NCBI RefSeq assembly: GCF_004798685.1
Contig: NZ_CP039291.1
Coordinates: forward strand, 1,922,001 to 1,986,000
Origin: Cellulomonas shaoxiangyii
GTDB lineage: Bacteria > Actinomycetota > Actinomycetes > Actinomycetales > Cellulomonadaceae
Length of the DNA: 64,000 bases
Reading direction: 5' to 3'
The translations under genes were made by a program, and so were the position numbers. Numbering within the stretch: the stretch's first letter is position 1; the number at the start of each line of letters is the position of its first letter. Under the pieces are notes generated by a model that was not told the origin of the DNA, made no database searches, and saw only the letters and a list, made by a program, of their open reading frames with translations. Shown piece after piece: positions 1-64,000 of this stretch.

Positions 1-692
1 CCGGCGCGCCCCACGAGCGTGAGAACCAGGCCGAAGACGCCCCCGAGCAGAAAGGCCGCGAAGGCGCCGACGCCGACCGCACTCCAGCCGACCCAGCCGA
101 GGTAGAGGCCCAGCACGCCGGCCAGCTTGACGTCCCCGAAACCCATTCCGCGAGGGTGGATGACGGCGAGCAGGAAGTAGAAGGCGAAGAGCCCGGCGCC
201 GGCGACGGCCGCGCGCAGGAGTGCTCCTGGGTCGGCGGTGCCGCCCGGGTTCCAGGCGGCCAGCGCGAGCAGCGCCCCGCCTACGCCGTACGACGGCAGC
301 ACGATGGCGTTGGGGAGACGGTGGACGTCGATGTCGATGAGCGTCAGGCAGACCGTGATCCCGGCGAGGTAGAGGAACGCCGGCACCTCCCACGACCAGC
401 CGACGAGCAAGAACGTGCCAGCGAAGAGCAGGCCCGTCGCGAGCTCGACCACCGGGTAGCGCCACGAGATGGGCAGCTCGCACCGGCGGCACCGTCCTCG
501 CAGCGCCAGCCACGAGATGACGGGGACGTTGTCGTACCAAGCGATCCGGGCGTGGCACCGGGGACAGGCGCTCGGCGGTGCCACAACGGACTCGCCGCGC
601 GGTACCCGCCAGACGACGACGTTGAGGAACGACCCGACGAGCAACCCAAGGAGGCCGGTGACGACCACCCCGTACATCGTCAGGTCGACCAC
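1..692 (-). CDS. pilD: Prepilin peptidase (type IV leader peptidase), 3' end outside window
   Basis: Cleaves the short leader of type IV prepilins at the inner membrane and, in this family, usually methylates the new N-terminus. I translated 230 codons from the GTG at 692, which overlaps the upstream stop (TAGTG), so translation is probably coupled. Visible are the N-terminal GSFLNVVVWRVPRGES segment, two zinc-type pairs CPRC (about residue 43) and CRRC (about 68), the first catalytic aspartate segment LIDIDVHRLP (about 119) and the second, GMGFGDVKLAG (about 185), amid several hydrophobic helices. About the last helix is missing beyond the left edge. It is the last visible gene of the pilus operon and should process the prepilins encoded upstream. 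M. tuberculosis, from memory, keeps a peptidase of this kind (Rv2551c) beside aroE. Confidence 0.93.
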   Translation of the reverse strand, partial: MVDLTMYGVVVTGLLGLLVGSFLNVVVWRVPRGESVVAPPSACPRCHARIAWYDNVPVISWLALRGRCRRCELPISWRYPVVELATGLLFAGTFLLVGWSWEVPAFLYLAGITVCLTLIDIDVHRLPNAIVLPSYGVGGALLALAAWNPGGTADPGALLRAAVAGAGLFAFYFLLAVIHPRGMGFGDVKLAGVLGLYLGWVGWSAVGVGAFAAFLLGGVFGLVLTLVGRA

Positions 693-2698
693 TACCCGTT
701 CCTCACGTCGTCCGGCGTCTGCACGTCGCCCGAATAGCGCAGCGACCACTGGGCGTTCGCCCACCGCGGGAAGTACGGCGGTGAAGCGTACTGGAGCCGG
801 TTGTCGTACCTGTAGTCCTTGGTATAGCCGTACTTGCGCGTCACGCCGCTCTCGGTGACCGAGCGCCCGACGATCCCGCGCCACCGCTGGGCGATGGAGC
901 CGTAGACGAACAGGGTGCCCTGGTCGTTTCCGACCGCGTACTTCTGGACCAGGAACGAGTGCTGGAGCGTCTGGATCGAGCCGGCGATCTGCACGCCCGA
1001 CGTGGGGAACCTGCCGCCCGTCGTCGGGTCGTTGTAGCGCTTGGGCCACTCCCCCGCTGCGGCCGACTCGCCCGACGGAGCGCCCCAGTACCAGGGGCCG
1101 TAGGAGGAGCAGCCGAAGACCGTGTTCCGCGTGCAGTCGCGCCGGGAAGTGACCGTGACCATCCGCGGGTGGAACACCTCGACGGAGTTCGTGGCGACGA
1201 GGCCCAGCAGGTCCGGTGAACCGTCGCCGCGTCCGCCGGCCAGCACGAGGTCACCGGTGACGATCACCGACTCCGCCGAAGCCAGCGTGACGCGCCCCTC
1301 GACGACGCCCTCGGCGTACAGGTTGCCGCGGGCACACATCTTTGTCGTCTCCGTCATGTTGGTGTCGTGCGAGTACGAGAGCGGGGCTCCGCTCGCCGTG
1401 GTGCCGGCTGCGGCGTTCGTGAACGTCCCGAGCGGCAGCTCGCGGCCGGTGGGACCTCCGAGCTCCTTCTCGCGGCACTCGCGCATTGTGCCGGCGGCGG
1501 TTGCGACGTACAGGACCATCTCGTCCGGCACCGGAACGGTGGCACCGGCGGTGCCGTCGAGCTGGTCGAGCGTGCCGCAGGTGGGGCTGACGCCGGCGGG
1601 GGTCGGAATCGCGACGGGCGCGGTGTTGTTGTTGACGCTCCGCTTGTTCCACACCGTCATGGTGCCGCCGGCGTTGAACACCACCCGAGTCGACCCGCGG
1701 TAGTGGCACCCTGGGTGGTTCGCGAACTCGGCCGATGTGTCGTCGAGGTACAGCGGCTCACCGTAGACCGGGGAGACGCCATTGAAGTTCGCCACGCTGC
1801 CGGGGCGCAGGCAGTTCGCCTCCCACTGCGTGTTCGTCGTGCCGGGCGTCCGGCAGCGCGCGTCGGAGGTGGTGACACGCTTCTCGAAGGACGGCTTCAC
1901 CGTGCTGCCGGTGCGGCGACCGCTGAGGATCGTGTCGTTCGTGCGCACCGCGCCGTCGAGCACGTCGCCGCTGGTGAAGGTGATCTCCTGGCAGTTGTAG
2001 TCGTCGCGCGTCCGTCCGGCGCTGTTCGCCTCCCAGAAGTACAGCGCTCGGTCGTACCCGTTCAGGCCGCAGGCGTCCCTGCGCGCCGCCTTCTGCGCCC
2101 GCGTGGCGCTCGAGTCGCCAGGGGCGTCCGCGTAGTCGGCGGGGTCGTACGCCTGGAAGTTCGCGGGATCACCCGACTCGAAGTCGGTGTAGTAGACGTA
2201 GTCCGTGGACCCGCCCTTGCCGACCGCGGTCTCGATGGTCCGGTGCACGCCGTTCACGCGACCCGTGACCGTGAGGAGGATCGACCCTTCCGTCGTCTTG
2301 CGGGCGGCGTCCACCGAGTAATGGAAGTGGGCAGCCTCCGGGTCCGTCTCGCCCGGCACAACCGGCACCCACCCCACGGGCGTGGTGCCGGTCCAGCCGC
2401 ACGGGTTCGCCACCGCGCTCGGCCCGCGCCACGCGACGTTCGTGCAGTCGATCGTGGAGCCGTAGGCGTCCGACCGGTTCATGCGGCTGATGAACTCCTC
2501 GACTCCGGACTGTGCCGCGGCGGCGGCCGCCGCCGTGTCCTGCGTCCGCCGCGCGAGTCCCTGGCTGACGCTCACCGACGCGAGCGCCGCGAGGGACATC
2601 ATCATCAGCACCATCATGGAGCCGATGACCAGCACGAGTCCGGCGCCGTCGTCGTCGCGCAGTCGCGGGGCTCCTGCGGGCGCAGATCGGAAGAGCAT
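692..2698 (-). CDS. PilX-like pilus-associated protein, large and of uncertain family
   Basis: 668 aa from an ATG that overlaps the previous stop (TGATG). After a short charged head there is one strong hydrophobic helix (GLVLVIGSMMVLMMMSLAAL, about residues 19-38) and then an alanine-rich helical stretch with SGVEEFISR. This resembles PilX/PilW-type minor components rather than a canonical GFTLxE prepilin. The remaining roughly 600 residues look extracellular. They are rich in Gly, Thr and Asn, with many scattered cysteines (possible disulfides) and a beta-rich stretch with GRVTLASAESVIVTGDLVLA. I do not recognise a named domain. Position between the PilW-like gene and the prepilin peptidase, with coupled junctions on both sides, says it belongs to the pilus machine. 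A tip or adhesin role is inference. Confidence 0.75.
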   Translation of the reverse strand: MLFRSAPAGAPRLRDDDGAGLVLVIGSMMVLMMMSLAALASVSVSQGLARRTQDTAAAAAAAQSGVEEFISRMNRSDAYGSTIDCTNVAWRGPSAVANPCGWTGTTPVGWVPVVPGETDPEAAHFHYSVDAARKTTEGSILLTVTGRVNGVHRTIETAVGKGGSTDYVYYTDFESGDPANFQAYDPADYADAPGDSSATRAQKAARRDACGLNGYDRALYFWEANSAGRTRDDYNCQEITFTSGDVLDGAVRTNDTILSGRRTGSTVKPSFEKRVTTSDARCRTPGTTNTQWEANCLRPGSVANFNGVSPVYGEPLYLDDTSAEFANHPGCHYRGSTRVVFNAGGTMTVWNKRSVNNNTAPVAIPTPAGVSPTCGTLDQLDGTAGATVPVPDEMVLYVATAAGTMRECREKELGGPTGRELPLGTFTNAAAGTTASGAPLSYSHDTNMTETTKMCARGNLYAEGVVEGRVTLASAESVIVTGDLVLAGGRGDGSPDLLGLVATNSVEVFHPRMVTVTSRRDCTRNTVFGCSSYGPWYWGAPSGESAAAGEWPKRYNDPTTGGRFPTSGVQIAGSIQTLQHSFLVQKYAVGNDQGTLFVYGSIAQRWRGIVGRSVTESGVTRKYGYTKDYRYDNRLQYASPPYFPRWANAQWSLRYSGDVQTPDDVRNG

Positions 2699-3447
2699 CA
2701 CGGCGTCGCTCCCGGGTTCGGGCGCAGGATGACCTGCGAGTTGGTCAGCAGGACGCGCTGGACGAAGGTCGTCGGACGGGGGGCGACACTGACGTCGCTC
2801 ATCACGGTGAGGTGCAGCTCGACCGCCAGCACCCGCTTGAGGTCGGCCGACGACAGCGCTCCGGCGGTCAGCGGTAGAACCGCCCCGTTCTCGTCGTAGT
2901 ACGTGAACAGCGCCGTGCCGGTCCCCCGCACGTCGCGGGCGAGGACCTGGCTCCGGAGTCGGTCCCGGCACACCGCCGACGCGCTGGCGGCTTCGGCGTT
3001 GCAGTACGTCCACCCCGAGCTGGTCGGCGTGGCCGAGTCCGGCCGCTGGACCCTCTCGGTGAGCACGGTGCGGCCCCCGGTCGTCGTGATCGCGTAGGTC
3101 ACGCGGCTCGGGCCGATGGGTGCGCTCCGCGGGTTGTCGATGTTGGCGTAGAACTGCACCCCGAAGGCTGACCCGCTCACGAAGGTGTCGGCGGAGCAGG
3201 AGGTGCAGGACGCGGACAGCTGGCTCGGCTTGATGGCGACGCGCAGCGTGCGGGTGAGGCGGTCGATGGCGCTGCGGCCGGCGTCGATCTGGTCTTGGCG
3301 AGCCACGTTCTGTGCGTTGCTGCGTTCGAAACCGATCGTCAGCGTCAGCGTGGCGATCACCACGATCGACAGGATGAACATCACCACGACGAGCTCCGAC
3401 ATCGTCGTCCCCGCGTCCCGGCGCAGCGCCTCGCGCGCCCGGCTCAC
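2698..3447 (-). CDS. PilW-like minor prepilin
   Basis: 249 aa from a GTG start that overlaps the preceding stop (GTGA). Near the N-terminus is a type IV prepilin signal: a basic head, then AGTTMSELVVVMFILSIVV, with Glu five residues after the Gly of the presumed cleavage site, followed by the long hydrophobic helix. A CTSC pair lies in the N-terminal half. The C-terminal part is a soluble beta-rich domain ending in a PilW-like MSDVSVAPRPTTFVQRVLL region. It probably enters the pilus as a minor subunit that helps start assembly. The upstream prepilin gene and the downstream PilX-like gene fit the usual V-W-X order. The family name is assigned from position and N-terminus, so the exact orthology is uncertain. 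Confidence 0.8.
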   Translation of the reverse strand: MSRAREALRRDAGTTMSELVVVMFILSIVVIATLTLTIGFERSNAQNVARQDQIDAGRSAIDRLTRTLRVAIKPSQLSASCTSCSADTFVSGSAFGVQFYANIDNPRSAPIGPSRVTYAITTTGGRTVLTERVQRPDSATPTSSGWTYCNAEAASASAVCRDRLRSQVLARDVRGTGTALFTYYDENGAVLPLTAGALSSADLKRVLAVELHLTVMSDVSVAPRPTTFVQRVLLTNSQVILRPNPGATP

Positions 3448-5327
3448 GGCGTCACCCCGGCGGCGTTGAAGCGGAGCGTGTAGGACGGGCCGGCGCCGAG
3501 GACGTAGGGGTTACCGGCCGCGGCAGCACACCGGTTCCCCGTGCCCCCCCCGCGGAACTGGTGGCGGTAGACGTACCACCTGCCCTGATCGACCGGCCCT
3601 TGCGCGGTCGACGAGTTGACGGTCGGCAGCGGCACCGCGCCGGCGGGCGTCGTCGTCGTGCAGTTCCCGACGACAGGCGTGCGCGTGAGGATGATCTGGT
3701 AGCCCGACGAGGTCCCGAGATTGGCCGCGTTCGTCACGCGCAGGGTCACCTTGGGGAGGGCCTCCGACCAGGCGATCACGTTCGCCTCGCCGTAGGTCAG
3801 GGCCTTGGGGTAGTTGCCGGCCGGCACACCGAGGCACGCGCCGGCTGCGGCGCCGTCGGTGCGGTAGACGAACCAGTCACCGGATGGCATGAGCAGGTCA
3901 CCGGCACGCGCTGCGTCGACGTTGACGGCCGTCGCCGCCTGGGCCGGGGTCGGGCACGTGGCCAGGCCGGTCGCGCGCGACGCGCTGACGGCCCAGAGCA
4001 CGCCGACCGGCGGTACCGCGTCCGCGCGCAGGGTCGTCGGTGCGAACGGCACCGCGCCGTTGTCGCCGGCGATGAGGGACTGGGCGGGTCCGGCCGCGCA
4101 GTCGAACCCAGGACCGGAGGCGTAGAACGCCCAGGGACCGGGCATGACCTCGACGCCGTCCGGGTCGACGTCGCGGGCCGACGGGTCCGTGCACGCGATG
4201 CCGCTCGGCACCGCCCGCAGCGTCGACGCACCGGGGGGGAGGCCAGTCACGACGGCGCGCGCGAGCTCCAGCACGACGTCGAGCTCACCGGATGCTCCGG
4301 GGGCGAGCGTCACGGTCGGGTACCCGTCGCTGGGCGGGGCGCTGCCGAAGTAGGCGCCGTAGAGGGTCGGCCACAGCCCGCTGAGCGTGGTGACGGCGCT
4401 CGACACGGGGATCGACCTGCTGGCCGACGCCCCCGTCGACTCGGTGGCAACCACCGTGATGGCGCGGTTGAGGAGGTCGCCGTCGGGGAACAGGCTGCCG
4501 TCGGGGCTGACGACGCGGACAGTCAGGGTGGCGGCGCGGTCGTACGCGAAGGGCACCGTGCTGCTCAGGCGGCCGGGCAGGAGCGAGCCGGTCGTCTTCT
4601 CGGGATTCGCCGAGCCGTTCACGTCGACGTAGCCGGTGTCCGTGAGGCGGACCGTGTAGTTGCTGCCCGTGGTCGACGGGTTGACCGCCACGACCGCGCA
4701 GCCGACGTCGTCGGTGAGGCCGCTGCGGGTCTCGGCGCCCCCGGTGACACGCACGGCACGGCCCGGGCTGACTCGTCCCTTCGAGTCGACGACCCTCACC
4801 GCGACGAAGGAGGCGGTGGTGGCGACGCCCGTGCCCTTGGGCGGCGCGAGCTGGATGTGCGACACGACCGGCTTCGTCGACCCCATGCCGACCCAGCTGA
4901 CCGAGACCGTCACGCCGAGCGTCGGGTGGTCGACGAGCGAGCCCCCCTCGCACGCGGAGCGGCCCGGACCGGTGACGTTCCACGCCGCGGAGCGGGTGAC
5001 GGTGTACCGCTGGCTGTCCACGACGAGTGGCTGGCCGGCGACCTGCCCCGGCAACGGGTGCGGGTTCGACACGACGCCGGCCGCGGCGAGCTCGATCGGC
5101 GCGGTGGTCGTCCGCGCGAACTCCTCGCGGACGAAGTCGATCTCCCGCGCGGCGAGGCTCGCCGCGGCGGTCCGTGACCGGCTGTCGACGTTGGCGTTCT
5201 GCGTCTGCATGATGACGCCGAGCACCGCGGTCGAGAGGATGCCGAGGATGACCGCCGCGATGACGACCTCGAGGAGGCTCATGCCGTCGTCGCCCGCGAG
5301 GCGGCGGTGCGGTCCCGTGCGTGCCAT
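3444..5327 (-). CDS. Very large PilV-position prepilin with beta-sandwich repeats
   Basis: 627 aa. The ATG at 5327 follows GGGAG with a 5-nt gap. The first residues give a basic head and then DDGMSLLEVVIAAVILGILSTAVLG, a class III prepilin signal with Glu at +5. Most prepilins are 130-250 aa, so about 450 extra residues stand out. They contain at least two stretches resembling carboxypeptidase-regulatory/Ig-like beta-sandwich domains (VRVVDSKGRVSPGRAVRV and LTVRVVSPDGSLFPDGDL), then further beta-rich modules with paired cysteines. The stop overlaps the next start (GTGA). A tip-located or adhesive minor pilin is a reasonable inference. It is separated from pilA upstream by a strong hairpin, so it is probably made in smaller amounts than the major pilin. 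Confidence 0.82.
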   Translation of the reverse strand: MARTGPHRRLAGDDGMSLLEVVIAAVILGILSTAVLGVIMQTQNANVDSRSRTAAASLAAREIDFVREEFARTTTAPIELAAAGVVSNPHPLPGQVAGQPLVVDSQRYTVTRSAAWNVTGPGRSACEGGSLVDHPTLGVTVSVSWVGMGSTKPVVSHIQLAPPKGTGVATTASFVAVRVVDSKGRVSPGRAVRVTGGAETRSGLTDDVGCAVVAVNPSTTGSNYTVRLTDTGYVDVNGSANPEKTTGSLLPGRLSSTVPFAYDRAATLTVRVVSPDGSLFPDGDLLNRAITVVATESTGASASRSIPVSSAVTTLSGLWPTLYGAYFGSAPPSDGYPTVTLAPGASGELDVVLELARAVVTGLPPGASTLRAVPSGIACTDPSARDVDPDGVEVMPGPWAFYASGPGFDCAAGPAQSLIAGDNGAVPFAPTTLRADAVPPVGVLWAVSASRATGLATCPTPAQAATAVNVDAARAGDLLMPSGDWFVYRTDGAAAGACLGVPAGNYPKALTYGEANVIAWSEALPKVTLRVTNAANLGTSSGYQIILTRTPVVGNCTTTTPAGAVPLPTVNSSTAQGPVDQGRWYVYRHQFRGGGTGNRCAAAAGNPYVLGAGPSYTLRFNAAGVTP

Positions 5328-5357
5328 GCGCGCTCCCGGTGCTCGTCGTCGGTCATG

Positions 5358-5394
5358 CGGGTGGGGCGGGGGACGTCGTCCCCCGCCCCACCCG
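5358..5394 (-). terminator. Perfect 16-bp hairpin between pilA and the minor-pilin genes
   Basis: Positions 5358-5373 and 5379-5394 are exact reverse complements with a 5-nt loop. The hairpin sits 22 nt after the pilA stop and about 30 nt before the next start codon. All genes here run on the minus strand, so it can act as a partial terminator or an mRNA-end stabiliser for pilA. There is no U-tract, as is normal in high-GC actinobacteria. Confidence 0.8.
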
Positions 5395-5415
5395 TCGTGC
5401 GCTACGTCGGCCGGA

Positions 5416-5877
5416 TCACTCAGCAGCAGCTGTCGGGCCGGTGACACCCGTGGCGGCGTTGTAGACGTAGGTGGCGTTGTCACCCTCGGTACCACCGTCG
5501 AACGTCAGCGTGATCGAGAAGTCCGTGCCGTTCGCCGTCGCGGCGGGGCTCGTGACCTCGAACTCGTCGTTGCTCATCGGGACGATGATCGGCTCAGCGC
5601 CCTCAGCCGAGAGGTCGTCGCTCGCGAAGACGTACTGGCCCTCGGTCGGCGTGATGGTCACGGCAGCGTCGTTGTCGATGTAGTACGTCGCGAGCTGCTT
5701 CGCGATCGCCGAGACGTCCGCCTGGGCGGCCTGGTCCACAGCCTTGCGGCTCTGGTTCAGGAACACCGGGATGGCGATGGCCGAGAGGATCCCGATGATG
5801 ATGATGACGACGAGGAGCTCGATCAGGGTGAAGCCCTGGTCGTTCTCCTGCTGGGCCTTGCGGATGCGTGCGATCAC
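5416..5877 (-). CDS. pilA: Major type IV pilin
   Basis: 153 aa from the GTG at 5877, which has AGGAG 7 nt upstream. An ATG 72 nt further upstream overlaps the -10 of the promoter element and would give an odd leader, so I reject it. The protein has a textbook class III signal: short basic head, then QGFTLIELLVVIIIIGILSAIAIP with Glu +5, then the alpha-1 spine (VFLNQSRKAVDQAAQADVSAIAKQLATYYID). A small beta-rich globular head of about 90 acidic residues follows, without cysteines. The length is typical for a major pilin. It sits alone between the pilC side and a strong hairpin and has its own sigma-28-like promoter, consistent with high independent expression. Confidence 0.93.
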   Translation of the reverse strand: MIARIRKAQQENDQGFTLIELLVVIIIIGILSAIAIPVFLNQSRKAVDQAAQADVSAIAKQLATYYIDNDAAVTITPTEGQYVFASDDLSAEGAEPIIVPMSNDEFEVTSPAATANGTDFSITLTFDGGTEGDNATYVYNAATGVTGPTAAAE

Positions 5878-5945
5878 GAGTCGCTCCTGGCGTGAGTGAG
5901 GTTCAAGCGAAGTCGGCGAATGCCGGTTCGGGTCGTGCAACCGAG

Positions 5946-5974
5946 ACATCGGTGCAGGTCAGCCAGCTCTTGAG
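5946..5974 (-). promoter_or_regulatory. Sigma-28 (FliA/WhiG)-like promoter of pilA
   Basis: On the minus strand: CTCAAG (5974-5969), 15 nt, ACCGATGT (5953-5946). The start would be near 5938, giving about a 60-nt leader to the GTG at 5877. The -10 part resembles the FliA/WhiG consensus GCCGATAA, and the same CTCAAG/CCGATG pair recurs before pilB. The 5878-6030 gap holds nothing else I recognise. Confidence 0.6.
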
Positions 5975-6030
5975 TGCTTGCCCGATTCGCCCCGGGACTT
6001 CACCCGACCGGAGCAGCACCGTGAGGTGCG

Positions 6031-7260
6031 TCAGCCCACGAGGTCGAACATCGAGAAGATCGGCAGGTAGAGCGCCACGATCATTCCGCCGACGACACCG
6101 CCGATGACGACGATCATGAGCGGCTCGATGAGGCTCGTCAGCGCGTCGGTGGTCGCCTCGACCTCCTGGTCGTAGAAGTCGCTGATCTTCTCGAGCATGG
6201 TGTCGAGCGCACCGGTGTCCTCTCCGACCGCCATCATCTGCACGACCATCGGGGGGAACACGGGGTGCAGCGACAGAGGACCGGCGAGGGACTGCCCCGA
6301 GCGGACGGACTCCTGCACCGCGTGCGCGGCCCTCTCCAGGACGAGGTTCCCGCTCGTCTCACCGACGATGTCGAGCGCCTGGAGGATCGGCACGCCCGAC
6401 TTGAGCATGGTGCCGAAGTTGCGCGCGAACCGGGACACGGCGACCTTCTGGAACAGCTTGCCGAACACCGGGATCTTCAGCTTCAGCGGGTCGAGCCGCT
6501 CGCGGATCGCCTTGTCGTTCTTGTGCTTCGACCACCACCACGCGAACACGCCGCCGGCGAGCACCAACGGTCCGACCGCCCACTTGAGGACGCCGGAGAG
6601 GAATACCAGCACCTTGGTGGGCCCAGGCAGCTCGCCGCCGAGCGACTCGAACATCCCCTCGAAGACGGGGACGATGAACAAGAGCATTCCGACCGTGGCG
6701 AGGATCGCGATGACGAACACGACGACGGGGTAGGTCATCGCCGACTTGATCTTGCTGCGGAGCTTGACCTCCGCCTCGAAGTTGTCGGCCACCGAGACCA
6801 GCACCTGGTCCAGGAAGCCGCCGACCTCTCCTGCCCTGACCATGTTGATCATCAGCGGCGGGAAGACGTGCGGGTGCTTACCGAGCGCCACGGAGAACGC
6901 GACGCCCTGCTCGACGTTGTTGCGCACCTGCGCCAAGGTCCGCGCGAGCGCCTTGTTCTCCGTCTGCTCCGCCACGATGCTCAGTCCGCGCAGCAGCGAA
7001 AGACCCGAGTTGATCATGGTCGCCAGCTGGCGACCCATGATCGCGAGGTCCTTCATGCCGATCTTGTCCCCGAGGCCGGGAATCCTGATCTCGGCGTTCA
7101 TCCCCGAGGTCGAGACCTCGTTGATCGACACCGGCGCCACGCCGATCGACCGCAGCTTGTTGGCCACGGCCGCCTGGTCGGCGGCCTCGAGGCGGCCCTT
7201 GATGATCTTGCCCTCGCGGTCCCGGACCGCGTACTCGAACGTCTTCGTCCCCTTTTCCAT
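6031..7260 (-). CDS. pilC: Type IV pilus inner-membrane platform protein
   Basis: 409 aa, from an ATG overlapping the pilT stop (TGATG). Domain order is typical of PilC/GspF: an N-terminal region starting TFEYAVRDREGKIIKGRLEA, then two repeats of the GspF helical domain. Repeat one contains FSVALGKHPHVFPPLMINMVRAGEVGGFLD, and repeat two contains FARNFGTMLKSGVPILQAL and HPVFPPMVVQMMAVGEDTG. Between them lie two transmembrane helices (VVVFVIAILATVGMLLFIVP and the segment around WAVGPLVLAGGVFAWWW), with one more at the C-terminus (VVIGGVVGGMIVALYLPIF). PilC connects the cytoplasmic motors PilB and PilT to the growing pilin fibre. Length and motifs are complete. Confidence 0.96.
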   Translation of the reverse strand: MEKGTKTFEYAVRDREGKIIKGRLEAADQAAVANKLRSIGVAPVSINEVSTSGMNAEIRIPGLGDKIGMKDLAIMGRQLATMINSGLSLLRGLSIVAEQTENKALARTLAQVRNNVEQGVAFSVALGKHPHVFPPLMINMVRAGEVGGFLDQVLVSVADNFEAEVKLRSKIKSAMTYPVVVFVIAILATVGMLLFIVPVFEGMFESLGGELPGPTKVLVFLSGVLKWAVGPLVLAGGVFAWWWSKHKNDKAIRERLDPLKLKIPVFGKLFQKVAVSRFARNFGTMLKSGVPILQALDIVGETSGNLVLERAAHAVQESVRSGQSLAGPLSLHPVFPPMVVQMMAVGEDTGALDTMLEKISDFYDQEVEATTDALTSLIEPLMIVVIGGVVGGMIVALYLPIFSMFDLVG

Positions 7261-8807
7261 CACATGCTCCCCGTGTCGCCCAAGTCGCCCATGTCGCCGG
7301 CCTCGCCCATGCCGCCGTACGCGCCCATGCCGCCCATGCCGGCCACCCCCTGGCTGCCGCCCGAGAACCGCCCGGTGAGGCGGCTGTAGTCCTCGACGTG
7401 GTGGCACGCCTCGAGGCCTGCCTCGTACGTGATGCGCCCGGTGCGGACCAGGTCCGCCAGGTGCTGGTCGAGGGTGTGCATGCCCTGCTGCGCGCCCGCC
7501 TGCATGGCGGAGTAGATCTGGTGCGTCTTGCCCTCGCGGATGAGGTTGCGCACGGCCGGCGTGGCCACGAGCACCTCGGTCGCGACCGCCCGCCCGGGCC
7601 CGTCGGCGCGCTTGCACAGGGTCTGGCAGACGACGCCCTGGAGCGCCCCCGCGAGCTGCGTGCGCACCTGCGCCTGCTGGTGGGAGGGGAACACGTCGAT
7701 GATGCGGTCGATGGTCTGCGCGGCGTCCTGGGTGTGCAGGGTCGCGAAGACGAGGTGGCCGGTCTCGGCGGCGGTCAGGGCGACGGAGATGGTCTCGAGG
7801 TCGCGCATCTCGCCGACCAAGATGATGTCGGGGTCCTGACGCAGCACGTGCTTGAGGGCGTTGGCGAACGAGTGGGTGTCCGCGCCGACCTCTCGCTGGT
7901 TGACCACGCACTTCTTGTGCCGGTGGAGGAACTCGATGGGGTCCTCGACCGTCATGATGTGGTCCTCGCGCGTGCGGTTGGCGAGGTCGATGATCGAGGC
8001 CAGCGTGGTGGACTTGCCGGAGCCGGTGGGCCCGGTCACGAGGACCAGACCGCGCGGCATGCCCGCGAACGTCCCCACCACGGGCGGGACGCCGAGCTGC
8101 TTGAGCTCCTTGATCTCGTAGGGGATCACGCGGAACGCGGCCCCGACGGACTCCCGCTGCTGGTACACGTTCACGCGGAACCGGGCCAGGCCCCGCACGG
8201 CGTGGGAGATGTCCAGCTCGAGCGCGGCCTCGAACTTCTCGCGGTTCTTCTGCGTGAGCATCGCGTAGATGGACCGGCGCAGCGGCTCGGGCGTCATCGG
8301 CGCGAAGCCCTCCAGCGGACGCAGGCTGCCGGACACGCGGACCATCGGCGGTGCGCCGGTCGTCAGGTGCAGGTCGGACGCACCCAGCGCCACCATCGCG
8401 CGCAGGATGTCGTCGATGACGACGTCACCCTCCTCACGCTGCTGCCCGGTGCCCGACCGCGGTGCCGGCCGCGGGGCGCCGTGGGCGGCGAGCGACGATG
8501 GCTGGGGCGGCGCGGCCGGCGCCGGCGGGCCGGCCATCATCCGCGCGGACGCGGGTGCCGGCGGCGGCGCGGCGGGCGGCAGCGGCTGCGGGAGGAAGGC
8601 GGCCTGCGCCCCGTACGCGGCCGGACCGGCGGGCACCGACGGGACGGGCGGAGGCGGCGCCGGGGCGTGGGCGGCCGGCGCCGGCGGCGTCTGCGAGGGC
8701 ATCGGGTGGAACATCGCGGTCGCCGCGAGTGCGGTGTCCGCACGGGCCGGCAGGTAGGGCGGGAGCGGCCGGGTGGGCCCGCCCTGCCCCTCGTAGCTGT
8801 CGCTCAC
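7260..8807 (-). CDS. pilT: Type IV pilus retraction ATPase with Pro/Ala-rich N-terminal extension
   Basis: 515 aa from the GTG at 8807. GGAGG lies 5 nt upstream of it, whereas the ATG four codons earlier sits against that same GGAGG, so GTG is preferred. The ATPase core carries Walker A GPTGSGKST (about residue 260), the Asp box around VEDPIEFLHRHKK, Walker B PDIILVGEMRDLETI and the His box HLVFATLHTQDAAQTIDRI. PilT powers pilus disassembly and twitching. Usual family length is about 350. The excess is a low-complexity Pro/Ala stretch of about 125 residues at the N-terminus and a Gly/Met-rich tail of about 30 residues (GMGGMGAYGGMGEAGDMG). pilB is 97 bp upstream and pilC is coupled downstream. 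Confidence 0.95.
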   Translation of the reverse strand: MSDSYEGQGGPTRPLPPYLPARADTALAATAMFHPMPSQTPPAPAAHAPAPPPPVPSVPAGPAAYGAQAAFLPQPLPPAAPPPAPASARMMAGPPAPAAPPQPSSLAAHGAPRPAPRSGTGQQREEGDVVIDDILRAMVALGASDLHLTTGAPPMVRVSGSLRPLEGFAPMTPEPLRRSIYAMLTQKNREKFEAALELDISHAVRGLARFRVNVYQQRESVGAAFRVIPYEIKELKQLGVPPVVGTFAGMPRGLVLVTGPTGSGKSTTLASIIDLANRTREDHIMTVEDPIEFLHRHKKCVVNQREVGADTHSFANALKHVLRQDPDIILVGEMRDLETISVALTAAETGHLVFATLHTQDAAQTIDRIIDVFPSHQQAQVRTQLAGALQGVVCQTLCKRADGPGRAVATEVLVATPAVRNLIREGKTHQIYSAMQAGAQQGMHTLDQHLADLVRTGRITYEAGLEACHHVEDYSRLTGRFSGGSQGVAGMGGMGAYGGMGEAGDMGDLGDTGSM

Positions 8808-8903
8808 TGCATCCTCCACGCCGTCGTCCCGGCACGCGCGGCCCCCGCTGGGCCCGCGTTCCTGACATCGGCGGACGCCCGACCGGACTTGAGGCGCGGC
8901 GCC

Positions 8904-10577
8904 TCACGCGACGACGCGGAGGATCTCCTCGATCGACGTGTCGCCGCTGGCCACCTTGTACCAGCCGTCCTCGCGCAGCGTCCGCATGCCCTGCTTCACG
9001 GCGGTCGCGGCGATGTCGGCGGACGACGAGTGCCCCACGGCGTGCCGCTCGATGTCCTCCGTCACGTTCATCACCTCGTGCAGCGCCAGGCGTCCCTTGT
9101 AGCCGGTGCGTGAGCACGCGGTGCAGCCCCGGGGGCGCACCAGCTCGGGCAAGGGCTCCCCCGGCACCCACGGGAACTGGGCGGCCTCCAGCTCCTGCGG
9201 CGTGGGCGTGTAGGGCTCCTTGCACTTGCTGCACAGGCGGCGCGCGAGCCGCTGCGCGACCACGCAGTCGAGCGCCGAGCCGACGAGGAACGGCTCGATG
9301 CCCATCTCCGTCAGCCGCGTCACGGCGGACGGCGCGTCGTTGGTGTGCAGCGTGGACAGCACGAGGTGACCCGTGAGCGCGGCCTCGATCGCGATCTGTG
9401 CCGTCTCGTGGTCGCGGATCTCACCGAGCAGCACCACGTCGGGGTCCGAGCGCAGGATCGAGCGCAGGGCGGCAGCGAAGGTCAGGCCGGCCTTGGGGTT
9501 GACCTGGACCTGGTTGATGCCCGGGAGCCGGTACTCCACCGGGTCCTCGACCGTGATGACGTTGATCTCCGGCTTCGACACCGCGTTGAGCGTCGCGTAC
9601 AGGGTGGTCGACTTGCCCGAGCCGGTCGGGCCGGTGACGAGGATCATCCCGTACGGCTTGGTGTACGACTCCCTGTACCGCGTGTAGTTGTGCTCGAGGA
9701 ACGACAGGTCGCGCAGGTCCAGGCTCGCGGTCGAGTTGTCGAGGATGCGCATGACGATCTTCTCGCCCCACACCGTCGGGAGCGTCGCCACGCGCAGGTC
9801 GATCTTGCGCCCCTGGTGGACGACCGACATGCGCCCGTCCTGCGGCTTGCGCTTCTCGGCGATGTCGATGTCGCTCATGATCTTCACGCGGCTGATCACC
9901 GCGCCGATGATGTTCTTCGGGGAGCGCTGCGTCTCGTGCAGGACGCCGTCGATGCGGTAGCGCACGCGCAGGTCGTGCTCGTTCGGCTCGATGTGGATGT
10001 CCGACGCCCGGTCGGTGATCGCCTGCGTGACCAGGAGGTTGACGAAGCGGACGATCGGGGCGTCGTCGTCGACGAGCCCGCCGAGCCGCGACAGGTCCAT
10101 CTCGGGCGCGGGGGCCGCGTCCTCGAACGCCGAGGACAGGCCCTCCATCTCGTCGTCCGCGCGGCAGAACCGGTCGATCGCGCGCAGCACGTTGTCGTAC
10201 GTGGCGACCACGGGGATCACGGGCATGCGGGACACCGTGCGGACGTCGTCGACCGCGACGACGTTGCCGGGGTCCGCGGTCGCCAGCACGATCGCACCGT
10301 CGCGCATGCCGACCGGCAGCACCGAGTACCGCCGGCACAGCGCCGCCGGCACGAGCCCGATCGCCGAGCGGTCCACGGCGTACTCGTCCAGGTCGACGAA
10401 CTCCATGCCGACCTGCGCCGCCAGCGCCCGCACGAGCTGCGACTCGCTGAGCATCCCGAGCTCCACGAGGGTGCGTCCCAGGGACCCGCCGAGCGAGCTC
10501 TGCTGGTCGATCGCCGCGAGCAGCTGCGCCTCCGTCACGAGGCCTTCGTCGAGCAGGACTTCCCCGAGCTGCTTCAC
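8904..10577 (-). CDS. pilB: Type IV pilus assembly ATPase
   Basis: 557 aa, ATG start. Residues 1-150 form the GspE N-terminal/MshEN-type domain (KQLGEVLLDEGLVTEAQLLAAI). The ATPase domain has SDIHIEPNEHDLRVRYRIDG, Walker A GPTGSGKSTT (about 315), the Asp box VEDPVEYRLPG, Walker B PDVVLLGEIRDHETA and the His box HLVLSTLHTNDAPSAVTRL. A C-terminal zinc motif follows, with CSKC then CTAC. These features mark the extension motor of the PilB/GspE family. It is the first gene of the pilus operon in the direction of transcription and is preceded by the sigma-28-like element at 10625-10654. Confidence 0.96.
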   Translation of the reverse strand: MKQLGEVLLDEGLVTEAQLLAAIDQQSSLGGSLGRTLVELGMLSESQLVRALAAQVGMEFVDLDEYAVDRSAIGLVPAALCRRYSVLPVGMRDGAIVLATADPGNVVAVDDVRTVSRMPVIPVVATYDNVLRAIDRFCRADDEMEGLSSAFEDAAPAPEMDLSRLGGLVDDDAPIVRFVNLLVTQAITDRASDIHIEPNEHDLRVRYRIDGVLHETQRSPKNIIGAVISRVKIMSDIDIAEKRKPQDGRMSVVHQGRKIDLRVATLPTVWGEKIVMRILDNSTASLDLRDLSFLEHNYTRYRESYTKPYGMILVTGPTGSGKSTTLYATLNAVSKPEINVITVEDPVEYRLPGINQVQVNPKAGLTFAAALRSILRSDPDVVLLGEIRDHETAQIAIEAALTGHLVLSTLHTNDAPSAVTRLTEMGIEPFLVGSALDCVVAQRLARRLCSKCKEPYTPTPQELEAAQFPWVPGEPLPELVRPRGCTACSRTGYKGRLALHEVMNVTEDIERHAVGHSSSADIAATAVKQGMRTLREDGWYKVASGDTSIEEILRVVA

Positions 10578-10624
10578 GTGCGTCCCTCCGCCTCACCGCG
10601 GGCGCCGGCGCGGCACCCACGGGG

Positions 10625-10654
10625 TCATCGGCAGACCGGCGGGGTGTCCTTGAG
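10625..10654 (-). promoter_or_regulatory. Sigma-28 (FliA/WhiG)-like promoter of pilB
   Basis: On the minus strand: CTCAAG (10654-10649), 16 nt, GCCGATGA (10632-10625). Seven of eight bases match the sigma-28 family -10 consensus GCCGATAA. The predicted start near 10617 leaves a leader of about 40 nt before the pilB ATG. The rest of the 173-nt gap between pilB and aroE shows nothing I recognise. Confidence 0.6.
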
Positions 10655-10750
10655 CCTCCGGACGCGTCCGGTCGGGGCCGACGCGTCCCCGGCAGGTCTC
10701 GTCACCCGGTCGGAGCGTCTGCGGGCGCGGCCCTTTCCCCGGGGGGAGGG

Positions 10751-11611
10751 TCAGCCGGCGACCGGCGCCAGCACCGCCTGCAGCGCGGCGTCCATCGCCG
10801 CGACGGGCGCCACGCGCCCGGTCATGAGCCGCACCTGCTCGGCCGCCTGGTGCAGGAGCATCCGCTCACCGCCGACGGTCCGCCCGCCGGCCCGCTCCCA
10901 CGCCTGCGCCAGCGCCGTCGGCCGCGGGTCGTAGACGACGTCGAGGAGCACCCCGCGCACGGGCGCCGCCAGGGCCGCGGCGAGGGCGTCGGGCGCGTGG
11001 GCGGGGAGCGTCGAGACGACGACGTCCGCCGCGGCGACCTCGGGGGACGCCGCGTCGAGCGGGCGCAGGACCGGCTCGACGCCCATCCGGTGCGCGGCGC
11101 GCAGGAGGGCGCCGGCGCGGCCGGCCGAGCGCAGGTGCACCGTGGGCGTCGTGCACCCGAGCTGCGCGAGGGCGGCGAGCGTGGACGCCGCCGTGGCGCC
11201 GGCCCCGAGCACCGCCGCGCGGCGCACGCCCCCGGTCACGCCGGCCTCGCCGAGCGCCGCGACGATGCCGTGCACGTCGGTGTTCGCCCCGGTCAGGACG
11301 CGGCGCGGCCCCTCCCCCTGCGGCAGCACCGTGTTGACGGCACCGACCACCTGGGCGAGCGGCTCGACGTGGTCGAGCAGGCCGAGCACCGCGTGCTTGA
11401 GCGGCATGGTCAGGCTCAGTCCGGCCCACGAGGCGTCCAGGTCTGCCAGGAACGCGGGCAGCGTCTCCTCGGTGACGTCGTGCACCTCGTAGCGCCAGCC
11501 GTCCAGCCCGAGCGCCGCGTACGCGGCGCCGTGCAGGACCGGGGACAGCGAGTGCCCGACGGGGTGCCCGAGGACCGCGCAGCGGCGCACGTGGGCGACC
11601 GTGCCGGTCAC
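10751..11611 (-). CDS. aroE: Shikimate dehydrogenase
   Basis: 286 aa from a GTG that overlaps the mltG stop (GTGA). It reduces 3-dehydroshikimate to shikimate with NADPH in the aromatic amino-acid pathway. Seen are the substrate segment VLGHPVGHSLSPVLHGAAY (about residue 13), the catalytic-lysine segment LTMPLKHAV in place of the more usual NVTxPxK, VNTVLPQGEG, GANTDVHGI, the nucleotide loop VLGAGATAAST (about 142) and a C-terminal LLHQAAEQVRLMTG region. Length is normal. It is coupled to mltG and ruvX, an arrangement common in actinobacteria. Confidence 0.95.
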   Translation of the reverse strand: MTGTVAHVRRCAVLGHPVGHSLSPVLHGAAYAALGLDGWRYEVHDVTEETLPAFLADLDASWAGLSLTMPLKHAVLGLLDHVEPLAQVVGAVNTVLPQGEGPRRVLTGANTDVHGIVAALGEAGVTGGVRRAAVLGAGATAASTLAALAQLGCTTPTVHLRSAGRAGALLRAAHRMGVEPVLRPLDAASPEVAAADVVVSTLPAHAPDALAAALAAPVRGVLLDVVYDPRPTALAQAWERAGGRTVGGERMLLHQAAEQVRLMTGRVAPVAAMDAALQAVLAPVAG

Positions 11612-12834
11612 CCCCCGTTCGCCGCCTGCCACTCGCGCAGGAGCTCGACGTTCGCGTCGTGCTCGTCGCTGGTGGCTGCGAAGCGGGTCTCCCCCGTCTC
11701 CAGGTTGATGGCCGTCCAGAAGATCCAGTCGCCCGCCTCGGGGTTCAGCACCGCGTCGATCGACTTCTCCCCGGGCGACGCGATCGGCGTCGGGGGCAGG
11801 CCCACGTGCCGGTACGTGTTGTACGGGTTGGACGCGTCGCGCGTCATCTCGGTCGTCAGCTCGGTGCCGTTGATGCCGAGGCCGTACGCGACGGCGGCGT
11901 CGATCTGCAGGATCATGTCGCGCTCGAGGCGGTTCTCGATGGCGCGCGCCATCTTCGGGCGGTCCGGGTCGTACCGCGCCTCGCGCTCGACGAGCGAGGC
12001 CTTGTTCAGCACCGTCTCCCACTGGTCCTGCGCGACGCCCTTCGCGCTGAGCACCTCGACGGTCTTGGCGACCATCTGGCGCAGCACGCCGGCGGCGTCG
12101 GTGCCGGGCTCCACCTGGTACGTCGACGGGAACAGCCAGCCCTCGACGTTGCCGCCGGCCTCGGCCGGCAGGCCGATCGCCGCCGGGTCGGCCGCGGCGG
12201 CCTGCAGCTGGTCGACCGGGATCAGCGTGACCTCCTTGATCCGCTCGTAGATCTGGGTGGCCGTGTACCCCTCGGGGATCGTGACCTTGGTCGAGACGCG
12301 GTTCTTGGCGTCGAGCAGCGCCAGCACGGCGTCGGACGCCTTCATCTCCAGGAGCAGCTGGTAGGTGCCCGGCTGGATGGAGGCCGCGTCCACGTTCGCC
12401 GTGTAGGCGTCGAGGAACGCGTCCTCGGTGGCCACGACACCCGCGCCGGCCAGGGTCGCGGCCATGGCCGCGCCGGTGTCGCCGGCGTTGACGACGACGG
12501 GGCTCGCCCCGGGCCGGCCGGGACCGGGGAAGTCCTCGACCTGCGCCTCCTGGGACCCGCCACGGGCACCGAAGAGGGCGGCCCCGCCGAGCACCGAGAA
12601 CACGACGTAAGCGGCGCCCACCACCATGACCAGCGCGACGATCAGCACGGCGACGGAGCGACGGCGGCGCTGCTTGCGCAGGCGCTCCTCGCGCTTGCGC
12701 CCGGACGACCGGGACCGTCGCCGGGGTTCGCGCCCACCGGGCTCGCCCGTGCCGCCGACGCGCTCACCGCCGAACAGCTCGGCCACGCTCTCGTCGGACT
12801 TCACCGGGGCCCACCACTCCGTCTGGTTGCTCAC
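11608..12834 (-). CDS. mltG: Endolytic murein transglycosylase
   Basis: 408 aa from the GTG at 12834, eight nt after the ruvX stop. An upstream in-frame start lies inside ruvX and is rejected. A basic cytoplasmic head of about 75 residues (GRKREERLRKQRRRRS) leads into one transmembrane helix (VAVLIVALVMVVGAAYVVFSVLGG), then an extracellular LysM-like subdomain and the YceG catalytic domain. The catalytic glutamate is in KASLVEREARYDPDRPKMA, followed by FxNRLxxxMxLQxD-type residues (IENRLERDMILQIDAAVAYG) and YNTYRHVGLPPTPI. MltG cuts nascent glycan strands at the membrane and limits their length. The junction to aroE overlaps. Confidence 0.94.
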   Translation of the reverse strand: MSNQTEWWAPVKSDESVAELFGGERVGGTGEPGGREPRRRSRSSGRKREERLRKQRRRRSVAVLIVALVMVVGAAYVVFSVLGGAALFGARGGSQEAQVEDFPGPGRPGASPVVVNAGDTGAAMAATLAGAGVVATEDAFLDAYTANVDAASIQPGTYQLLLEMKASDAVLALLDAKNRVSTKVTIPEGYTATQIYERIKEVTLIPVDQLQAAAADPAAIGLPAEAGGNVEGWLFPSTYQVEPGTDAAGVLRQMVAKTVEVLSAKGVAQDQWETVLNKASLVEREARYDPDRPKMARAIENRLERDMILQIDAAVAYGLGINGTELTTEMTRDASNPYNTYRHVGLPPTPIASPGEKSIDAVLNPEAGDWIFWTAINLETGETRFAATSDEHDANVELLREWQAANGG

Positions 12835-12841
12835 CTGCGCG

Positions 12842-13447
12842 TCACTCCACAGTCGTCGTGCCGTCGCCCGCAGGCCCCTCCACGGCTCGGCGCGAGCTGC
12901 GCGGGTCGACGTCGACCCGTTCACCGGGACGCCGCCCCGTCGCCCTCTCGGCGTCGAGCGCGTGCTGCAGGATGACCACCGCGGCCGCCTGGTCGACGAC
13001 CTGCCGGTGGCGGCGTCCGGATCGGCCGGATGCCTGGAGCGCCTGATGAGCGGTCACCGTGCTCATCCGCTCGTCGACCAGCCGCACCCCGACGGGGGCG
13101 ACCTGGCGCGCCAGTGCGACAGCGTACGCGCGAGCGAGGTCCGTGGACGACCCCTCGGCCCCGGAGAGATGGAGCGGCAGCCCGACGTACACGACGCGGA
13201 CGTCGCGCTCGCGCACCTGCGCGGCGACCGCCACGACGTCCGGCGAGCCCGGCTTGACCTTCCCCGGGGCGCGCTGCAGCGTCGTCACCGGCGTCGCCAG
13301 CATGCCGTCGGGGTCGCTCGCGGCCAGGCCGACGCGCACGGTCCCGACGTCGACGGCCAGCCGGGCGCCGCGCGTCACGGCGTCCGGGTCGCTGCCGCCG
13401 CCCGGGCCGGACGGATCCGGGCCGGACGGCGCGTCGAGCTCGGGCAC
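12842..13447 (-). CDS. ruvX: RuvX/YqgF family RNase H-fold nuclease
   Basis: 201 aa from the GTG at 13447, one nt after the alaS stop. A Gly/Pro/Asp-rich head of about 27 residues precedes the RNase H-like fold: LAVDVGTVRVGLAASDP (first catalytic Asp), VYVGLPLHLSGAEGSSTDLA, VRLVDERMSTVTAHQAL (Glu) and RQVVDQAAAVVILQHAL (final Asp). The family includes the E. coli pre-16S rRNA 5'-end nuclease and a proposed Holliday-junction nuclease. It lies between alaS and mltG, as its M. tuberculosis counterpart does (Rv2554c, from memory). Confidence 0.92.
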   Translation of the reverse strand: MPELDAPSGPDPSGPGGGSDPDAVTRGARLAVDVGTVRVGLAASDPDGMLATPVTTLQRAPGKVKPGSPDVVAVAAQVRERDVRVVYVGLPLHLSGAEGSSTDLARAYAVALARQVAPVGVRLVDERMSTVTAHQALQASGRSGRRHRQVVDQAAAVVILQHALDAERATGRRPGERVDVDPRSSRRAVEGPAGDGTTTVE

Positions 13448-13448
13448 G

Positions 13449-16142
13449 TCAGCCGCGGACCGCGGCGACGACCGCGTCCAGCGCGGCGGGCAGGCGGCTC
13501 GCGTCCGCACCACCGCCCTGCGCCACGTCGTCCTTGCCGCCACCGCCGCCGCCGAGCACGCCCGTGGCCGTGCGCACCAGCGCACCCGCCTTCAGGCCGC
13601 CCTCGCGCGCGGCCGCGTTGGTCGCCACGACGACGACGGGCCGGCCCTTGCTGGTCCCGCCGACCGCGACGACCGACGGCGACGCCTCGCCGAGACGCCC
13701 GCGGACGTCGAGCGCGAGCGTGCGCAGGTCGTCGGGCGCCGCGACGTCGCCGGCGTCGTGCGTGACGACGAGCGTCGTGCCGACCTGCTGCGGCGCCGCG
13801 GCCAGCGAGCCCGCGGCCGCGAGCAGCTGGCCCTGGCGCAGTGCCGCGAGGGCCTTCTCCGACTCCTTCAGCCGCGTCATGAGGGACGAGACGCGGTCGG
13901 AGAGCTCGTCGGGGCGGGCGCCGAGCAGGCCCGAGAGCTGGCTGACGAGCGCGCGCTCCTTCGCCTGGTAGCCGTACGCCTGGTCGCCGACGAGCGCGTC
14001 GACGCGCCGCACGCCCGAGCCGATCGAGGACTCGCCGAGCAGGGTCACGAGACCGAGCTCGCCCGAGCGGCGCACGTGCGTGCCGGCGCACAGCTCGCGC
14101 GACCAGTCACCGCCGATCGAGACGACCCGGACCTCGTTGCCGTACTTCTCGCCGAACAGGGCCATCGCGCCGAGCGCGCGCGCCTCGTCGATCGCCATGG
14201 TGCGGTCGGTGACCTCGAGGTCGTCCTGCAGACGCTCGTTCACGCGGCCCTCGATCTGTGCCAGGGACGACCCCGGGACGCTCGCGCCGGAGCGGAAGTC
14301 GAACCGCAGCCGGCTCGGCGCGTTCTCCGACCCCGCCTGCGTGGCGGTGTCCCCGAGCTCCTCGCGCAGCGCCTTGTGGACCATGTGCGTCGCGGTGTGC
14401 GCGCGGGCGATCGCCCGGCGGCGCGCCGTGTCGATCGCGGCCGTGCCGGCGTCGCCGAGCGTGACCGTGCCGTCGACGAGCCGGCCGTGGTGGACCGACA
14501 GGCCCTTGATGGGCGCCTGCACGTCGTCCACCTCGAGCAGGCCGCCGCCGTCGAGCGCGATCGTGCCGGTGTCGGCGAGCTGTCCGCCCGACTCGGCGTA
14601 GAACGGGGTCACGTCGAGCACCACCTGGACGTGCGCGGGCGCCGTGGCCGACGGCGCGGGGACGCCGTCGACGAGCAGGCCCACGACCTTCGCGCGCGCG
14701 GTCGTGTCCGTGTACCCGACGAACTGCACGGGCGCGCCCGCCTCGCCGGACAGCGCCGCGTGCAGCTGCTGGTACGCGGACGTGTCGGCGTGGCCCGTCT
14801 TCTTCGCCAGCGCGTCGGCGCGCGCCCGCTCGCGCTGCGCCTGCATGAGCGAGCGGAACGCGGTCTCGTCGACCGAGACGCCGTGCTCGGACGCCATCTC
14901 GAGCGTCAGGTCGATCGGGAACCCGTACGTGTCGTGCAGCGCGAACGCCTGCTCGCCGGTGAGCACCGCCGGGCCGGTGCCCGCCGCGGTGCGGGCGCGG
15001 CCGACCGCACCCTCGAAGATCGTCGTCCCGGCCGACAGGGTGCGCAGGAACGCCTCCTCCTCGCCGTAGACGACCTGCGCGATGCGGTCGAAGTCCGTGG
15101 CGACCTGGGGGTAGGAGACGGCCATCGCGTCCCGGCTCACCGGGAGCAGGTGCTGCAGGGTCGGCTCCTCGACCCCCAGCAGACGCATCGAGCGGACGGT
15201 GCGGCGCAGCAGGCGGCGCAGCACGTACCCGCGGCCCTCGTTCGACGGCGTGACGCCGTCCGCGACGAGCATCAGGCTCGAGCGCACGTGGTCGCCCACG
15301 ACGCGCAACCGGACGTCGTCCGGCTCGACCGCGCCGTAGCGCCGGCCCGTCAGGTCCTGGGCCCGCTCGATGACGGGGAAGACCTCGTCCGTCTCGTACA
15401 GGTTGTTCTTGCCCTGGAGCAGGTACGCGATGCGCTCGAGGCCGGCCCCGGTGTCGATCGCCTTGCGCTCGAGCTCGCCGAGCAGCGGGTAGCTCTTGCC
15501 GCGTCCCTCGCCGCGCACGAACTGGTCGAAGACGAGGTTCCAGATCTCCAGGTAGCGGTCGCCACCGGGGTCGACCGTGCCGCCCACCGCCTCGGGCCCG
15601 AACTCGGGACCGCGGTCGTAGTGCCACTCCGCGCACGGACCGGCGGGCCCGGGCTGGCCCGTGTCCCAGAAGATCTCCTCGCGCGTGAGCCGCACGATGT
15701 GCTTCGGGTCCACCCCGACGCGCACGAGCGCGTCCGCCGACTCGGCGTCCTCGTTCCAGATCGTCACCCAGAGGCGGTCGCCGTCGAGGCCGTAGCCGCC
15801 CTGGTCCTGCGGCGTCGTCAGCAGCTCCCACGCGAGCTCGATCGCGCCCTGCTTGAAGTAGTCGCCGAACGAGAAGTTGCCCATCATCTGGAAGAACGTG
15901 CCGTGCCGCGTCGTGCGGCCCACGTTCTCGATGTCGTTCGTGCGGATGCACTTCTGCACGCTCGCGACCCGCGGCCACGGCGCGTCCTGCGTGCCGAGGA
16001 TGTAGGGGATGAACGGCACCATGCCGGCGATCGTGAAGAGGATCGACGGGTCCGGGGAGATGAGCGGCACGGACGGCGCGATGGCGTGGTCCTTGCTCGC
16101 GAAGTAGTCGAGCCAGCGCTGGCGGATCTCGGCGGTGCGCAT
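13449..16142 (-). CDS. alaS: Alanyl-tRNA synthetase
   Basis: 897 aa from the ATG at 16142, with GAGGA upstream. In-frame codons further upstream run into the neighbouring gene region. Charges tRNA-Ala. The class II catalytic domain begins RTAEIRQRWLDYFASKDH, with motif-2 residues VASVQKCIRTNDIENVGRT and GNFSFGDYFKQ. The editing domain has the zinc-site histidines in AHTATHMVHKAL and the CAGTHVRRSGELG segment. The C-Ala domain ends with the GGGGGGKDDVAQGGG motif. Full length and colinear with bacterial AlaRS. A sound example of a housekeeping gene with no anomalies. Confidence 0.97.
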   Translation of the reverse strand: MRTAEIRQRWLDYFASKDHAIAPSVPLISPDPSILFTIAGMVPFIPYILGTQDAPWPRVASVQKCIRTNDIENVGRTTRHGTFFQMMGNFSFGDYFKQGAIELAWELLTTPQDQGGYGLDGDRLWVTIWNEDAESADALVRVGVDPKHIVRLTREEIFWDTGQPGPAGPCAEWHYDRGPEFGPEAVGGTVDPGGDRYLEIWNLVFDQFVRGEGRGKSYPLLGELERKAIDTGAGLERIAYLLQGKNNLYETDEVFPVIERAQDLTGRRYGAVEPDDVRLRVVGDHVRSSLMLVADGVTPSNEGRGYVLRRLLRRTVRSMRLLGVEEPTLQHLLPVSRDAMAVSYPQVATDFDRIAQVVYGEEEAFLRTLSAGTTIFEGAVGRARTAAGTGPAVLTGEQAFALHDTYGFPIDLTLEMASEHGVSVDETAFRSLMQAQRERARADALAKKTGHADTSAYQQLHAALSGEAGAPVQFVGYTDTTARAKVVGLLVDGVPAPSATAPAHVQVVLDVTPFYAESGGQLADTGTIALDGGGLLEVDDVQAPIKGLSVHHGRLVDGTVTLGDAGTAAIDTARRRAIARAHTATHMVHKALREELGDTATQAGSENAPSRLRFDFRSGASVPGSSLAQIEGRVNERLQDDLEVTDRTMAIDEARALGAMALFGEKYGNEVRVVSIGGDWSRELCAGTHVRRSGELGLVTLLGESSIGSGVRRVDALVGDQAYGYQAKERALVSQLSGLLGARPDELSDRVSSLMTRLKESEKALAALRQGQLLAAAGSLAAAPQQVGTTLVVTHDAGDVAAPDDLRTLALDVRGRLGEASPSVVAVGGTSKGRPVVVVATNAAAREGGLKAGALVRTATGVLGGGGGGKDDVAQGGGADASRLPAALDAVVAAVRG

Positions 16143-16240
16143 GTCGTCCTCGTCGTGGTCGGCCGACGCCGTGCGGCGGCGGGTCTCGCGGTGGTGCGGG
16201 GCCGGCGGCGCGGTCGGGCCGCGGGGCCGGTGGCGCCCGG

Positions 16241-16627
16241 TCAGAAGAAGGGGGCGCGCTCGTCGTCGTCGGGGTCCTGCGTGGGGGCGTCGTCCCAGCC
16301 GCGCTCGCGCAGGTCGCCGGAGAGGCCACCGGCGCGCGGGGCCCCGCCGAACGTCGCGCGGAGCTCGTCCTTGCGCCGGGGGGCGGAGGCGCGCAGGTCG
16401 TCGACGTCGACGTCGCCGACGAGCGCCTCGAGCAGCTCCGCCTCGCGTGCCGCCACGCCGGCGCGGAAGTCGTCGCGGGCGGCGTGCAGCGCGCGGGAGA
16501 CGCGCGTCGCGCCCTCGACCGCGTCGACCGTCCCGGCCGGCGCCCACGTCTCGACGACGCGTCGGCCGTTGCGCACCACGACCGCGGTCAGGGCGACGCC
16601 GACGCCCACCCAGAACAGGCGCTTCAC
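16241..16627 (-). CDS. Small membrane-anchored actinobacterial protein (DUF6167-like)
   Basis: 128 aa from a GTG overlapping the stop of the upstream gene (GTGA). One N-terminal hydrophobic helix (RLFWVGVGVALTAVVV) anchors a charged cytoplasmic part that includes VSRALHAARDDFRAGVAAREAELLEAL and ends in an acidic tail with PFF. This matches a family of small proteins found beside alaS in actinobacteria, which I recall as DUF6167. The function is unknown. It is coupled to the DUF948-like gene upstream, and the pair probably acts together. Confidence 0.75.
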   Translation of the reverse strand: MKRLFWVGVGVALTAVVVRNGRRVVETWAPAGTVDAVEGATRVSRALHAARDDFRAGVAAREAELLEALVGDVDVDDLRASAPRRKDELRATFGGAPRAGGLSGDLRERGWDDAPTQDPDDDERAPFF

Positions 16628-16983
16628 CGCCCGCCCCCGCGCAGCCCGGCGAGCGCGCGGCGCACACCGTAGGAGAAGGCGGCGACGCGCACGAGCGGGC
16701 CCCCGACCGTCGCGGTGACCAGCGAGGTCAGGGCGGAGACGTTCTCGCCCACCTGGGCGGCGGCGGTCGTGACGGTGTCGACCTTGTCGAGCTGCGTCGA
16801 CGACGAGGCCACGAGCTGGGCGGTCTCGTCGAGCACGGGCAGGCTGTGGTCGGTCAGCCGGCGCACGGATGCGCCCGCCTCGTCCAGCACCCGGCCCAGC
16901 TTCACGAGCGGCACGGCGAGCACGCCCACGAGCAGCACGAACGCGATGGCGGCGATGAGCCCAGCGATGTCCCCGACGGACAT
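16624..16983 (-). CDS. DUF948-like membrane protein
   Basis: 119 aa from the ATG at 16983, which has AGGGGA 6 nt upstream. A longer in-frame start exists but lacks a ribosome site. The N-terminal helix (IAGLIAAIAFVLLVGVLAVPLVKL) is followed by an amphipathic, coiled-coil-like region (VLDEAGASVRRLTDHSLPVLDETAQLVASSSTQLDKVDTV) of the type seen in DUF948 proteins. The C-terminus is hydrophobic then basic. It is the first gene of the run toward alaS. Function unknown. The general-stress annotation given to some relatives is not supported here. Confidence 0.8.
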   Translation of the reverse strand: MSVGDIAGLIAAIAFVLLVGVLAVPLVKLGRVLDEAGASVRRLTDHSLPVLDETAQLVASSSTQLDKVDTVTTAAAQVGENVSALTSLVTATVGGPLVRVAAFSYGVRRALAGLRGGGR

Positions 16984-17070
16984 GCCCGTTCCCCTCTCGA
17001 CACAGGTGGGACGCGTCGGCCGACGGCCGCGCGACCGGGCCACCCTACCCGCGCGGCGGGCGGTGGCCGC

Positions 17071-17117
17071 GTGCACGAACGCCCCGCGGCGCGGCGCGCG
17101 GCGGGGCGTTCGTGCAC
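17071..17117 (-). terminator. rpsD terminator, perfect 17-bp stem
   Basis: Positions 17071-17087 and 17101-17117 are exact reverse complements around a 13-nt GC loop, 35 nt downstream of the rpsD stop on the minus strand. It is placed to end the rpsD transcript before the DUF948-like gene. Confidence 0.85.
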
Positions 17118-17151
17118 GACCGGGCCGTGGCCCGGCCGGACTGCAGGTGGG

Positions 17152-17778
17152 TCAGCGGGCGTAGTACTCGACGACCAGCTGGACCTCGCACGTGACCGGG
17201 ACCTCGGCGCGCTTGGGGCGACGCACGAGGACGGCCGACAGCTTCTCGAGCTGCACGTCGAGGTAGCCCGGGAGCGTCGGCAGGACGTCGCGGTGCGCGC
17301 CGGCGGCGGCGACCTGGAACGGCGTCGTGGCCTGGCTCTTGGGCTTGATCTGGATCGTCTGGCCCTCCTTCACGCGGAAGGACGGACGGTCGACGATCTT
17401 GCCGTCGACGAGCACGTGACGGTGCACGACGACCTGACGGGCCTGGAGGATCGTGCGGGCGAAGCCGGCACGCAGCACCAGGGCGTCGAGACGGGTCTCG
17501 AGGTCCTCGACGAGGGCCTCACCGGTCAGGCCCGGGGCCTTGCGGGCGTTCTCGTACGCCTTGGCGAGCTGCTTCTCGCGCAGCGCGTACTGGGCGCGCA
17601 GACGCTGCTTCTCACGCAGACGGACGGCGTAGTCCGACTCGGTGCGGCGACGGGCGCGGCCGTGCTCACCGGGCGGGTAGGGACGCTTCTCGAAGTGCTT
17701 GACGGCCTTGGGCGTCAGGGCCAGGCCGAGGGCGCGGCTCAGGCGGACCTGGCGGCGCGAACGGGTCACACTGCTCAC
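17152..17778 (-). CDS. rpsD: 30S ribosomal protein S4
   Basis: 208 aa from the GTG at 17778, with AGGAAG 8 nt upstream. Binds 16S rRNA early in small-subunit assembly. Begins SSVTRSRRQVRLSRALG, as other actinobacterial S4 proteins do. It then has RPYPPGEHGRARRRTESDYAVRLREKQRLR and the S4 RNA-binding domain with LETRLDALVLRAGFARTILQARQVVVHRHVLVDG. No N-terminal zinc cysteines are present. It is monocistronic, bounded by the 17-bp terminator downstream and a clear promoter about 220 nt upstream of its start codon. Confidence 0.97.
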   Translation of the reverse strand: MSSVTRSRRQVRLSRALGLALTPKAVKHFEKRPYPPGEHGRARRRTESDYAVRLREKQRLRAQYALREKQLAKAYENARKAPGLTGEALVEDLETRLDALVLRAGFARTILQARQVVVHRHVLVDGKIVDRPSFRVKEGQTIQIKPKSQATTPFQVAAAGAHRDVLPTLPGYLDVQLEKLSAVLVRRPKRAEVPVTCEVQLVVEYYAR

Positions 17779-17822
17779 AGCGGTACTTCCTGTCGTGTCT
17801 CGTTGACGATCACACCCGCACA

Positions 17823-18028
17823 CCGGAGCAGGGCTCCGGACGGGACGGACTCCCGGCGGGCGTGGGGCCGACCACGGTGCGGCGCGCGTCCCCACCGGGC
17901 TGCGGTGCAGACGGGCTGCAGGTGCAGGCGGTGCGGCAGGCGGTGCGTCGCGGGCTAGGGCCCCAGGCGGCCGTCCGCACGCGGCGGACGACCTGCCCAC
18001 CTTACCTGCTCACCAGGCCCCACCCCAA
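17823..18028 (-). promoter_or_regulatory. rpsD promoter and long 5' leader
   Basis: On the minus strand, TTGGGG (18028-18023) and TAAGGT (18004-17999) are 18 nt apart, a good housekeeping promoter. Transcription from about 17992 gives a leader of about 214 nt. Near the gene, 17823-17829 pairs perfectly with 17833-17839 (7-bp stem, 3-nt loop) about 45 nt before the start. This covers most of the 311-nt gap 17779-18089. I see no gene in it. Confidence 0.55.
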
Positions 18029-18089
18029 CACGGCGCGGGACGTCGGGCCGCGGCAGCCGCCACCGCGATCCCCGGGGAGGCGCGTCGGG

Positions 18090-19466
18090 TCACGCCTGGT
18101 CGAGGATGCCGCGGATGCGGGCCAGCCGCTCCTGCACCGAGCGCTCGAACCCGCGGTCGCTCGGCTCGTAGTAGCGGGTGCCCGCGAGCTCGTCGGGCAG
18201 GTACTGCTGCGGGGCGACGCCGTGCGGCTCGTCGTGCGCGTACCGGTAGCCCTTGCCGTGCCCCAGGGCCTTCGCGCCGGTGTAGTGCGCGTCGCGCAGG
18301 TGCGTCGGCACGGAGCCGAGGCGTCCCGCGCGCACGTCCTCGAGCGCGCGGTTGATGCCGACGTAGGCCGCGTTGGACTTGGGCGCGGTCGCGAGGTGCA
18401 CGACCGCCTCCGCCAGGATGATCCGCGCCTCCGGCATGCCGATGAGCGCGACGGCCTGCGCGGCCGCGACCGCGGTCTGCAGGGCGCTGGGGTCCGCCAT
18501 GCCGACGTCCTCGGCGGCGGCGATGACGATGCGCCGCGCGATGAAGCGGGGGTCCTCCCCCGCCGCGACCATGCGCGCCAGGTAGTGCAGCGAGGCGTCG
18601 ACGTCGGAGCCGCGCATCGACTTGATGAACGCGCTGATGACGTCGTAGTGCTGGTCGCCGTCCCGGTCGTAGCGGACGGCGGCGACGTCGATCGCGCGCT
18701 CCACCGTCGCGAGGTCGATGTCGGCCGGGGTCTCCACCGTCGCGTCGGGCGCGTCGCCGAGGGCGGCGCCGGCGGCGGCCTCGAGGATCGTCAGGGCCTT
18801 GCGCGCGTCGCCACCGGCGAGCCGCAGCAGGTGGTCCAGGGCGTCCTCGGCGAGGCTCACGGTGCCGCCGAGCCCGCGCTCGTCCTCGACCGCGCGCAGC
18901 ACGAGCGCCCGGACGTCGTCGGTCGTCAACGGCTGCAGCGTGAGCAGGAGCGAGCGGGACAGCAGCGGCGAGTTCACCGAGAACGACGGGTTCTCGGTCG
19001 TCGCGGCGACGAGCGTCACCCACCGGTTCTCGACGCTGGGCAGGAGCGCGTCCTGCTGCGCCTTGGTGAAGCGGTGCACCTCGTCGATGAACAGGACGGT
19101 CTCGGCGCCCGCGGTCGCGAGCCGGCGGCGGGCGTCGTCGACGACGGCGCGCACGTCCTTCACCCCCGCGGTGACGGCCGAGAGCTCGACGAACCGGCGG
19201 CCCGACGTCGCGGCCACGAGGTACGCGAGCGTCGTCTTGCCCGTACCGGGCGGCCCCCACAGCACGACCGACGACGGCGCGGCCCGGCGGGTGGCGTCGT
19301 CCGCCGGCTCGACGAGCCGGCGCAGGGGCGAGCCGGGCACCAGCAGGTGCGCCTGCCCGGCGACCTCGGTGAGCGAGCGCGGCCGCATGCGCACCGCGAG
19401 CGGGGCGCCGGCGGCGGGGGCCGGCACGCCCTGCGCGGTGGAGGTCGCCGCGTCGAACAGGTCCAT
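18090..19466 (-). CDS. rarA: Replication-associated recombination AAA+ ATPase
   Basis: 458 aa, ATG start. TAGGCT ends 6 nt before the ATG, suggesting a leaderless transcript. RarA/MgsA (Mgs1/WRNIP1 family) acts at stalled replication forks. Seen: [21 protein letters not shown], Walker [14 protein letters not shown] (about residue 70), Walker B with DEVH box [20 protein letters not shown], sensor 1 [16 protein letters not shown], and the C-terminal tetramerisation part with [27 protein letters not shown] and [22 protein letters not shown]. Full length. Divergent from the MMPL gene. Confidence 0.95.
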
Positions 19467-19556
19467 GCGACGAGCCTACGGGCGCCCGCCGACGCACCCG
19501 TCCCCGGTGGCGGTGTCCGCCCGGGGGACGTGCCGCCGGCCCGCCGACCTGCGACG

Positions 19557-21800
19557 ATGGCACCTGTGTTCGCTCGCCTGGGCCGGGTCGTCGCCCACCA
19601 CCCCCGCCTCACCGTCGTCCTGTGGCTCGTCCTGACCGTGGCGGGGTACGCCCTGGCCGTGCTAGGCGTGCACGGCCAGGGACTCTTCGACCGGGTCGGC
19701 ACGGGTGACCCCGGCGTCAGCGGGTCCGAGAGCTCGCAGGGGCAGACGATCCTCAACGACGCGCGGACGTCCGGGCCCGCGGTGACGCTCGTGCTCGACG
19801 GCGTCGACCCCGCGGCGCCCGACCTCAGCGCCGCGCTCGACCCCGCCCGGGCGGACCTCGCGGCGGTGGACGGCGTCGCGACGGTGATCGACCCCCTGGT
19901 CCTGCCGGGCGGACCGGAGAACCCGGCCGCCGCGCCCCTGCTCGCGGAGGACGGCGAGGGGCTCCTCGTAGTGGTCGAGCTGGAGCCCGACCTCACGGAG
20001 AGCGCCGAGACGGCCGCCCTGGACGCGGTCGAGGAGCGGCTGCGCGAGGTCCCGGGCGAGCTGGTCGCCGTCGCCCCCGACGCCACGGGCGTCGTGGGCG
20101 CCGAGCACCTCATTGTCGACGAGATCACCCACCAGGTCGAGGAGGACCTGCGCACGGGCGAGGTCGTCGCGCTCCCCATCGCGCTGGCGGTCATGGTGCT
20201 CGTGTTCGGCGGGTTCCTCGCCGCCGCGATGCCGATGGCCGGCGCGCTCGCCTCGATCGGCGGCGGCCTCGGCACCGTCCTGGCGCTCACCTACGTCATG
20301 GACGTCGACGCGGCGGTCGTGAACGTCGTCACGGTGCTCGGGCTCGGCCTGTCGATCGACTACGGGCTGCTCGTCGTCTCCCGGTTCCGCGAGGAGCTGC
20401 ACCGCCTCGTCGACGCGGACGGCGGCGCGGGGAGCCGGCGCCGGCGCGGCGACGGCGCGGTGGTGCGGGCCGTCGAGACGACGATGGCGACGGCGGGGCG
20501 CACGGTCGCCTTCTCCGCGGTGACGGTCGCGATCGCGATCAGCGGGCTGCTCGCGTTCCGCCCCGAGATCCTGCGCGCCATCGCCGCGGCCGGCGTGCTC
20601 GTCCTGGTGGTCGCGGCCGCCACGGCACTCACGCTCGTGCCCGCGCTGCTCACGCTGTCGGGACGCCGCCTCGCACGCCCGGGCGTGCTGGCGCGCGTGC
20701 CCGGCGTGCGCCGCCTGCTCGCGCGCGCGTCCGACGTCGACCGTGCGGAGGGTGCGTTCTCGTCGCTCGCCGCGCGCGTCCAGCGCCATCCGTGGTGGGT
20801 CATGCTCGGCTCCGTCGCGCTGCTGACCCTCCTCGCGCTGCCCGTGCTGCGCATGGAGCTGCGCATCAGCGGCATCGAGCTCCTGCCCGCCGGCACCGCC
20901 CAGCGCGAGTACGTCGCCGCGCTCGAGGAGGACTACGCGGCCGCCGCCTCCCCGCCCGTCACGGTCGTCGCCGCCACCACCCTCGACGAGGCCGCGGCCT
21001 GGTCGCAGGAGGTCGCGGCGCTCGACGGGGTGGCCTCGGTCGACCCGCCCGCACCCGCGGGCTCGTACGTGGTCGTCGGCATCCGGCCCGACGCCGACGA
21101 CCCCGGCGGCGACGTCGCGGTCGACGTCGTGCGCGAGGTGCGCGGGCTCGACGCGCCCTTCGACCGGTGGGTCGTCGGCCAGGCCGCGAGCCAGATCGAC
21201 TTCACGGACGCGCTCGTCGAACGGGCGCCGCTGGCGCTGACCGTCGTCGCCCTCGCCACGCTGCTGCTGCTGTTCCTCATGACCGGCTCCGTGGTCATCC
21301 CCCTCAAGGCGCTGCTGACCAACACGCTCTCGATCCTCGCGTCGCTCGGCGTGCTGGTGTGGGCGTTCCAGGACGGCCACCTCGAGGGGCTGCTCGGGTT
21401 CCAGTCGACGGGGGGGATCGAGACCTACGTGCTCGCCCTCGTGGCGGCGTTCGCGTTCGGCCTCGCGATGGACTACGAGGTGTTCCTGCTCGCGCGCGTG
21501 AAGGAGCTGCACGACAGCGGCCTGCCGACCGACGAGGCGGTCCGGCTGGGGCTGCAGCGCTCGGGCCGGATCATCACGTCCGCGGCGGCGATCATCATCG
21601 TGGTCTTCGCCGGCTTCGTGGCCGGCGACCTCATCGTCATCAAGCAGGTGGGCTTTGCGCTGGCGGTCGCCGTGCTCATCGACGCGACCATCGTCCGCAT
21701 GCTGCTCGTGCCCGCGACGATGACCGTGCTGAACCGCGCGAACTGGTGGGCGCCGAAGCCGCTGCGGCGGGTGTACGAGCGGTTCGCGATCCTGCACTGA
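19557..21800 (+). CDS. MMPL/RND-family membrane exporter
   Basis: 747 aa from the ATG at 19557. The GTG three codons later is an alternative, and no strong ribosome site marks either. Topology is that of MmpL/SSD transporters: an N-terminal helix (LTVVLWLVLTVAGYALAVLGV), an extracytoplasmic loop, five or six clustered helices, then a second loop and second helix cluster. Each cluster carries the family motif, LGLGLSIDYGLLVVSRFREEL in the first half and FAFGLAMDYEVFLLARVKELH in the second. These Asp-Tyr pairs are the proton-relay positions in MmpL3. It probably exports a lipid or other amphiphile. The substrate cannot be told. It stands alone between divergent rarA and convergent GNAT/aspS genes. 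Confidence 0.9.
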   Translation: MAPVFARLGRVVAHHPRLTVVLWLVLTVAGYALAVLGVHGQGLFDRVGTGDPGVSGSESSQGQTILNDARTSGPAVTLVLDGVDPAAPDLSAALDPARADLAAVDGVATVIDPLVLPGGPENPAAAPLLAEDGEGLLVVVELEPDLTESAETAALDAVEERLREVPGELVAVAPDATGVVGAEHLIVDEITHQVEEDLRTGEVVALPIALAVMVLVFGGFLAAAMPMAGALASIGGGLGTVLALTYVMDVDAAVVNVVTVLGLGLSIDYGLLVVSRFREELHRLVDADGGAGSRRRRGDGAVVRAVETTMATAGRTVAFSAVTVAIAISGLLAFRPEILRAIAAAGVLVLVVAAATALTLVPALLTLSGRRLARPGVLARVPGVRRLLARASDVDRAEGAFSSLAARVQRHPWWVMLGSVALLTLLALPVLRMELRISGIELLPAGTAQREYVAALEEDYAAAASPPVTVVAATTLDEAAAWSQEVAALDGVASVDPPAPAGSYVVVGIRPDADDPGGDVAVDVVREVRGLDAPFDRWVVGQAASQIDFTDALVERAPLALTVVALATLLLLFLMTGSVVIPLKALLTNTLSILASLGVLVWAFQDGHLEGLLGFQSTGGIETYVLALVAAFAFGLAMDYEVFLLARVKELHDSGLPTDEAVRLGLQRSGRIITSAAAIIIVVFAGFVAGDLIVIKQVGFALAVAVLIDATIVRMLLVPATMTVLNRANWWAPKPLRRVYERFAILH

Positions 21801-21840
21801 GCGGAGCCTGCACCGAGCGGAGTCTGCTCTGAGCGGAGGC
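21797..21840. repeat. Three imperfect GAGCGGAG repeats between convergent genes
   Basis: The octamer GAGCGGAG occurs three times about 15-17 nt apart just after the MMPL stop, each followed by a pyrimidine-rich spacer. It looks like local slippage rather than a functional array. Confidence 0.5.
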
Positions 21841-21859
21841 GCCGACCGCGCCTGCGGGC

Positions 21860-22654
21860 TCAGCGCCGGAAGCCGCCGTCGAAGCCCGGGCGGGCGTACG
21901 AGGCGTTCTCCTCGTCGACGCTCAGACCCAGCCGCAGGTACAGCCGCCGGGCCACGTCGTTGTCGGCGTACATGCCGAGCGAGACCCACGCCAGCCCCGA
22001 GCCGAGGCCCGCGCGGAGGGCCGTCGCGGCCAGCGCCGCGCCCAGGCCCCGGCCGCGCGCCGACGGCACGACGCCGAGCGCGTGCAGGTGCCACGACCCC
22101 CGCCCGTCGAGCGACCCCAGCCGGCGCGTCGCGCCGATGACGCCCACGAGCCGGCCACCGTCGCGCACGCCCCACCAGCCGGCGTCATCCGGCGCCCCGG
22201 GCAGCGACCGGGTGCCGGGGTTGGCCTCGGCGAGGCAGGCGACGACCTCGTCGGTCGCGGAGGCGTCGAGCGGGACGACCGCGTCCTCCCCCGCCACCGG
22301 CGGGGGCGGCGTGTCGGTCGACATGCGGTCCCACGTCGAGAAGGGCGCGACGCCGAGCGCCGCGAGCGTGCCGGGGTCGACGTCCACGCTGCGCGGCGCC
22401 GTCAGCCACGCGAGCGACTCCCCGTCGGGCGCGTCGATCCCCCGGGCCAGCTCCGCGAGCAGCCGGGGAACCCCGGCGCCGTCGCCCGCGCACATCGCGA
22501 CGAGGCCCGCGTCCGTGCTGCGCACGAGCAGCACGTCGCGGTCGTCGCCGAGCACGCGGGCGTCGCACCAGCGGTCCCGGTCCGCGAGCAGCCAGCGGCG
22601 GCTCCGGAACGCGCCCGGCAGCCGGTCGACCAGCCCGTCGGTGGCCGCGATCAC
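21860..22654 (-). CDS. GNAT-family N-acetyltransferase
   Basis: 264 aa from a GTG that overlaps the aspS stop (GTGA). The C-terminal half is a GNAT fold with the acetyl-CoA loop [24 protein letters not shown] (R/Q-x-x-G-x-G/A pattern as RGRGLG) and a terminal [19 protein letters not shown]. The N-terminal 130 residues are less conserved, with a WDRMSTD segment. The acceptor is unknown. Coupling to aspS may be positional rather than functional. Confidence 0.85.
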
Positions 22655-24447
22655 GCCGTGGCGGCGGCCGGCCCAGCCGTGTCGCCCGCGGCCGGCCTCG
22701 GCTTGGTGTCGACGCCCGTCTCACGCCGCTGCTCGGGCGAGATGGGCGCCGGGGCACCCGTCAGCGGGTCGTACCCGCCGCCCGACTTCGGGAACGCGAT
22801 GACCTCCCGGATCGACTCCGAGCGCGTGAGCAGCGCCGTGATGCGGTCCCAGCCGAACGCGATCCCGCCGTGCGGCGGCGCACCGAACTGGAACGCGTCG
22901 AGCAGGAAGCCGAACTTCTCCTGCGCCTCGTCCGGGCCGATCCCCATGACGGCGAAGACGCGCTCCTGCACGTCGCGCCGGTGGATACGGATCGAGCCGC
23001 CGCCGATCTCGTTCCCGTTGCAGACGATGTCGTACGCGTACGCCAGCGCCCGGCCCGGGTCCTCCTCGAAGCGGTCGATCCACTCCGGCGTCGGCGACGT
23101 GAACGCGTGGTGGACCGCGGTCCAGGCGCCGCCGCCGACCGCGACGTCGTCGTCCTCGCCCGTCGGCTTGAACAGCGGGGCGTCGACGACCCACACGAAC
23201 GACCACGCGTCCTCGTCGACGAGCCCGCCGCGGCGCCCGATCTCGAGCCGCGCCGCGCCGAGCAGCGCGCGCGCCTCGGACGGCTTGCCGGCCGCGAAGA
23301 ACACGGCGTCGCCCGGCTGCGCCCCCACGGCGGCAGCGAGACCCGCGCGCTCCTCCTCGGTGAGGTTCTTGGCGACCGGCCCGCCGAGCTCGCCGTCCGC
23401 GCCGACCGTCACGTACGCCAGACCCTTGGCGCCGCGCTGCTTGGCCCAGTCCTGCCAGGCGTCGAACCCGCGCCGCGGCGTCGAGGCACCACCGGGCTGG
23501 ACGACCGCGCCGACGTACGGCGCCTGGAAGACGCGGAACGGCGTGGTGGCGAAGTAGGACGTGAGGTCGGTCAGCTCGAGCCCGAAGCGCAGGTCGGGCT
23601 TGTCCGTGCCGTAGCGCTCCATCGCGTCCGCGTACGTCATGCGGGGCACGGGCGTCGGCACGGTGTAGCCGATGAGCTCCCAGAGCGCGACGAGCACCTT
23701 CTCGCCGAGGGCGATGACGTCGTCCTGGTCGACGAAGCTCGCCTCGACGTCGAGCTGCGTGAACTCCGGCTGCCGGTCGGCGCGGAAGTCCTCGTCCCGG
23801 TAGCAGCGGGCGATCTGGTAGTACTTCTCGAGCCCGCCGACCATGAGCAGCTGCTTGAACAGCTGCGGCGACTGCGGCAGCGCGTACCAGCTCCCGGGGG
23901 CCAGGCGCGCCGGCACGACGAAGTCGCGGGCGCCCTCGGGCGTGGAGCGCGTCAGCGTGGGCGTCTCGACCTCGACGAACCCGTCCGCGTCGAGCACCCG
24001 CCGCGCGGCCGCGTTGGCCTTGGCGCGCAGCCGGAGGGCGTGCGAGGGGGCCGGCCGCCGCAGGTCGAGGTAGCGGTGGCGCAGGCGCGCCTCCTCGCCG
24101 ACCGGCTCGTCGAGCGACGTCGAGACCGGGAACGGCAGCGGCGCGGACTCGTTGAGCACGACGACCTCGTGCGCGACGACCTCGACCTCGCCCGTGGCGA
24201 GGTTGGTGTTCTCGTTGCCCGCGGGCCGCCGGCCGACCTCACCGGTGACCTGCAGCACGTACTCGGCACGCAGCCCGTGCGCCACCGCCTCGTCGCGCAC
24301 GACCACCTGGGCGATGCCCGACGCGTCCCGCAGGTCGACGAACGCCACCCCACCGTGATCGCGGCGGCGGTCCACCCACCCGGTGAGGGTGACGGTGGTG
24401 CCGATGTGCTCGGCTCGCAGCGAGCCGGCGGTGTGGGTGCGGAGCAC
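22651..24447 (-). CDS. aspS: Aspartyl-tRNA synthetase (bacterial type)
   Basis: 598 aa from the GTG at 24447, with AAGGA 7 nt upstream. A TAGGAT box at 24507-24502 is a plausible -10. The N-terminal OB-fold anticodon domain has [23 protein letters not shown]. The class II core has motif 2 around [25 protein letters not shown], the bacterial-type GAD insertion in the middle, and motif 3 [11 protein letters not shown]. Many actinobacterial AspRS enzymes are non-discriminating and feed the Asn-tRNA amidotransferase route. Whether this one is cannot be judged here. Confidence 0.96.
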
Positions 24448-24603
24448 AGCGTGGTCCTTCGTGGTCGAGGGGTACGGGAGCGCCCGACGGACGCCCGCAC
24501 GATCCTAGTGCGCCGGGCCCCGCTCACCTTCCGGCGACGACGCCGGCGCGGAACGGTGCGCGGACCGGTGCACGGCGACGGTGCGGCACCGCCGGCGCCG
24601 CCC

Positions 24604-25677
24604 TCAGAACAGCGTCGGCACCGCCGGTGCCGGCTCCGGAGCGCCCTCCGGGGACGACGGGCCGCCCGACGCCGCCGGCCACGGCGTCCCCGCCGCCCGC
24701 CACGCGCGGTGCTCGCGCGGGTCCGCGAAGCCGTGCCGCGTGAGCAGCGGCGCGACCCGGGCGTCGAGCCAGTGCCGGTACTCGTCGGAGGTGTACGCGC
24801 TCCCGCCGTACAACCGCCGGTAGCGCGCCAGCAGGCCCGGGCGGTGCGCGCGCAGCCAGTCCTCCATGAGGGGCTTCACGGCGCCACGCAGGTGCAGCGC
24901 CATGACGCTGACCCCCGTCGCACCGGCCTCGGCCAGGGCGCCGAGCAGCGCGTCCAGGTGCTCCTCGGAGTCCGTCAGCCACGGCAGCACGGGCGCGACC
25001 AGCACGCCGCACGTCAGCCCCGCGTCCCGCACGGCGCGGATCAGCTCGAGCCGCGCACGGGGCGTCGGCGTGCCCGGCTCCAGGACGCGCTGCAGCTCGT
25101 CGTCGACCGTGGCGAGCGAGATGCTGACCGCGACGGACCCACCGCCGGCGGCCACGTCCGCGAGCAGCGGCAGGTCGCGGCGCAGCAGCGTGCCCTTCGT
25201 CAGCACCGACAGCGGGGTGCCGGTCGACGCGAGCGCCTCGAGGATGCCCGGCATGAGCCGGTAGCGGCCCTCCGCGCGCTGGTAGGGGTCGGTGTTGGTG
25301 CCGAGCGCCACGTGCTCGCGCCGCCACGTCGCGCGGCCCAGCTCGGCCCGCAGCACCTCGACCACGTTCGTCTTCACCACGATCTGGTTCTCGAAGTCGC
25401 GGCCCGCACCCAGGTCCAGGTACTCGTGCGTGGGTCGGGCGAAGCAGTAGGCGCACGCGTGCAGGCAGCCGCGCATCGGGTTGACGGTCCAGCGGAACGG
25501 GACCGACGACGCCTCGGGCACCCGGTTGAGCGCGCTGCGGCACAGCACCTCGTGGAACGTCACGCCCGCGAAGTCGGGGGTCCGCACGCTGCGGACCAGA
25601 CCCGGGAGCAGTCGCAGGTCCATGCCGGGCAGCACGCCGTCCGACGCCGCCCCGACCTTCTGACCGTCCCATCGCAT
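24604..25677 (-). CDS. Rv2578c-family radical SAM protein
   Basis: 357 aa, ATG start. The iron-sulfur motif CxxxCxxC appears as RGCLHACAYCFARPTHEYL (about residues 70-88), followed by a partial TIM barrel with VALGTNTDPYQRAEGRY, SISLATVDDELQRVLEPGTP and VLVAPVLPWLTD. This is the SplB-like/Rv2578c group, which has DNA-repair-like similarity but no proven reaction known to me. A perfect LexA-type box lies 9-24 nt upstream of the start, pointing to DNA-damage induction. From memory, the M. tuberculosis orthologue is also listed as LexA-controlled. The C-terminus is Pro/Gly-rich and variable. Confidence 0.88.
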   Translation of the reverse strand: MRWDGQKVGAASDGVLPGMDLRLLPGLVRSVRTPDFAGVTFHEVLCRSALNRVPEASSVPFRWTVNPMRGCLHACAYCFARPTHEYLDLGAGRDFENQIVVKTNVVEVLRAELGRATWRREHVALGTNTDPYQRAEGRYRLMPGILEALASTGTPLSVLTKGTLLRRDLPLLADVAAGGGSVAVSISLATVDDELQRVLEPGTPTPRARLELIRAVRDAGLTCGVLVAPVLPWLTDSEEHLDALLGALAEAGATGVSVMALHLRGAVKPLMEDWLRAHRPGLLARYRRLYGGSAYTSDEYRHWLDARVAPLLTRHGFADPREHRAWRAAGTPWPAASGGPSSPEGAPEPAPAVPTLF

Positions 25678-25685
25678 GCATGAAG

Positions 25686-25701
25686 TCGAACACGTGTTCG
25701 A
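25686..25701 (-). promoter_or_regulatory. LexA (SOS) box upstream of the radical SAM gene
   Basis: TCGAAC-ACGT-GTTCGA, a perfect 16-bp palindrome identical to the actinobacterial LexA consensus TCGAAC-N4-GTTCGA. It is centred about 17 nt upstream of the ATG at 25677, in the 45-nt gap after the previous gene. Confidence 0.85.
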
Positions 25702-25722
25702 ACGGGTGTCAACGGGGCCGCG

Positions 25723-26358
25723 TCAGCCGATCACCACGTGCACGGCGGTCACTGCCGGCTGCGCCGGGACCGACGAGAAGCCGAACCGGACCGCCGGCTC
25801 CACGGGGCGCAACGCCCCGAGCAGCCGGTCGCCCCAGCGCGCGTCGACGCCGACCACCGCGTGCTGGTCGTGGGCCGCGTAGCGCTCCGGCGTGCCGTCG
25901 TCGCCGGTCCCGCGGGTACGGACGCCCGGCAGCACGACGCCGGCCACGGCCGCCACGACGCCGGCGGTCGCCCCGGCGCGCGTCACCGCGCGGGGCAGCC
26001 CGTGGAGCAGGTGCCCGATCGGCGTCCGCGGGCCGATCTCGATCCGGGCGTCCAGCGGACCCGCCTCGACCGTCCAGGTCCGCGCCGCGCGGTCCGCCGC
26101 GACGCGCACGTCCACGACGTGCACGGCGTCGAACGTGTACAGCCGCGTGACCAGAGCGGCCACGTCGTCGCTCGGCGCCAGCAGGACGCGCGTGCCGTCC
26201 GCACGCTCCACCATGACGTCCGCGAACGCGCCGAGCGGCGAGCTGAGCCAGCGCCCCACGACGAAGCGCGTGCCCTCCTGCGTGCCGACGCCGGCGATGT
26301 GCCCGTCGAGCGTCACCCGGTCCGCGGGCGACGGGGGCGCGGAGGAGGCGTGCGTCAT
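25723..26358 (-). CDS. Conserved protein of unknown function next to hisS
   Basis: About 211 aa from the ATG at 26358. A GTG three codons earlier overlaps the hisS stop and is the alternative start. TAGCGT ends exactly 7 nt before the ATG, so a leaderless transcript beginning at the ATG is likely. The protein has no signal peptide or clear helix apart from a hydrophobic stretch (GATAGVVAAVAGVVLPGV, about 135). The N-terminal half reads as a small beta-rich domain (VTLDGHIAGVGTQEGTRFVVGRWLSSPLG, FADVMVERADGTRVLLAPSDDVAALV). I do not recognise the family. Its place between hisS and the radical SAM gene is the only context. Confidence 0.75.
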   Translation of the reverse strand: MTHASSAPPSPADRVTLDGHIAGVGTQEGTRFVVGRWLSSPLGAFADVMVERADGTRVLLAPSDDVAALVTRLYTFDAVHVVDVRVAADRAARTWTVEAGPLDARIEIGPRTPIGHLLHGLPRAVTRAGATAGVVAAVAGVVLPGVRTRGTGDDGTPERYAAHDQHAVVGVDARWGDRLLGALRPVEPAVRFGFSSVPAQPAVTAVHVVIG

Positions 26359-26363
26359 GTTCG

Positions 26364-27800
26364 TCACGCTAGGGCCGTGGGGCGCTCCGCGCTCGGGCCG
26401 ACGGGTCCGTCAGCCCGCCGCGACGGCACCACGCGGGGCCACAGGTCCTCCGCGGGCGGCGTCCAGGTGCCGGCGTCGGCGGGCACCTGCTCCCCCGACC
26501 GGATGTCCTTGACCTGGTCCGCCGCCGACTGCCCCTCGGCCCCGTCCTCCCCGACGAACCACACGTACGGGATCCCCCGCCGGTCGGCGTGCCGGATCTG
26601 CTTGCCGAACTTCGCCGCGCTCGGCGCGACCTCGACCGGCACGCCGCGCGCGCGCAGGGCCGCCGCGACGGCGTCCGACCGACCGCGGCGGTCCTCCGAG
26701 GTCACAGCGACGAGCACGGCCGACGGGACGGACCGCGTCGCACGCACGAGCCCCGCGCCGAGCAGGCGCGACACGAGCCGCGAGACGCCGATCGACAGGC
26801 CCACCCCGGGGTACGTCGTGGCGCCGTCCGACGCCAGCGTGTCGTACCGCCCGCCCGAGCAGATCGACCCGAGCTCCTCGTGCCCGACGAGCACCGTCTC
26901 GTACACGGACCCCGTGTAGTAGTCGAGGCCGCGCGCGATGCGCAGGTCGGCGACGACGACGCCCGGGGCGCGCTCGGCGGCCGCCGCCACCAGCGCGCCG
27001 AGCTCGGCGAGCCCCTCCTCGAGCAGGTCGGTCGTCGCGCCGTGCTCGGCGGCGAGCGCGCGCACGCGGTCGACGACCCCCGCGTCGTCGCCGCGCACCT
27101 CGGCCAGCGCGAGGCACGCCTCGGCCTGGGCGCCGGTCGCGCCCGCCTCGGCGGCCAGCAGCTCCGCCACGACCTCGGGCCCGACCTTGTCGAGCTTGTC
27201 GATCGAGCGCAGGACGGCGTCGACGTCCGTCAGCCCGAGGCCGCGGTAGAACCCCTCGGCGACCTTCCGGTTGTTGACGAGGATGCGCACGGCCGGCATG
27301 CCGATCGGTCGCAGCGCCGCCAGGGCGTCGGCCATGACGAGCGGCAGCTCGACCTCGTAGTGGTACGGCAGCGCACCCGCCCCGACCACGTCGATGTCCG
27401 CCTGCACGAACTCACGGAAGCGGCCGTCCTGCGGGCGCTCGCCGCGCCACACCTTCTGGATCTGGTAGCGCCGGAACGGGAACGCGAGGTGCCCGGCGTT
27501 CTCCAGCACGTACCGCGCGAACGGCACCGTGAGGTCGAAGTGCAGGCCGAGCCGGCGGCCCGGGTCCTGCGCGTCGGCGTCCGCGTCGGCGTCCTCCTGC
27601 AGCCGGCGCAGCACGTAGACCTCCTTGGAGGTCTCGCCCTTGCGCAGCAGCTGGTCGAGCGGCTCGACCGCCCGCGTCTCGATCCCGGCGAACCCGTGCA
27701 GCTCGAACGTGCGCCGCAGCGTGTCCAGCACGTGCTGCTCGACGAGCCGCCCGTCGGGCAGCCACTCGGGGAATCCGGACAGGGGTGTGGGTCGCGCCAT
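26364..27800 (-). CDS. hisS: Histidyl-tRNA synthetase
   Basis: 478 aa, ATG start. Class II HisRS core: PEWLPDGRLVEQHVLDTLRRTFELHGF, motif 2 region FRRYQIQKVWRGERPQDGRFREFVQADIDVVG, the HisA motif ARGLDYYTGSVYE, and the anticodon-binding domain with VPSAVLVAVTSEDRRGRSDAVAAALRARG. Somewhat longer than the typical 420-430 aa because of an Asp/Ala-rich loop (EDADADADAQDPGRRLG) and a long C-terminal tail. Lies between the MBL gene and the unknown gene, as hisS does beside Rv2581c in mycobacteria (from memory). Confidence 0.95.
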   Translation of the reverse strand: MARPTPLSGFPEWLPDGRLVEQHVLDTLRRTFELHGFAGIETRAVEPLDQLLRKGETSKEVYVLRRLQEDADADADAQDPGRRLGLHFDLTVPFARYVLENAGHLAFPFRRYQIQKVWRGERPQDGRFREFVQADIDVVGAGALPYHYEVELPLVMADALAALRPIGMPAVRILVNNRKVAEGFYRGLGLTDVDAVLRSIDKLDKVGPEVVAELLAAEAGATGAQAEACLALAEVRGDDAGVVDRVRALAAEHGATTDLLEEGLAELGALVAAAAERAPGVVVADLRIARGLDYYTGSVYETVLVGHEELGSICSGGRYDTLASDGATTYPGVGLSIGVSRLVSRLLGAGLVRATRSVPSAVLVAVTSEDRRGRSDAVAAALRARGVPVEVAPSAAKFGKQIRHADRRGIPYVWFVGEDGAEGQSAADQVKDIRSGEQVPADAGTWTPPAEDLWPRVVPSRRADGPVGPSAERPTALA

Positions 27801-27859
27801 GGCCCCGATGATCCCAGACGTGCCGGCCCACCTGCGGCCGCGGCCCGCCCCACGTCCAC

Positions 27860-27891
27860 CTGCCGCGACCGCCGACTGCCGCGACCGCCGA
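27860..27891. repeat. Exact 16-bp tandem duplication
   Basis: The 16-mer at 27860-27875 is repeated exactly at 27876-27891, in the 114-nt gap between hisS and the MBL gene. No function is apparent. It is probably replication slippage. Confidence 0.7.
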
Positions 27892-27914
27892 CCGGCCGCG
27901 CCTGGCGCCGTGCG

Positions 27915-28637
27915 TCAGCGGGGCCGGACCAGGTACGGGTTCGTCGCGAGCTCGGTACGCACGTCCGTGCCCGGTCCGTGGCCCGGAAGGACGACCGCGT
28001 CGGGCGGCAGCGTCGCCACGACGTCGCGCAGCGTCGTCGCCATCGCCGCGTCGTCCCCGCCCGGCAGGTCGGTCCGCCCGATGCTGCCGGCGAAGAGCAC
28101 GTCGCCGGACAGCACCGTCGGTGCCGCGCCGTCGGTCTCGAGGAGGTAGAGCGTCGAGCCCTCGGTGTGCCCGGGCGCGTGGCGGGCCACGAGGCGCACG
28201 TCGTCCCACACCAGCTCCACGTCCGGGGAGCGCGGGCCGGACGACGAGCCGAACACCTCGACGCGCTCCGGCGCGCGCCACGCCGCCACGTCGACGCCGG
28301 CACCGGCCAGCGCCTGGGCCAACGGGCCCCGCGGGTCGTGCCGCGGGTCGAGGACACCCAGCGTGCCGAACGGGTCGTCGAGCCGGTACGCGTCGGCGGC
28401 GTGCAGCACCACCGGCACGTCCCACGCCGCCGCCAGCCCCGGGGCGTCCCAGGTGTGGTCGGCGTGGCCGTGGGTCGCCAGGACCGCACGGGGCCGCAGG
28501 CCGCGCTGCGCGACGAGCGCGCGCACCTGCGGCCCGACGCCCGCACCGGCGTCGACGACGACGCACGACCCGTCCGCGCCGACCACGACCGAGCAGCGCG
28601 CGCCGAACACCGGTGCCACCACCGTGAGGATCTCCAT
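27915..28637 (-). CDS. Glyoxalase II-like metallo-beta-lactamase fold hydrolase
   Basis: 240 aa from the ATG at 28637. TAGCGT ends 7 nt before it (leaderless). The metal-binding set is complete: ATHGHADHTWD (HxHxDH, about residue 55), APGHTEGSTLYLL (third His), LSGDVLFAGSIGRTDLP (bridging Asp) and LPGHGPGTDV (last His). This corresponds to the Rv2581c group next to hisS. It probably hydrolyses a thioester such as an S-acyl derivative of a small thiol. The real substrate is unknown. Confidence 0.9.
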   Translation of the reverse strand: MEILTVVAPVFGARCSVVVGADGSCVVVDAGAGVGPQVRALVAQRGLRPRAVLATHGHADHTWDAPGLAAAWDVPVVLHAADAYRLDDPFGTLGVLDPRHDPRGPLAQALAGAGVDVAAWRAPERVEVFGSSSGPRSPDVELVWDDVRLVARHAPGHTEGSTLYLLETDGAAPTVLSGDVLFAGSIGRTDLPGGDDAAMATTLRDVVATLPPDAVVLPGHGPGTDVRTELATNPYLVRPR

Positions 28638-28812
28638 GCCTCGCACGCTAGACCGGGCGGGGGCCGCCGTGCGCCGTCCGTGCGACGCTCGTGCCGCACG
28701 GCGTATGCGGTCGCCGCGCCGCGCCGCGCCCTGCCTAGACTGTCCCGGGTCCGGCGCGGGTCCGGACGGCGGTGCGGCCACGGGGCCGCCGGCACGACGA
28801 CGAGGGGTGGCG

Positions 28813-29580
28813 GTGAACTCCAAGCGCGAGTACGAGCGGCGCCGGTACGAGAAGTGGCAGGCCCGGCAGGCCGCCGCGGACGCACGCCGCAAGCGTCAGC
28901 GGGTGATCGCCGCGTCCCTCGTGGGAGCGCTCGTGATCGGCACCGGCGTCGTGGCCGCGTTGACGCTCACCCAGGACGACGCGGCGCCGCAGACCGCGGA
29001 GACCGCCACGACGGCGCCGACGCCCGCTCCCACGTACCCCGCCCGCACCGGCAACGGCGGCGTGGTCCCGGACGCGGCCACGGCCGAGGGGCGCACCTGG
29101 ACCGGGACCATCACGACGTCGGCCGGTCCGGTCGAGGTGGAGCTCGACGGCGCCGCCGCGCCACAGGCCGTCGCCAACTTCGTGACGCTCGCCGCCGAGG
29201 GCTACTTCGACGGCACCCTGTGCCACCGTCTCGTCCCCGCGGGCATCTTCGTGCTCCAGTGCGGCGACCCGACGGCGACGGGCACGGGCGGGCCGGGGTA
29301 CAGCTGGGGCCCGGTCGAGAACGCGCCGGCCGACGACGTCTACCCCGCCGGCACCCTCGCCATGGCGCGCGTCGGCAACGACGCCCAGTCGATGGGCAGC
29401 CAGTTCTTCCTCGTCTACGAGGACTCGACCATCCCGTCCGACACGGCGGGTGGCTACACCGTGTTCGGCCGCATCACGTCCGGGTTGGACGTCGTGCAGG
29501 CCATCGCTGACGCCGGGACGCAGCCGGGCTCCGAGCGGCCCGTCCAGGACGTCATCATCGAGGGAGTGGAGATCCAGTGA
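28813..29580 (+). CDS. Membrane-anchored cyclophilin-type peptidyl-prolyl isomerase
   Basis: 255 aa from the GTG at 28813, with GAGGGG 6 nt upstream. A TAGACT box at about 28735 is a plausible -10. A basic cytoplasmic head (NSKREYERRRYEKWQARQAAADARRKRQR) is followed by a transmembrane helix (VIAASLVGALVIGTGVVAAL), a Thr/Pro linker, and the cyclophilin domain: PVEVELDGAAAPQAVANFV, GTLCHRLVPAGIFVLQCGDPTATGTGGPGY, GTLAMARVGNDAQSMGSQFFLVYED and GYTVFGRITSGLDVVQAI. The fold faces outside and should help exported proteins fold. Equivalent to Rv2582 by position. The stop overlaps the DUF349 gene start. Confidence 0.93.
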   Translation: MNSKREYERRRYEKWQARQAAADARRKRQRVIAASLVGALVIGTGVVAALTLTQDDAAPQTAETATTAPTPAPTYPARTGNGGVVPDAATAEGRTWTGTITTSAGPVEVELDGAAAPQAVANFVTLAAEGYFDGTLCHRLVPAGIFVLQCGDPTATGTGGPGYSWGPVENAPADDVYPAGTLAMARVGNDAQSMGSQFFLVYEDSTIPSDTAGGYTVFGRITSGLDVVQAIADAGTQPGSERPVQDVIIEGVEIQ

Positions 29581-31688
29581 CACAGCAGCACACGACGCCG
29601 TCCTCGGACGACGCCGACCAGGGTCCCGCCCCCACGGACGAGGCAGCCGACGGGACGTCGACGGGCGCGCAGGTGGCCGCCGACGCCCCGCAGGAGCAGA
29701 CCGCGACGCCGCACGAGGACGACGGCGACGACACCGCGCAGCCGGCGACCGCCGACCTCGTCACGGACGAACCGGTCGTCGAGGACGCCGCTGCCGCTCC
29801 GGTGGACGAGCCCGTCGAGGACGCCGCGCCCGACGCCGTCACGCACGGCTCGCTCGCCGCCGAGATCGACGAGGCGCCCCCGACGCCCGACGACGCACCT
29901 GCCGCCGACGCGGCCGAGCCCGCCGACGCACCCGAGCCCGCCGACGCACCTGCCGCCGACGCGGCGGAGCCGGCCGAGGCGCCCGAGCCCGCCGAGGCGC
30001 CCACCGCCGACGCAGCTGCCGCCGACGTGGCCGAGCCCGCTAACGCACCCGAGCCCGCCGAGGCGCCCACCGCCGACGAGGCCGAGCCCGCCGACGCACC
30101 CGAGCCCGCCGACGAGGCCGAGCCCGCCGACGCGGCCGAGCCCGCTGAGCAGGCGGACGCCGGTGCGGCCGCCGAGCCCACGGACGAGGCAGCGGAGTCC
30201 GCCGACGAGGTCGCCGGAGCCACCGACGAGGCAGCCGAGCCCACCCAGCCGACGGACGGCGCGAGCACGGAGCCGGGCGCGTCCGACGACTCCCCCGCGA
30301 CCCCGACGGCCCCGCGCCCCTCGCCCGCCTCGCTCCGCCACGTCGCGCGTCCCTCGGCGCGTCCGGTCGCCGCGGGCGCACCGGCGGCCGCACCCGTCGC
30401 ACCGGTGGGCCCGCCGGTCGACCCGGCGGAGGCCGCGCGGGCGGCCGAGTTCGGCCGCGTCGACGAGGACGGCACCGTCTACGTCCGCGAGGCGGCCGGC
30501 GAGCGGGTCGTCGGGCAGTTCCCCGGCGCCACCCCGGAGGAGGCGCTGGCCCTGTACGTCCGCCGGTTCCTGGACCTGCAGGCGAAGGTCGTGCTGTTCG
30601 AGACCCGGCTGTCGGCCACCGACCTGGCGGTCAAGGAGATCGACCAGACGCTCACCAAGCTCGGTCAGGAGCTGACGGAGCCGGCGGCCGTGGGCGACCT
30701 CGACGCGCTGCGCGCCCGCCTCGACGCGCTGCGCGAGCGCGCCGCGGAGCGTCGCGTCCAGGCCGAGGCGGAGCGGCAGGCGGCGCGGGAGGCGGCCGTG
30801 GTGGCCCGCACGCAGATCGTCGAGGAGGCGGAGAAGATCGCCTCGACCGACCCGAGCCGGATCCAGTGGCGGCCCGCGGGCGAGCAGCTGCGGGCACTGC
30901 TCGAGCAGTGGAAGGACGCGCAGCGCCAGGGCCCGCGCATCGACCGGCCCACGGAGGAGTCGCTCTGGAAGCGGTTCAGCCACGCGCGGACCACGTTCGA
31001 CCGGGAGCGGCGCCACTTCTTCGCCGAGCTCGAGTCGCGCAACGCCGAGGCCAAGGCCGCCAAGGAGGCGCTCGTCGCCGAGGCCGAGGCGCTCTCCGGC
31101 AGCACCGACTGGGGCGCCACGTCGGCGGCGTTCCGCGACCTCATGACGCGCTGGAAGGCGTCCGGCCGCGCGAACCGCCAGGTCGACGACGCCCTGTGGG
31201 CCCGGTTCCGTGGCGCGCAGGACGCGTTCTTCGCGGCGCGCGACGCCGCGAACCAGGCGGTCGACGCCGAGTTCCGCGCGAACCTCGAGGTCAAGGAGGC
31301 GCTGCTGGTCGAGGCGGAGGCGATCCTGCCCGTGCGCGACCTGACGGCCGCGAAGTCGGCGCTCCGCTCGATCCAGGACCGCTGGGAGACCGCGGGCAAG
31401 GTGCCGCGCGCGGACCTGCAGCGGGTCGAGGGACGCCTGCGCGCGGTGGAGTCCGCCGTGCGCGACGCCGAGAGCACGCAGTGGCGGCGCAGCAACCCCG
31501 AGACGCGCGCGCGCGCCGAGGGGGCCGCCGCGCAGCTCGAGCAGGCGATCGCCGCGCTCGAGAACGACCTGACGGCGGCGCAGGCCGCTGGGGACCAGCG
31601 CCGCATCGCGGAGGCGCAGGCCGCGCTCGACGCGCGCCGCGCGTGGCTCGAGCAGGTCCAGCGCGCGGCGGACGACGCCCGCGGCTGA
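29577..31688 (+). CDS. DUF349 protein with long acidic Glu/Pro/Ala/Asp repeat region
   Basis: 703 aa from the GTG at 29577, overlapping the cyclophilin stop (GTGA). Residues 1 to about 260 are low complexity: blocks of the AEPADAPEP type rich in acidic residues. Then comes a helical region with three DUF349 repeats marked by Trp-Lys pairs: QWRPAGEQLRALLEQWKDA, DWGATSAAFRDLMTRWKAS and SALRSIQDRWETAGKVPRAD, each followed by LW.RF.-type segments. Related DUF349 proteins are thought, from memory, to have RNA- or nucleoid-associated roles, but none is proven for this form. The helical part probably forms extended coiled coils. A terminator follows. Confidence 0.88.
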   Translation: MTQQHTTPSSDDADQGPAPTDEAADGTSTGAQVAADAPQEQTATPHEDDGDDTAQPATADLVTDEPVVEDAAAAPVDEPVEDAAPDAVTHGSLAAEIDEAPPTPDDAPAADAAEPADAPEPADAPAADAAEPAEAPEPAEAPTADAAAADVAEPANAPEPAEAPTADEAEPADAPEPADEAEPADAAEPAEQADAGAAAEPTDEAAESADEVAGATDEAAEPTQPTDGASTEPGASDDSPATPTAPRPSPASLRHVARPSARPVAAGAPAAAPVAPVGPPVDPAEAARAAEFGRVDEDGTVYVREAAGERVVGQFPGATPEEALALYVRRFLDLQAKVVLFETRLSATDLAVKEIDQTLTKLGQELTEPAAVGDLDALRARLDALRERAAERRVQAEAERQAAREAAVVARTQIVEEAEKIASTDPSRIQWRPAGEQLRALLEQWKDAQRQGPRIDRPTEESLWKRFSHARTTFDRERRHFFAELESRNAEAKAAKEALVAEAEALSGSTDWGATSAAFRDLMTRWKASGRANRQVDDALWARFRGAQDAFFAARDAANQAVDAEFRANLEVKEALLVEAEAILPVRDLTAAKSALRSIQDRWETAGKVPRADLQRVEGRLRAVESAVRDAESTQWRRSNPETRARAEGAAAQLEQAIAALENDLTAAQAAGDQRRIAEAQAALDARRAWLEQVQRAADDARG
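29890..30180 (+). repeat. In-frame imperfect repeats coding for Ala-Glu-Pro-Ala-Asp blocks
   Basis: Imperfect 12-30 nt units coding for variations of PADAAEPADAPEPADAP fill about 290 nt inside the DUF349 gene. Units differ in order and spacing, which suggests growth and loss by slippage. Repeat number may vary between strains. Confidence 0.7.
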
Positions 31689-31725
31689 GCCGCACGGTCC
31701 CGGCAGCCGACCGGGGCCACCGTGG

Positions 31726-31756
31726 GAGGGCGCCCGTCCACAGGACGGGCGCCCTC
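31726..31756 (+). terminator. Terminator after the DUF349 gene
   Basis: Positions 31726-31739 and 31743-31756 are perfect complements (14-bp stem, 3-nt loop), 37 nt after the stop at 31688 and before the next start at 31794. Confidence 0.8.
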
Positions 31757-31793
31757 GGCGCGTCACGACCGTGCGGCGCGCCATCCTGGCGAC

Positions 31794-32471
31794 GTGACGA
31801 CCTCGCCGCCCCGCCCGCCGCTCGACCGCACGCAGACCGGCGCACGCGCCACCCGCACCGCCCCGGCGGTTCCCCGGGCGCTCGCGCGGCTGCGGCCCCG
31901 GCCGCTCACGCTGCCGGCGGTCGTGCACCGCGCCGACGTCGGTCCGCTGGCGTGGGCGGGCATGGTGGCCGACGGCCTCCTCGTGCCGCTGTGGGGGTCC
32001 GCGGCGCGGACCGCCGGCACGGCGGAGACGGCGCCGGCCCGCGCTGCTGCCGTGGCGTCGCTGGTCCCGGCCCGCGGCGCGGTGGGTCGCCTGACGGCTG
32101 TCTGGGTGCACACCGGCGGCACCGCGCCGCGCCGGGTGGACGTGCTGGTGCCCTCGGGCGCGCGCCGCCCCGACCCGCACCCGGACCGACGGATCGCGGA
32201 GGCCGCGCTCCCGACGACCGACCTCGCCGTGCTGGGGTCCGTCCGCGTCACGGCCCCGCTGCGGACCGTGTTGGACGTCGCCCGGTGGGAGGAGCGGGAG
32301 GCCGCCCGGGCGGCGGTCGCCCGGCTGGTCGTGCACTGCGGGGTCGACCTCGACGCGGCGGCCGCCGCTCTGGACCGGCTGGACGGGCACCGCGGGGTCC
32401 GCCGCGCACGCGAGCTGGTGCGCGAGGTGGCCGCCGTCGACGGCCGGCGCGCCGCCGTCAGGCCCGGATGA
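31794..32471 (+). CDS. AbiEi-antitoxin-like/DUF559-neighbour type protein
   Basis: 225 aa from the GTG at 31794. The in-frame start 72 nt earlier falls inside the terminator. The pattern [26 protein letters not shown], then [30 protein letters not shown], then [17 protein letters not shown] resembles actinobacterial proteins annotated as AbiEi-type antitoxins, here without the usual C-terminal endonuclease-like domain. No partner toxin gene is adjacent. The last 14 nt overlap the 3' end of relA on the other strand. The assignment is by pattern only. Confidence 0.6.
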
Positions 32472-34842
32472 CGGGCTCCTCGGCGGCGCGCGACCCGGTC
32501 ACGCGGTAGACGTCGAAGACGCCCTCGACCTTGCGCACGGCCGCCAGGACCGACGCCAGGTGCGACGGCTCGGCCATCTCGAAGACGAACCGCGACAGCG
32601 CCACCCGGTCGCGCGACGTGGACACGGACGCCGAGAGGATGTTGACGTGGTGGTCGGACAGCACGCGGGTGACGTCCGAGAGGAGCCTGCTGCGGTCGAG
32701 CGCCTCCACCTGGATCTGCACGAGGAACAGCTGCGAGCTCGTGTGCGACCAGGCGACGTCGACGAGCCGCTCCGGCTGGCGGCGCAGCGCCTCGACGTTG
32801 ATGCAGTCGGTGCGGTGCACGGAGACGCCCTGCCCGCGCGTGACGAACCCCAGGATCTCGTCGCCCGGCACCGGCGTGCAGCACTTCGCGAGCTTGACCC
32901 ACACGTCGTCCACGCCCTTGACGACCACGCCGGGGTCCCCCGTGCGCACGCGCCGGGCGGGCTGGCCGGGGCGTGCCGACTCGGCGAGGTCCTCCTCGGC
33001 CGCCGGCTCGCCGCCGAGGGAGTGCACGAGCCGCTGCACGACGGACGCCGCCGACGCCTGCCCCTCGCCGACCGCCGCGTACAGCGCCGACACGTCGGCG
33101 AACCGCATCTCGTGCGCGAGCGCCAGGAGCGCCTCGTGCGACATGAGCCGCTGGATCGGCAGGTTCTGCTTGCGCATCGCCTTGGCGATGGCGTCCTTGC
33201 CGTGCTCGATCGCCTCCTCGCGGCGCTCCTTGGTGAACCACTGCCGGATCTTGTTGCGGGCGCGCGGGCTCTTGACGAAGCCGAGCCAGTCGCGGCTGGG
33301 CCCCGCCGTCTCGGAGCGCGAGGTGAAGATCTCGACGACGTCGCCGTTCTCGAGCGTCGAGTCCAGCGGCACGAGGCGGCCGTTGACGCGGGCGCCCATC
33401 GTGCGGTGGCCGACCTCGGTGTGCACCGCGTAGGCGAAGTCGACGGGCGTCGAACCCGCCGGCAGCGCCTGCACGTCACCCTTCGGCGTGAAGACGTAGA
33501 CCTCGGCCCCGGCGATCTCGTCCCGGAGCAGGTCGAGGAACTCGGTGGGGTCGGACGTCTCGCGCTGCCAGTCGACGAGCTGGCGCAGCCACTGCATGTC
33601 GTTGCCGTCCTGCGCGCCGTCCTTGGCGTTCTCCTTGTACTTCCAGTGCGCCGCGACGCCGTACTCCGCGCGCCGGTGCATGTCGTGCGTGCGGATCTGG
33701 ATCTCGACGGGCTTGCCGCCCGGGCCGATCACGGTCGTGTGCAGCGACTGGTACAGGTTGAACTTCGGCATGGCGATGTAGTCCTTGAACCGGCCGGGGA
33801 CCGGGTTCCACCGCGCGTGCAGGGCACCGAGGGCCGCGTAGCAGTCGCGGACCGTGTCGACCAGGACGCGGACGCCCACGAGGTCGTAGATGTCGGCGAA
33901 GTCGCGGCCGCGCACGATCATCTTCTGGTAGATCGAGTAGTAGTGCTTGGGCCGGCCCGTCACCGTCGCCCGGATCTTCGCGCTGCGCAGGTCGGCGCCG
34001 ACCTGGTCGCGGACCGTGGCGAGGTACTCCTCGCGCGCGGGGGCGCGCTCGGCGACGAGGTGGACGATCTCGTCGTACACCTTGGGGTAGAGCGTCGCGA
34101 ACGAGAGGTCCTCGAGCTCCCACTTGATGGTGTTCATGCCGAGCCGGTGCGCGAGCGGCGCGTAGATCTCGAGGGTCTCGCGCGCCTTCTTCTCGGCGGA
34201 GGCCGCCGCGACGAACTTCCAGGTGCGGGCGTTGTGCAGCCGGTCGGCGAGCTTGATCACGAGGACCCGGATGTCGCGCGACATCGCCACGACCATCTTC
34301 CGGACGGTCTCCGCCTGCGCGGCGTCGCCGTAGGCCACCTTGTCGAGCTTCGTGACGCCGTCGACGAGCATGGCGACCTCGGGCCCGAACTCGCGGCGCA
34401 GCTGCTCCAGCGAGTAGTCCGTGTCCTCGACCGTGTCGTGCAGCAGGGCGGCGACGAGCGTGGACGGCGTCATGCCCAGCTCCGCGAGGATCGTCGCGAC
34501 GGCGACGGGGTGCGTGATGTAGGGGTCGCCGCTCTTGCGCATCTGGCCGCGGTGCGCCCGCTCCGCGACGACGTACGCCTGCTCGATCGCCGAGAGGTCG
34601 GCCTTCGGGTGGTTCATGCGCACGGCCTGCAGCACCGGCTCCAGGGCCGGGTAGGTCGCCGCCGACCGGCCCGACAGGCGCGCGAGGCGTGCCCGGACGC
34701 GGCTGGTGGACGACGCCGCGCCGTCCCCGCCCTCGCCGGCCGCCGGTACCCCCGTGCCGGGCGTCTGCCCGGTCGCGGGCGACTCGCCCGCGGGAGTGGG
34801 CGCGGCCGCGTCCGGCGGCCCGGCCTTGACCTTCTCGTTCAC
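32458..34842 (-). CDS. relA: Bifunctional (p)ppGpp synthetase/hydrolase
   Basis: 794 aa from a GTG start, with GGGAGG about 8 nt upstream. It makes and degrades (p)ppGpp in the stringent response. After a Gly/Pro/Ala-rich head of about 50 residues come the hydrolase domain with the HD pair ([15 protein letters not shown], about 135), the synthetase domain ([40 protein letters not shown]), the TGS domain ([32 protein letters not shown]), a conserved zinc-finger-like helical region with [12 protein letters not shown], and the C-terminal ACT domain. All signatures of the long Rel type are intact, so it is expected to be bifunctional. Confidence 0.97.
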
Positions 34843-34975
34843 GGCACCCCCTCCCCTGACCCGTCGCCACGGACCGGCGCCGCCCGCCGTCCTCGGACGG
34901 CAGACGGTGCGGTCCTGGTCGAACGAGTCTACGTCCGCAGGTCACGACACCCGCACGCGGGCGGTCCGCACGGGT

Positions 34976-34999
34976 GACCCGCGGTCGCGGCCGCGGGTC
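34976..34999 (-). terminator. Possible terminator after apt
   Basis: Positions 34976-34984 and 34991-34999 form a perfect 9-bp stem with a 6-nt loop, about 20 nt after the apt stop. Just beyond, TAGACT at 34931-34926 could be the relA -10. The sequence is GC-rich, so chance is not excluded. Confidence 0.5.
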
Positions 35000-35017
35000 G
35001 CAGCCGCGCTCCGCGGG

Positions 35018-35566
35018 TCAGAGCGTGAGGAGCACGTCCACGGCGCGGCCCGGCAGCAGGTCGCGCCCGCGCAGCGCCCCGAGCTCCACGAGGAAGCTCA
35101 GGCCGACGACCTCGGCACCGCAGCGCTCCAGGAGGTCGACGGTCGCGGCGGCGGTGCCCCCCGTGGCGAGGACGTCGTCGATGACCAGCACGCGGGAGCC
35201 GTCCGGGACGGTGAACGGCTGCACCTCGACCGTCGCCGTCCCGTACTCGAGCGCGTACGTCGCCGAGGCGACCGGACCGGGGAGCTTGCCGGCCTTGCGG
35301 ACCGGCACCACGCCGGCACCGAGCGCCATCGCCACCGGTGCCGCGAGCAGGAACCCGCGGGCCTCCATGCCCGCGACGAGGTCGATCGGGCCCGGGGCGT
35401 CCGCCGCCAGCGCGGCCACCACCTCCGCGAAGACCACCGGGTCGGCGAGCAGCGGCATGATGTCGCGGAACAGCACGCCCGGCTCCGGGAAGTCCGGCAC
35501 CGTCCGCATGAGGCCGTCGACGCGGCGCACGAGGTCCGCGCGTGCCCCCTCGGTCAGCGCGCTCAC
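35018..35566 (-). CDS. apt: Adenine phosphoribosyltransferase
   Basis: 182 aa from a GTG overlapping the secF stop (GTGA). Salvages adenine with PRPP to give AMP. Seen: VPDFPEPGVLFRDIMPLL, VAGMEARGFLLAAPVA, VRKAGKLPGPVASATYALEYG and the PRPP-binding motif VLVIDDVLATGGTAAATVDL (about residue 127). Full length. In many actinobacteria apt lies between secF and relA, as here, and it probably ends the yajC-secD-secF transcript. Confidence 0.95.
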   Translation of the reverse strand: MSALTEGARADLVRRVDGLMRTVPDFPEPGVLFRDIMPLLADPVVFAEVVAALAADAPGPIDLVAGMEARGFLLAAPVAMALGAGVVPVRKAGKLPGPVASATYALEYGTATVEVQPFTVPDGSRVLVIDDVLATGGTAAATVDLLERCGAEVVGLSFLVELGALRGRDLLPGRAVDVLLTL

Positions 35567-36657
35567 CGCTGCTTCCGCCGGGGCTGCGCCGCCTGACCCA
35601 GGTGTCCTCCGGGGCGCAGCGCCGCCGTGGCACGCGGTGCGCCCGCGAGGACGCCCTCGTGCTCGCCGCCCTCCGTCGCCGCGGCCGCGCGCCGCGCCAG
35701 CACCTCGGCGGTGTGCTTGCGCACCGCGGGCTCGCGCTCACGCAGCGACACCTCGAGCGGCGTCGCGAGGAAGATCGACGAGTACGTGCCGACGAGCATG
35801 CCGACGAAGAGCGACAGCGCGATGTCACGCAGCGTCCCCGCGCCGAGGATGAACGCGCCGACGACGAGGATCGACAGGACCGGCAGCAGCGCCACGACCG
35901 ACGTGTTGATCGACCGGACGAGCGTCTGGTTCATCGCCAGGTTCGCCTTCTCGGCGTACGTGAACCGGGTCTGGACCAGCGCGTCCGCGGTGTTCTCCCG
36001 CACCTTGTCGAAGACCACGACCGTGTCGTAGATCGAGTAGGCGAGGATCGTCAGGAACCCGATGACGGTGGCGGGCGTGACCTCCCAGCCGACGGCGGCG
36101 TAGATGCCCATCGTCACGATGAGGTCGTGGAACAGCGCGATGATCGCGGCGGCGGCCATCCGCCAGTTCCGGAAGTACAGCGTCATCGCGCCCATGACGA
36201 GCAGCAGGAACACGCCCAGGCCGGTGATGGCCTTCTCGGACACGTCCTGGCCCCACGTCGGGCCGATGAACTCGCTCGTCACGTCCTCGGTCGGCACGTC
36301 GTACGCGGCGGCCAGCGCGTCGCGCACCTCGGCGACCTCCGAGGACGCGAGCTGCGCGGTCTGGATCCGCAGCGAGTCGCCACCGACGGTGGTCACGCGG
36401 GCCACCTCGTCCGGGGCGACGGACTGCACCGTCTCGACGGCGAGGTCCTGGTCGAGGTTCGCGGCATCCGACACCGTGAACTGCGAGCCGCCCCGGAAGT
36501 CGATGCCGGGGTTGAGCCCCGGGCGCACGAGCAGCACGAGCGAGACGAGGACGAGCAGGCCGGAGAACAGGTAGAAGCGTCGGCGGTTGCCGACCACGTC
36601 GTACGAGCGCTTCCCGGTGTAGAGGTCGTTGCCCCACTGGGCGAATCCGGAGGCCAT
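35563..36657 (-). CDS. secF: Protein translocase subunit SecF
   Basis: 364 aa from an ATG overlapping the secD stop (TGATG). Six transmembrane helices. The first is around FYLFSGLLVLVSLVLLV and is followed by the family motif GLNPGIDFRGGSQF. The periplasmic P1-like domain runs to about residue 140, and the helix cluster contains VIGFLTILAYSIYDTVVVFDKVREN, the conserved D-T-V-V-V-F-D stretch. With SecD it uses the proton gradient to complete protein export. The C-terminal tail is long and charged. Confidence 0.96.
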   Translation of the reverse strand: MASGFAQWGNDLYTGKRSYDVVGNRRRFYLFSGLLVLVSLVLLVRPGLNPGIDFRGGSQFTVSDAANLDQDLAVETVQSVAPDEVARVTTVGGDSLRIQTAQLASSEVAEVRDALAAAYDVPTEDVTSEFIGPTWGQDVSEKAITGLGVFLLLVMGAMTLYFRNWRMAAAAIIALFHDLIVTMGIYAAVGWEVTPATVIGFLTILAYSIYDTVVVFDKVRENTADALVQTRFTYAEKANLAMNQTLVRSINTSVVALLPVLSILVVGAFILGAGTLRDIALSLFVGMLVGTYSSIFLATPLEVSLREREPAVRKHTAEVLARRAAAATEGGEHEGVLAGAPRATAALRPGGHLGQAAQPRRKQR

Positions 36658-38600
36658 CAGTGGTCGCTCCCCTCGGGGCGCCCGGAGGGCGCGTCGGTCG
36701 TGGACCTGCCGGCGTCGGGCCCGTCGTCGGCGTCGGCCGGCCCGCTCGGATCTGCCTGCGCGGCACGGGCGGCCGCCCGGCGCTCGGCGATGGTGAGGCC
36801 TCCGACGCCGGCCGCGACGGGCTGCTCGCGGCGGACGGGCGCCTTCGGGTCGGCCGGCGCGTCGAGCGCGCCCACCCGGGTGCCGGCGGGGGTCGGTCCG
36901 GCGGCGCCGGTACTCACGCGGCCACGGCCGGTGTAGCGCACGCGCGGTGTGTCGACGCCGAGGCGGCGCGGGTCGAGCCCGGAGGCGGGGTGGCCCTCGG
37001 CGAAGAACCGGGTCCGCGCGAGCAGCTGCATGAGCGGGCGCGTGAACCAGAAGACGATGAGCAGGTCGACCAGCGTCGTCAGGCCCAGCGTGAACGCGAA
37101 GCCGCGCACGCCGCCCACGGCCAGCACGTAGAGCACGACGGCCGCGAGGAAGTTCACGGCGTCCGACGCGATGATCGTGCGCCGCGCGCGCTCCCACCCG
37201 CGGTCGACCGCCGCGGCGAGCGAGCGCCCGTCACGCAGCTCGTCGCGGATGCGCTCGAAGTAGACGATGAACGAGTCGGCCGTGACACCGATGCCGACGA
37301 TGACACCGGCGACGCCGGGCAGCGAGAGCCGGTACCCCTGGGTCCAGGACATCAGCGTGATGACGCCGTAGGTGAGGATCGCCGCGACCACGAGGGACGC
37401 GACGGTCACCAGACCGAGCGCGCGGTACTGGAAGAGCGAGTAGACGACGACGAGGAGCAGGCCCAGCAGACCGGCGAGCAGGCCGTTGCGCAGCTGCTCG
37501 GCACCGAGCGTCGCGGAGATCTGCTGCACGCTCTGCTCCTCGAAGCTGATCGGCAGGGACCCGAAGCTCAGCTGGTTGGCGAGCGCGGCGGCCGAGTCGC
37601 GCGTGAACGTGCCGGAGATCTCCGCCTGGCCGTTCGGGATCACCTCGTTGACCGAGGGGGCGGAGATGACGAGCGCGTCGAGCACGACCGCGAACTGGTT
37701 GAGGGGCTGCTGCTGCGTCGCGAGGCGCGTCGTCGTCTCGGTGAACTTCGGCGTGCCGGCCGACGTGAACTCGAGGTTGACGACCCACTCGTTCGTCGTC
37801 GCGCCGCTCTGCAGGGTGCGCAGCCCCGACGTGGCGGTGTCGATGTCCGAGCCCTCGATCTCGACCGGTCCGAGGATGAACTTCGCCGTGCCGGTCTGGT
37901 CGCACGTGACGAACGCCTTCTCCGGGTCACCCGGAACACCGCCCGTGCGGTTCTCGGGGAGCGTGCAGTCGAGCTCCTCGAACTGCTTCTGCACCGCCGG
38001 CGTGACGTAGTACGCGAGGTCGCTCGGGCTCGTCGGCTCGGCGGTGGCCGGCTCGTCCGAGGGCTCCTCCGCCTCCGCCGCCGGGTCCGCCGGCGCGGCG
38101 GGGTCGGCCGGTGCGGCCGGGTCGGCGGGTGCCGCCGTCTGCCCGTCCGTGGCGCCCTCGGCCGCCGGGTCGGCGGACGCCTCCGGGTCCACGGTCGGCG
38201 TCGGCGCGCCGACCGCCAGCACGGGACGGAACTCCATCTGCGCGGACGTGCGGACGAGGGCCAGCGTCTCGTCGCTCGGCCGGCCCGGCAGGGAGACGAC
38301 GATGTTCGAGCCGCCCTGGCTGGTGATCTCCGCCTCGGCGACACCCGACGCGTCGACGCGCTGGCGGATCACACCGATCGCCTGGTCGATCGTGTCCGCC
38401 GTGACGGCACCCTCGGCCTCGGCGACGGGCTGCAGGATGACCTGCGTCCCGCCCTCGAGGTCCAGCGCGAGGCTCGGCGTCAGCTCGGCGTCGCTCCAGC
38501 GGCTGCCGGCGAGGAGCGTGGCGAAGATCGCGCCGATCAGCACGCCGAGCGCTACGAGCGTACGGATCGGCCGTTCACGGCGGGGAGGAGGAGGAGCCAA
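36657..38600 (-). CDS. secD: Protein translocase subunit SecD
   Basis: 647 aa. The start at 38600 is TTG, preceded by an AGAGAAGAA stretch. No ATG or GTG gives the full first helix. First helix TLVALGVLIGAIFATLLAG, then LGLDLxGG-type motif LALDLEGGTQVILQPV. The extracytoplasmic part carries an inserted Ala/Pro/Asp repeat (about residues 135-185, ADPAAPADPAAPADP). The helix cluster has VAGVIVGIGVTADSFIVYFERIRDELRDG. The C-terminal cytoplasmic tail is longer than usual (about 110 aa). Works with SecF and YajC. Confidence 0.94.
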   Translation of the reverse strand: MAPPPPRRERPIRTLVALGVLIGAIFATLLAGSRWSDAELTPSLALDLEGGTQVILQPVAEAEGAVTADTIDQAIGVIRQRVDASGVAEAEITSQGGSNIVVSLPGRPSDETLALVRTSAQMEFRPVLAVGAPTPTVDPEASADPAAEGATDGQTAAPADPAAPADPAAPADPAAEAEEPSDEPATAEPTSPSDLAYYVTPAVQKQFEELDCTLPENRTGGVPGDPEKAFVTCDQTGTAKFILGPVEIEGSDIDTATSGLRTLQSGATTNEWVVNLEFTSAGTPKFTETTTRLATQQQPLNQFAVVLDALVISAPSVNEVIPNGQAEISGTFTRDSAAALANQLSFGSLPISFEEQSVQQISATLGAEQLRNGLLAGLLGLLLVVVYSLFQYRALGLVTVASLVVAAILTYGVITLMSWTQGYRLSLPGVAGVIVGIGVTADSFIVYFERIRDELRDGRSLAAAVDRGWERARRTIIASDAVNFLAAVVLYVLAVGGVRGFAFTLGLTTLVDLLIVFWFTRPLMQLLARTRFFAEGHPASGLDPRRLGVDTPRVRYTGRGRVSTGAAGPTPAGTRVGALDAPADPKAPVRREQPVAAGVGGLTIAERRAAARAAQADPSGPADADDGPDAGRSTTDAPSGRPEGSDH

Positions 38601-38652
38601 CGCAGTTCTTCTCTCGTGCGCGCACCGGCCGGTGGGCGGCTGGTGGGATCCA

Positions 38653-38676
38653 GGCCCGGGCGTCGTCGCCCGGGCC
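38653..38676 (-). terminator. Hairpin between yajC and secD
   Basis: Positions 38653-38662 and 38667-38676 form a perfect 10-bp stem with a 4-nt loop, immediately after the yajC stop and about 50 nt before the secD start. It may act as a partial terminator or attenuator, making YajC more abundant than SecDF. Confidence 0.6.
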
Positions 38677-38681
38677 GACGG

Positions 38682-39074
38682 TCACTTCCTGTCGGTGTCG
38701 TCGTCGCGCCGCGGGTTCTCCGGCGGCAGCGACGACAGGTCGTCGGGGACCTCGATGACCCGGTCGCGCTCGTCCGCGTCGCTCGGGTCCTCCTCCGCCA
38801 CCTCGACGTCGTCGACGACGGGCGGGTCGACCCGGCGCGCGATCGCGGCCTTGAGCCACCGGGTCTCGGAACCCGGCGTGGACTCGAGCGTCACGACGTC
38901 GCCCTCGACGGCCGTGACGGTGCCGAACAGCCCCGAGCCCGTCATCACCTCGTCGCCGACCTGGAGGTTGGTGCGCAGGTCAGCCATCTCGCGCTGCTGC
39001 TTGCGGGTGCGGCTCGACATGAACCACAGCGCCGCGAAGGCGACGAGCAGGATGATGAGGAACGAGTAGTCCAT
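38682..39074 (-). CDS. yajC: Preprotein translocase accessory subunit YajC
   Basis: 130 aa, ATG start. One N-terminal helix (YSFLIILLVAFAALWFM) followed by SSRTRKQQREMADLRTNLQVGDEVMTGSGLFGTVTAVEGDVVTLE, the conserved YajC region. The C-terminal 50 residues are very acidic. First gene of the yajC-secD-secF-apt run, preceded by a clear promoter. Confidence 0.95.
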   Translation of the reverse strand: MDYSFLIILLVAFAALWFMSSRTRKQQREMADLRTNLQVGDEVMTGSGLFGTVTAVEGDVVTLESTPGSETRWLKAAIARRVDPPVVDDVEVAEEDPSDADERDRVIEVPDDLSSLPPENPRRDDDTDRK

Positions 39075-39113
39075 GAGGTCGGGATTCTCCGCATCGGTGT
39101 CGACGTCCGCCGC

Positions 39114-39142
39114 AGTCTAGGCGCCGCGGCCGGAGCCTCCAA
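39114..39142 (-). promoter_or_regulatory. Promoter of yajC-secD-secF
   Basis: On the minus strand TTGGAG (39142-39137), 17-nt spacer, TAGACT (39119-39114), with a predicted start about 33 nt upstream of the yajC ATG. It lies in the 109-nt gap after ruvB. Confidence 0.65.
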
Positions 39143-39183
39143 CGTCCGTCCGCCGGCGAGGGTTCCCGCGGGCCCCCGCGCCG

Positions 39184-40239
39184 CTAGCCGAACAGCGTGT
39201 CGGCCGGGGCCGGGCGCTCCAGACCGAGGTGGTCCCACGCGGCGGGCATGGCCACGCGACCGCGCGGCGTCCGGCCCACGAGCCCCTCGCGGACGAGGAA
39301 CGGCTCGGCGACGGTCTCGACCGTCTCGGGCTCCTCGCCCACCGCGACCGCGAGCGTCGTCAGGCCGACCGGTCCCCCGCCGAACCGCAGGCACAGCGCC
39401 TGCAGCACCGACCGGTCGAGCCGGTCCAGCCCGCGCTCGTCCACCTCGTAGACCTCGAGCGCGGCGCGCGCGGCGCTCAGGGTGAGGCGGCCGTCGCCCC
39501 GCACCTCCGCCCAGTCCCGCACGCGCCGCAGCAGGCGGTTCGCGATGCGGGGGGTGCCGCGCGAGCGGGACGCGATCTCCGCCGCGGCGCGCCCCTCGAG
39601 CGGGACGTCCAGCAGGCCCGCCGACCGCATCAGCACGCGCTCCAGCTCGTCGTCGGCGTAGAAGTCCAGGTGACCGGTGAAGCCGAAGCGGTCGCGCAGC
39701 GGTGCCGGGAGCAGGCCCGCGCGCGTCGTCGCCCCGACGACCGTGAACGGCGGCAGCGACAGCGGGATGGCGCTGGCCCCGGCGCCCTTGCCGACGACGA
39801 CGTCGACCCGGAAGTCCTCCATCGCGACGTACAGGAGCTCCTCGGCGGGGCGCGCGAGTCGGTGGATCTCGTCGATGAACAGCACCTCGCCCTCCTCGAG
39901 CGAGGACAGCACCGCGGCGAGGTCGCCCGCGTGCTGGATCGCGGGGCCGCTCGTCACGCGCAACGACGCGCCGAGCTCGGCGGCGATGATCATCGCGAGG
40001 GTCGTCTTGCCGAGCCCGGGCGGACCGGACAGCAGGACGTGGTCCGGTGCGCGACCCCGGTTGAGCGCCGCCTGCAGCACGAGCGAGAGCTGGTCGCGCA
40101 CGACGCGCTGCCCCACGAACTCCTCGAGGCGGCGTGGGCGCAGCGCCGCCTCGGCGGCACGCTCGAGCTCGTCCGCGCCCGCCCGCACGAGCGACTCGGG
40201 GACCGCGTCGTCACCGGCCGGCGGCGGCGCCTCAGGCAC
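39184..40239 (-). CDS. ruvB: Holliday junction branch-migration ATPase
   Basis: 351 aa from the GTG at 40239, overlapping the ruvA 3' end by 8 nt. AAA+ motor of the RuvAB complex. Walker [21 protein letters not shown] (about residue 70), Walker [22 protein letters not shown], sensor region [19 protein letters not shown], the arginine finger area, and the C-terminal winged helix [23 protein letters not shown] with [13 protein letters not shown]. Complete and typical in length. Confidence 0.97.
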
Positions 40240-40846
40240 GCGAGCCACCCAGCACCCGCAGCGCCGCACGCAGCACGCCCGGCACCTCCTCGGCGCCGAC
40301 CGGCTCGCTGCCGCCGTCGAGCACGCCCGCGACCGCGTCCTGCGCGGCACGCAGCGGCCAGCCGAGCCCCACGAGCGCGTCGACCACCTGCTCGCGGTGG
40401 TCGGCTGCGGCGGCGGAGCGCGCGGGCCCACCGGCGGCCGGCGCGGGCGCACCCAGCCGGTCCCCCAGCTCCAGGACGATGCGCTGGGCGCCCTTGCGGC
40501 CGATGCCCGGCACCCGCATGAGTGCGGCAAGGTCCTCCTCCGCGACGGCGCGGCGCAGGCCGTCCGGCGTGTGCACCGCGAGCATGGCCAGGGCCAGGCG
40601 GGGTCCGACGCCCGTCACCGTCTGCAGGACCTCGAAGACGTCGCGCTCGTCCGCGTCGGCGAAGCCGAACAGCGTGAGCGAGTCCTCCCGCACGACGAGC
40701 GACGTGAACAGCCGGGCGGCGGTGCCGACGCGCAGGCCGGCCAGCGTGGTGGGGGTCGCCTGCACCAGCATGCCGACGCCGCCGACCTCGACGACCGCGG
40801 CGTCGAGCCGCACCGTCAGCACCGTCCCGTGCACGGACGCGATCAC
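40232..40846 (-). CDS. ruvA: Holliday junction DNA helicase subunit RuvA
   Basis: 204 aa from the GTG at 40846, which has GGGAGG about 8 nt upstream. A GTG three codons earlier touches that site and is less likely. Domain I begins VIASVHGTV. Domain II carries the two helix-hairpin-helix motifs ([17 protein letters not shown] and [19 protein letters not shown]), and domain III is the C-terminal [24 protein letters not shown]. Tetramerises on the junction and loads RuvB. An SOS-type box lies about 70 nt upstream. Confidence 0.96.
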
Positions 40847-40915
40847 CGCACGCACCTCCCGTTCCCGCGCGCGGCCGACGAGCCGCGCGCACCGCCGGAC
40901 ACTGTGCCACAGGAG

Positions 40916-40931
40916 GCGAACACCTGTACGA
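40916..40931 (-). promoter_or_regulatory. Near-consensus LexA box upstream of ruvA
   Basis: GCGAAC-ACCT-GTACGA on the plus strand matches TCGAAC-N4-GTTCGA at 10 of 12 defined positions. It is centred about 75 nt upstream of the ruvA start, in the 94-nt gap after ruvC. No similar site was found in the gap upstream of ruvC. Confidence 0.65.
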
Positions 40932-40940
40932 ACGACACGC

Positions 40941-41507
40941 TCATGCGCGGCGCCGGGCCGCCTGCTCGGCGGCCGCCCACGCCCGCTGGGCGGCGGTCAG
41001 CGACCCGGGGGCGCGCTGCGGCGCCCCGAGGGCACCGGCGGGCCGCCACAGGTGGCAGATGGCGAGGGCGAGGGCGTCGGCGGCGTCGGCGGGGCGCGGG
41101 GCGACCTCCAGCTCGAGCAGCCGCCGGACCATCTCCTGGACCTGCGCCTTCTCGGCGCGCCCGCTGCCCGTGACAGCGGCCTTGACCTCGCTGGGCGTGT
41201 GCATCGCGACCGGTATCCGTCGCCGCGCGGCGGCGACGAGCGCGAGGCCGGCCACCTGCGCGGTCCCCATGACGGTGCTGACGTTGTGCTGCGCGAACAC
41301 CCGCTCGACGGCGACCGTGTCCGGTGCGTGCTCCTCGAGGTACTCCTCGATCCGCCGCTCGATCAGCAGCAGGCGCTGGTCGACGTCGAGGCCCGGCTCC
41401 GACGTCGCGACGTCGACCGCGACCATCCGCAGGCGGCGACCCGGCAGCCCGTCGACGACGCCGAGGCCGCAGCGGGTGAGACCGGGGTCGACTCCGAGGA
41501 CGCGCAC
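40941..41507 (-). CDS. ruvC: Crossover junction endodeoxyribonuclease
   Basis: 188 aa from the GTG at 41507, the start that gives the family N-terminus [16 protein letters not shown]. Resolves Holliday junctions. The acidic catalytic residues are visible in GVDPG (Asp7), [20 protein letters not shown] (Glu), and the terminal [14 protein letters not shown] (Asp pair). An Ala-rich C-terminal extension of about 30 residues follows. No strong ribosome site is seen. The gene is followed by ruvA after 94 nt containing an SOS-like site. Confidence 0.95.
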
Positions 41508-41604
41508 GCGCACATCGTCGCAGGCGCGGGCGCCCGCCCCGCGCAGGCGGCCCCGGACACGGCGACGCGCCGGCCCCGTGCGGGTGCCGGCGCGTCGCGG
41601 TGCG

Positions 41605-42360
41605 TCACTCGGCGTCGAGCTGCGCCATGACCTCGTCAGAGGCGTCGAAGTTCGCGTACACGTTCTGCACGTCGTCGGAGTCCTCGAGGGCGTCGATGAG
41701 CTTGAGGATCCGGCGGGCGCCGTCGGCGTCCACCTCGATCTGCGTCGACGGCCAGAACACGACGTCCGCGGAGTCGTACTCGATGCCGGCGTCCTGCAGC
41801 GCGCTGCGCACGGGCACCAGGTCGGTCGCCTCGGACAGCACCTCGAACTGGTCGCCGAGGTCGGTGACCTCCTCGCCGCCGGCCTCGAGCACCGCCTCCA
41901 TGACGGCGTCCTCGTCGGTGCCCTCCTTGGGCACGATGACCACGCCCTTGCGGCTGAAGATGTACGACACCGACCCGGGGTCGGCCATCTGCCCGCCGTT
42001 GCGCGTGAACGCGACGCGCACGTCCGAGGCGGCCCGGTTGCGGTTGTCCGTGAGGCACTCGACCAGCACCGCCACGCCGCCGGGGCCGTAGCCCTCGTAC
42101 ATGATCGTCTGGTAGTCGGCGCCGCCGGCCTCCTGGCCGGAGCCGCGCTTGAGCGCGCGGTCGATGTTGTCGTTGGGCACCGACGACTTCTTCGCCTTCT
42201 GGATGGCGTCGAACAGCGTCGGGTTGCCGGCGGGGTCACCCCCGCCCGTGCGCGCCGCGACCTCGACGTTCTTGACCAGCTTGGCGAAGAGCTTGCCGCG
42301 CTTCGCGTCGATCACGGCCTTCTTGTGCTTCGTGGTGGCCCACTTGGAATGTCCCGACAT
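41605..42360 (-). CDS. yebC: YebC/PmpR family protein (TACO1-type)
   Basis: 251 aa from the ATG at 42360, with GGAGGG upstream. Begins [36 protein letters not shown], the signature of the YebC family, followed by [34 protein letters not shown] and [13 protein letters not shown]. Relatives are reported as DNA-binding regulators or translation factors relieving stalling at proline runs. Which applies here is unknown. Adjacent to ruvC, as usual in bacteria. Confidence 0.96.
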
Positions 42361-42433
42361 GCCCCGTCTACCCTCCGTCTCGGCCGGCCTGCGTGACGCG
42401 CTCCCCTGCACCGCGGCGGTGCGGGCCCGCGGC

Positions 42434-43045
42434 CTAGAGGCTGTCGCGGACGATCTGCACGAACAGGCGGTGCACCCTGGTGTCCCCGGTCACCTCCGGG
42501 TGGAACGAGGTGACGAGCACAGGCCCCTGGCGCACCGCGACGATCCTACCGGCGGCGGCGCCCTCCCCCACCCGGCCGACGACGGTCGCGGCGGGCCCGA
42601 CGTCCTCCACCCAGGGCGCCCGGATGAACACGGCGTGCACGGGGTCGTCGGCGGAGTCCTCGACGCCGTCGATGACCAGGTCGGTCTCGAAGGAGTCGAC
42701 CTGCCGGCCGAACGCGTTGCGCCGCACCGTGATGTCCACGCCCCCGAGGGTCTGCTGCCCGTCGATGCCGCCGATGATGCGGTCGGCCAGCAGGATCATG
42801 CCGGCGCAGGAGCCGTAGGCCGGCATGCCGGCGCGCAGGCGCTCGCGCACCGGCTCGTGCAGGTCGAAGGCCCGCAGCAGCTTGTCCATCGTCGTCGACT
42901 CCCCGCCGGGCACGACGAGCGCGTCGACCGCGTCGAGCTCGCTCGGTCGGCGCACGCCGACCGCCGTCGCGCCCTCGTGCCGGAGGGCTGCGACGTGCTC
43001 GCGCACGTCGCCCTGCAGGGCCAGGACACCGATCGTGGGGCTCAC
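42434..43045 (-). CDS. pdxT: Pyridoxal 5'-phosphate synthase glutaminase subunit
   Basis: 203 aa from the GTG at 43045. TAGGAT ends 8 nt upstream, so the transcript may be nearly leaderless. Class I glutamine amidotransferase: [31 protein letters not shown], the nucleophilic Cys in [14 protein letters not shown] (about residue 80) and the His-Glu pair in [15 protein letters not shown]. Supplies ammonia to PdxS for vitamin B6 synthesis. pdxS is not adjacent but 1.9 kb upstream, with an aminotransferase gene and a NUDIX gene between. Confidence 0.95.
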
Positions 43046-43083
43046 GGGCGTCGATCCTAGGTCGCGCGTGCGGCAGCGCAGCG

Positions 43084-44277
43084 TCAGCGTGCCGCAGCGA
43101 GACCCGCCGGCCCGGCGGCGCCGCCGCGGCCCGTCGCGACCTGGTCGGCCAGCCGCGCGAGGCCCTCGAGCAGGTCGCCGCGCGGCGCGGCGAGGGACAC
43201 GCGCACCATCCCGGCCGCGGCGTCGCCGAACGTCGCCCCCGGAGCGACCGCGACGTGCCGCTGCGCGAGCAGGTCGAGGGCGAAGGCCTCGGTGTCCGCG
43301 CGGCCCACGTCGACCATCAGGTAGAACGCCCCGTCCGGGACGACGTGCCGGACGCCGCGCTGCCGCAGGAGCGTCACGGCGGCGTCGCGTCGCTCGCGGT
43401 ACGACGCGACGGCGGACGCCACGCCGTCCTGCGGCCCCGTGAGGGCGGCGAGCGCCGCCAGCTGACCGGTCGTGGACGGGCACGCGACGGTCGCCTCCGC
43501 GAGGTGCCCGATCGCCTCGACCACCGCCGGGTCGGGCACCACGGCGTAACCCGCTCGCCAGCCCGTGAGGGCGTAGGTCTTCGACAGGCTGTGGAACACG
43601 AGGACGCGGCCGTCGGTGTCGAAGACCGCCGGGCTGACGTGCGGGACGCCGTAGGTGATCGCCTCGTAGCACTCGTCGGAGAGCACCCACAGGTCGTGCC
43701 GTCGCGCGAGGTCGACGAGCCGTGCGAGCACGTCGGGCGGGTACACCGCACCCGTGGGGTTGTTCGGCGAGCAGAGCAGGAGCGCGCGGGTTCGCGGGGT
43801 GATGCGGGCCTCGACGTCGGCCGGCCGCGGCACGAAGCCCGCCGCGGCGTGCGTGCGGTAGCGGCGGGGACGCGCGGACGCGGCGACGGCCGCCATCTCC
43901 CAGTTGGGGAACACGGGGTCGGGCACCAGGACCTCGTCGCCGGGACCGAGGAGCGTGGCCAGCGCCATCGCCAGGCCGTGCATCGCCCCGTGCGTGACCA
44001 CGACCCGGTCGGGGGTGACCTCCCGGCCCTGCCGCGCCGTGACGCGCTCGGCGGCGACCTCGCGCAGGCTCGCCATCCCGATGCTGGACGTGTAGCCCGT
44101 GAGCCCGGCGGCGGCGCTCGCCGCGACCGCGTCGACCACGTGCGCCGCCGGGCGGGCGTCGGGCTCCCCGATCTCCAGGTGGATCGCCTCGGGGTCGCGC
44201 AGCGCGAGGTCCATGACGGTGCGGATGCCGGAGCGCGGGATGCGCGCCACGGGCGACGAGGGGGCGGGTCGCGGCAT
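43084..44277 (-). CDS. PLP-dependent class I/II aminotransferase
   Basis: 397 aa from the ATG at 44277. TACCGT ends 7 nt before it, suggesting a leaderless mRNA. Fold-type I signature: [73 protein letters not shown], and the PLP lysine in [18 protein letters not shown] (about residue 240). The C-terminal domain has [12 protein letters not shown]. The amino donor and acceptor cannot be deduced. Location between the two PLP-synthase genes is suggestive but could be chance. Confidence 0.9.
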
Positions 44278-44350
44278 GGCCGGGACGGTAGCCCCGTCAG
44301 GTCACGGGGACGTTACCGACGGGTACGCACAGGCGAGGCGGCGGAGCGCG

Positions 44351-44950
44351 TCACTCGCGCGTGAGCCCGAGGTGCCGCACGCGCCCGTCCCACACCAGCA
44401 CCGAGCGGACCAGCTCGGCCAGGTCCTCGGGGAACACCTCGAGGTCCACCGCGGCCAGCGCGTCGAGGTCCCACCAGCGCAGCTCGTCGATCACGTCCTG
44501 CTCGACGTCGGTCCAGCCGGCGCGCGACAGGGCCCCGACGTCCGCCGAGCTCACGCGCGCCAGGAAGATCTCCTCGTCCTGGCGGCAGTGCTGCGCGAAG
44601 AAGTCGAAGATCGCCGAGCGCGTGAACACCGGGCCCACCAGTGCGTCCACCGCCAGCGCGATGCCCGTCTCCTCGCGGACCTCGCGCACGGCGGCCGCGC
44701 GCACGTCCTCGCCGTCGTCGAGGCCGCCGCCGACGGTGAACCACCACGACCGCTCCGGCTGGTCGGCGTCGTGCCCGCGCACGAGCAGCACCCGGTCGTG
44801 CTCGTCGAGCAGGATGACGCGCGCCGCCCGGCGGAACAGCAGGCCGTCCTCGCCGCGCCGCCACTCCGGCCCGAAGCCGCGGACGGCGCCGCCCCCGGCC
44901 GCGCTCGGGCCGGGGGCGGCGCCGTGGTCCTGGGGGTCGGTCGTCGTCAC
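44351..44950 (-). CDS. NUDIX hydrolase
   Basis: 199 aa from the GTG at 44950, overlapping the pdxS stop (GTGA). A Gly/Pro-rich head of about 30 residues precedes the fold. The Nudix box is intact: [24 protein letters not shown], positions about 76-99 (G-x5-E-x7-REVREETG). Then [25 protein letters not shown] and [12 protein letters not shown]. Probably hydrolyses a nucleoside diphosphate derivative. Substrate unknown. Co-transcribed with pdxS. Confidence 0.9.
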
Positions 44951-45861
44951 CAGCCGCGCTCGGAGAGGCGGTGCGGCACCGGCACGTCGTCGACGTTGAT
45001 GCCGACCATGGCCTCGCCCAGGCCGCGCGAGACCTTGGCGATGACGTCCGGGTCGTCGTAGAACGTCGTGGCCTTGACGATCGCGGCGGCACGCTCGGCC
45101 GGGTTGCCGGACTTGAAGATCCCCGAGCCGACGAACACGCCCTCGGCCCCGAGCTGCATCATCATCGCCGCGTCGGCCGGCGTCGCGATGCCGCCCGCCG
45201 TGAACAGCACGACGGGGAGCCGGCCCGCGGTCGCGACCTCCTTGACGAGGTCGTACGGCGCCTGCAGCTCCTTGGCCGCGAGGTACAGCTCGTCCTCGGG
45301 CAGCGACGTCAGGCGGCGGATCTCGTCCCGGAGCGTGCGCATGTGCGTCGTCGCGTTGGAGACGTCGCCCGTGCCGGCCTCGCCCTTCGAGCGGATCATG
45401 GCCGCGCCCTCGGTGATGCGGCGCAGGGCCTCGCCGAGGTTGGTGGCACCGCACACGAACGGCACCGTGAAGGCCCACTTGTCGATGTGGTGCGCGAAGT
45501 CGGCCGGCGTGAGCACCTCGGACTCGTCGACGTAGTCGACACCGAGGCTCTGCAGGACCTGGGCCTCGACGAAGTGCCCGATGCGGGCCTTCGCCATGAC
45601 CGGGATCGAGACGGTCGAGATGATCCCGTCCACCAGGTCGGGGTCGCTCATGCGCGCGACACCGCCCTGTGCGCGGATGTCCGCCGGGACGCGCTCGAGC
45701 GCCATGACGGCGACCGCACCGGCGTCCTCGGCGATCTTCGCCTGCTCGGGCGTGACGACGTCCATGATGACGCCGCCCTTGAGCATCTCCGCCATGCCGC
45801 GCTTCACGCGCGCGGTGCCGACCTCGCCGGCGGGGGCGCTGTGCTGGGTGTTCTCGGTCAC
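44947..45861 (-). CDS. pdxS: Pyridoxal 5'-phosphate synthase subunit PdxS
   Basis: 304 aa from the GTG at 45861, with AGAGG 8 nt upstream. Builds PLP from ribose 5-phosphate, glyceraldehyde 3-phosphate and ammonia from PdxT. Strongly conserved TIM barrel: [44 protein letters not shown], the catalytic lysine region [67 protein letters not shown]. Full length and unambiguous. Confidence 0.97.
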
Positions 45862-45947
45862 TGCGGGCCTCTTCGGTCGGGGTGCGGGACGAGACGCTCC
45901 GGGGCGCGCACTCGAGCGCCGGCCGCCGTGGTCAGGACCCGCCCATC

Positions 45948-46655
45948 CTAGGTCGTCGCACCGGCGCCGGACCCGCGCGTCCCACCACCACGTGCGGCGG
46001 CGTTCTCGCCCGGGCGGGCGAGCCCCTGGGGCCAGGCGTCGTCGAGCTCGAGCGTGCGCGGCTCCCGCGCGTGCCCGGCCAGCCGGAGGGTGCGCACGAC
46101 GAGTCCGCGGCGCACGCGCTGCGTCTGCGCGACCGCCTCGTTGTGGAACCGCCGCGCGAGCTGGACGCGGTACCAGGCGGCGGCGAGGGAGTCGAGGAGC
46201 TCCTCGCCGGCGGGCTCGGCGGCGATCGCGGCGACCTCGTCCGCGTCGTCGAGCACCTCGTCCAGCGCGGCCGTCAGCTCGCTCTCCGCCTGACCGCGGT
46301 CCTCGCCCGACGACGGTCCGGGAGCCGGCGCGCCGGGGTCGGCGCCCAGCAGGGCGCGCAGGTCGGCCGGCAGCAGGTCGACCGGGACGTCGCCCGCGGA
46401 CCCGCTCGCGCTGAGGGACGCCCGTGCGGCCTCCCCGACGACCACCGCACTGGCCGGGTCGAGGAGCCCGCTCGTCGCGAGCTCGGCCGCCACGGTCGCG
46501 CGCCGCACGAGCTGCGCCTCCACGACCGCGCGCGACGCCCCGACCTTGCGGTGCAGCCGGTCGAGCCGGCTCGCACGCACCCACACGAGCCATCCGAGCA
46601 GCGCCAGGACGGCGACGACGACCAGCGCGACGTCGGTCCACGCGCCGCCGCTCAT
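45948..46655 (-). CDS. Single-pass membrane protein with LemA-like helical region
   Basis: 235 aa from the ATG at 46655, overlapping the pimA stop (ATGA). One N-terminal helix ([21 protein letters not shown]) is followed by [32 protein letters not shown] and by [46 protein letters not shown]. The helix-plus-HNEAV pattern recalls LemA proteins but the match is partial. From memory the M. tuberculosis gene in this place (Rv2609c) encodes a membrane protein with a NUDIX part. Here the NUDIX gene is separate (44351-44950). Function unknown. Confidence 0.7.
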
Positions 46656-47866
46656 CCCCGGCTCCGACGCAGGTCGAGCAGGCGCGCGCCGCGCAGCGAG
46701 GACGGGTCCTCGCCGACCGGGGCGTCGCCGCCCGCGACCGCCATCTCGTACACGGCGAGCACCTGGTCCGTCACGGCCGACCAGTCGTACCGGTGCACCA
46801 CGCGGGACGCGTGCGCGGTCACGCGCGCCCGCCGTGCCGGGTCGGCGAGCACCGACAGGAGCGTGCGCGCGAGGTCGGCGGGGTCGCCGGTCCGGAACAG
46901 CACGCCGGCCTCGCCGTCGTCGAGGACGCGGGTGAACGCGCCGAGGTCGCTCGCGACGACGGTCGTCCCCGCGGACATGGCCTCGACCAGCACGATCCCG
47001 AAGCTCTCGCCGCCCGTCTGCGGCGCGCAGTACACGTCGACCGACGTGAGCAGCCGTGCCTTGTCCTCCTCGCTGACGGAGCCGAGCAGCTCGACCGCGC
47101 CCGCGCGCGGCCCGAGGGCCTCGCGGACCTGCTCCTCGCCGGTCTCGCCACTGCCCGCGACGAGCAGCCGGGCACCCGGGTGCCGGTCGAGCACGGCCGG
47201 CATGGCGCGCAGCAGCACGGACAGGCCCTTGCGCGGCTCGTCGAGCCGGCCGAGGAAGGCGATGGTCGGCGCCTCCGGCGTGCCGGTCCACCGCGGGTCG
47301 CGGGGCGCCGCCGCGAACGGCTCGACCCACACGCCGTTGGGGATGACGACCGCGTCGCCGCCCATGTGCTCGACGAGCGTGCGGCGGGCGTCCTCCGAGA
47401 CGGCGATGCGCAGCGAGATCTTCTCGAGGGACTGCCGGACCAGCGGGTACGCCGCCTGCAGCGACCGCGACCGCACGAGCGAGGTGTGGAACGTGGCGAC
47501 GATCGGCCCGTCGGCGATCCACAGCGCCAGCATGCCCAGGCTGGGGGTGACGGGCTCGTGCAGGTGCAGCACGTCGAAGCGGCCCGCGGCCAGCCACCGG
47601 CGCACGCGGTTCGCCGTCACGGGACCGAAGGTCATGCGTGCGACGGCACCGTTGTAGCGCACGGGGACCGCGCGACCCGCGGGCACCAGGTACGGCGGGA
47701 CGGGCGTGTCGTCCGCCGCCGGCGCGAGCACGGAGACCTCGTGACCGCGTGCGATGAGCGCCTCCGCGAGGTCGCGGACGTGGAACTGCACACCACCGGG
47801 CACGTCGAACGAGTACGGGACCACGATCCCGACGCGCAGCGGGCGTCCGGGCGCGGGCGCGCTCAC
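46652..47866 (-). CDS. pimA: GT4 glycosyltransferase, probable phosphatidylinositol mannosyltransferase
   Basis: 404 aa from a GTG overlapping the acyltransferase stop (GTGA). GT-B fold: N-terminal [62 protein letters not shown], then the C-terminal donor domain with [20 protein letters not shown] and the E-x7-E motif [20 protein letters not shown]. This is the PimA pattern, and the flanking PatA- and PgsA-type genes reproduce the mycobacterial PIM operon. It should transfer mannose from GDP-mannose to phosphatidylinositol. Ends with a variable tail. Confidence 0.9.
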
Positions 47867-48852
47867 GGCGCAACTCCCCCGGTCGTCGTCGCCGCCGGGG
47901 GCGCGGCGTCCCCGCGGACGGCCGCGTCGCGGGCAGGGTCGAGGTCCGCGACGAACACGCGCTGCAGCATGTGCCAGTCCTGCGGGCGCGCGCGGATCGC
48001 CTCGGCGACCTGGTCGACCCACGCCTGCGTCGCCGCGCGCACCTGCTCGCTGCGCGGCACGCCGGCCTGCAGCTCGACCGCGGGCAGGAACGAGATGACG
48101 ACGCCCCACGGCCCGCCGGCGGCACGCCGCCGCGCGCCGCGCAGCCGCTCGTACGTGACGGCGGTCGGCACCAGGGGGGCGCCGCTGCTCACCGCCAGCG
48201 CGGCCGGCCCCGCCGCGACGCGCGCCCGGTGGCCGAACAGGTCGACCTCGACGCCCCGGGCGGTGAGGTCCCGGTCCGCGAGCAGCGGCAGCAGCCCGGG
48301 CCCGGTGCGCACCACGCGCATGAGCTCGCGGAAGACGTCACCGCCACCCGTCAGCGGCAGGATGGCCAGCCCGAGGCTCTCGCGGAAGGCGACGAACTCC
48401 TCGAACAGCTCCTCGGGCTGCAGGCGCTCCGCGACGGTGGTCACGGGCGCCAGGTGCTGCGTCGACCAGGCGCCGGCGAGGTCCCAGTTGCCCATGTGCG
48501 CGAGCGCGAGCACCACCTGCCGCCCCGCGTCGAGGTGCGGCAGGACGTTGTCGGCGCCCGTCACGCGCACGCGCGCGGCGAGCTGGTCGGTCGTCAGCCG
48601 GCGCAGGGTGAAGACCTCGCCGAAGTACCGCAGGTAGGAGCGCATCCCGGCGCGGGACAGGCGCCGGAGCGCACGCGGGTCCAGGTCGGGCCGGACCCGC
48701 GCGAGGTTGGCCTCGAGGCGCCGCACCCCCGCGCCGCGGCGGGCCCACGTCGCGTCGGCGGCCACGGTGGTCACGGCGCGGACCACCGGCCCCGGGACCC
48801 GGTGCCCGTACCGCCAGGCCAGCTGGTAGGCCCGGGCGACGTCGATGCTCAT
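47863..48852 (-). CDS. LPLAT-family acyltransferase (PatA-type)
   Basis: 329 aa from an ATG overlapping the pgsA stop (ATGA). The acyltransferase HxxxxD motif is in LALAHMGNWDLAGAWS (about residue 115), followed by LLPLLADRDLTARGVEVDLFG and PLVPTAVTYERL. The N-terminal segment LAWRYGHRVPGPVVRAVTT and the domain AGMRSYLRYFGEVFTL are typical of lauroyl-type/PatA acyltransferases. By position between pimA and pgsA it should acylate the mannose of PIM. The exact position acylated in this organism is inferred from mycobacteria. Confidence 0.88.
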   Translation of the reverse strand: MSIDVARAYQLAWRYGHRVPGPVVRAVTTVAADATWARRGAGVRRLEANLARVRPDLDPRALRRLSRAGMRSYLRYFGEVFTLRRLTTDQLAARVRVTGADNVLPHLDAGRQVVLALAHMGNWDLAGAWSTQHLAPVTTVAERLQPEELFEEFVAFRESLGLAILPLTGGGDVFRELMRVVRTGPGLLPLLADRDLTARGVEVDLFGHRARVAAGPAALAVSSGAPLVPTAVTYERLRGARRRAAGGPWGVVISFLPAVELQAGVPRSEQVRAATQAWVDQVAEAIRARPQDWHMLQRVFVADLDPARDAAVRGDAAPPAATTTGGVAP

Positions 48853-49460
48853 CGGGCGCCCTCCCGGACCTGCCGGTGCACGGCGGCGACCCGCTGTGCG
48901 ACCGTCACCGCGGACGCGAGCGCGAGCAGCGCGAGCACGACCGTCATGACCGCGGTCGGCGCCCCCAGGCCCACCACGAGCGCGGCCACCAGCACGGCGA
49001 ACAGCCGGTCGGCGCGCTCGGCGATGCCGCCGCTCGCGGTCATGCCGAGGCCCTCGGCACGCGCCCGCGCGTAGGGCACCACCGACCCGAGCACGAGGCA
49101 CGCGAGGGCCAGCGCCGCGGTCGTGCGGTCGTCACCGCCGCCGGCGTACCAGACCACCAGGCCGGAGAAGACCGCCGCGTCCCCGAAGCGGTCGAGCGTC
49201 GAGTCGAGGAACGCGCCCCACGGGCCGGACCGGCCCGCGCGGCGCGCCATGACGCCGTCGAGGGAGTCCGTCAGCGAGAACACGGTGATCACGAGGGCAC
49301 CCAGCAGGAGGTGTCCCGTCGGGAAGGCCCACAGCGCGGTCACGACCACACCGACGGTGCCGACGACCGTCACGGCGTCGGGCGAGACGCCGGCGCGCAG
49401 GAGCGCGTCGGCGAGAGGTGTCCACAGGCGCGTCATGGCGCCCCGCAGTCGGCTCAGCAC
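48849..49460 (-). CDS. pgsA: CDP-alcohol phosphatidyltransferase, probable phosphatidylinositol phosphate synthase
   Basis: 203 aa from the GTG at 49460, with GGAG upstream inside the HIT stop region. An ATG eight codons later is possible. Integral membrane enzyme with the signature D-G-x2-A-R-x8-G-x3-D-x3-D in SLTDSLDGVMARRAGRSGPWGAFLDSTLDRFGDA. Four or more hydrophobic helices follow. In mycobacteria the equivalent gene (Rv2612c) makes phosphatidylinositol phosphate from CDP-diacylglycerol and inositol phosphate. The operon here has the same order, HIT-pgsA-patA-pimA. Confidence 0.92.
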   Translation of the reverse strand: MLSRLRGAMTRLWTPLADALLRAGVSPDAVTVVGTVGVVVTALWAFPTGHLLLGALVITVFSLTDSLDGVMARRAGRSGPWGAFLDSTLDRFGDAAVFSGLVVWYAGGGDDRTTAALALACLVLGSVVPYARARAEGLGMTASGGIAERADRLFAVLVAALVVGLGAPTAVMTVVLALLALASAVTVAQRVAAVHRQVREGAR

Positions 49461-49467
49461 GTGCTGG

Positions 49468-50034
49468 TCACTCCTTCGCAGCGCCCGGCCACGCCGCCGC
49501 CAGCCGGTCGCGCGTGTCGGCGAGCAGCTCGGGCAGCGCACGGGTGCGCGCGACGATCGGCAGGAAGTTGGCGTCGCCGCCCCAGCGGGGGACGACGTGC
49601 TGGTGCAGGTGCGCCCGGATGCCGGCCCCGGCGACCTGGCCCTGGTTCATGCCCAGGTTGAACCCGTGCGGCGCCGAGACCGCGCGCACCACGCGCATGG
49701 TGGTCCGCGTGAGCTCGGCGACCTCGGCGACCTCCGCGTCGGTCAGCTCGGTGTAGTCGGCGACGTGGCGGTACGGGCAGACCAGGGCGTGCCCCGCGTT
49801 GTACGGGTACAGGTTGAGCACGACGTAGGCGACCTCGCCGCGCGCGACGACGAGTCCGTCGGCGTCCGGCAGGCCGGGGGCACGGCAGAACGGGCAGCCC
49901 TCCCCCGCGGCGTCGTCCGCCGGCTTGTCCTGCCCGCCGATGTACGCCATCCGGTGCGGCGTCCACAGCCGGTCGAAGCCGTCCGGCTCGCCGGCGAACC
50001 CGGCGGCGTCCTCCGGGGCGTCCGACCCGGTCAC
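49468..50034 (-). CDS. HIT-domain nucleotide hydrolase/transferase
   Basis: 188 aa from the GTG at 50034, one nt after the thrS stop. HIT triad AHLHQHVVPRWGGDANFLPI (about residue 140) and the usual PYNAGHALVCPYRH stretch. An upstream CPFCRAP cysteine pair probably binds zinc. Branch similar to AP4A phosphorylase-like HIT proteins (Rv2613c by position). Acts on a dinucleotide or nucleotidylated substrate. Specificity unknown. Confidence 0.92.
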   Translation of the reverse strand: MTGSDAPEDAAGFAGEPDGFDRLWTPHRMAYIGGQDKPADDAAGEGCPFCRAPGLPDADGLVVARGEVAYVVLNLYPYNAGHALVCPYRHVADYTELTDAEVAEVAELTRTTMRVVRAVSAPHGFNLGMNQGQVAGAGIRAHLHQHVVPRWGGDANFLPIVARTRALPELLADTRDRLAAAWPGAAKE

Positions 50035-50035
50035 G

Positions 50036-52051
50036 TCAGACCTGCACGCGGTCGCGCACCGCGGCCACGATGCGCTCGACCGCCTCGTCGACCGGCACGC
50101 CGTTGTCCTGGCGGCCGTCGCGGTAGCGGAAGGACACCGCGCCGGCCTCCGCGTCCTCGCCGCCGGCGATGAGCACGAACGGGATCTTCTGCGTGCTGGC
50201 GTTGCGGATCTTCTTGCCGAAGCGGTCGTCGGACCGGTCGACCTCGGCGCGGATCCCCTCGGCCCGCAGGCGCGCGACGACCTCGTCGAGGTACGGCTCG
50301 AACGGCTCGGCGACGGGCACGGCGAGCACCTGCACGGGCGCGAGCCACGCGGGGAAGGCACCGGCGTAGTGCTCGGTGAGCACGGCGAAGAACCGCTCGA
50401 TCGAGCCGAACAGGGCGCGGTGGATCATCACGGGGCGCTGCCGCGTCCCGTCGGGCGCCGTGTACTCGAGCTCGAACCGCTCCGGCAGGTTGAAGTCGAG
50501 CTGGATCGTGGACATCTGCCACGTGCGGCCGATCGCGTCCTTGGCCTGCACCGAGATCTTCGGGCCGTAGAACGCCGCGCCGCCGGGGTCGGGCACGAGG
50601 TCCAGGCCGGAGGCCTCCGCGACCGCGCGCAGCGTCTCGGTCGCCTCCTCCCACACCTCGTCGGAGCCGACCGACTTCTCGGGGTTGCGGGTCGACAGCT
50701 CGAGGTAGAAGTCGTCGAGCCCGTAGTCCTTGAGCAGGTCCAGGACGAAGGTGAGCAGGCTCGTGAGCTCGTCCTGCATCTGCTCGCGCGTGCAGTAGAT
50801 GTGCGCGTCGTCCTGCGTGAAGCCGCGCCCGCGGGTCATGCCGTGCACGACGCCCGACTTCTCGTACCGGTACACGGTGCCGAACTCGAACAGCCGCAGC
50901 GGCAGCTCACGGTAGGAGCGCCCGCGCGAGCGGAAGATCAGGTTGTGCATCGGGCAGTTCATGGGCTTGAGGTAGTAGTTCTGCCCCGCCCGCTTCACGT
51001 GCCCGTCGGCGTCGCGCTCCTCGTCGAGCTGCATCGGCGGGTACATGCCGTCGGCGTACCAGTCGAGGTGTCCGGAGACCTGGAAGAGCTGCTCCTTGGT
51101 GATGTGCGGGGTGTTCACGAACGAGTACCCCGCCTGCACGTGCCGGCGGCGCGAGTACTCCTCCATCTCCATGCGGATGATCCCGCCCTTGGGGTGGAAC
51201 ACCGACAGCCCGGAGCCGATCTCCTCCGGGAAGGAGAAGAGGTCGAGCTCGCTGCCCAGGCGCCGGTGGTCGCGCCGCTCGGCCTCGGCGATGCGCTCGA
51301 GGTGCGCCTTGAGCTCGTCCTTGCTGGGCCAGGCGGTGCCGTACACGCGCTGCAGCTGCGGGTTCTTCTCCGAGCCGCGCCAGTAGGCCGCCGCCGACCG
51401 GGTCAGCTGGAAGCCGTTGCCGATCAGCCGGGTGCTGGGCAGGTGCGGGCCGCGGCACAGGTCCTGCCACACGACCGTCTCGGACTCGCGGCCCGCGCCG
51501 CGGACGTTCTGGTAGATCGACAGCCCGCCGAGCCCCACCTCCACCGAGGCGCCCTCGGCCGCGTCGCCCGCCTCGCCCTTCAGCCCGATCAGCTCGAGCT
51601 TGTACGGCTCGTCGGCGAGGACCTCGCGCGCCTGCGCCTCGGTGACGTCCCACCGCCGGAAGGTCTGCCCCTCCTTGACGATGCGGTTCATGACCTTCTC
51701 GAGGGCCTTGAGGTCCTCGGGGGTGAAGGGGGTCTCGACGTCGAAGTCGTAGTAGAAGCCGTCGGTGATGGGCGGGCCGATGCCCAGGCGCGCCTTCGGG
51801 TTGACCTCCTGCACCGCCTGCGCGAGCACGTGCGCCGCCGAGTGCCGCAGCACCGCGAGCCCGTCCGGGGAGTCGATCGTGACGGCCTCGACGCCCGCGC
51901 CCGCGGGCAGCGGGAGCGCGAGGTCCCTCAGCTCGCCGTCCACGCGCACGACGACGACCTCGCGGCGGTCGCCGAACAGGTCGGTGCCCGTCGTGCCCGC
52001 CTCCACCTGTCGTGCGACGCCGTCGACGGTGAGGTCCATGAGTTCGGGCAC
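50036..52051 (-). CDS. thrS: Threonyl-tRNA synthetase
   Basis: 671 aa from the GTG at 52051, which has GGAG 9 nt upstream. The ATG four codons later is the alternative. Domains in order: TGS (residues about 5-65), editing domain with [11 protein letters not shown] and zinc-type histidines, then class II core with [23 protein letters not shown], the zinc cysteine in [28 protein letters not shown] and motif 3 [14 protein letters not shown], then the anticodon domain. Complete. A TAGCAT box at 52127-52122 is a plausible -10 for the thrS-HIT-pgsA-patA-pimA transcript. Confidence 0.97.
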
Positions 52052-52165
52052 GGGTGCAGGCTCCTTGTCGTGCGCCCGCACCGCGGTGCGGCAGGTCGGC
52101 GGTCGCCGAGCGGGCGTGTCGATGCTACCGACCCGGCCCGGGCGAGCCGTACGGCGCACGAGGGC

Positions 52166-54217
52166 TCAGGGCAGCCGCTCGGGCACGTGCGCCTCGATCT
52201 CGGCGAGCCACGCCGCGGCGCTGGCGTCCGACGGCATGCGCCACTCGCTGCGCGGCGACAGCGTCCCGCCCGCGCTGACCTTCGGGCCGTTGGGCAGGGC
52301 GGAGCGCTTGAACTGGTGCGCGAAGAAGCGGCGGACGAAGACCTGCAGCCAGCGCCGGATCTCCGGCAGGTCGTACTCCGCGCGGCGCTCCGCCGGGAAG
52401 CCGGGCGGCCAGGCCCCGGACGCCGCGTCGTGCCAGGCGTGCCACGCGAGGAACGCGATCCGCGAGGGCCGCATCCCGTGCCGCAGCACCTGGAACAGCG
52501 TGAAGTCCTGCAGCCCGTACGGGCCGACGACGTCCTCGGTGCTCTGCATCCGCTCGCCCTCGCGCACGGGGACCAGCTCCGGCGAGATCTCCTGGTCGAG
52601 CACGCGCAGCAGCACCGCGTTCGTGGCGTCGTCGAAGTGGCGCTCCCCGACCACCCAGCGGATGAGGTGCTGGATCAGCGTCTTGGGCACGCCGGCGTTG
52701 ACGCCGTAGTGCGACATCTGGTCCCCGACGCCGTAGGTGCACCAGCCGAGGGCGAGTTCCGACAGGTCGCCCGTGCCCAGCACGATGCCGCCGCGCTGGT
52801 TCGCGGCCCGGAACAGGTAGTCGGTGCGCAGACCTGCCTGGACGTTCTCGAACGTCACGTCGTAGACGTCGGCCCCCTTGCCGGCGGGGTGCCCCAGGTC
52901 CGTGAGCATCTGCAGCGCCGCCGGGCGGATGTCGATGGTCTCGTACGTCGTGCCCAGCGCCGCCATGAGCGCGAGCGCCGACGCCTTCGTCGTCTCGCTG
53001 GTGGCGAAGCCGGGCATGGTGAACGCGAGGATGTCGCTGCGGGGGCGGCCGAGCCGGTCCATCGCGTTCGCGGCGACGATGAGCGCGTGCGTCGAGTCGA
53101 GCCCGCCGGACACGCCGATCACGATCTTCGGGTCGCCGATCGAGCGCAGCCGCTGCTCGAGCGCCGACACCTGGATGTTGTAGGCCTCGTAGCAGTCGAG
53201 CGCGAGACGCTCGGGGTCGTCCGGCACGAAGGGGAAGCGGTCGACCACGCGGCGCAGGCCGATGTCCCCGGCGGGCGGCTCCAGCGTGAACCGGACCGTG
53301 CGACGGTCCTCGCCCGCCGCTGCCATGCCGAGCGCGCGGCGGTTGTCGTCGAACGTGCCCATCCGCAGGCGCTCCTGGCGCAGGCGCGTGAGGTCCACGT
53401 CCGCCACCGTCAGCAGCGCTCCGTCGGCGAAGCGCTCGCCCTCGGCGAGCACCTCCCCCAGCTCGTAGACGAGCGTCTGCCCGTCCCAGGAGAGGTCGGT
53501 GCTCGACTCGCCCTGCCCGGCCGCCGCGTAGACGTACGCCGCGAGGCACCGCGCCGACGCGGAGCGCACGAGCAGGCGCCGCTCCTCGGCGCGCCCGACC
53601 GTGATCGGGCTGCTCGAGAGGTTCGCCAGCACCGTCGCGCCCGCCAGGGCGGCCGTCGCGCTCGGCGGCACGGGGACCCACATGTCCTCGCACACCTCGA
53701 CGTGCAGCACGAGGTCGCGCACGTCGGTCGCCGCGAACAGCAGGTCGGTGCCGATCGGGGCCTCCTGGCCGGCGACCCGGGTCGTGCCGCGCACGTCGTC
53801 GCCGGGCGCGAACCACCGGCGCTCGTAGAACTCCCGGTACGTCGGCAGGTGGGCCTTGGGCGCGACCCCGAGCACGCGCCCGCGGTGCACGACGACGGCG
53901 GCGTTGAGCAGCCGCGTGCCGTGCACGAGCGGCGCGCCGACGACCAGGACCGGGCGCAGGTCCACCGAGGCGGCGACGACGTCGCGCAGCGCGGCGTCGA
54001 CCGCGTCCAGCAGCGTGTCCTGGAGGAAGAGGTCGTCGATCGAGTACCCCGAGAGGCACAGCTCGGGGAACACGGCGACGGCCACCCCGTCGGCGTCGCA
54101 GCGGCGCGCGGCCTCGAGCACGGCCGCCGCGTTGGCGGCCGGGTCGGCGACGCGCACCGGAACCGTGCACGCCGCCACGCGGGCGAAGCCGTGGGCGTAG
54201 GCGGAGAGGAAGTCCAC
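52166..54217 (-). CDS. nadE: Glutamine-dependent NAD+ synthetase
   Basis: 683 aa from the GTG at 54217, with GGAAG 9 nt upstream. Two domains. The N-terminal nitrilase-type glutaminase has the Glu in VFPELCLSGYS, the Lys in APKAHLPTYREFYERRWF and the Cys in HVEVCEDMWVPVP. The C-terminal ATP-pyrophosphatase synthetase has the SGGxDS loop IGVSGGLDSTHALIVA (about residue 365), then TSETTKASALALM and GTGDLSELALGW. Length matches the long mycobacterial form (about 680 aa). Makes NAD from nicotinic acid adenine dinucleotide. Confidence 0.96.
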   Translation of the reverse strand: MDFLSAYAHGFARVAACTVPVRVADPAANAAAVLEAARRCDADGVAVAVFPELCLSGYSIDDLFLQDTLLDAVDAALRDVVAASVDLRPVLVVGAPLVHGTRLLNAAVVVHRGRVLGVAPKAHLPTYREFYERRWFAPGDDVRGTTRVAGQEAPIGTDLLFAATDVRDLVLHVEVCEDMWVPVPPSATAALAGATVLANLSSSPITVGRAEERRLLVRSASARCLAAYVYAAAGQGESSTDLSWDGQTLVYELGEVLAEGERFADGALLTVADVDLTRLRQERLRMGTFDDNRRALGMAAAGEDRRTVRFTLEPPAGDIGLRRVVDRFPFVPDDPERLALDCYEAYNIQVSALEQRLRSIGDPKIVIGVSGGLDSTHALIVAANAMDRLGRPRSDILAFTMPGFATSETTKASALALMAALGTTYETIDIRPAALQMLTDLGHPAGKGADVYDVTFENVQAGLRTDYLFRAANQRGGIVLGTGDLSELALGWCTYGVGDQMSHYGVNAGVPKTLIQHLIRWVVGERHFDDATNAVLLRVLDQEISPELVPVREGERMQSTEDVVGPYGLQDFTLFQVLRHGMRPSRIAFLAWHAWHDAASGAWPPGFPAERRAEYDLPEIRRWLQVFVRRFFAHQFKRSALPNGPKVSAGGTLSPRSEWRMPSDASAAAWLAEIEAHVPERLP

Positions 54218-54332
54218 GTCGGGAGTCTTCCACGCGGTCGCCGAGGCGCAGGTCGGACGGTGATCCGCGGCGGGACGGCCGGAGCGCCCACGCCCGCCCG
54301 GCGACGGGTGGCCGCCGACGCGCCGGGGACGA

Positions 54333-54366
54333 CGACGGCCCCCGACCGTGGGGTCGGGGGCCGTCG
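54333..54366 (-). terminator. Terminator after tRNA-Val(CAC)
   Basis: Positions 54333-54347 and 54352-54366 form a perfect 15-bp stem with a 4-nt loop, directly downstream of the tRNA on the minus strand and about 115 nt before the nadE start. Confidence 0.85.
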
Positions 54367-54371
54367 CGGGG

Positions 54372-54446
54372 TGGTGGGCGATACTGGGTTCGAACCAGTG
54401 ACCTCCTCGGTGTGAACGAGGCGCTCTACCACTGAGCCAATCGCCC
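54372..54446 (-). tRNA. tRNA-Val(CAC)
   Basis: Full cloverleaf on the minus strand: acceptor GGGCGAT/ATCGCCC, D-arm TGGCTCAGTGGTAGAG, anticodon loop TTCACAC with anticodon CAC, and T-arm GGTTCGAACC. The ending ACCA suggests an encoded CCA, though this may be chance. Reads GUG codons, the commonest Val codon in this genome. Confidence 0.95.
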
Positions 54447-54479
54447 GGTGCCGCAGCCCGTGGGCCGCTGCGGTGCACG

Positions 54480-54510
54480 ATGCTAGCCGACGTCCCGGGC
54501 AGTTGGCGAA
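54480..54510 (-). promoter_or_regulatory. Promoter of tRNA-Val(CAC)
   Basis: On the minus strand TTCGCC (54510-54505), 19 nt, TAGCAT (54485-54480), with the start about 25 nt before the tRNA. Part of the 361-nt gap 54447-54807, whose other half carries the ssgB leader. Confidence 0.45.
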
Positions 54511-54633
54511 ACGCGCCCCGGCTCCCCCGGCCCGCGCCCCACCGGTCGTCGGGTCGCGGCCGCCACGAGCGGACCGCGGAGCGCACCGACGGCGCCGCCC
54601 GGCGTGCAGACGACGCCGCGACGGGGCACCCTC

Positions 54634-54662
54634 TGGTCACCCGGCGGCGACGGCACTAGCCT
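54634..54662 (+). promoter_or_regulatory. Possible promoter of the SsgA-like gene
   Basis: TGGTCA (54634-54639), 17-nt spacer, TAGCCT (54657-54662), giving a leader of about 140 nt. The closer CATGAT sequence at about 54755 is an alternative. Neither is strong. Confidence 0.3.
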
Positions 54663-54807
54663 GCGCGAGGGACGGCGGGGGGAACGCCGCGCCTGCCGCA
54701 CGCCCGGGCGGGTGAACTGTGCGCACGGACCGGTCCAATCGGGCATGTGGCCTGCCATGATGTGAATTCCCCAGCCCCCCGCGGGCGTCAGTCACCAGGA
54801 GGACCCG

Positions 54808-55236
54808 ATGACGGATTCGTCGTACGACGCCGTCGAGGTCGTCGCCATGCAGCTGATCGGGTCCGACGCCACTGTCATCCCGGTGTCCGCGGAGCTGTCG
54901 TTCCGTACCGCCGACCCCTACACCGTGCGTGCGGTCTTCACCGGCGCCCACACGATGTCGACGTGGCTGCTCGGCCGCGAGCTCCTCGCGCAGGGTGTGC
55001 ACGCGACGGCCGACGCGCCCGCGGGCGACGGCGACGTCCAGGTGTGGCGCGACGACGACCCCGACTACACCCTGGTCTCGCTCAGCGGGGTCGAGGGCAG
55101 CGCGCTGCTGGCGGCGCCGACCGAGCCGCTCGTGCGGTTCCTCGCCGCGACCGAGTCGCTCGTCCCCACGGGGTCGGAGTCCGACCGCATGGAGAGCGAG
55201 ATCAGCGCCCTGATCGCCGCGCTGCTGACGGCCTGA
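54808..55236 (+). CDS. SsgA/SsgB-like sporulation and cell-division protein
   Basis: 142 aa from the ATG at 54808, with GGAGG 5 nt upstream. The pattern PVSAELSFRTADPYTVRAVFTGAHTMSTWLLGRELLAQGVHA, then GDVQVWRD, VSLSGVEGSALLAAP and LVRFLAATESLVPTGSES is that of the SsgA-like (SALP) family. In Streptomyces, SsgB with SsgA positions FtsZ at sporulation septa. Single-copy relatives, as here, are closest to SsgB. It is an isolated gene between two tRNA loci. Whether this organism sporulates cannot be seen from the window. Confidence 0.88.
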   Translation: MTDSSYDAVEVVAMQLIGSDATVIPVSAELSFRTADPYTVRAVFTGAHTMSTWLLGRELLAQGVHATADAPAGDGDVQVWRDDDPDYTLVSLSGVEGSALLAAPTEPLVRFLAATESLVPTGSESDRMESEISALIAALLTA

Positions 55237-55270
55237 CGCACGCGCCACCGCCCGACCCACGCACCGAACC

Positions 55271-55301
55271 ACGGCCGGTCCCGCCTCGCGGGGCCGGCCG
55301 T
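55271..55301. terminator. Bidirectional terminator between ssgB and pabC
   Basis: Positions 55271-55284 pair with 55288-55301 (14-bp stem with one G-T pair, 3-nt loop) in the gap between the convergent SsgA-like and aminodeoxychorismate lyase genes. Confidence 0.75.
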
Positions 55302-55326
55302 CGTCGTCCCCCGTCCCGGGGCGCCC

Positions 55327-56199
55327 TCAGGGGTCGATGTCCGCAGCCGCACGCTCCTGGAAGACGCGCTGCGCCTCGAGGGAGAGCGGCCCCGGTGCGA
55401 CGTCCGCGTCGTCGAGCCGGACGACCGGTGACACGTTGCGGATGGACCCCGACAGCGTCAGGTGAGCCCGGCCCGCGGCGACCTCGTCGAGCACGGCCCA
55501 CGGCAGCTCGTCCGGCGCCGCCTCCCGGACCGGCAGCCCCGCCTCGGCGCCCCACTCGAGCAGGAGCGCCCGCGTGATCCCGGCGAGGCAGCCGGTCTCG
55601 AGCGACGGCGTCAGCAGCTCGCCCCCGATCTCGACGACGACGTTCGAGCCGGTCCCCTCGCACAGCAGGCCACGCGTGTTCGCGAGGACGGCCTCGTCCG
55701 CGCCCGCGGCGCGCGCACGCGCGAGCGCCACGACGTTCTCGGCGTAGGACGTCGTCTTCAGGCCTGCCACGGCCGACCGCTCGTTGCGCACCCAGGGCAC
55801 CCGCACGACGCGGGAGGTCTCGGCGCGGCCGGCCGGTCCGGCGACGACCACGACGGTCGGCCGCTGCTCGTCGGAGGGCGCGCGGTTCGAGCCCATCGGC
55901 CCGGGCCCGCCCGTCACCGTGATGCGCAGGCGGCCCGCCTCGGCGCCGGCGGCGGCGAGGGTCTCGTCCACCGCCCGCCGGACGACGTCCATCGGCACGG
56001 GCGGCAGCCCGAGGCCCTGTGCGGAGCGCTCGAGGCGGGCGAGGTGCCGGGTGAGCGCGAACGCGCGACCGCCGTAGACGGCGCACGTCTCGAAGACGCC
56101 GTCCCCCACCGTCAGGCCGTGGTCGACCGCCGTGAGGACGCGGTCGTCGGGTCCGTGCAGGCCGCCGTCGGCCCAGATGACGTGCTCCACGTCACTCAT
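55327..56199 (-). CDS. pabC: Class IV PLP aminotransferase, probable aminodeoxychorismate lyase
   Basis: 290 aa from an ATG overlapping the pabB stop (ATGA). Class IV signature: VDHGLTVGDGVFETCAVYGGRAFALTRHLARLERSA, PLP lysine in VAGLKTTSYAENVVALARA (about residue 150), ANTRGLLCEGTGSNVVVEI, ETGCLAGITRALLLEWG. Coupling to pabB supports release of p-aminobenzoate from aminodeoxychorismate (folate pathway). A branched-chain or D-amino-acid transaminase cannot be excluded by sequence alone. Confidence 0.88.
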   Translation of the reverse strand: MSDVEHVIWADGGLHGPDDRVLTAVDHGLTVGDGVFETCAVYGGRAFALTRHLARLERSAQGLGLPPVPMDVVRRAVDETLAAAGAEAGRLRITVTGGPGPMGSNRAPSDEQRPTVVVVAGPAGRAETSRVVRVPWVRNERSAVAGLKTTSYAENVVALARARAAGADEAVLANTRGLLCEGTGSNVVVEIGGELLTPSLETGCLAGITRALLLEWGAEAGLPVREAAPDELPWAVLDEVAAGRAHLTLSGSIRNVSPVVRLDDADVAPGPLSLEAQRVFQERAAADIDP

Positions 56200-57317
56200 C
56201 CTCGCACCGGGACGCCGCCCGCGCGTGGTGGGTGGGCCGCGGACGCGAGGCCCACCAGGCGGGCCGCCTTGAGCTCGGTCTCGTCCCACTCCCGCAGCGG
56301 GTCGCTGTGCCACGTGATGCCGGCACCGGTGCCGAACCGCAGCACGTCGTCGGCCCACCAGAACGTCCGGATGCCGACGGCGAGCTCGGCGCGCACGTCA
56401 CCGTCGTCGCCGACGTGCACCCAGCCGACGACGCCGCAGTACGGGCCCCGGGGCACGGTCTCCAGCGCGTCGATGACGCGCAGCGCCGAGCTCTTGGGGG
56501 CTCCCGATACCGACCCCGGCGGGTACGTGGCGTCCAGGACGCGCGCCACGAGGTCGGGCGCGGCGCGCACGTCGTCCGCGAGCGTCCCGGTGACGGTGGA
56601 GACGAGGTGGGCCAGGCCCGGGTGGTGCTCGACCTCCAGCAGGCTCGTCACGCGGACGGTGCCCGGCCGGCACACGCGCTGCAGGTCGTTGCGGACGAGG
56701 TCGGTGATCATCACGTTCTCGGCGCGGTCCTTGGCGGTGAGCCCGTCGGCCGTGGCCGCCGTGCCCTTGATCGGCGCGGACGTGAGCTCACCGTCGCGCA
56801 GGCGCAGGTAGAGCTCGGGCGACGCCGTGACCACCCAGCACGCCGGGTCCGCTCCCCCGCCCGGCACGTGGACGCCGCCGGCGTACGGCGCCGGGTTGCC
56901 GGCCTCCAGGCGCGCCGCCAGCGCCCCCGCGTCCGGCCCGGCCGGCCCGGCCGGGAGCGGCGCCGCGAGCACCCGGCAGAGGTTCGCCTGGTAGACGTCC
57001 CCCTCGCGGACGTGGTGGCGCACGCGGTCGACGGCCGCGACGTACGCCTCCCGGTCGAGGGACGTGCGCCAGCCGCCGGGCTGCGGGCCCTGCCACGCGG
57101 CGGGGTCACCGACGGGCGCGTCGGCCCCGGCACCCGTGACGACCTCCGCGAAGCGCCACGCGTCGACGCGGCCCTCGAACGTGCCGACGACCGCCCACCA
57201 GCCCGGTGTCGTGAGCGCAGCCGGGTCCGTGCGGACGTCCGCGTGCTCGACGACGCCGCTCGCCCGGACGCCGGCGAACCAGGCCCGGCCGGGGCGGGGG
57301 GCGACGGGCGTGGGCAC
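56196..57317 (-). CDS. pabB: Aminodeoxychorismate synthase component I
   Basis: 373 aa from the GTG at 57317. TAGGTT ends 6 nt upstream, so the mRNA may be leaderless. Chorismate-binding core: YVAAVDRVRHHVREGDVYQANLCRVL, SPELYLRLRDGELTSAPIKGT (the PIKGT motif, about residue 185), RAENVMITDLVRNDLQRVC, HHPGLAHLVSTVTG, YPPGSVSGAPKSSALRVIDALE and FGTGAGITWHSDP. Shorter than anthranilate synthase and next to pabC, supporting the folate role. No glutamine amidotransferase gene is adjacent. Confidence 0.92.
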   Translation of the reverse strand: MPTPVAPRPGRAWFAGVRASGVVEHADVRTDPAALTTPGWWAVVGTFEGRVDAWRFAEVVTGAGADAPVGDPAAWQGPQPGGWRTSLDREAYVAAVDRVRHHVREGDVYQANLCRVLAAPLPAGPAGPDAGALAARLEAGNPAPYAGGVHVPGGGADPACWVVTASPELYLRLRDGELTSAPIKGTAATADGLTAKDRAENVMITDLVRNDLQRVCRPGTVRVTSLLEVEHHPGLAHLVSTVTGTLADDVRAAPDLVARVLDATYPPGSVSGAPKSSALRVIDALETVPRGPYCGVVGWVHVGDDGDVRAELAVGIRTFWWADDVLRFGTGAGITWHSDPLREWDETELKAARLVGLASAAHPPRAGGVPVRG

Positions 57318-57484
57318 GGCGTCAACCTACCGAGCGGGGCCGCCCGGGCGGCCGTCCCGTCCGCGCCGCGAGTGCCCGACCTGCGGCGACGCGTCGGTGA
57401 CCGTGCCGCGGGGATTCGTCCGCCCGCCGTCCGCCCGCCGCGACGGCGTGCCCGGGCACGTGGTCCGCGGCACACGGGAGCCGG

Positions 57485-57515
57485 TTGGACTCCTGCGTCG
57501 AACCTGGTCTAGAGT
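57485..57515 (+). promoter_or_regulatory. Promoter of the tRNA array
   Basis: TTGGAC (57485-57490), 19-nt spacer, TAGAGT (57510-57515), with the start about 38 nt before tRNA-Gly. The 57318-57559 gap otherwise shows nothing recognised. Confidence 0.6.
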
Positions 57516-57559
57516 CTTCGACGCACCCCGGAACGCCGGAAACGGCGGGACGGAGATGT

Positions 57560-57631
57560 GCGGACGTGGCTCAGTGGTAGAGCATCACCTTGCCAAGGTG
57601 AGGGTCGCGGGTTCGAATCCCGTCGTCCGCT
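57560..57631 (+). tRNA. tRNA-Gly(GCC)
   Basis: Acceptor GCGGACG/CGTCCGC, D-arm TGGCTCAGTGGTAGAG, anticodon stem-loop TCACC-TTGCCAA-GGTGA with anticodon GCC, T-arm GGGTTCGAATCCC, discriminator T. CCA not encoded. First of three tandem tRNAs. Confidence 0.96.
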
Positions 57632-57683
57632 CGGAGAATCATCCCCGCCGGCTTTCCGAGCCGTTGTGGACTCCGGTTCCACC

Positions 57684-57754
57684 GGTGGAGTGGCCGAGAG
57701 GCGAGGCAGCGGCCTGCAAAGCCGTATACACGGGTTCGAATCCCGTCTCCACCT
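57684..57754 (+). tRNA. tRNA-Cys(GCA)
   Basis: Acceptor GGTGGAG/CTCCACC, anticodon stem-loop GCGGC-CTGCAAA-GCCGT with anticodon GCA, T-arm GGGTTCGAATCCC, discriminator T as expected for tRNA-Cys. CCA not encoded. Confidence 0.95.
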
Positions 57755-57772
57755 CGTAGCAACTCCCCCAAG

Positions 57773-57844
57773 GGGCGATTGGCGCAGCGGTAGCGCGCTT
57801 CCCTGACACGGAAGAGGTCACTGGTTCGATCCCAGTATCGCCCA
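57773..57844 (+). tRNA. tRNA-Val(GAC)
   Basis: Acceptor GGGCGAT/ATCGCCC, D-arm TGGCGCAGCGGTAGCG, anticodon stem-loop CTTCC-CTGACAC-GGAAG with anticodon GAC, T-arm GGTTCGATCCC. The acceptor stem is identical to that of the tRNA-Val(CAC) 3.3 kb away. CCA not encoded. Confidence 0.96.
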
Positions 57845-57849
57845 CCCGC

Positions 57850-57878
57850 AAGGCCCCAGGTCATCGACCTGGGGCCTT
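57850..57878 (+). terminator. Terminator of the tRNA array
   Basis: Positions 57850-57861 and 57867-57878 form a perfect 12-bp stem with a 5-nt loop, six nt after the last tRNA. Confidence 0.9.
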
Positions 57879-57964
57879 CGTCGTACCCGGGGAAGCGCCC
57901 GCCGATGCCCCTGGCCGCGGTGGAGCCCGAGGGCGAGGAACCTGCCGCGCACGCGCCAGAGCGC

Positions 57965-58648
57965 TCACCACGGGAGGAGGCCGTCCTCGTCCGAGAGGGT
58001 GCCGGTGGGACCGTCCGGGCCCAGCGTCGCCAGGCGCACGACGACCCGGGCGCTCTCCGCCGCCGGGCGCCCGATGCCGAAGGCGGCGGTCATGTCGGTC
58101 GCCGTGGTGCCCGGCTCGACGGCGTTGAACCGGATGCCGGGCTCGGCCTTGGCGTACTGCACCGTCAGCATGGTGGCCGCCGCCTTGGACGCGGAGTACA
58201 GCGCGAGCGACAGGTCGAACTCCGGCCGCTCGGGGTTGGTCACCGCCCAGAACGAGCCGGCGCTGCTCGAGATGGTGACGACGTTGGCGTTCTGCGACCG
58301 ACGCAGCAGGGGCAGCGCCGCCTGCGTGACGCGCACGATCCCCACGGCGTTCGTCTCGAAGGACCTCGACGCCGCGGGCCCGTCGAGCCCCGTCTCCAGG
58401 ACGCCCGCGCTGTGCACCAGCACGTCCAGCCTCCCCTCGGCCGCGTCGATCGCCGCCAGGGCGCTGGTCACGGAGGCGTCGTCGGTGACGTCCAGCTGCA
58501 CGGTGCGGGCGCCGAGCACCGCGGCGGCGGCCTCCCCCCGCGCGGCGTCGCGCGCGCCGACGTACACGACGTGCCCCGCTGCCACGAGCTGGCGGGCGGT
58601 CTCGAACCCGATGCCCTTGTTGGCCCCGGTGATCAGTGCGACGGTCAT
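57965..58648 (-). CDS. Short-chain dehydrogenase/reductase
   Basis: 227 aa from the ATG at 58648, with GAGAGGG upstream. Classical SDR: the cofactor loop ALITGANKGIGFETARQLVAAG (TGxxxGxG, about residue 6), VLVHSAGVLETGL (NAG-like), the active-site SxxSxS then YSASKAA (Tyr-x3-Lys, LYSASKAAATML), and VEPGTTATDMTAAFG. The GANKGIGFE head is typical of carbonyl-reductase-like SDRs that use NADPH. Divergent from the XRE regulator. The substrate is unknown. Confidence 0.92.
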   Translation of the reverse strand: MTVALITGANKGIGFETARQLVAAGHVVYVGARDAARGEAAAAVLGARTVQLDVTDDASVTSALAAIDAAEGRLDVLVHSAGVLETGLDGPAASRSFETNAVGIVRVTQAALPLLRRSQNANVVTISSSAGSFWAVTNPERPEFDLSLALYSASKAAATMLTVQYAKAEPGIRFNAVEPGTTATDMTAAFGIGRPAAESARVVVRLATLGPDGPTGTLSDEDGLLPW

Positions 58649-58788
58649 GTCGTCCCTCTCGACTCGATCGGCCCGGTCGGGCCGTCGAGGACGCTAGGAG
58701 CGGCGCTCCCGCCCACCCAGGGCCCTGCGCAGCCGGGGGTGTGACGGGACCCCCGCTGACCGGTGGGCAGGGGCCTACGCTCGCCCCC

Positions 58789-59673
58789 GTGAGTGAGTCG
58801 ACGAACGCGCTCGGGGCGTTCCTGCGGGCCCGGCGGGAGCTGGTGACGCCCGCGCAGGCGGGCATCCCCGACGTGGGTGTGCGGCGTGTGCCGGGGCTGC
58901 GCCGGGAGGAGGTCGCGATGCTCGCCGGCATCAGCGCCGACTACTACCTACGGCTCGAGCGGGGCCGTGACCGCCGTCCCTCGGTCCAGGTGCTCGAGTC
59001 CATCGCCCGTGTGCTCCAGCTCGACGACGACCACGTCGCCCACCTGCTGACGCTGGTCGCCGAGCTCCCCCGGCACCGGCGGCGCCGGCCGCGGACCCAG
59101 ACGCCGCCCGCGGGGGCACTCAAGCTCCTGGACTCGCTGGCGCAGCCCGCCTTCATCGAGGACCGGCACTTCGACATCCTCGCCGCGAACGCCATGGCCA
59201 CGGCGCTCTCGCCGCGCCTCGCCGTCGGAGGCAACCAGCTGCGGGACCTGTTCGTGGACCCGGCCGAGCAGGCGCTGCACGTGGAGTGGGAGGGCGTCAC
59301 GGAGTGTTTCGTCGCCAACCTGCGGCAGGCGGTGGGGACCGACGTGGACGACCCCCGCTTCATCGAGCTGACGGGCGAGCTGTCGCTGGCGAGCCCCCGG
59401 TTCCGCGAGCTGTGGGCCCGCCACGAGGTGCGCGGGCAGCGGGGCACTCCCCTGCGGTTCGACCACCCCCAGGTCGGGGAGATGACCCTCAACCGCGAGC
59501 GGTTGACCATCAACGGCACCGACGGCCTGATGCTCGTCGTCTACCACCCCGACGCCGCGTCCGCCGATGCGCAGAAGCTCGCCCTCCTGGCCTCCGCCGC
59601 CCTGCCCACCGCGAGCCGCGACCGCGACGTGGCGAGCGCGCCGTCGACCACGACGCGAGGAGCAGCGCTGTGA
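58789..59673 (+). CDS. XRE-family regulator with MmyB-like ligand domain
   Basis: 294 aa from the GTG at 58789. TACGCT ends 7 nt before it, so the mRNA is probably leaderless. N-terminal helix-turn-helix: LGAFLRARRELVTPAQAG, RRVPGLRREEVAMLAGISADYYLRLERGRDRRPSVQVLESIARVL (about residues 25-80). C-terminal half has the MmyB-like domain: LLDSLAQPAFIEDRHFDILAANAMATAL, FVDPAEQALHVEWE, LWARHEVRGQRGTPLRFDHPQVG and LMLVVYHPDAAS. Such regulators usually control an adjacent oxidoreductase, here the divergent SDR and the coupled downstream gene. Confidence 0.92.
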   Translation: MSESTNALGAFLRARRELVTPAQAGIPDVGVRRVPGLRREEVAMLAGISADYYLRLERGRDRRPSVQVLESIARVLQLDDDHVAHLLTLVAELPRHRRRRPRTQTPPAGALKLLDSLAQPAFIEDRHFDILAANAMATALSPRLAVGGNQLRDLFVDPAEQALHVEWEGVTECFVANLRQAVGTDVDDPRFIELTGELSLASPRFRELWARHEVRGQRGTPLRFDHPQVGEMTLNRERLTINGTDGLMLVVYHPDAASADAQKLALLASAALPTASRDRDVASAPSTTTRGAAL

Positions 59674-60407
59674 CGACCATCGGCATCCTCGGTGCCGGCC
59701 AGGCAGGGAGCACCCTCGCCCGGGCGTCGATCGCGGCCGGGTACGACGTCGTGATCGCGAACTCCCGCGGACCGGAGACCCTCGGCGGCCTGCTCGACGA
59801 GCTGGGCCCGCGGGCGCGCGCCGCGCACGTGGCGGAGGCGGCGGCGGAGGCCGACTTCGCGGTCACCGCGTTCCCGTACGCGCCCCACGCCCGGCTACCG
59901 GTCGAGGAGCTCCGGGGAAAGGTCGTGCTCGACAACAACAACTACATGGCCTGGCGCGACGGGAACATCCCCGACGTCGACCTCGGGCGCACGACGATCC
60001 ACGAGCTGCGTCAGGAGCAGCTGCCGACGTCGAAGCTCGTGAAGGCGTTCACCCACATCCAGTTCCACGGACGTCACCCCGTCCGGGTCCCGGGCGACCG
60101 GATGCCCGCCCTGCTCCGGCTGGCCAGGCCGGCCGGCGCCCCCGATCGCACGGCGCTGGTCGTCTCGAGCAACTTCCCGGACGCCGTCGAGCTCGTGACC
60201 CGCTACTACGACGACCTGGGTTTCGACGCCGTGGACAACAGCCCGCTCAGCGAGTCATGGCGAAGCGCCCCCGGAACGCCGATGTGGCGCCATCACGTCG
60301 ACGGGCAGACCCGGGAGGAGCTCGTCGAGAACCTGCGGCGCGCGGAGCGGGTCGTCGGCCCGTCACGTCGAGGCGCACCCGGGGCGGCACGGCACGACGT
60401 CCGCTAG
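59670..60407 (+). CDS. F420-dependent NADP reductase-like NAD(P)-binding protein
   Basis: 245 aa from a GTG overlapping the regulator stop (GTGA), with GAGGAG 8 nt upstream. Rossmann fold TIGILGAGQAGSTLARASIAAGYDVVIANSRGPETL, ADFAVTAFPYAPHARLPVEELRGKVVLDNNNYMAWRDGN, LPTSKLVKAFTHIQFHG, and a final segment with RTALVVSSNFPDAVELVTRYYDDLGFDAVDNSPLSESWR. The fold is that of F420H2:NADP+ oxidoreductase. Many relatives are simple NADP-linked reductases and do not bind F420, so the cofactor is unproven. Confidence 0.88.
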   Translation: MTTIGILGAGQAGSTLARASIAAGYDVVIANSRGPETLGGLLDELGPRARAAHVAEAAAEADFAVTAFPYAPHARLPVEELRGKVVLDNNNYMAWRDGNIPDVDLGRTTIHELRQEQLPTSKLVKAFTHIQFHGRHPVRVPGDRMPALLRLARPAGAPDRTALVVSSNFPDAVELVTRYYDDLGFDAVDNSPLSESWRSAPGTPMWRHHVDGQTREELVENLRRAERVVGPSRRGAPGAARHDVR

Positions 60408-60575
60408 GCCGAGGTCGACCGGCCCACCTCGACGGCGTCGGGCGTGGCCGCGTCGGTGCGAGGGGGTCCCGGCGGCGTGGCGGCCGTCGGTTCGCGAGCG
60501 TCATTGCGGCGGGTCTCCGGATCCGTGCCATCCGAGGTTCCTCGTCTCGGCGACCGGCGGCCGAGCGCGCACGAT

Positions 60576-60589
60576 CGAATCGGTTCGCC
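60576..60589 (+). promoter_or_regulatory. Upstream operator of the LacI-type gene
   Basis: TCGAATCGGTTCGC, matching the downstream palindrome at 12 of 14 positions. Its centre is 74 bp from that of the second site, close to seven helical turns. Lies in the 295-nt gap 60408-60702. Confidence 0.5.
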
Positions 60590-60649
60590 TCGGTGCGGGC
60601 CACCCGGACGTGCGATATGTCTGGATTCTGCGGATGTTCGCTGCTACCT

Positions 60650-60663
60650 TCGAACCGGTTCGA
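60650..60663 (+). promoter_or_regulatory. Promoter-proximal operator of the LacI-type gene
   Basis: TCGAACCGGTTCGA, a perfect 14-bp palindrome with a central CG as in many LacI-family operators. It overlaps a possible -10 TACCTT (60645-60650) 39 nt upstream of the repressor GTG, so bound repressor would block its own transcription. Confidence 0.6.
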
Positions 60664-60702
60664 CACCCGACACCGTGGTCGGGCGGTTCGAGAGGAGGCG
60701 CA

Positions 60703-61746
60703 GTGGCCACCATCGGTGACGTCGCGAAGCTCGCGGGGGTCTCCCGCAGCACCGCGTCGTACGCACTCTCGGGCAAGCGCGCGATCTCGGACGAGGTCCG
60801 GGACCGCGTCTACGCCGCCGTGCGCCAGCTCGGGTACACGCCCAACGCCGGCGCCCGCGCGCTCGCGACGTCGCAGACGATGGTGATCGGGCTGCTCGCC
60901 CAGTTCCTGCCCGACGAGTTCGCGCCCGCCATGCTGCAGTACATCCTCGGGGTCTCCGACAGTGCCCGGGAGCTCGGCTACGACATCCTGCTGGTCACGG
61001 AGGAGGACGGGACCCGGGCGCTGAAGCGGATCACGGACTCGCGCGCCGTCGACGGCGTGGTCCTCCTCAACGTCGCCGAGGACGACGAGCGGCTCCCGAT
61101 CCTGCGCGAGGCGGCCCAGCCCGGTGCGCTCGTCGGGCTGCCGGCGGACTGCGCCGGCGTGGACGTCTTCGACCTCGACTTCGAGGAAGCGGGCCGCATG
61201 ATGGTCGAGCACCTCGTGCGACTGGGCCACCGCGAGCTGGTGCTGGTCTCGCAGCCCGAGCACGTCGTGCAGCGCGGCGGGGCCTACGTCTGGCGCCTGC
61301 AGAACGCCGCTCTGGAGGCCGCTGCGCTGCGCGGCGTCGTCCTGCACACGTACTTCGGCGCCTCGCGGCAGCCCGAGATCGGGCGCCAGCTGACGCAGCT
61401 CCTCGACGCGCACCCGACCGCGACGGGTCTGCTGCTGAACAACGAGGCGGCAGCCGCCGCGCTGCCGTCGGTGCTGAGCGGGCGCGGCCTGCGCGCGCCC
61501 GAGGACCTGTCCGTCGTCGGACGCTACTCCGACGAGTTCGCGCGCACGTTCTCCCTGCCCTACTCGTCGATCGAGAGCGCGCCCGACCGCCTCGGCCGCA
61601 TGGCCGTGCGCACGCTGGTGGACCGGATCGAGCGACGGGCCGGTGGCCCGCACGTGGTCCGGTTCATCTCGCCGGACTTCGCCGAGCGGCACAGCACGGC
61701 CCCGCCACGGGCGGCAGGGTCGCCGGCGCCGCGCCGGGACCACTGA
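60703..61746 (+). CDS. LacI-family transcriptional repressor
   Basis: 347 aa from the GTG at 60703, with GGAGG 5 nt upstream. Helix-turn-helix plus hinge at residues 1-55: ATIGDVAKLAGVSRSTASYALSGKRAISDEVRDRVYAAVRQLGYTPNAGARAL. Effector domain of periplasmic-binding fold: TSQTMVIGLLAQFLPDEFAP, DGVVLLNVAEDDERL, MMVEHLVRLGHRELVLVS, LLLNNEAAAAALPSVLSGRG, DLSVVGRYSDEFARTFSLPYSSIE. The downstream sugar-binding and permease genes are the likely targets. The sugar cannot be named. Two matching operators lie in its upstream gap, so autoregulation is expected. Confidence 0.93.
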   Translation: MATIGDVAKLAGVSRSTASYALSGKRAISDEVRDRVYAAVRQLGYTPNAGARALATSQTMVIGLLAQFLPDEFAPAMLQYILGVSDSARELGYDILLVTEEDGTRALKRITDSRAVDGVVLLNVAEDDERLPILREAAQPGALVGLPADCAGVDVFDLDFEEAGRMMVEHLVRLGHRELVLVSQPEHVVQRGGAYVWRLQNAALEAAALRGVVLHTYFGASRQPEIGRQLTQLLDAHPTATGLLLNNEAAAAALPSVLSGRGLRAPEDLSVVGRYSDEFARTFSLPYSSIESAPDRLGRMAVRTLVDRIERRAGGPHVVRFISPDFAERHSTAPPRAAGSPAPRRDH

Positions 61747-61848
61747 CACCTCGGTCGGTGGCGCGCCGCCGAGCCGCCACCACGTCGTCGTCGACGACCG
61801 CACCGGGCACCCCCTGTCCGGCTGTTCCGCGATTCAAGGAGGAATCAC

Positions 61849-63108
61849 GTGAAGCGAATCTCCCTGCCGGTGCGCGTCCTCGGCGTCGCCGGCGCCCTCG
61901 CGCTCGGCCTGGCGTCCTGCTCGTCCGGCGGTGCCGGCGGTGACGAGACCGGGTCGGGTGCCGGCGGCGGCACGTACACCTGGTGGGACCCGTACCCCCA
62001 GCACGAGGACGGCTCCGAGTGGGCGAACCGCGTCCAGGCGTGCGGCGACGAGGCCGGGGTCACCATCGAGCGGACGGCGTACGACACCACGGCGCTGACC
62101 AACCAGGCGCTGCTCTCGGCCCAGGAGGGCACGTCACCCGACATCATCCTCATCGACAACCCGGCCGTCTCCACGCTCGCCGACACCGGCATGCTCAGCA
62201 CGATGGAGGAGCTCGGGTTCGACACCGAGGGGATCGACGCGAACCTGCTCGCCGCCGGCGTCGTCGACGGCTCGACCTACGGCATCCCGATCGGCGCCAA
62301 CACGCTCGCGCTCTACTACAACAAGGCGATCCTGGACGCGGCCGGCGTCGACCCCGCCACCGTCACCGACTGGGCGAGCCTCGAGGACGCGCTGGCGAGG
62401 GTGAGCGCGACCGGGAGCAAGGGCATCACGTTCGCGGGCATCGGGACCGAGGAGGGCTCGTTCCAGTTCCTGCCCTGGTTCTGGGGGGCCGGCGCCGACC
62501 TGCGTGACCTCGACTCGCCGGAGGCGGTGGCGGCCCTGACGCTGTGGACGTCGTGGCTCGAGCAGGGGTACGCGCAGCAGTCGGCGATCAACAACTCCCA
62601 GAACACGACCTGGGAGGAGTTCCTGACGGGCACCTTCGCGTTCGCCGAGAACGGGACCTGGCAGGTCGACAGCGCCGCGGAGGCCGACTTCGAGACCGGC
62701 TACATCCAGATCCCGGCCCAGGACGGCGGGGGCGCACCGGCGCCCACCGGCGGCGAGTTCATCGTGGCCCCCGTGCAGACGAGCACGGACCGCTACGAGG
62801 TGACCACCCAGATCGTCGAGTGCATGACGACGCCCGAGGGCATGGTCGAGACCGCCGAGACCTTCGCGTACTACGTGCCGCCGACGCAGGAGGGCCAGGC
62901 CGTGCTGGTCGAGGCGCACCCCGAGCTCGAGACGTGGGTGGAGGCCGTCCGTGCCGCGAAGGGCCGCACCTCCGACGACCTCGGGACGGACTACCCCCTG
63001 GTCTCCGAGCAGCTGTGGACCGCGGTGCAGCAGGCCCTGTCGGGGGCCGCGACGCCCCAGGAGGCCCTCACCGACGCGCAGGCGGCCGCCGAGTCCGCGA
63101 CCAGCTGA
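61849..63108 (+). CDS. ABC transporter sugar-binding lipoprotein
   Basis: 419 aa from the GTG at 61849, with AAGGAGG 6 nt upstream. Lipoprotein signal with the lipobox LASC (about residues 20-24), a Gly/Ser linker, then the cluster-B solute-binding fold: TYTWWDPYPQHEDGSEWANRVQ, SPDIILIDNPAVSTLADTGML, TYGIPIGANTLALYYNKAILDAAGVDP, FLTGTFAFAENGTWQVDSAAE. Delivers a sugar or sugar derivative to the permeases. The 102-nt gap to the LacI gene has no strong promoter, so the two may be co-transcribed. Confidence 0.93.
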   Translation: MKRISLPVRVLGVAGALALGLASCSSGGAGGDETGSGAGGGTYTWWDPYPQHEDGSEWANRVQACGDEAGVTIERTAYDTTALTNQALLSAQEGTSPDIILIDNPAVSTLADTGMLSTMEELGFDTEGIDANLLAAGVVDGSTYGIPIGANTLALYYNKAILDAAGVDPATVTDWASLEDALARVSATGSKGITFAGIGTEEGSFQFLPWFWGAGADLRDLDSPEAVAALTLWTSWLEQGYAQQSAINNSQNTTWEEFLTGTFAFAENGTWQVDSAAEADFETGYIQIPAQDGGGAPAPTGGEFIVAPVQTSTDRYEVTTQIVECMTTPEGMVETAETFAYYVPPTQEGQAVLVEAHPELETWVEAVRAAKGRTSDDLGTDYPLVSEQLWTAVQQALSGAATPQEALTDAQAAAESATS

Positions 63109-63142
63109 CCCTCCCGTCCCAGCTCCCCCGGGTGACCACGTC

Positions 63143-64000
63143 ATGACCTCCACCCCGACGACCGTCGGGCGGGCCGGCGTGACCGGAGGGGCGTCCGGTG
63201 CAGTACCGGCCGGCGCCCCTCCGGTCCACCGCGCGCGCCGGCCGCGACGGACCTCGACCTCGTGGGCAGCGCTCGCGTTCGCCGCGCCGCTCCTGGTCTA
63301 CCTCGCGGTGTTCTACGCGTTCCCGCTGTACCGCAACGTCGAGCTCAGCCTGCACGACTACACGGTCCGCGCGTTCGTCCGCGGCGACGCCGAGTTCGTC
63401 GGTCTGGACGTCTTCCGGGAGGTCGTGACGTCGTCGACGTTCCCGGTCGCGGTCCGCAACACCGCGATCTTCGTCGTCGTCTCGCTCGTGCTCCAGTACA
63501 CGATCGGGCTGGCGCTCGCGGTGTTCTTCCGGGGCACCTTCCGGCTGTCCGCGGTCCTGCGCGCGATGTTCCTCGTCCCGTGGCTCCTGCCGCTCATCGT
63601 GTCCGCGTCCACGTGGGCCTGGATGCTCAACAGCGACAACGGGATCGTGAACGCGGCGCTCGGTGCCTTCGGCGTGGATCAGGTCAACTGGCTGACGTCG
63701 CCCGACCTCGCCATCTGGGCCGTCACGATCGCCAACGTCTGGCTCGGCATACCGTTCAACCTGGTCGTCCTGTACTCGGGGCTGCAGAACCTGCCCGGCG
63801 ACGTGTACGAGGCGGCGTCGCTGGACGGCGCCGGTGCCTGGCACACCTTCCGGCGCATCACGTTCCCGCTGCTGCGTCCGGTCTCCGCGATCACGCTGCT
63901 GCTCGGGTTCATCTACACGCTCAAGGTCGTCGACGTGATCTGGGTGATGACCACCGGCGGTCCCGCCACCTCCTCGACGACGCTCGCCGTGTGGTCCTAC
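63143..64000 (+). CDS. ABC sugar transporter permease (MalF/UgpA type), 3' end outside window
   Basis: 286 codons from the ATG at 63143, open to the right edge. After a charged head, helix one (WAALAFAAPLLVYLAVFYAFPLY) is followed by AVRNTAIFVVVSLVLQYTIGLALAVFF, AMFLVPWLLPLIVSASTWAWML and further helices. The EAA loop that contacts the ATPase is EAASLDGAGAWHTFRRITFPLL (about residue 230). The ending sequence VMTTGGPATSSTTLAVWSY fits the usual C-terminal part. A second permease gene should follow beyond the edge. No ATPase gene is in view. Confidence 0.92.
   Translation, partial: MTSTPTTVGRAGVTGGASGAVPAGAPPVHRARRPRRTSTSWAALAFAAPLLVYLAVFYAFPLYRNVELSLHDYTVRAFVRGDAEFVGLDVFREVVTSSTFPVAVRNTAIFVVVSLVLQYTIGLALAVFFRGTFRLSAVLRAMFLVPWLLPLIVSASTWAWMLNSDNGIVNAALGAFGVDQVNWLTSPDLAIWAVTIANVWLGIPFNLVVLYSGLQNLPGDVYEAASLDGAGAWHTFRRITFPLLRPVSAITLLLGFIYTLKVVDVIWVMTTGGPATSSTTLAVWSY

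Follow-up and report, generated by a model that had tools for sequence, protein, structure and literature searches.

The type IV pilus genes of the actinobacterium Cellulomonas shaoxiangyii very probably belong to a regulon of the sigma factor WhiG: the boxes that precede them in a 64,000-nucleotide stretch of the chromosome (hereafter the window; NZ_CP039291.1, positions 1,922,001 to 1,986,000) and just outside it appear to be WhiG promoters that drive the pilus cluster from four starts, along with five other targets, among them the gene for an RsiG-family protein that would provide feedback. In the proposed mechanism, RNA polymerase carrying WhiG would read CTCAAG as the -35 element and (N)CCGAT as the -10 element, and the cluster would be transcribed from starts upstream of pilB, of pilT-pilC, of pilA with the minor pilins, and of pilMNO. 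Control of pili by WhiG is already known from Rubrobacter; what appears to be new here, judging from sequence comparison, is the CTCAAG -35 element, an RsiG variant whose c-di-GMP motif is eroded and which is putatively under the same promoter, the apparently leaderless targets, and a pilus-type promoter predicted before fliA in flagellated relatives (9 of 17 loci). A literature search for WhiG in Cellulomonas, or for WhiG together with RsiG and type IV pili, with few subscription journals covered, found no paper on the present system.

Boxes in the pilus cluster and in the genome

The features of the cluster are as follows; genes were called by a custom script whose training set was six parts of the window, and distances to start codons are approximate.

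10627..10654, minus strand: predicted WhiG-type promoter of pilB, CTCAAG-N16-GCCGATGA, with a spacer longer by one than the commonest form
8904..10577, minus strand: pilB, extension ATPase with an MshEN domain (TIGR02538, 631.6 bits, cut-off 675.65; T2SSE and MshEN matches)
8867..8893, minus strand: predicted WhiG-type promoter of pilT, CTCAAG-N15-GCCGATGT (direct reading and pattern match)
7260..8807, minus strand: pilT, retraction ATPase (TIGR01420, 500.8 bits)
6031..7260, minus strand: pilC, platform protein (PilC/GspF models are the top NCBIfam hits, with scores under their cut-offs)
5948..5974, minus strand: predicted WhiG-type promoter of pilA, CTCAAG-N15-ACCGATGT (direct reading and pattern match)
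5416..5877, minus strand: pilA, major pilin-like (N_methyl PF07963, 36.2 bits; TIGR02532, 37.1 bits)
3444..5327, minus strand: minor-pilin-like protein downstream of pilA (gene call; named by eye from the N-terminal sequence)
2698..3447, minus strand: minor-pilin-like protein (gene call; named by eye)
692..2698, minus strand: PilX-like protein (gene call; named by eye)
1..692, minus strand: prepilin-peptidase-like protein (pilD), running past the window edge (gene call; named by eye)
Contig C1:1921856-1921882 (L019 10857-10883): predicted pilM promoter, just outside the left window edge, 38 nt before pilM
L019 8290-10819: pilMNO, just beyond pilD and outside the window (PilM, PF11104, 145.5 bits)

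The type IVa set of PilB, PilT, PilC, pilin and PilM is present together; PilN and PilO obtain Pfam scores only below the cut-offs. The boxes before pilB and pilA lie where the earlier note had described them, but its claim that no other gene carries such a pair fails, with further copies before pilT and pilM. The pilB gene starts with GTG 50 nt downstream of its box, preceded by the Shine-Dalgarno-like ggaggg, and pilC, downstream of pilT, has no box of its own.

The pattern CTCAAGN{14,17}CCGAT occurs 3 times in the window, against a mean of 0.04 and a maximum of 1 in 100 shuffles. The looser CTCAN{16,19}CCGAT also occurs 3 times, against 1.3 expected, with at least 3 in 13 of the 100 shuffles; because this pattern is near chance in the window, it was rejected for counting and the CTCAAG form was used instead. 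Across the whole genome (3.91 Mb), the strict box has 12 matches and the reversed pattern 1, and nine of the 12 lie between genes with a gene downstream (3 within the window, 6 beyond it), the other three falling inside genes. The random scatter across the genome that the earlier note had named as grounds for doubt is not observed.

The nine boxed targets comprise the four pilus units, an unlinked pilT, the RsiG-family anti-sigma-like gene, a LuxR-type regulator, a camelysin/TasA-like surface protein and an uncharacterised protein, all of which would be transcribed by WhiG. In 4 of the 9 sites, and also in orthologues, the start codon lies exactly 9 nt after CCGAT (at +10), and the mRNAs of these four targets (rsiG, the LuxR-type gene, the unlinked pilT and a gene of 397 aa) are apparently leaderless. 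No DGC/PDE genes were identified behind any of the nine boxes. The gene following the camelysin-like gene looked like a signal peptidase on inspection but matched no Pfam family at 0.01, and the name is given no weight here.

WhiG and its association with pili

Exactly one gene in the genome exceeds the cut-off of the FliA/WhiG family (TIGR02479, 261.2 bits against 189.6), and the sigma-28-family factor on which the earlier note's reading depends is accordingly present. Its product matches Pfam sigma regions 2, 3 and 4 above their cut-offs and falls just short of the narrower NCBIfam WhiG equivalog NF004935 (330.3 against 343). The best PDB match is S. venezuelae WhiG, about 50% identical in the alignment shown; identity is 50-78% with WhiG-type genes from 20 relatives and 33-38% with 17 FliA genes from flagellar loci. 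The gene has xerC and dprA as neighbours to one side and rpsB to the other, and no box was found within 400 nt upstream of it. By these comparisons, the gene is assigned as an orthologue of whiG, not of flagellar fliA.

The promoter agrees with the Streptomyces WhiG consensus, TAAA/GCCGATAA (PMC8325347), in the -10 element, (N)CCGAT, but differs in the -35 element, which is CTCAAG instead of TAAA. As a -35 element in 80 pilus loci, TAAA gave 8 sense, 5 antisense and 5 reversed matches; in pilus and flagellar loci it stays at control level. The strict box in the same 80 named loci gave 118 sense and 0 antisense matches, with 2 in reversed controls. It is missing from 23 of the 80, including 13 of the 16 Demequina loci; WhiG was found in all 10 Demequina genomes searched despite their box-poor pilus loci, in which no clear common form of another shared box emerged. 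Upstream of pilB in relatives, CTCA-N18/19-NCGAT occurs within 140 nt in 34 of 74 cases, and because most of these lack AG, the AG of CTCAAG is a preference and not a rule. A scan with the loose pattern set aside 125 sense matches inside genes.

The regulon is conserved as well. Among the matches listed for 10 relatives, 44 of 60 distinct intergenic boxes precede orthologues of the targets in this genome and 16 precede other genes (61 were listed, one of them fetched twice); this comparison covers 80 regions chosen from the listed matches in 10 of 12 genomes, mainly with the commonest spacer.

In a sample of 119 genomes from the order, the presence of WhiG follows that of pili more closely than that of flagella. 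It is present in 42 of 48 genomes with pili and 1 of 71 without (42 with both, 6 with pili alone, 1 with WhiG alone, 70 with neither; raw counts, uncorrected for phylogeny), and pili are present in 9 of 10 genomes with WhiG but without flagellin and in 0 of 8 with flagellin but without WhiG. The six pili-only genomes were compared with 14 chosen from the 42 that have both: the strict box is absent from all 6 WhiG-less pilus loci, whereas the 14 WhiG-bearing loci contain 36 sense and 0 antisense copies. The looser CTCA-N18-CCGA has 6 sense and 1 antisense matches in the WhiG-less loci, and no intergenic CTCA box was found in any of the six in that scan. We infer that WhiG recognizes the boxes.

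Flagella, the spacer and alternative readings

In flagellated relatives, flagellar genes are mostly preceded by CTCA-N17-CCGA, closely similar to the pilus box (CTCA..CCGAT); 53 of 108 matches were kept in that scan, being intergenic and within 250 nt. The spacer is N18 at 126 of 154 pilus sites and N17 at 38 of 46 flagellar sites, fliA excluded, and fliA itself has the pilus-type CTCA-N18-CCGA at 9 of the 17 loci examined. The earlier note had suggested a link between pili and flagella through a FliA/WhiG-like promoter. The promoter assignment is supported: the box behaves as a promoter of this sigma family, and the genome has a single family member, which tracks pili across the order. The flagellar link is not supported in this organism, in which neither flagellin nor a second, flagellar-type FliA above the family cut-off was detected; it has support only in relatives, through the promoter before fliA.

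The resemblance of the two boxes could mean that a flagellar-type FliA, not WhiG, reads those of the pilus cluster. This seems scarcely probable: the genome is complete and lacks a second FliA-type gene and detected flagellin; FliA-type genes go with flagellin, being present in 32 of 33 genomes that have it, with one partial gene besides, and in 1 of 17 that do not, whereas all 17 of the latter carry WhiG; and the spacers differ. It also appears very unlikely that a DNA-binding regulator, such as one of the LuxR type, uses the box as its operator near a housekeeping promoter. The LuxR-type gene does carry a box, but the -10 half is that of WhiG/FliA (GCCGATAA, PMC8325347), the spacing is nearly fixed, start codons recur at exactly +10 in the four own sites and their orthologues, and box presence follows WhiG. 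That the matches arise by chance or codon usage in a GC-rich genome might be suggested by the 3 of 12 inside genes and by the near-chance loose patterns in the window; for the strict pattern this is refuted by the counts in the genome (12 against 1 reversed), the 80 loci (118 against 0), the window (3 against 0.04) and the 14 loci (36 against 0), and its probability is negligible. WhiG promoters are the preferred reading.

A broader joint reading, put forward tentatively as a possibility and not as an expectation, is that WhiG acts as master regulator of surface motility in this order, driving pili directly and, in flagellated members, a leaderless fliA, in one cascade whose tiers would be split by a single spacer base (CTCAAG, N18 for WhiG; CTCA, N17 for FliA); c-di-GMP sensing would have been lost at the anti-sigma factor, an eroded RsiG that also belongs to the WhiG targets, while c-di-GMP might exert its effect at a later step, through the MshEN domain of PilB. 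If true, the one-base difference between sister sigma factors would provide a clear setting in which to study how promoters are discriminated. Many members of the order can be cultured, and the conserved regulon names concrete targets in it: pili in the first place, fliA in the second, and RsiG as a candidate brake.

The RsiG-like protein and known WhiG systems

The RsiG-family protein most likely binds WhiG, and with its own gene in the WhiG regulon this would close a negative feedback loop; an anti-sigma gene under the control of its own sigma factor is a common arrangement. The pieces of evidence are each weak taken singly. The protein matches Pfam PF22802 with 31.6 bits (cut-off 27), mainly over helix 1, and hhalign aligns both helices with canonical RsiG (E 2.5e-5, probability 75). 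The AlphaFold model (pLDDT 81.7), with helices at 9-45 and 89-123, agrees with a predicted RsiG domain of two long antiparallel helices; Foldseek returns 6pfv_T as its first row (E 0.28) amid many coiled coils, and the rmsd to 6pfj_T is 2.8 over 100 residues. Because coiled coils match widely, these domain and structure matches are weak by themselves. PDB sequences gave no match up to E 10, and NCBIfam gave one weak irrelevant match only. In relatives, PF22802 matches in 27 of 50, 3 of them above the cut-off, and CTCAAG-N-(C/T)CGA lies upstream of 22 of 26 resolved rsiG-like genes.

The family lacks the intact c-di-GMP motif E(X)3S(X)2R(X)3[Q/H](X)3D: in helix 1, the 51 members retain E in 0, S in 6, R in 50, Q/H in 6 and D in 51, against 13 of 13 at each position in canonical RsiG, and in helix 2, E occurs in 37 of 51, the other motif residues being absent in the alignment. 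The protein might instead be a coiled-coil member of the regulon without anti-sigma function, with WhiG controlled otherwise. The weak Pfam match, the mostly lost ligand residues and the equal structural scores of several unrelated coiled coils make this a serious, if rather unlikely, alternative; against it, the top Foldseek row and the high identity in sequence favour RsiG, the hhalign alignment covers both helices, and autoregulation of this kind is common. With inhibition of WhiG by the RsiG-like protein as the preferred reading, the family suggests that a c-di-GMP-sensing anti-sigma factor can lose its ligand residues yet stay in the regulon.

According to the earlier note, flagellar promoters of Actinoplanes have a CTCA-type -35 element; the Actinoplanes pilus literature consulted yielded no printed CTCA consensus. 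In Actinoplanes missouriensis, FliA-family sigma factors are reported to control zoospore pili and flagella (PMC8325347; PMC13293333, PMC11064477), one sigma family serving both, as would be the case here; that organism is sporulating, flagellated and reportedly without RsiG, whereas C. shaoxiangyii lacks detected flagella and has WhiG as the sole member over the cut-off. In Streptomyces, the WhiG-RsiG switch controls sporulation, with twin intact c-di-GMP motifs in RsiG (PMC8325347), and whiG-like genes occupy a conserved neighbourhood (PMC4255298). Here too whiG lies in a conserved neighbourhood, and its product is roughly 50% identical to the Streptomyces protein, but the present system differs in the role, the RsiG motifs and the -35 element.

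A close likeness is also seen to Rubrobacter, likewise a non-flagellated unicellular actinobacterium, with a WhiG-type sigma factor, an RsiG-family protein and three promoters inside the pilus cluster, against four here, and WhiG control of pili, found in this early-branching genus and in Actinoplanes, is suggested by our data to be widespread in the order. The -35 element is TAAA in Rubrobacter and CTCAAG here; RsiG is a single-motif c-di-GMP binder there and has an eroded motif here; and promoters precede DGC/PDE genes in 5 of 12 cases there against 0 of 9 identified here.

Boxes and predicted targets in this genome

The complete genome (3.91 Mb), denoted G000, contains the window at G000:C1:1922001-1986000. 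Direct reading of the sequence confirmed the boxes before pilB and pilA described in the earlier note; a third box precedes pilT (8893-8867 in the window) and a fourth precedes pilM, just left of the window. The strict pattern CTCAAGN{14,17}CCGAT matches three times in the window, against a shuffle mean of 0.04, and the count for a looser pattern there was near chance. Genome-wide, there are 12 strict matches versus one for the reversed pattern; nine fall in intergenic DNA ahead of a gene, and three lie within genes. The nine box-preceded genes encode the following proteins.

PilB, PilT, PilA and PilM (four of the nine)
PilT paralogue encoded by the unlinked gene pilT2 (TIGR01420, 440 bits)
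RsiG-family protein (PF22802, 31.6 bits; cut-off 27)
LuxR-type regulator (GerE, 59.9 bits)
Camelysin/TasA-like protein (fetched region L024, 3137-3820, minus strand; PF12389, 27.6 bits, cut-off 22.5), with the WhiG-type box 75 nt upstream
396-aa protein (sole family match DUF6278, below threshold)

At four of the nine sites (rsiG, luxR, pilT2 and the gene for the 396-aa protein), exactly 9 nt separate CCGAT from GTG or ATG, which leaves too short a leader to hold a Shine-Dalgarno sequence and thus suggests leaderless mRNAs. The camelysin/TasA-like gene has a WhiG-type box in four relatives as well, and a surface fibre may be co-regulated with the pili.

The sigma factor probably associated with the box

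In a profile search of the genome, a single gene passed the FliA_WhiG cut-off (261.2 bits); the next-best match (113.6 bits) is another sigma type. The neighbours of this gene are xerC and dprA in one direction and rpsB in the opposite one, and the top PDB match of its product is Streptomyces venezuelae WhiG, the narrower WhiG equivalog cut-off being narrowly missed (330.3 versus 343). No match to flagellin was found in this genome. Among 50 named relatives, 47 encode WhiG-type proteins over the cut-off, including all 17 flagellin-negative ones; a second, lower-scoring FliA-type gene is present in 32 of the 33 flagellin-positive relatives (the remaining one has a partial gene) and in one of the 17 flagellin-negative ones.

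Across 119 genomes of the order, with pili scored by PilC and WhiG by at least 240 bits, pili were found in 48 and WhiG in 43; 42 genomes have both, six have pili only, one has WhiG only and 70 have neither (Fisher 1.8e-24, kinship ignored). For flagellin and WhiG, the counts were 33 with both, 8 with flagellin only, 10 with WhiG only and 68 with neither (2.5e-13, kinship ignored). Pili occur in nine of the 10 genomes with WhiG and without flagellin, and in none of the eight with flagellin and without WhiG; in the family of this organism, WhiG is present in four genomes with pili and absent from five without. The PilC proteins of the six WhiG-less pilus loci are more distant (48-52% in five, 49% in the sixth), the closest named relatives of the PilC studied here being from Cellulomonas (best 85%). 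These six loci contain no strict box, compared with 36 sense, 0 antisense and 1 reversed matches in 14 chosen pilus loci with WhiG. Only the strict form discriminates, because the looser CTCA-N18-CCGA also occurs in the WhiG-less loci (6 sense, 1 antisense).

Conservation of the box and two predicted promoter classes

In 80 named pilus loci, the strict pattern has 118 matches in the pilus sense orientation, none in antisense and two in reversed controls. At least one box is present in 57 loci; the 23 without include 13 of the 16 Demequina loci. Demequina pilus loci (L094, L095, L098 and others) mostly lack the strict box, yet WhiG-type genes are present in the Demequina genomes searched, and the box stands before two rsiG-like genes of this genus (L137, L144). 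Within 300 nt upstream, an intergenic CTCAAG site is found for pilM in 40 of the 57 loci with a called pilM, for pilA in 32/71, for pilT in 16/77 and for pilB in 2/73; in relatives, a CTCA box mostly lacking the AG precedes pilB in 34/74.

A genome-wide scan with CTCAAGN{15,17}CCGAW yielded matches in all 12 relatives examined, above control in each, less clearly in some (e.g. G001 and G039, 7 versus 4 each; G020, 13 versus 6). In 80 regions from 10 of these relatives, chosen among the matches listed, 61 of the 82 matches are intergenic and at most 300 nt from a called start, 60 of them distinct (one was fetched twice). Orthologues of the targets in this genome follow 44 of the 60 (luxR 9, pilM 9, pilT2 8, 396-aa gene 5, pilA 5, camelysin-like 4, pilT 2, rsiG 2), and other genes follow 16. 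The start codon lies exactly at +10 in 4/5 orthologues of the 396-aa gene, 5/8 of pilT2, 6/9 of luxR, 1/4 of the camelysin-like gene and 0/22 of pilM, pilT, pilA and rsiG combined.

Leaving fliA aside, the intergenic CTCA..CCGA sites upstream of genes in 17 flagellar loci from relatives differ from the pilus sites: the spacer is 17 in 38/46 and AG follows CTCA in 2/46, versus spacer 18 in 126/154 and AG in 97/154 (Fisher, 3e-24 for spacer and 1e-13 for AG). The pilus form precedes fliA itself in nine of the 17 loci, eight of these nine having an in-frame GTG exactly at +10; it was not found before fliA in the other eight, both Demequina loci included. The pilus form before fliA, together with the flagellar form elsewhere, therefore suggests a probable cascade in some relatives, with fliA transcribed under WhiG and the flagellar genes under FliA.

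Known systems and neighbouring genes

The comparison among genomes lends good support to a predicted WhiG regulon for pili, which would be a variant of systems already known. According to one source (PMC8325347), WhiG and a single-motif RsiG control pili in Rubrobacter, where the promoters are of the TAAA/GCCGATAA type and their transcription starts have been mapped, and FliA-family factors are said to direct pili and flagella alike in Actinoplanes. The present system would similarly place a sigma factor of the same family over pili, but differs in its -35 element, its eroded RsiG and, in relatives, the probable layered connection with fliA.

PilB (window 8904-10577, minus strand) contains an MshEN domain (76.3 bits) of the c-di-GMP-binding type; the RsiG-like protein, by contrast, lacks most of the c-di-GMP motif. 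Given this domain of PilB, our guess is that c-di-GMP could act post-transcriptionally. One genome of the order sample, G112, has five PF22802 matches, the most among the near relatives listed. In L019, the region just left of the window, a gene for a GGDEF-EAL protein (3-1712, plus strand) lies a few genes past pilO, with no strict box before it in the genome-wide list. Genes named by eye as aroE-like (window 10751-11611) and aroC-aroK-aroB-like (L019 5190-8170) flank the pilus cluster, an arrangement resembling the proteobacterial gene order pilMNOPQ-aroKB.
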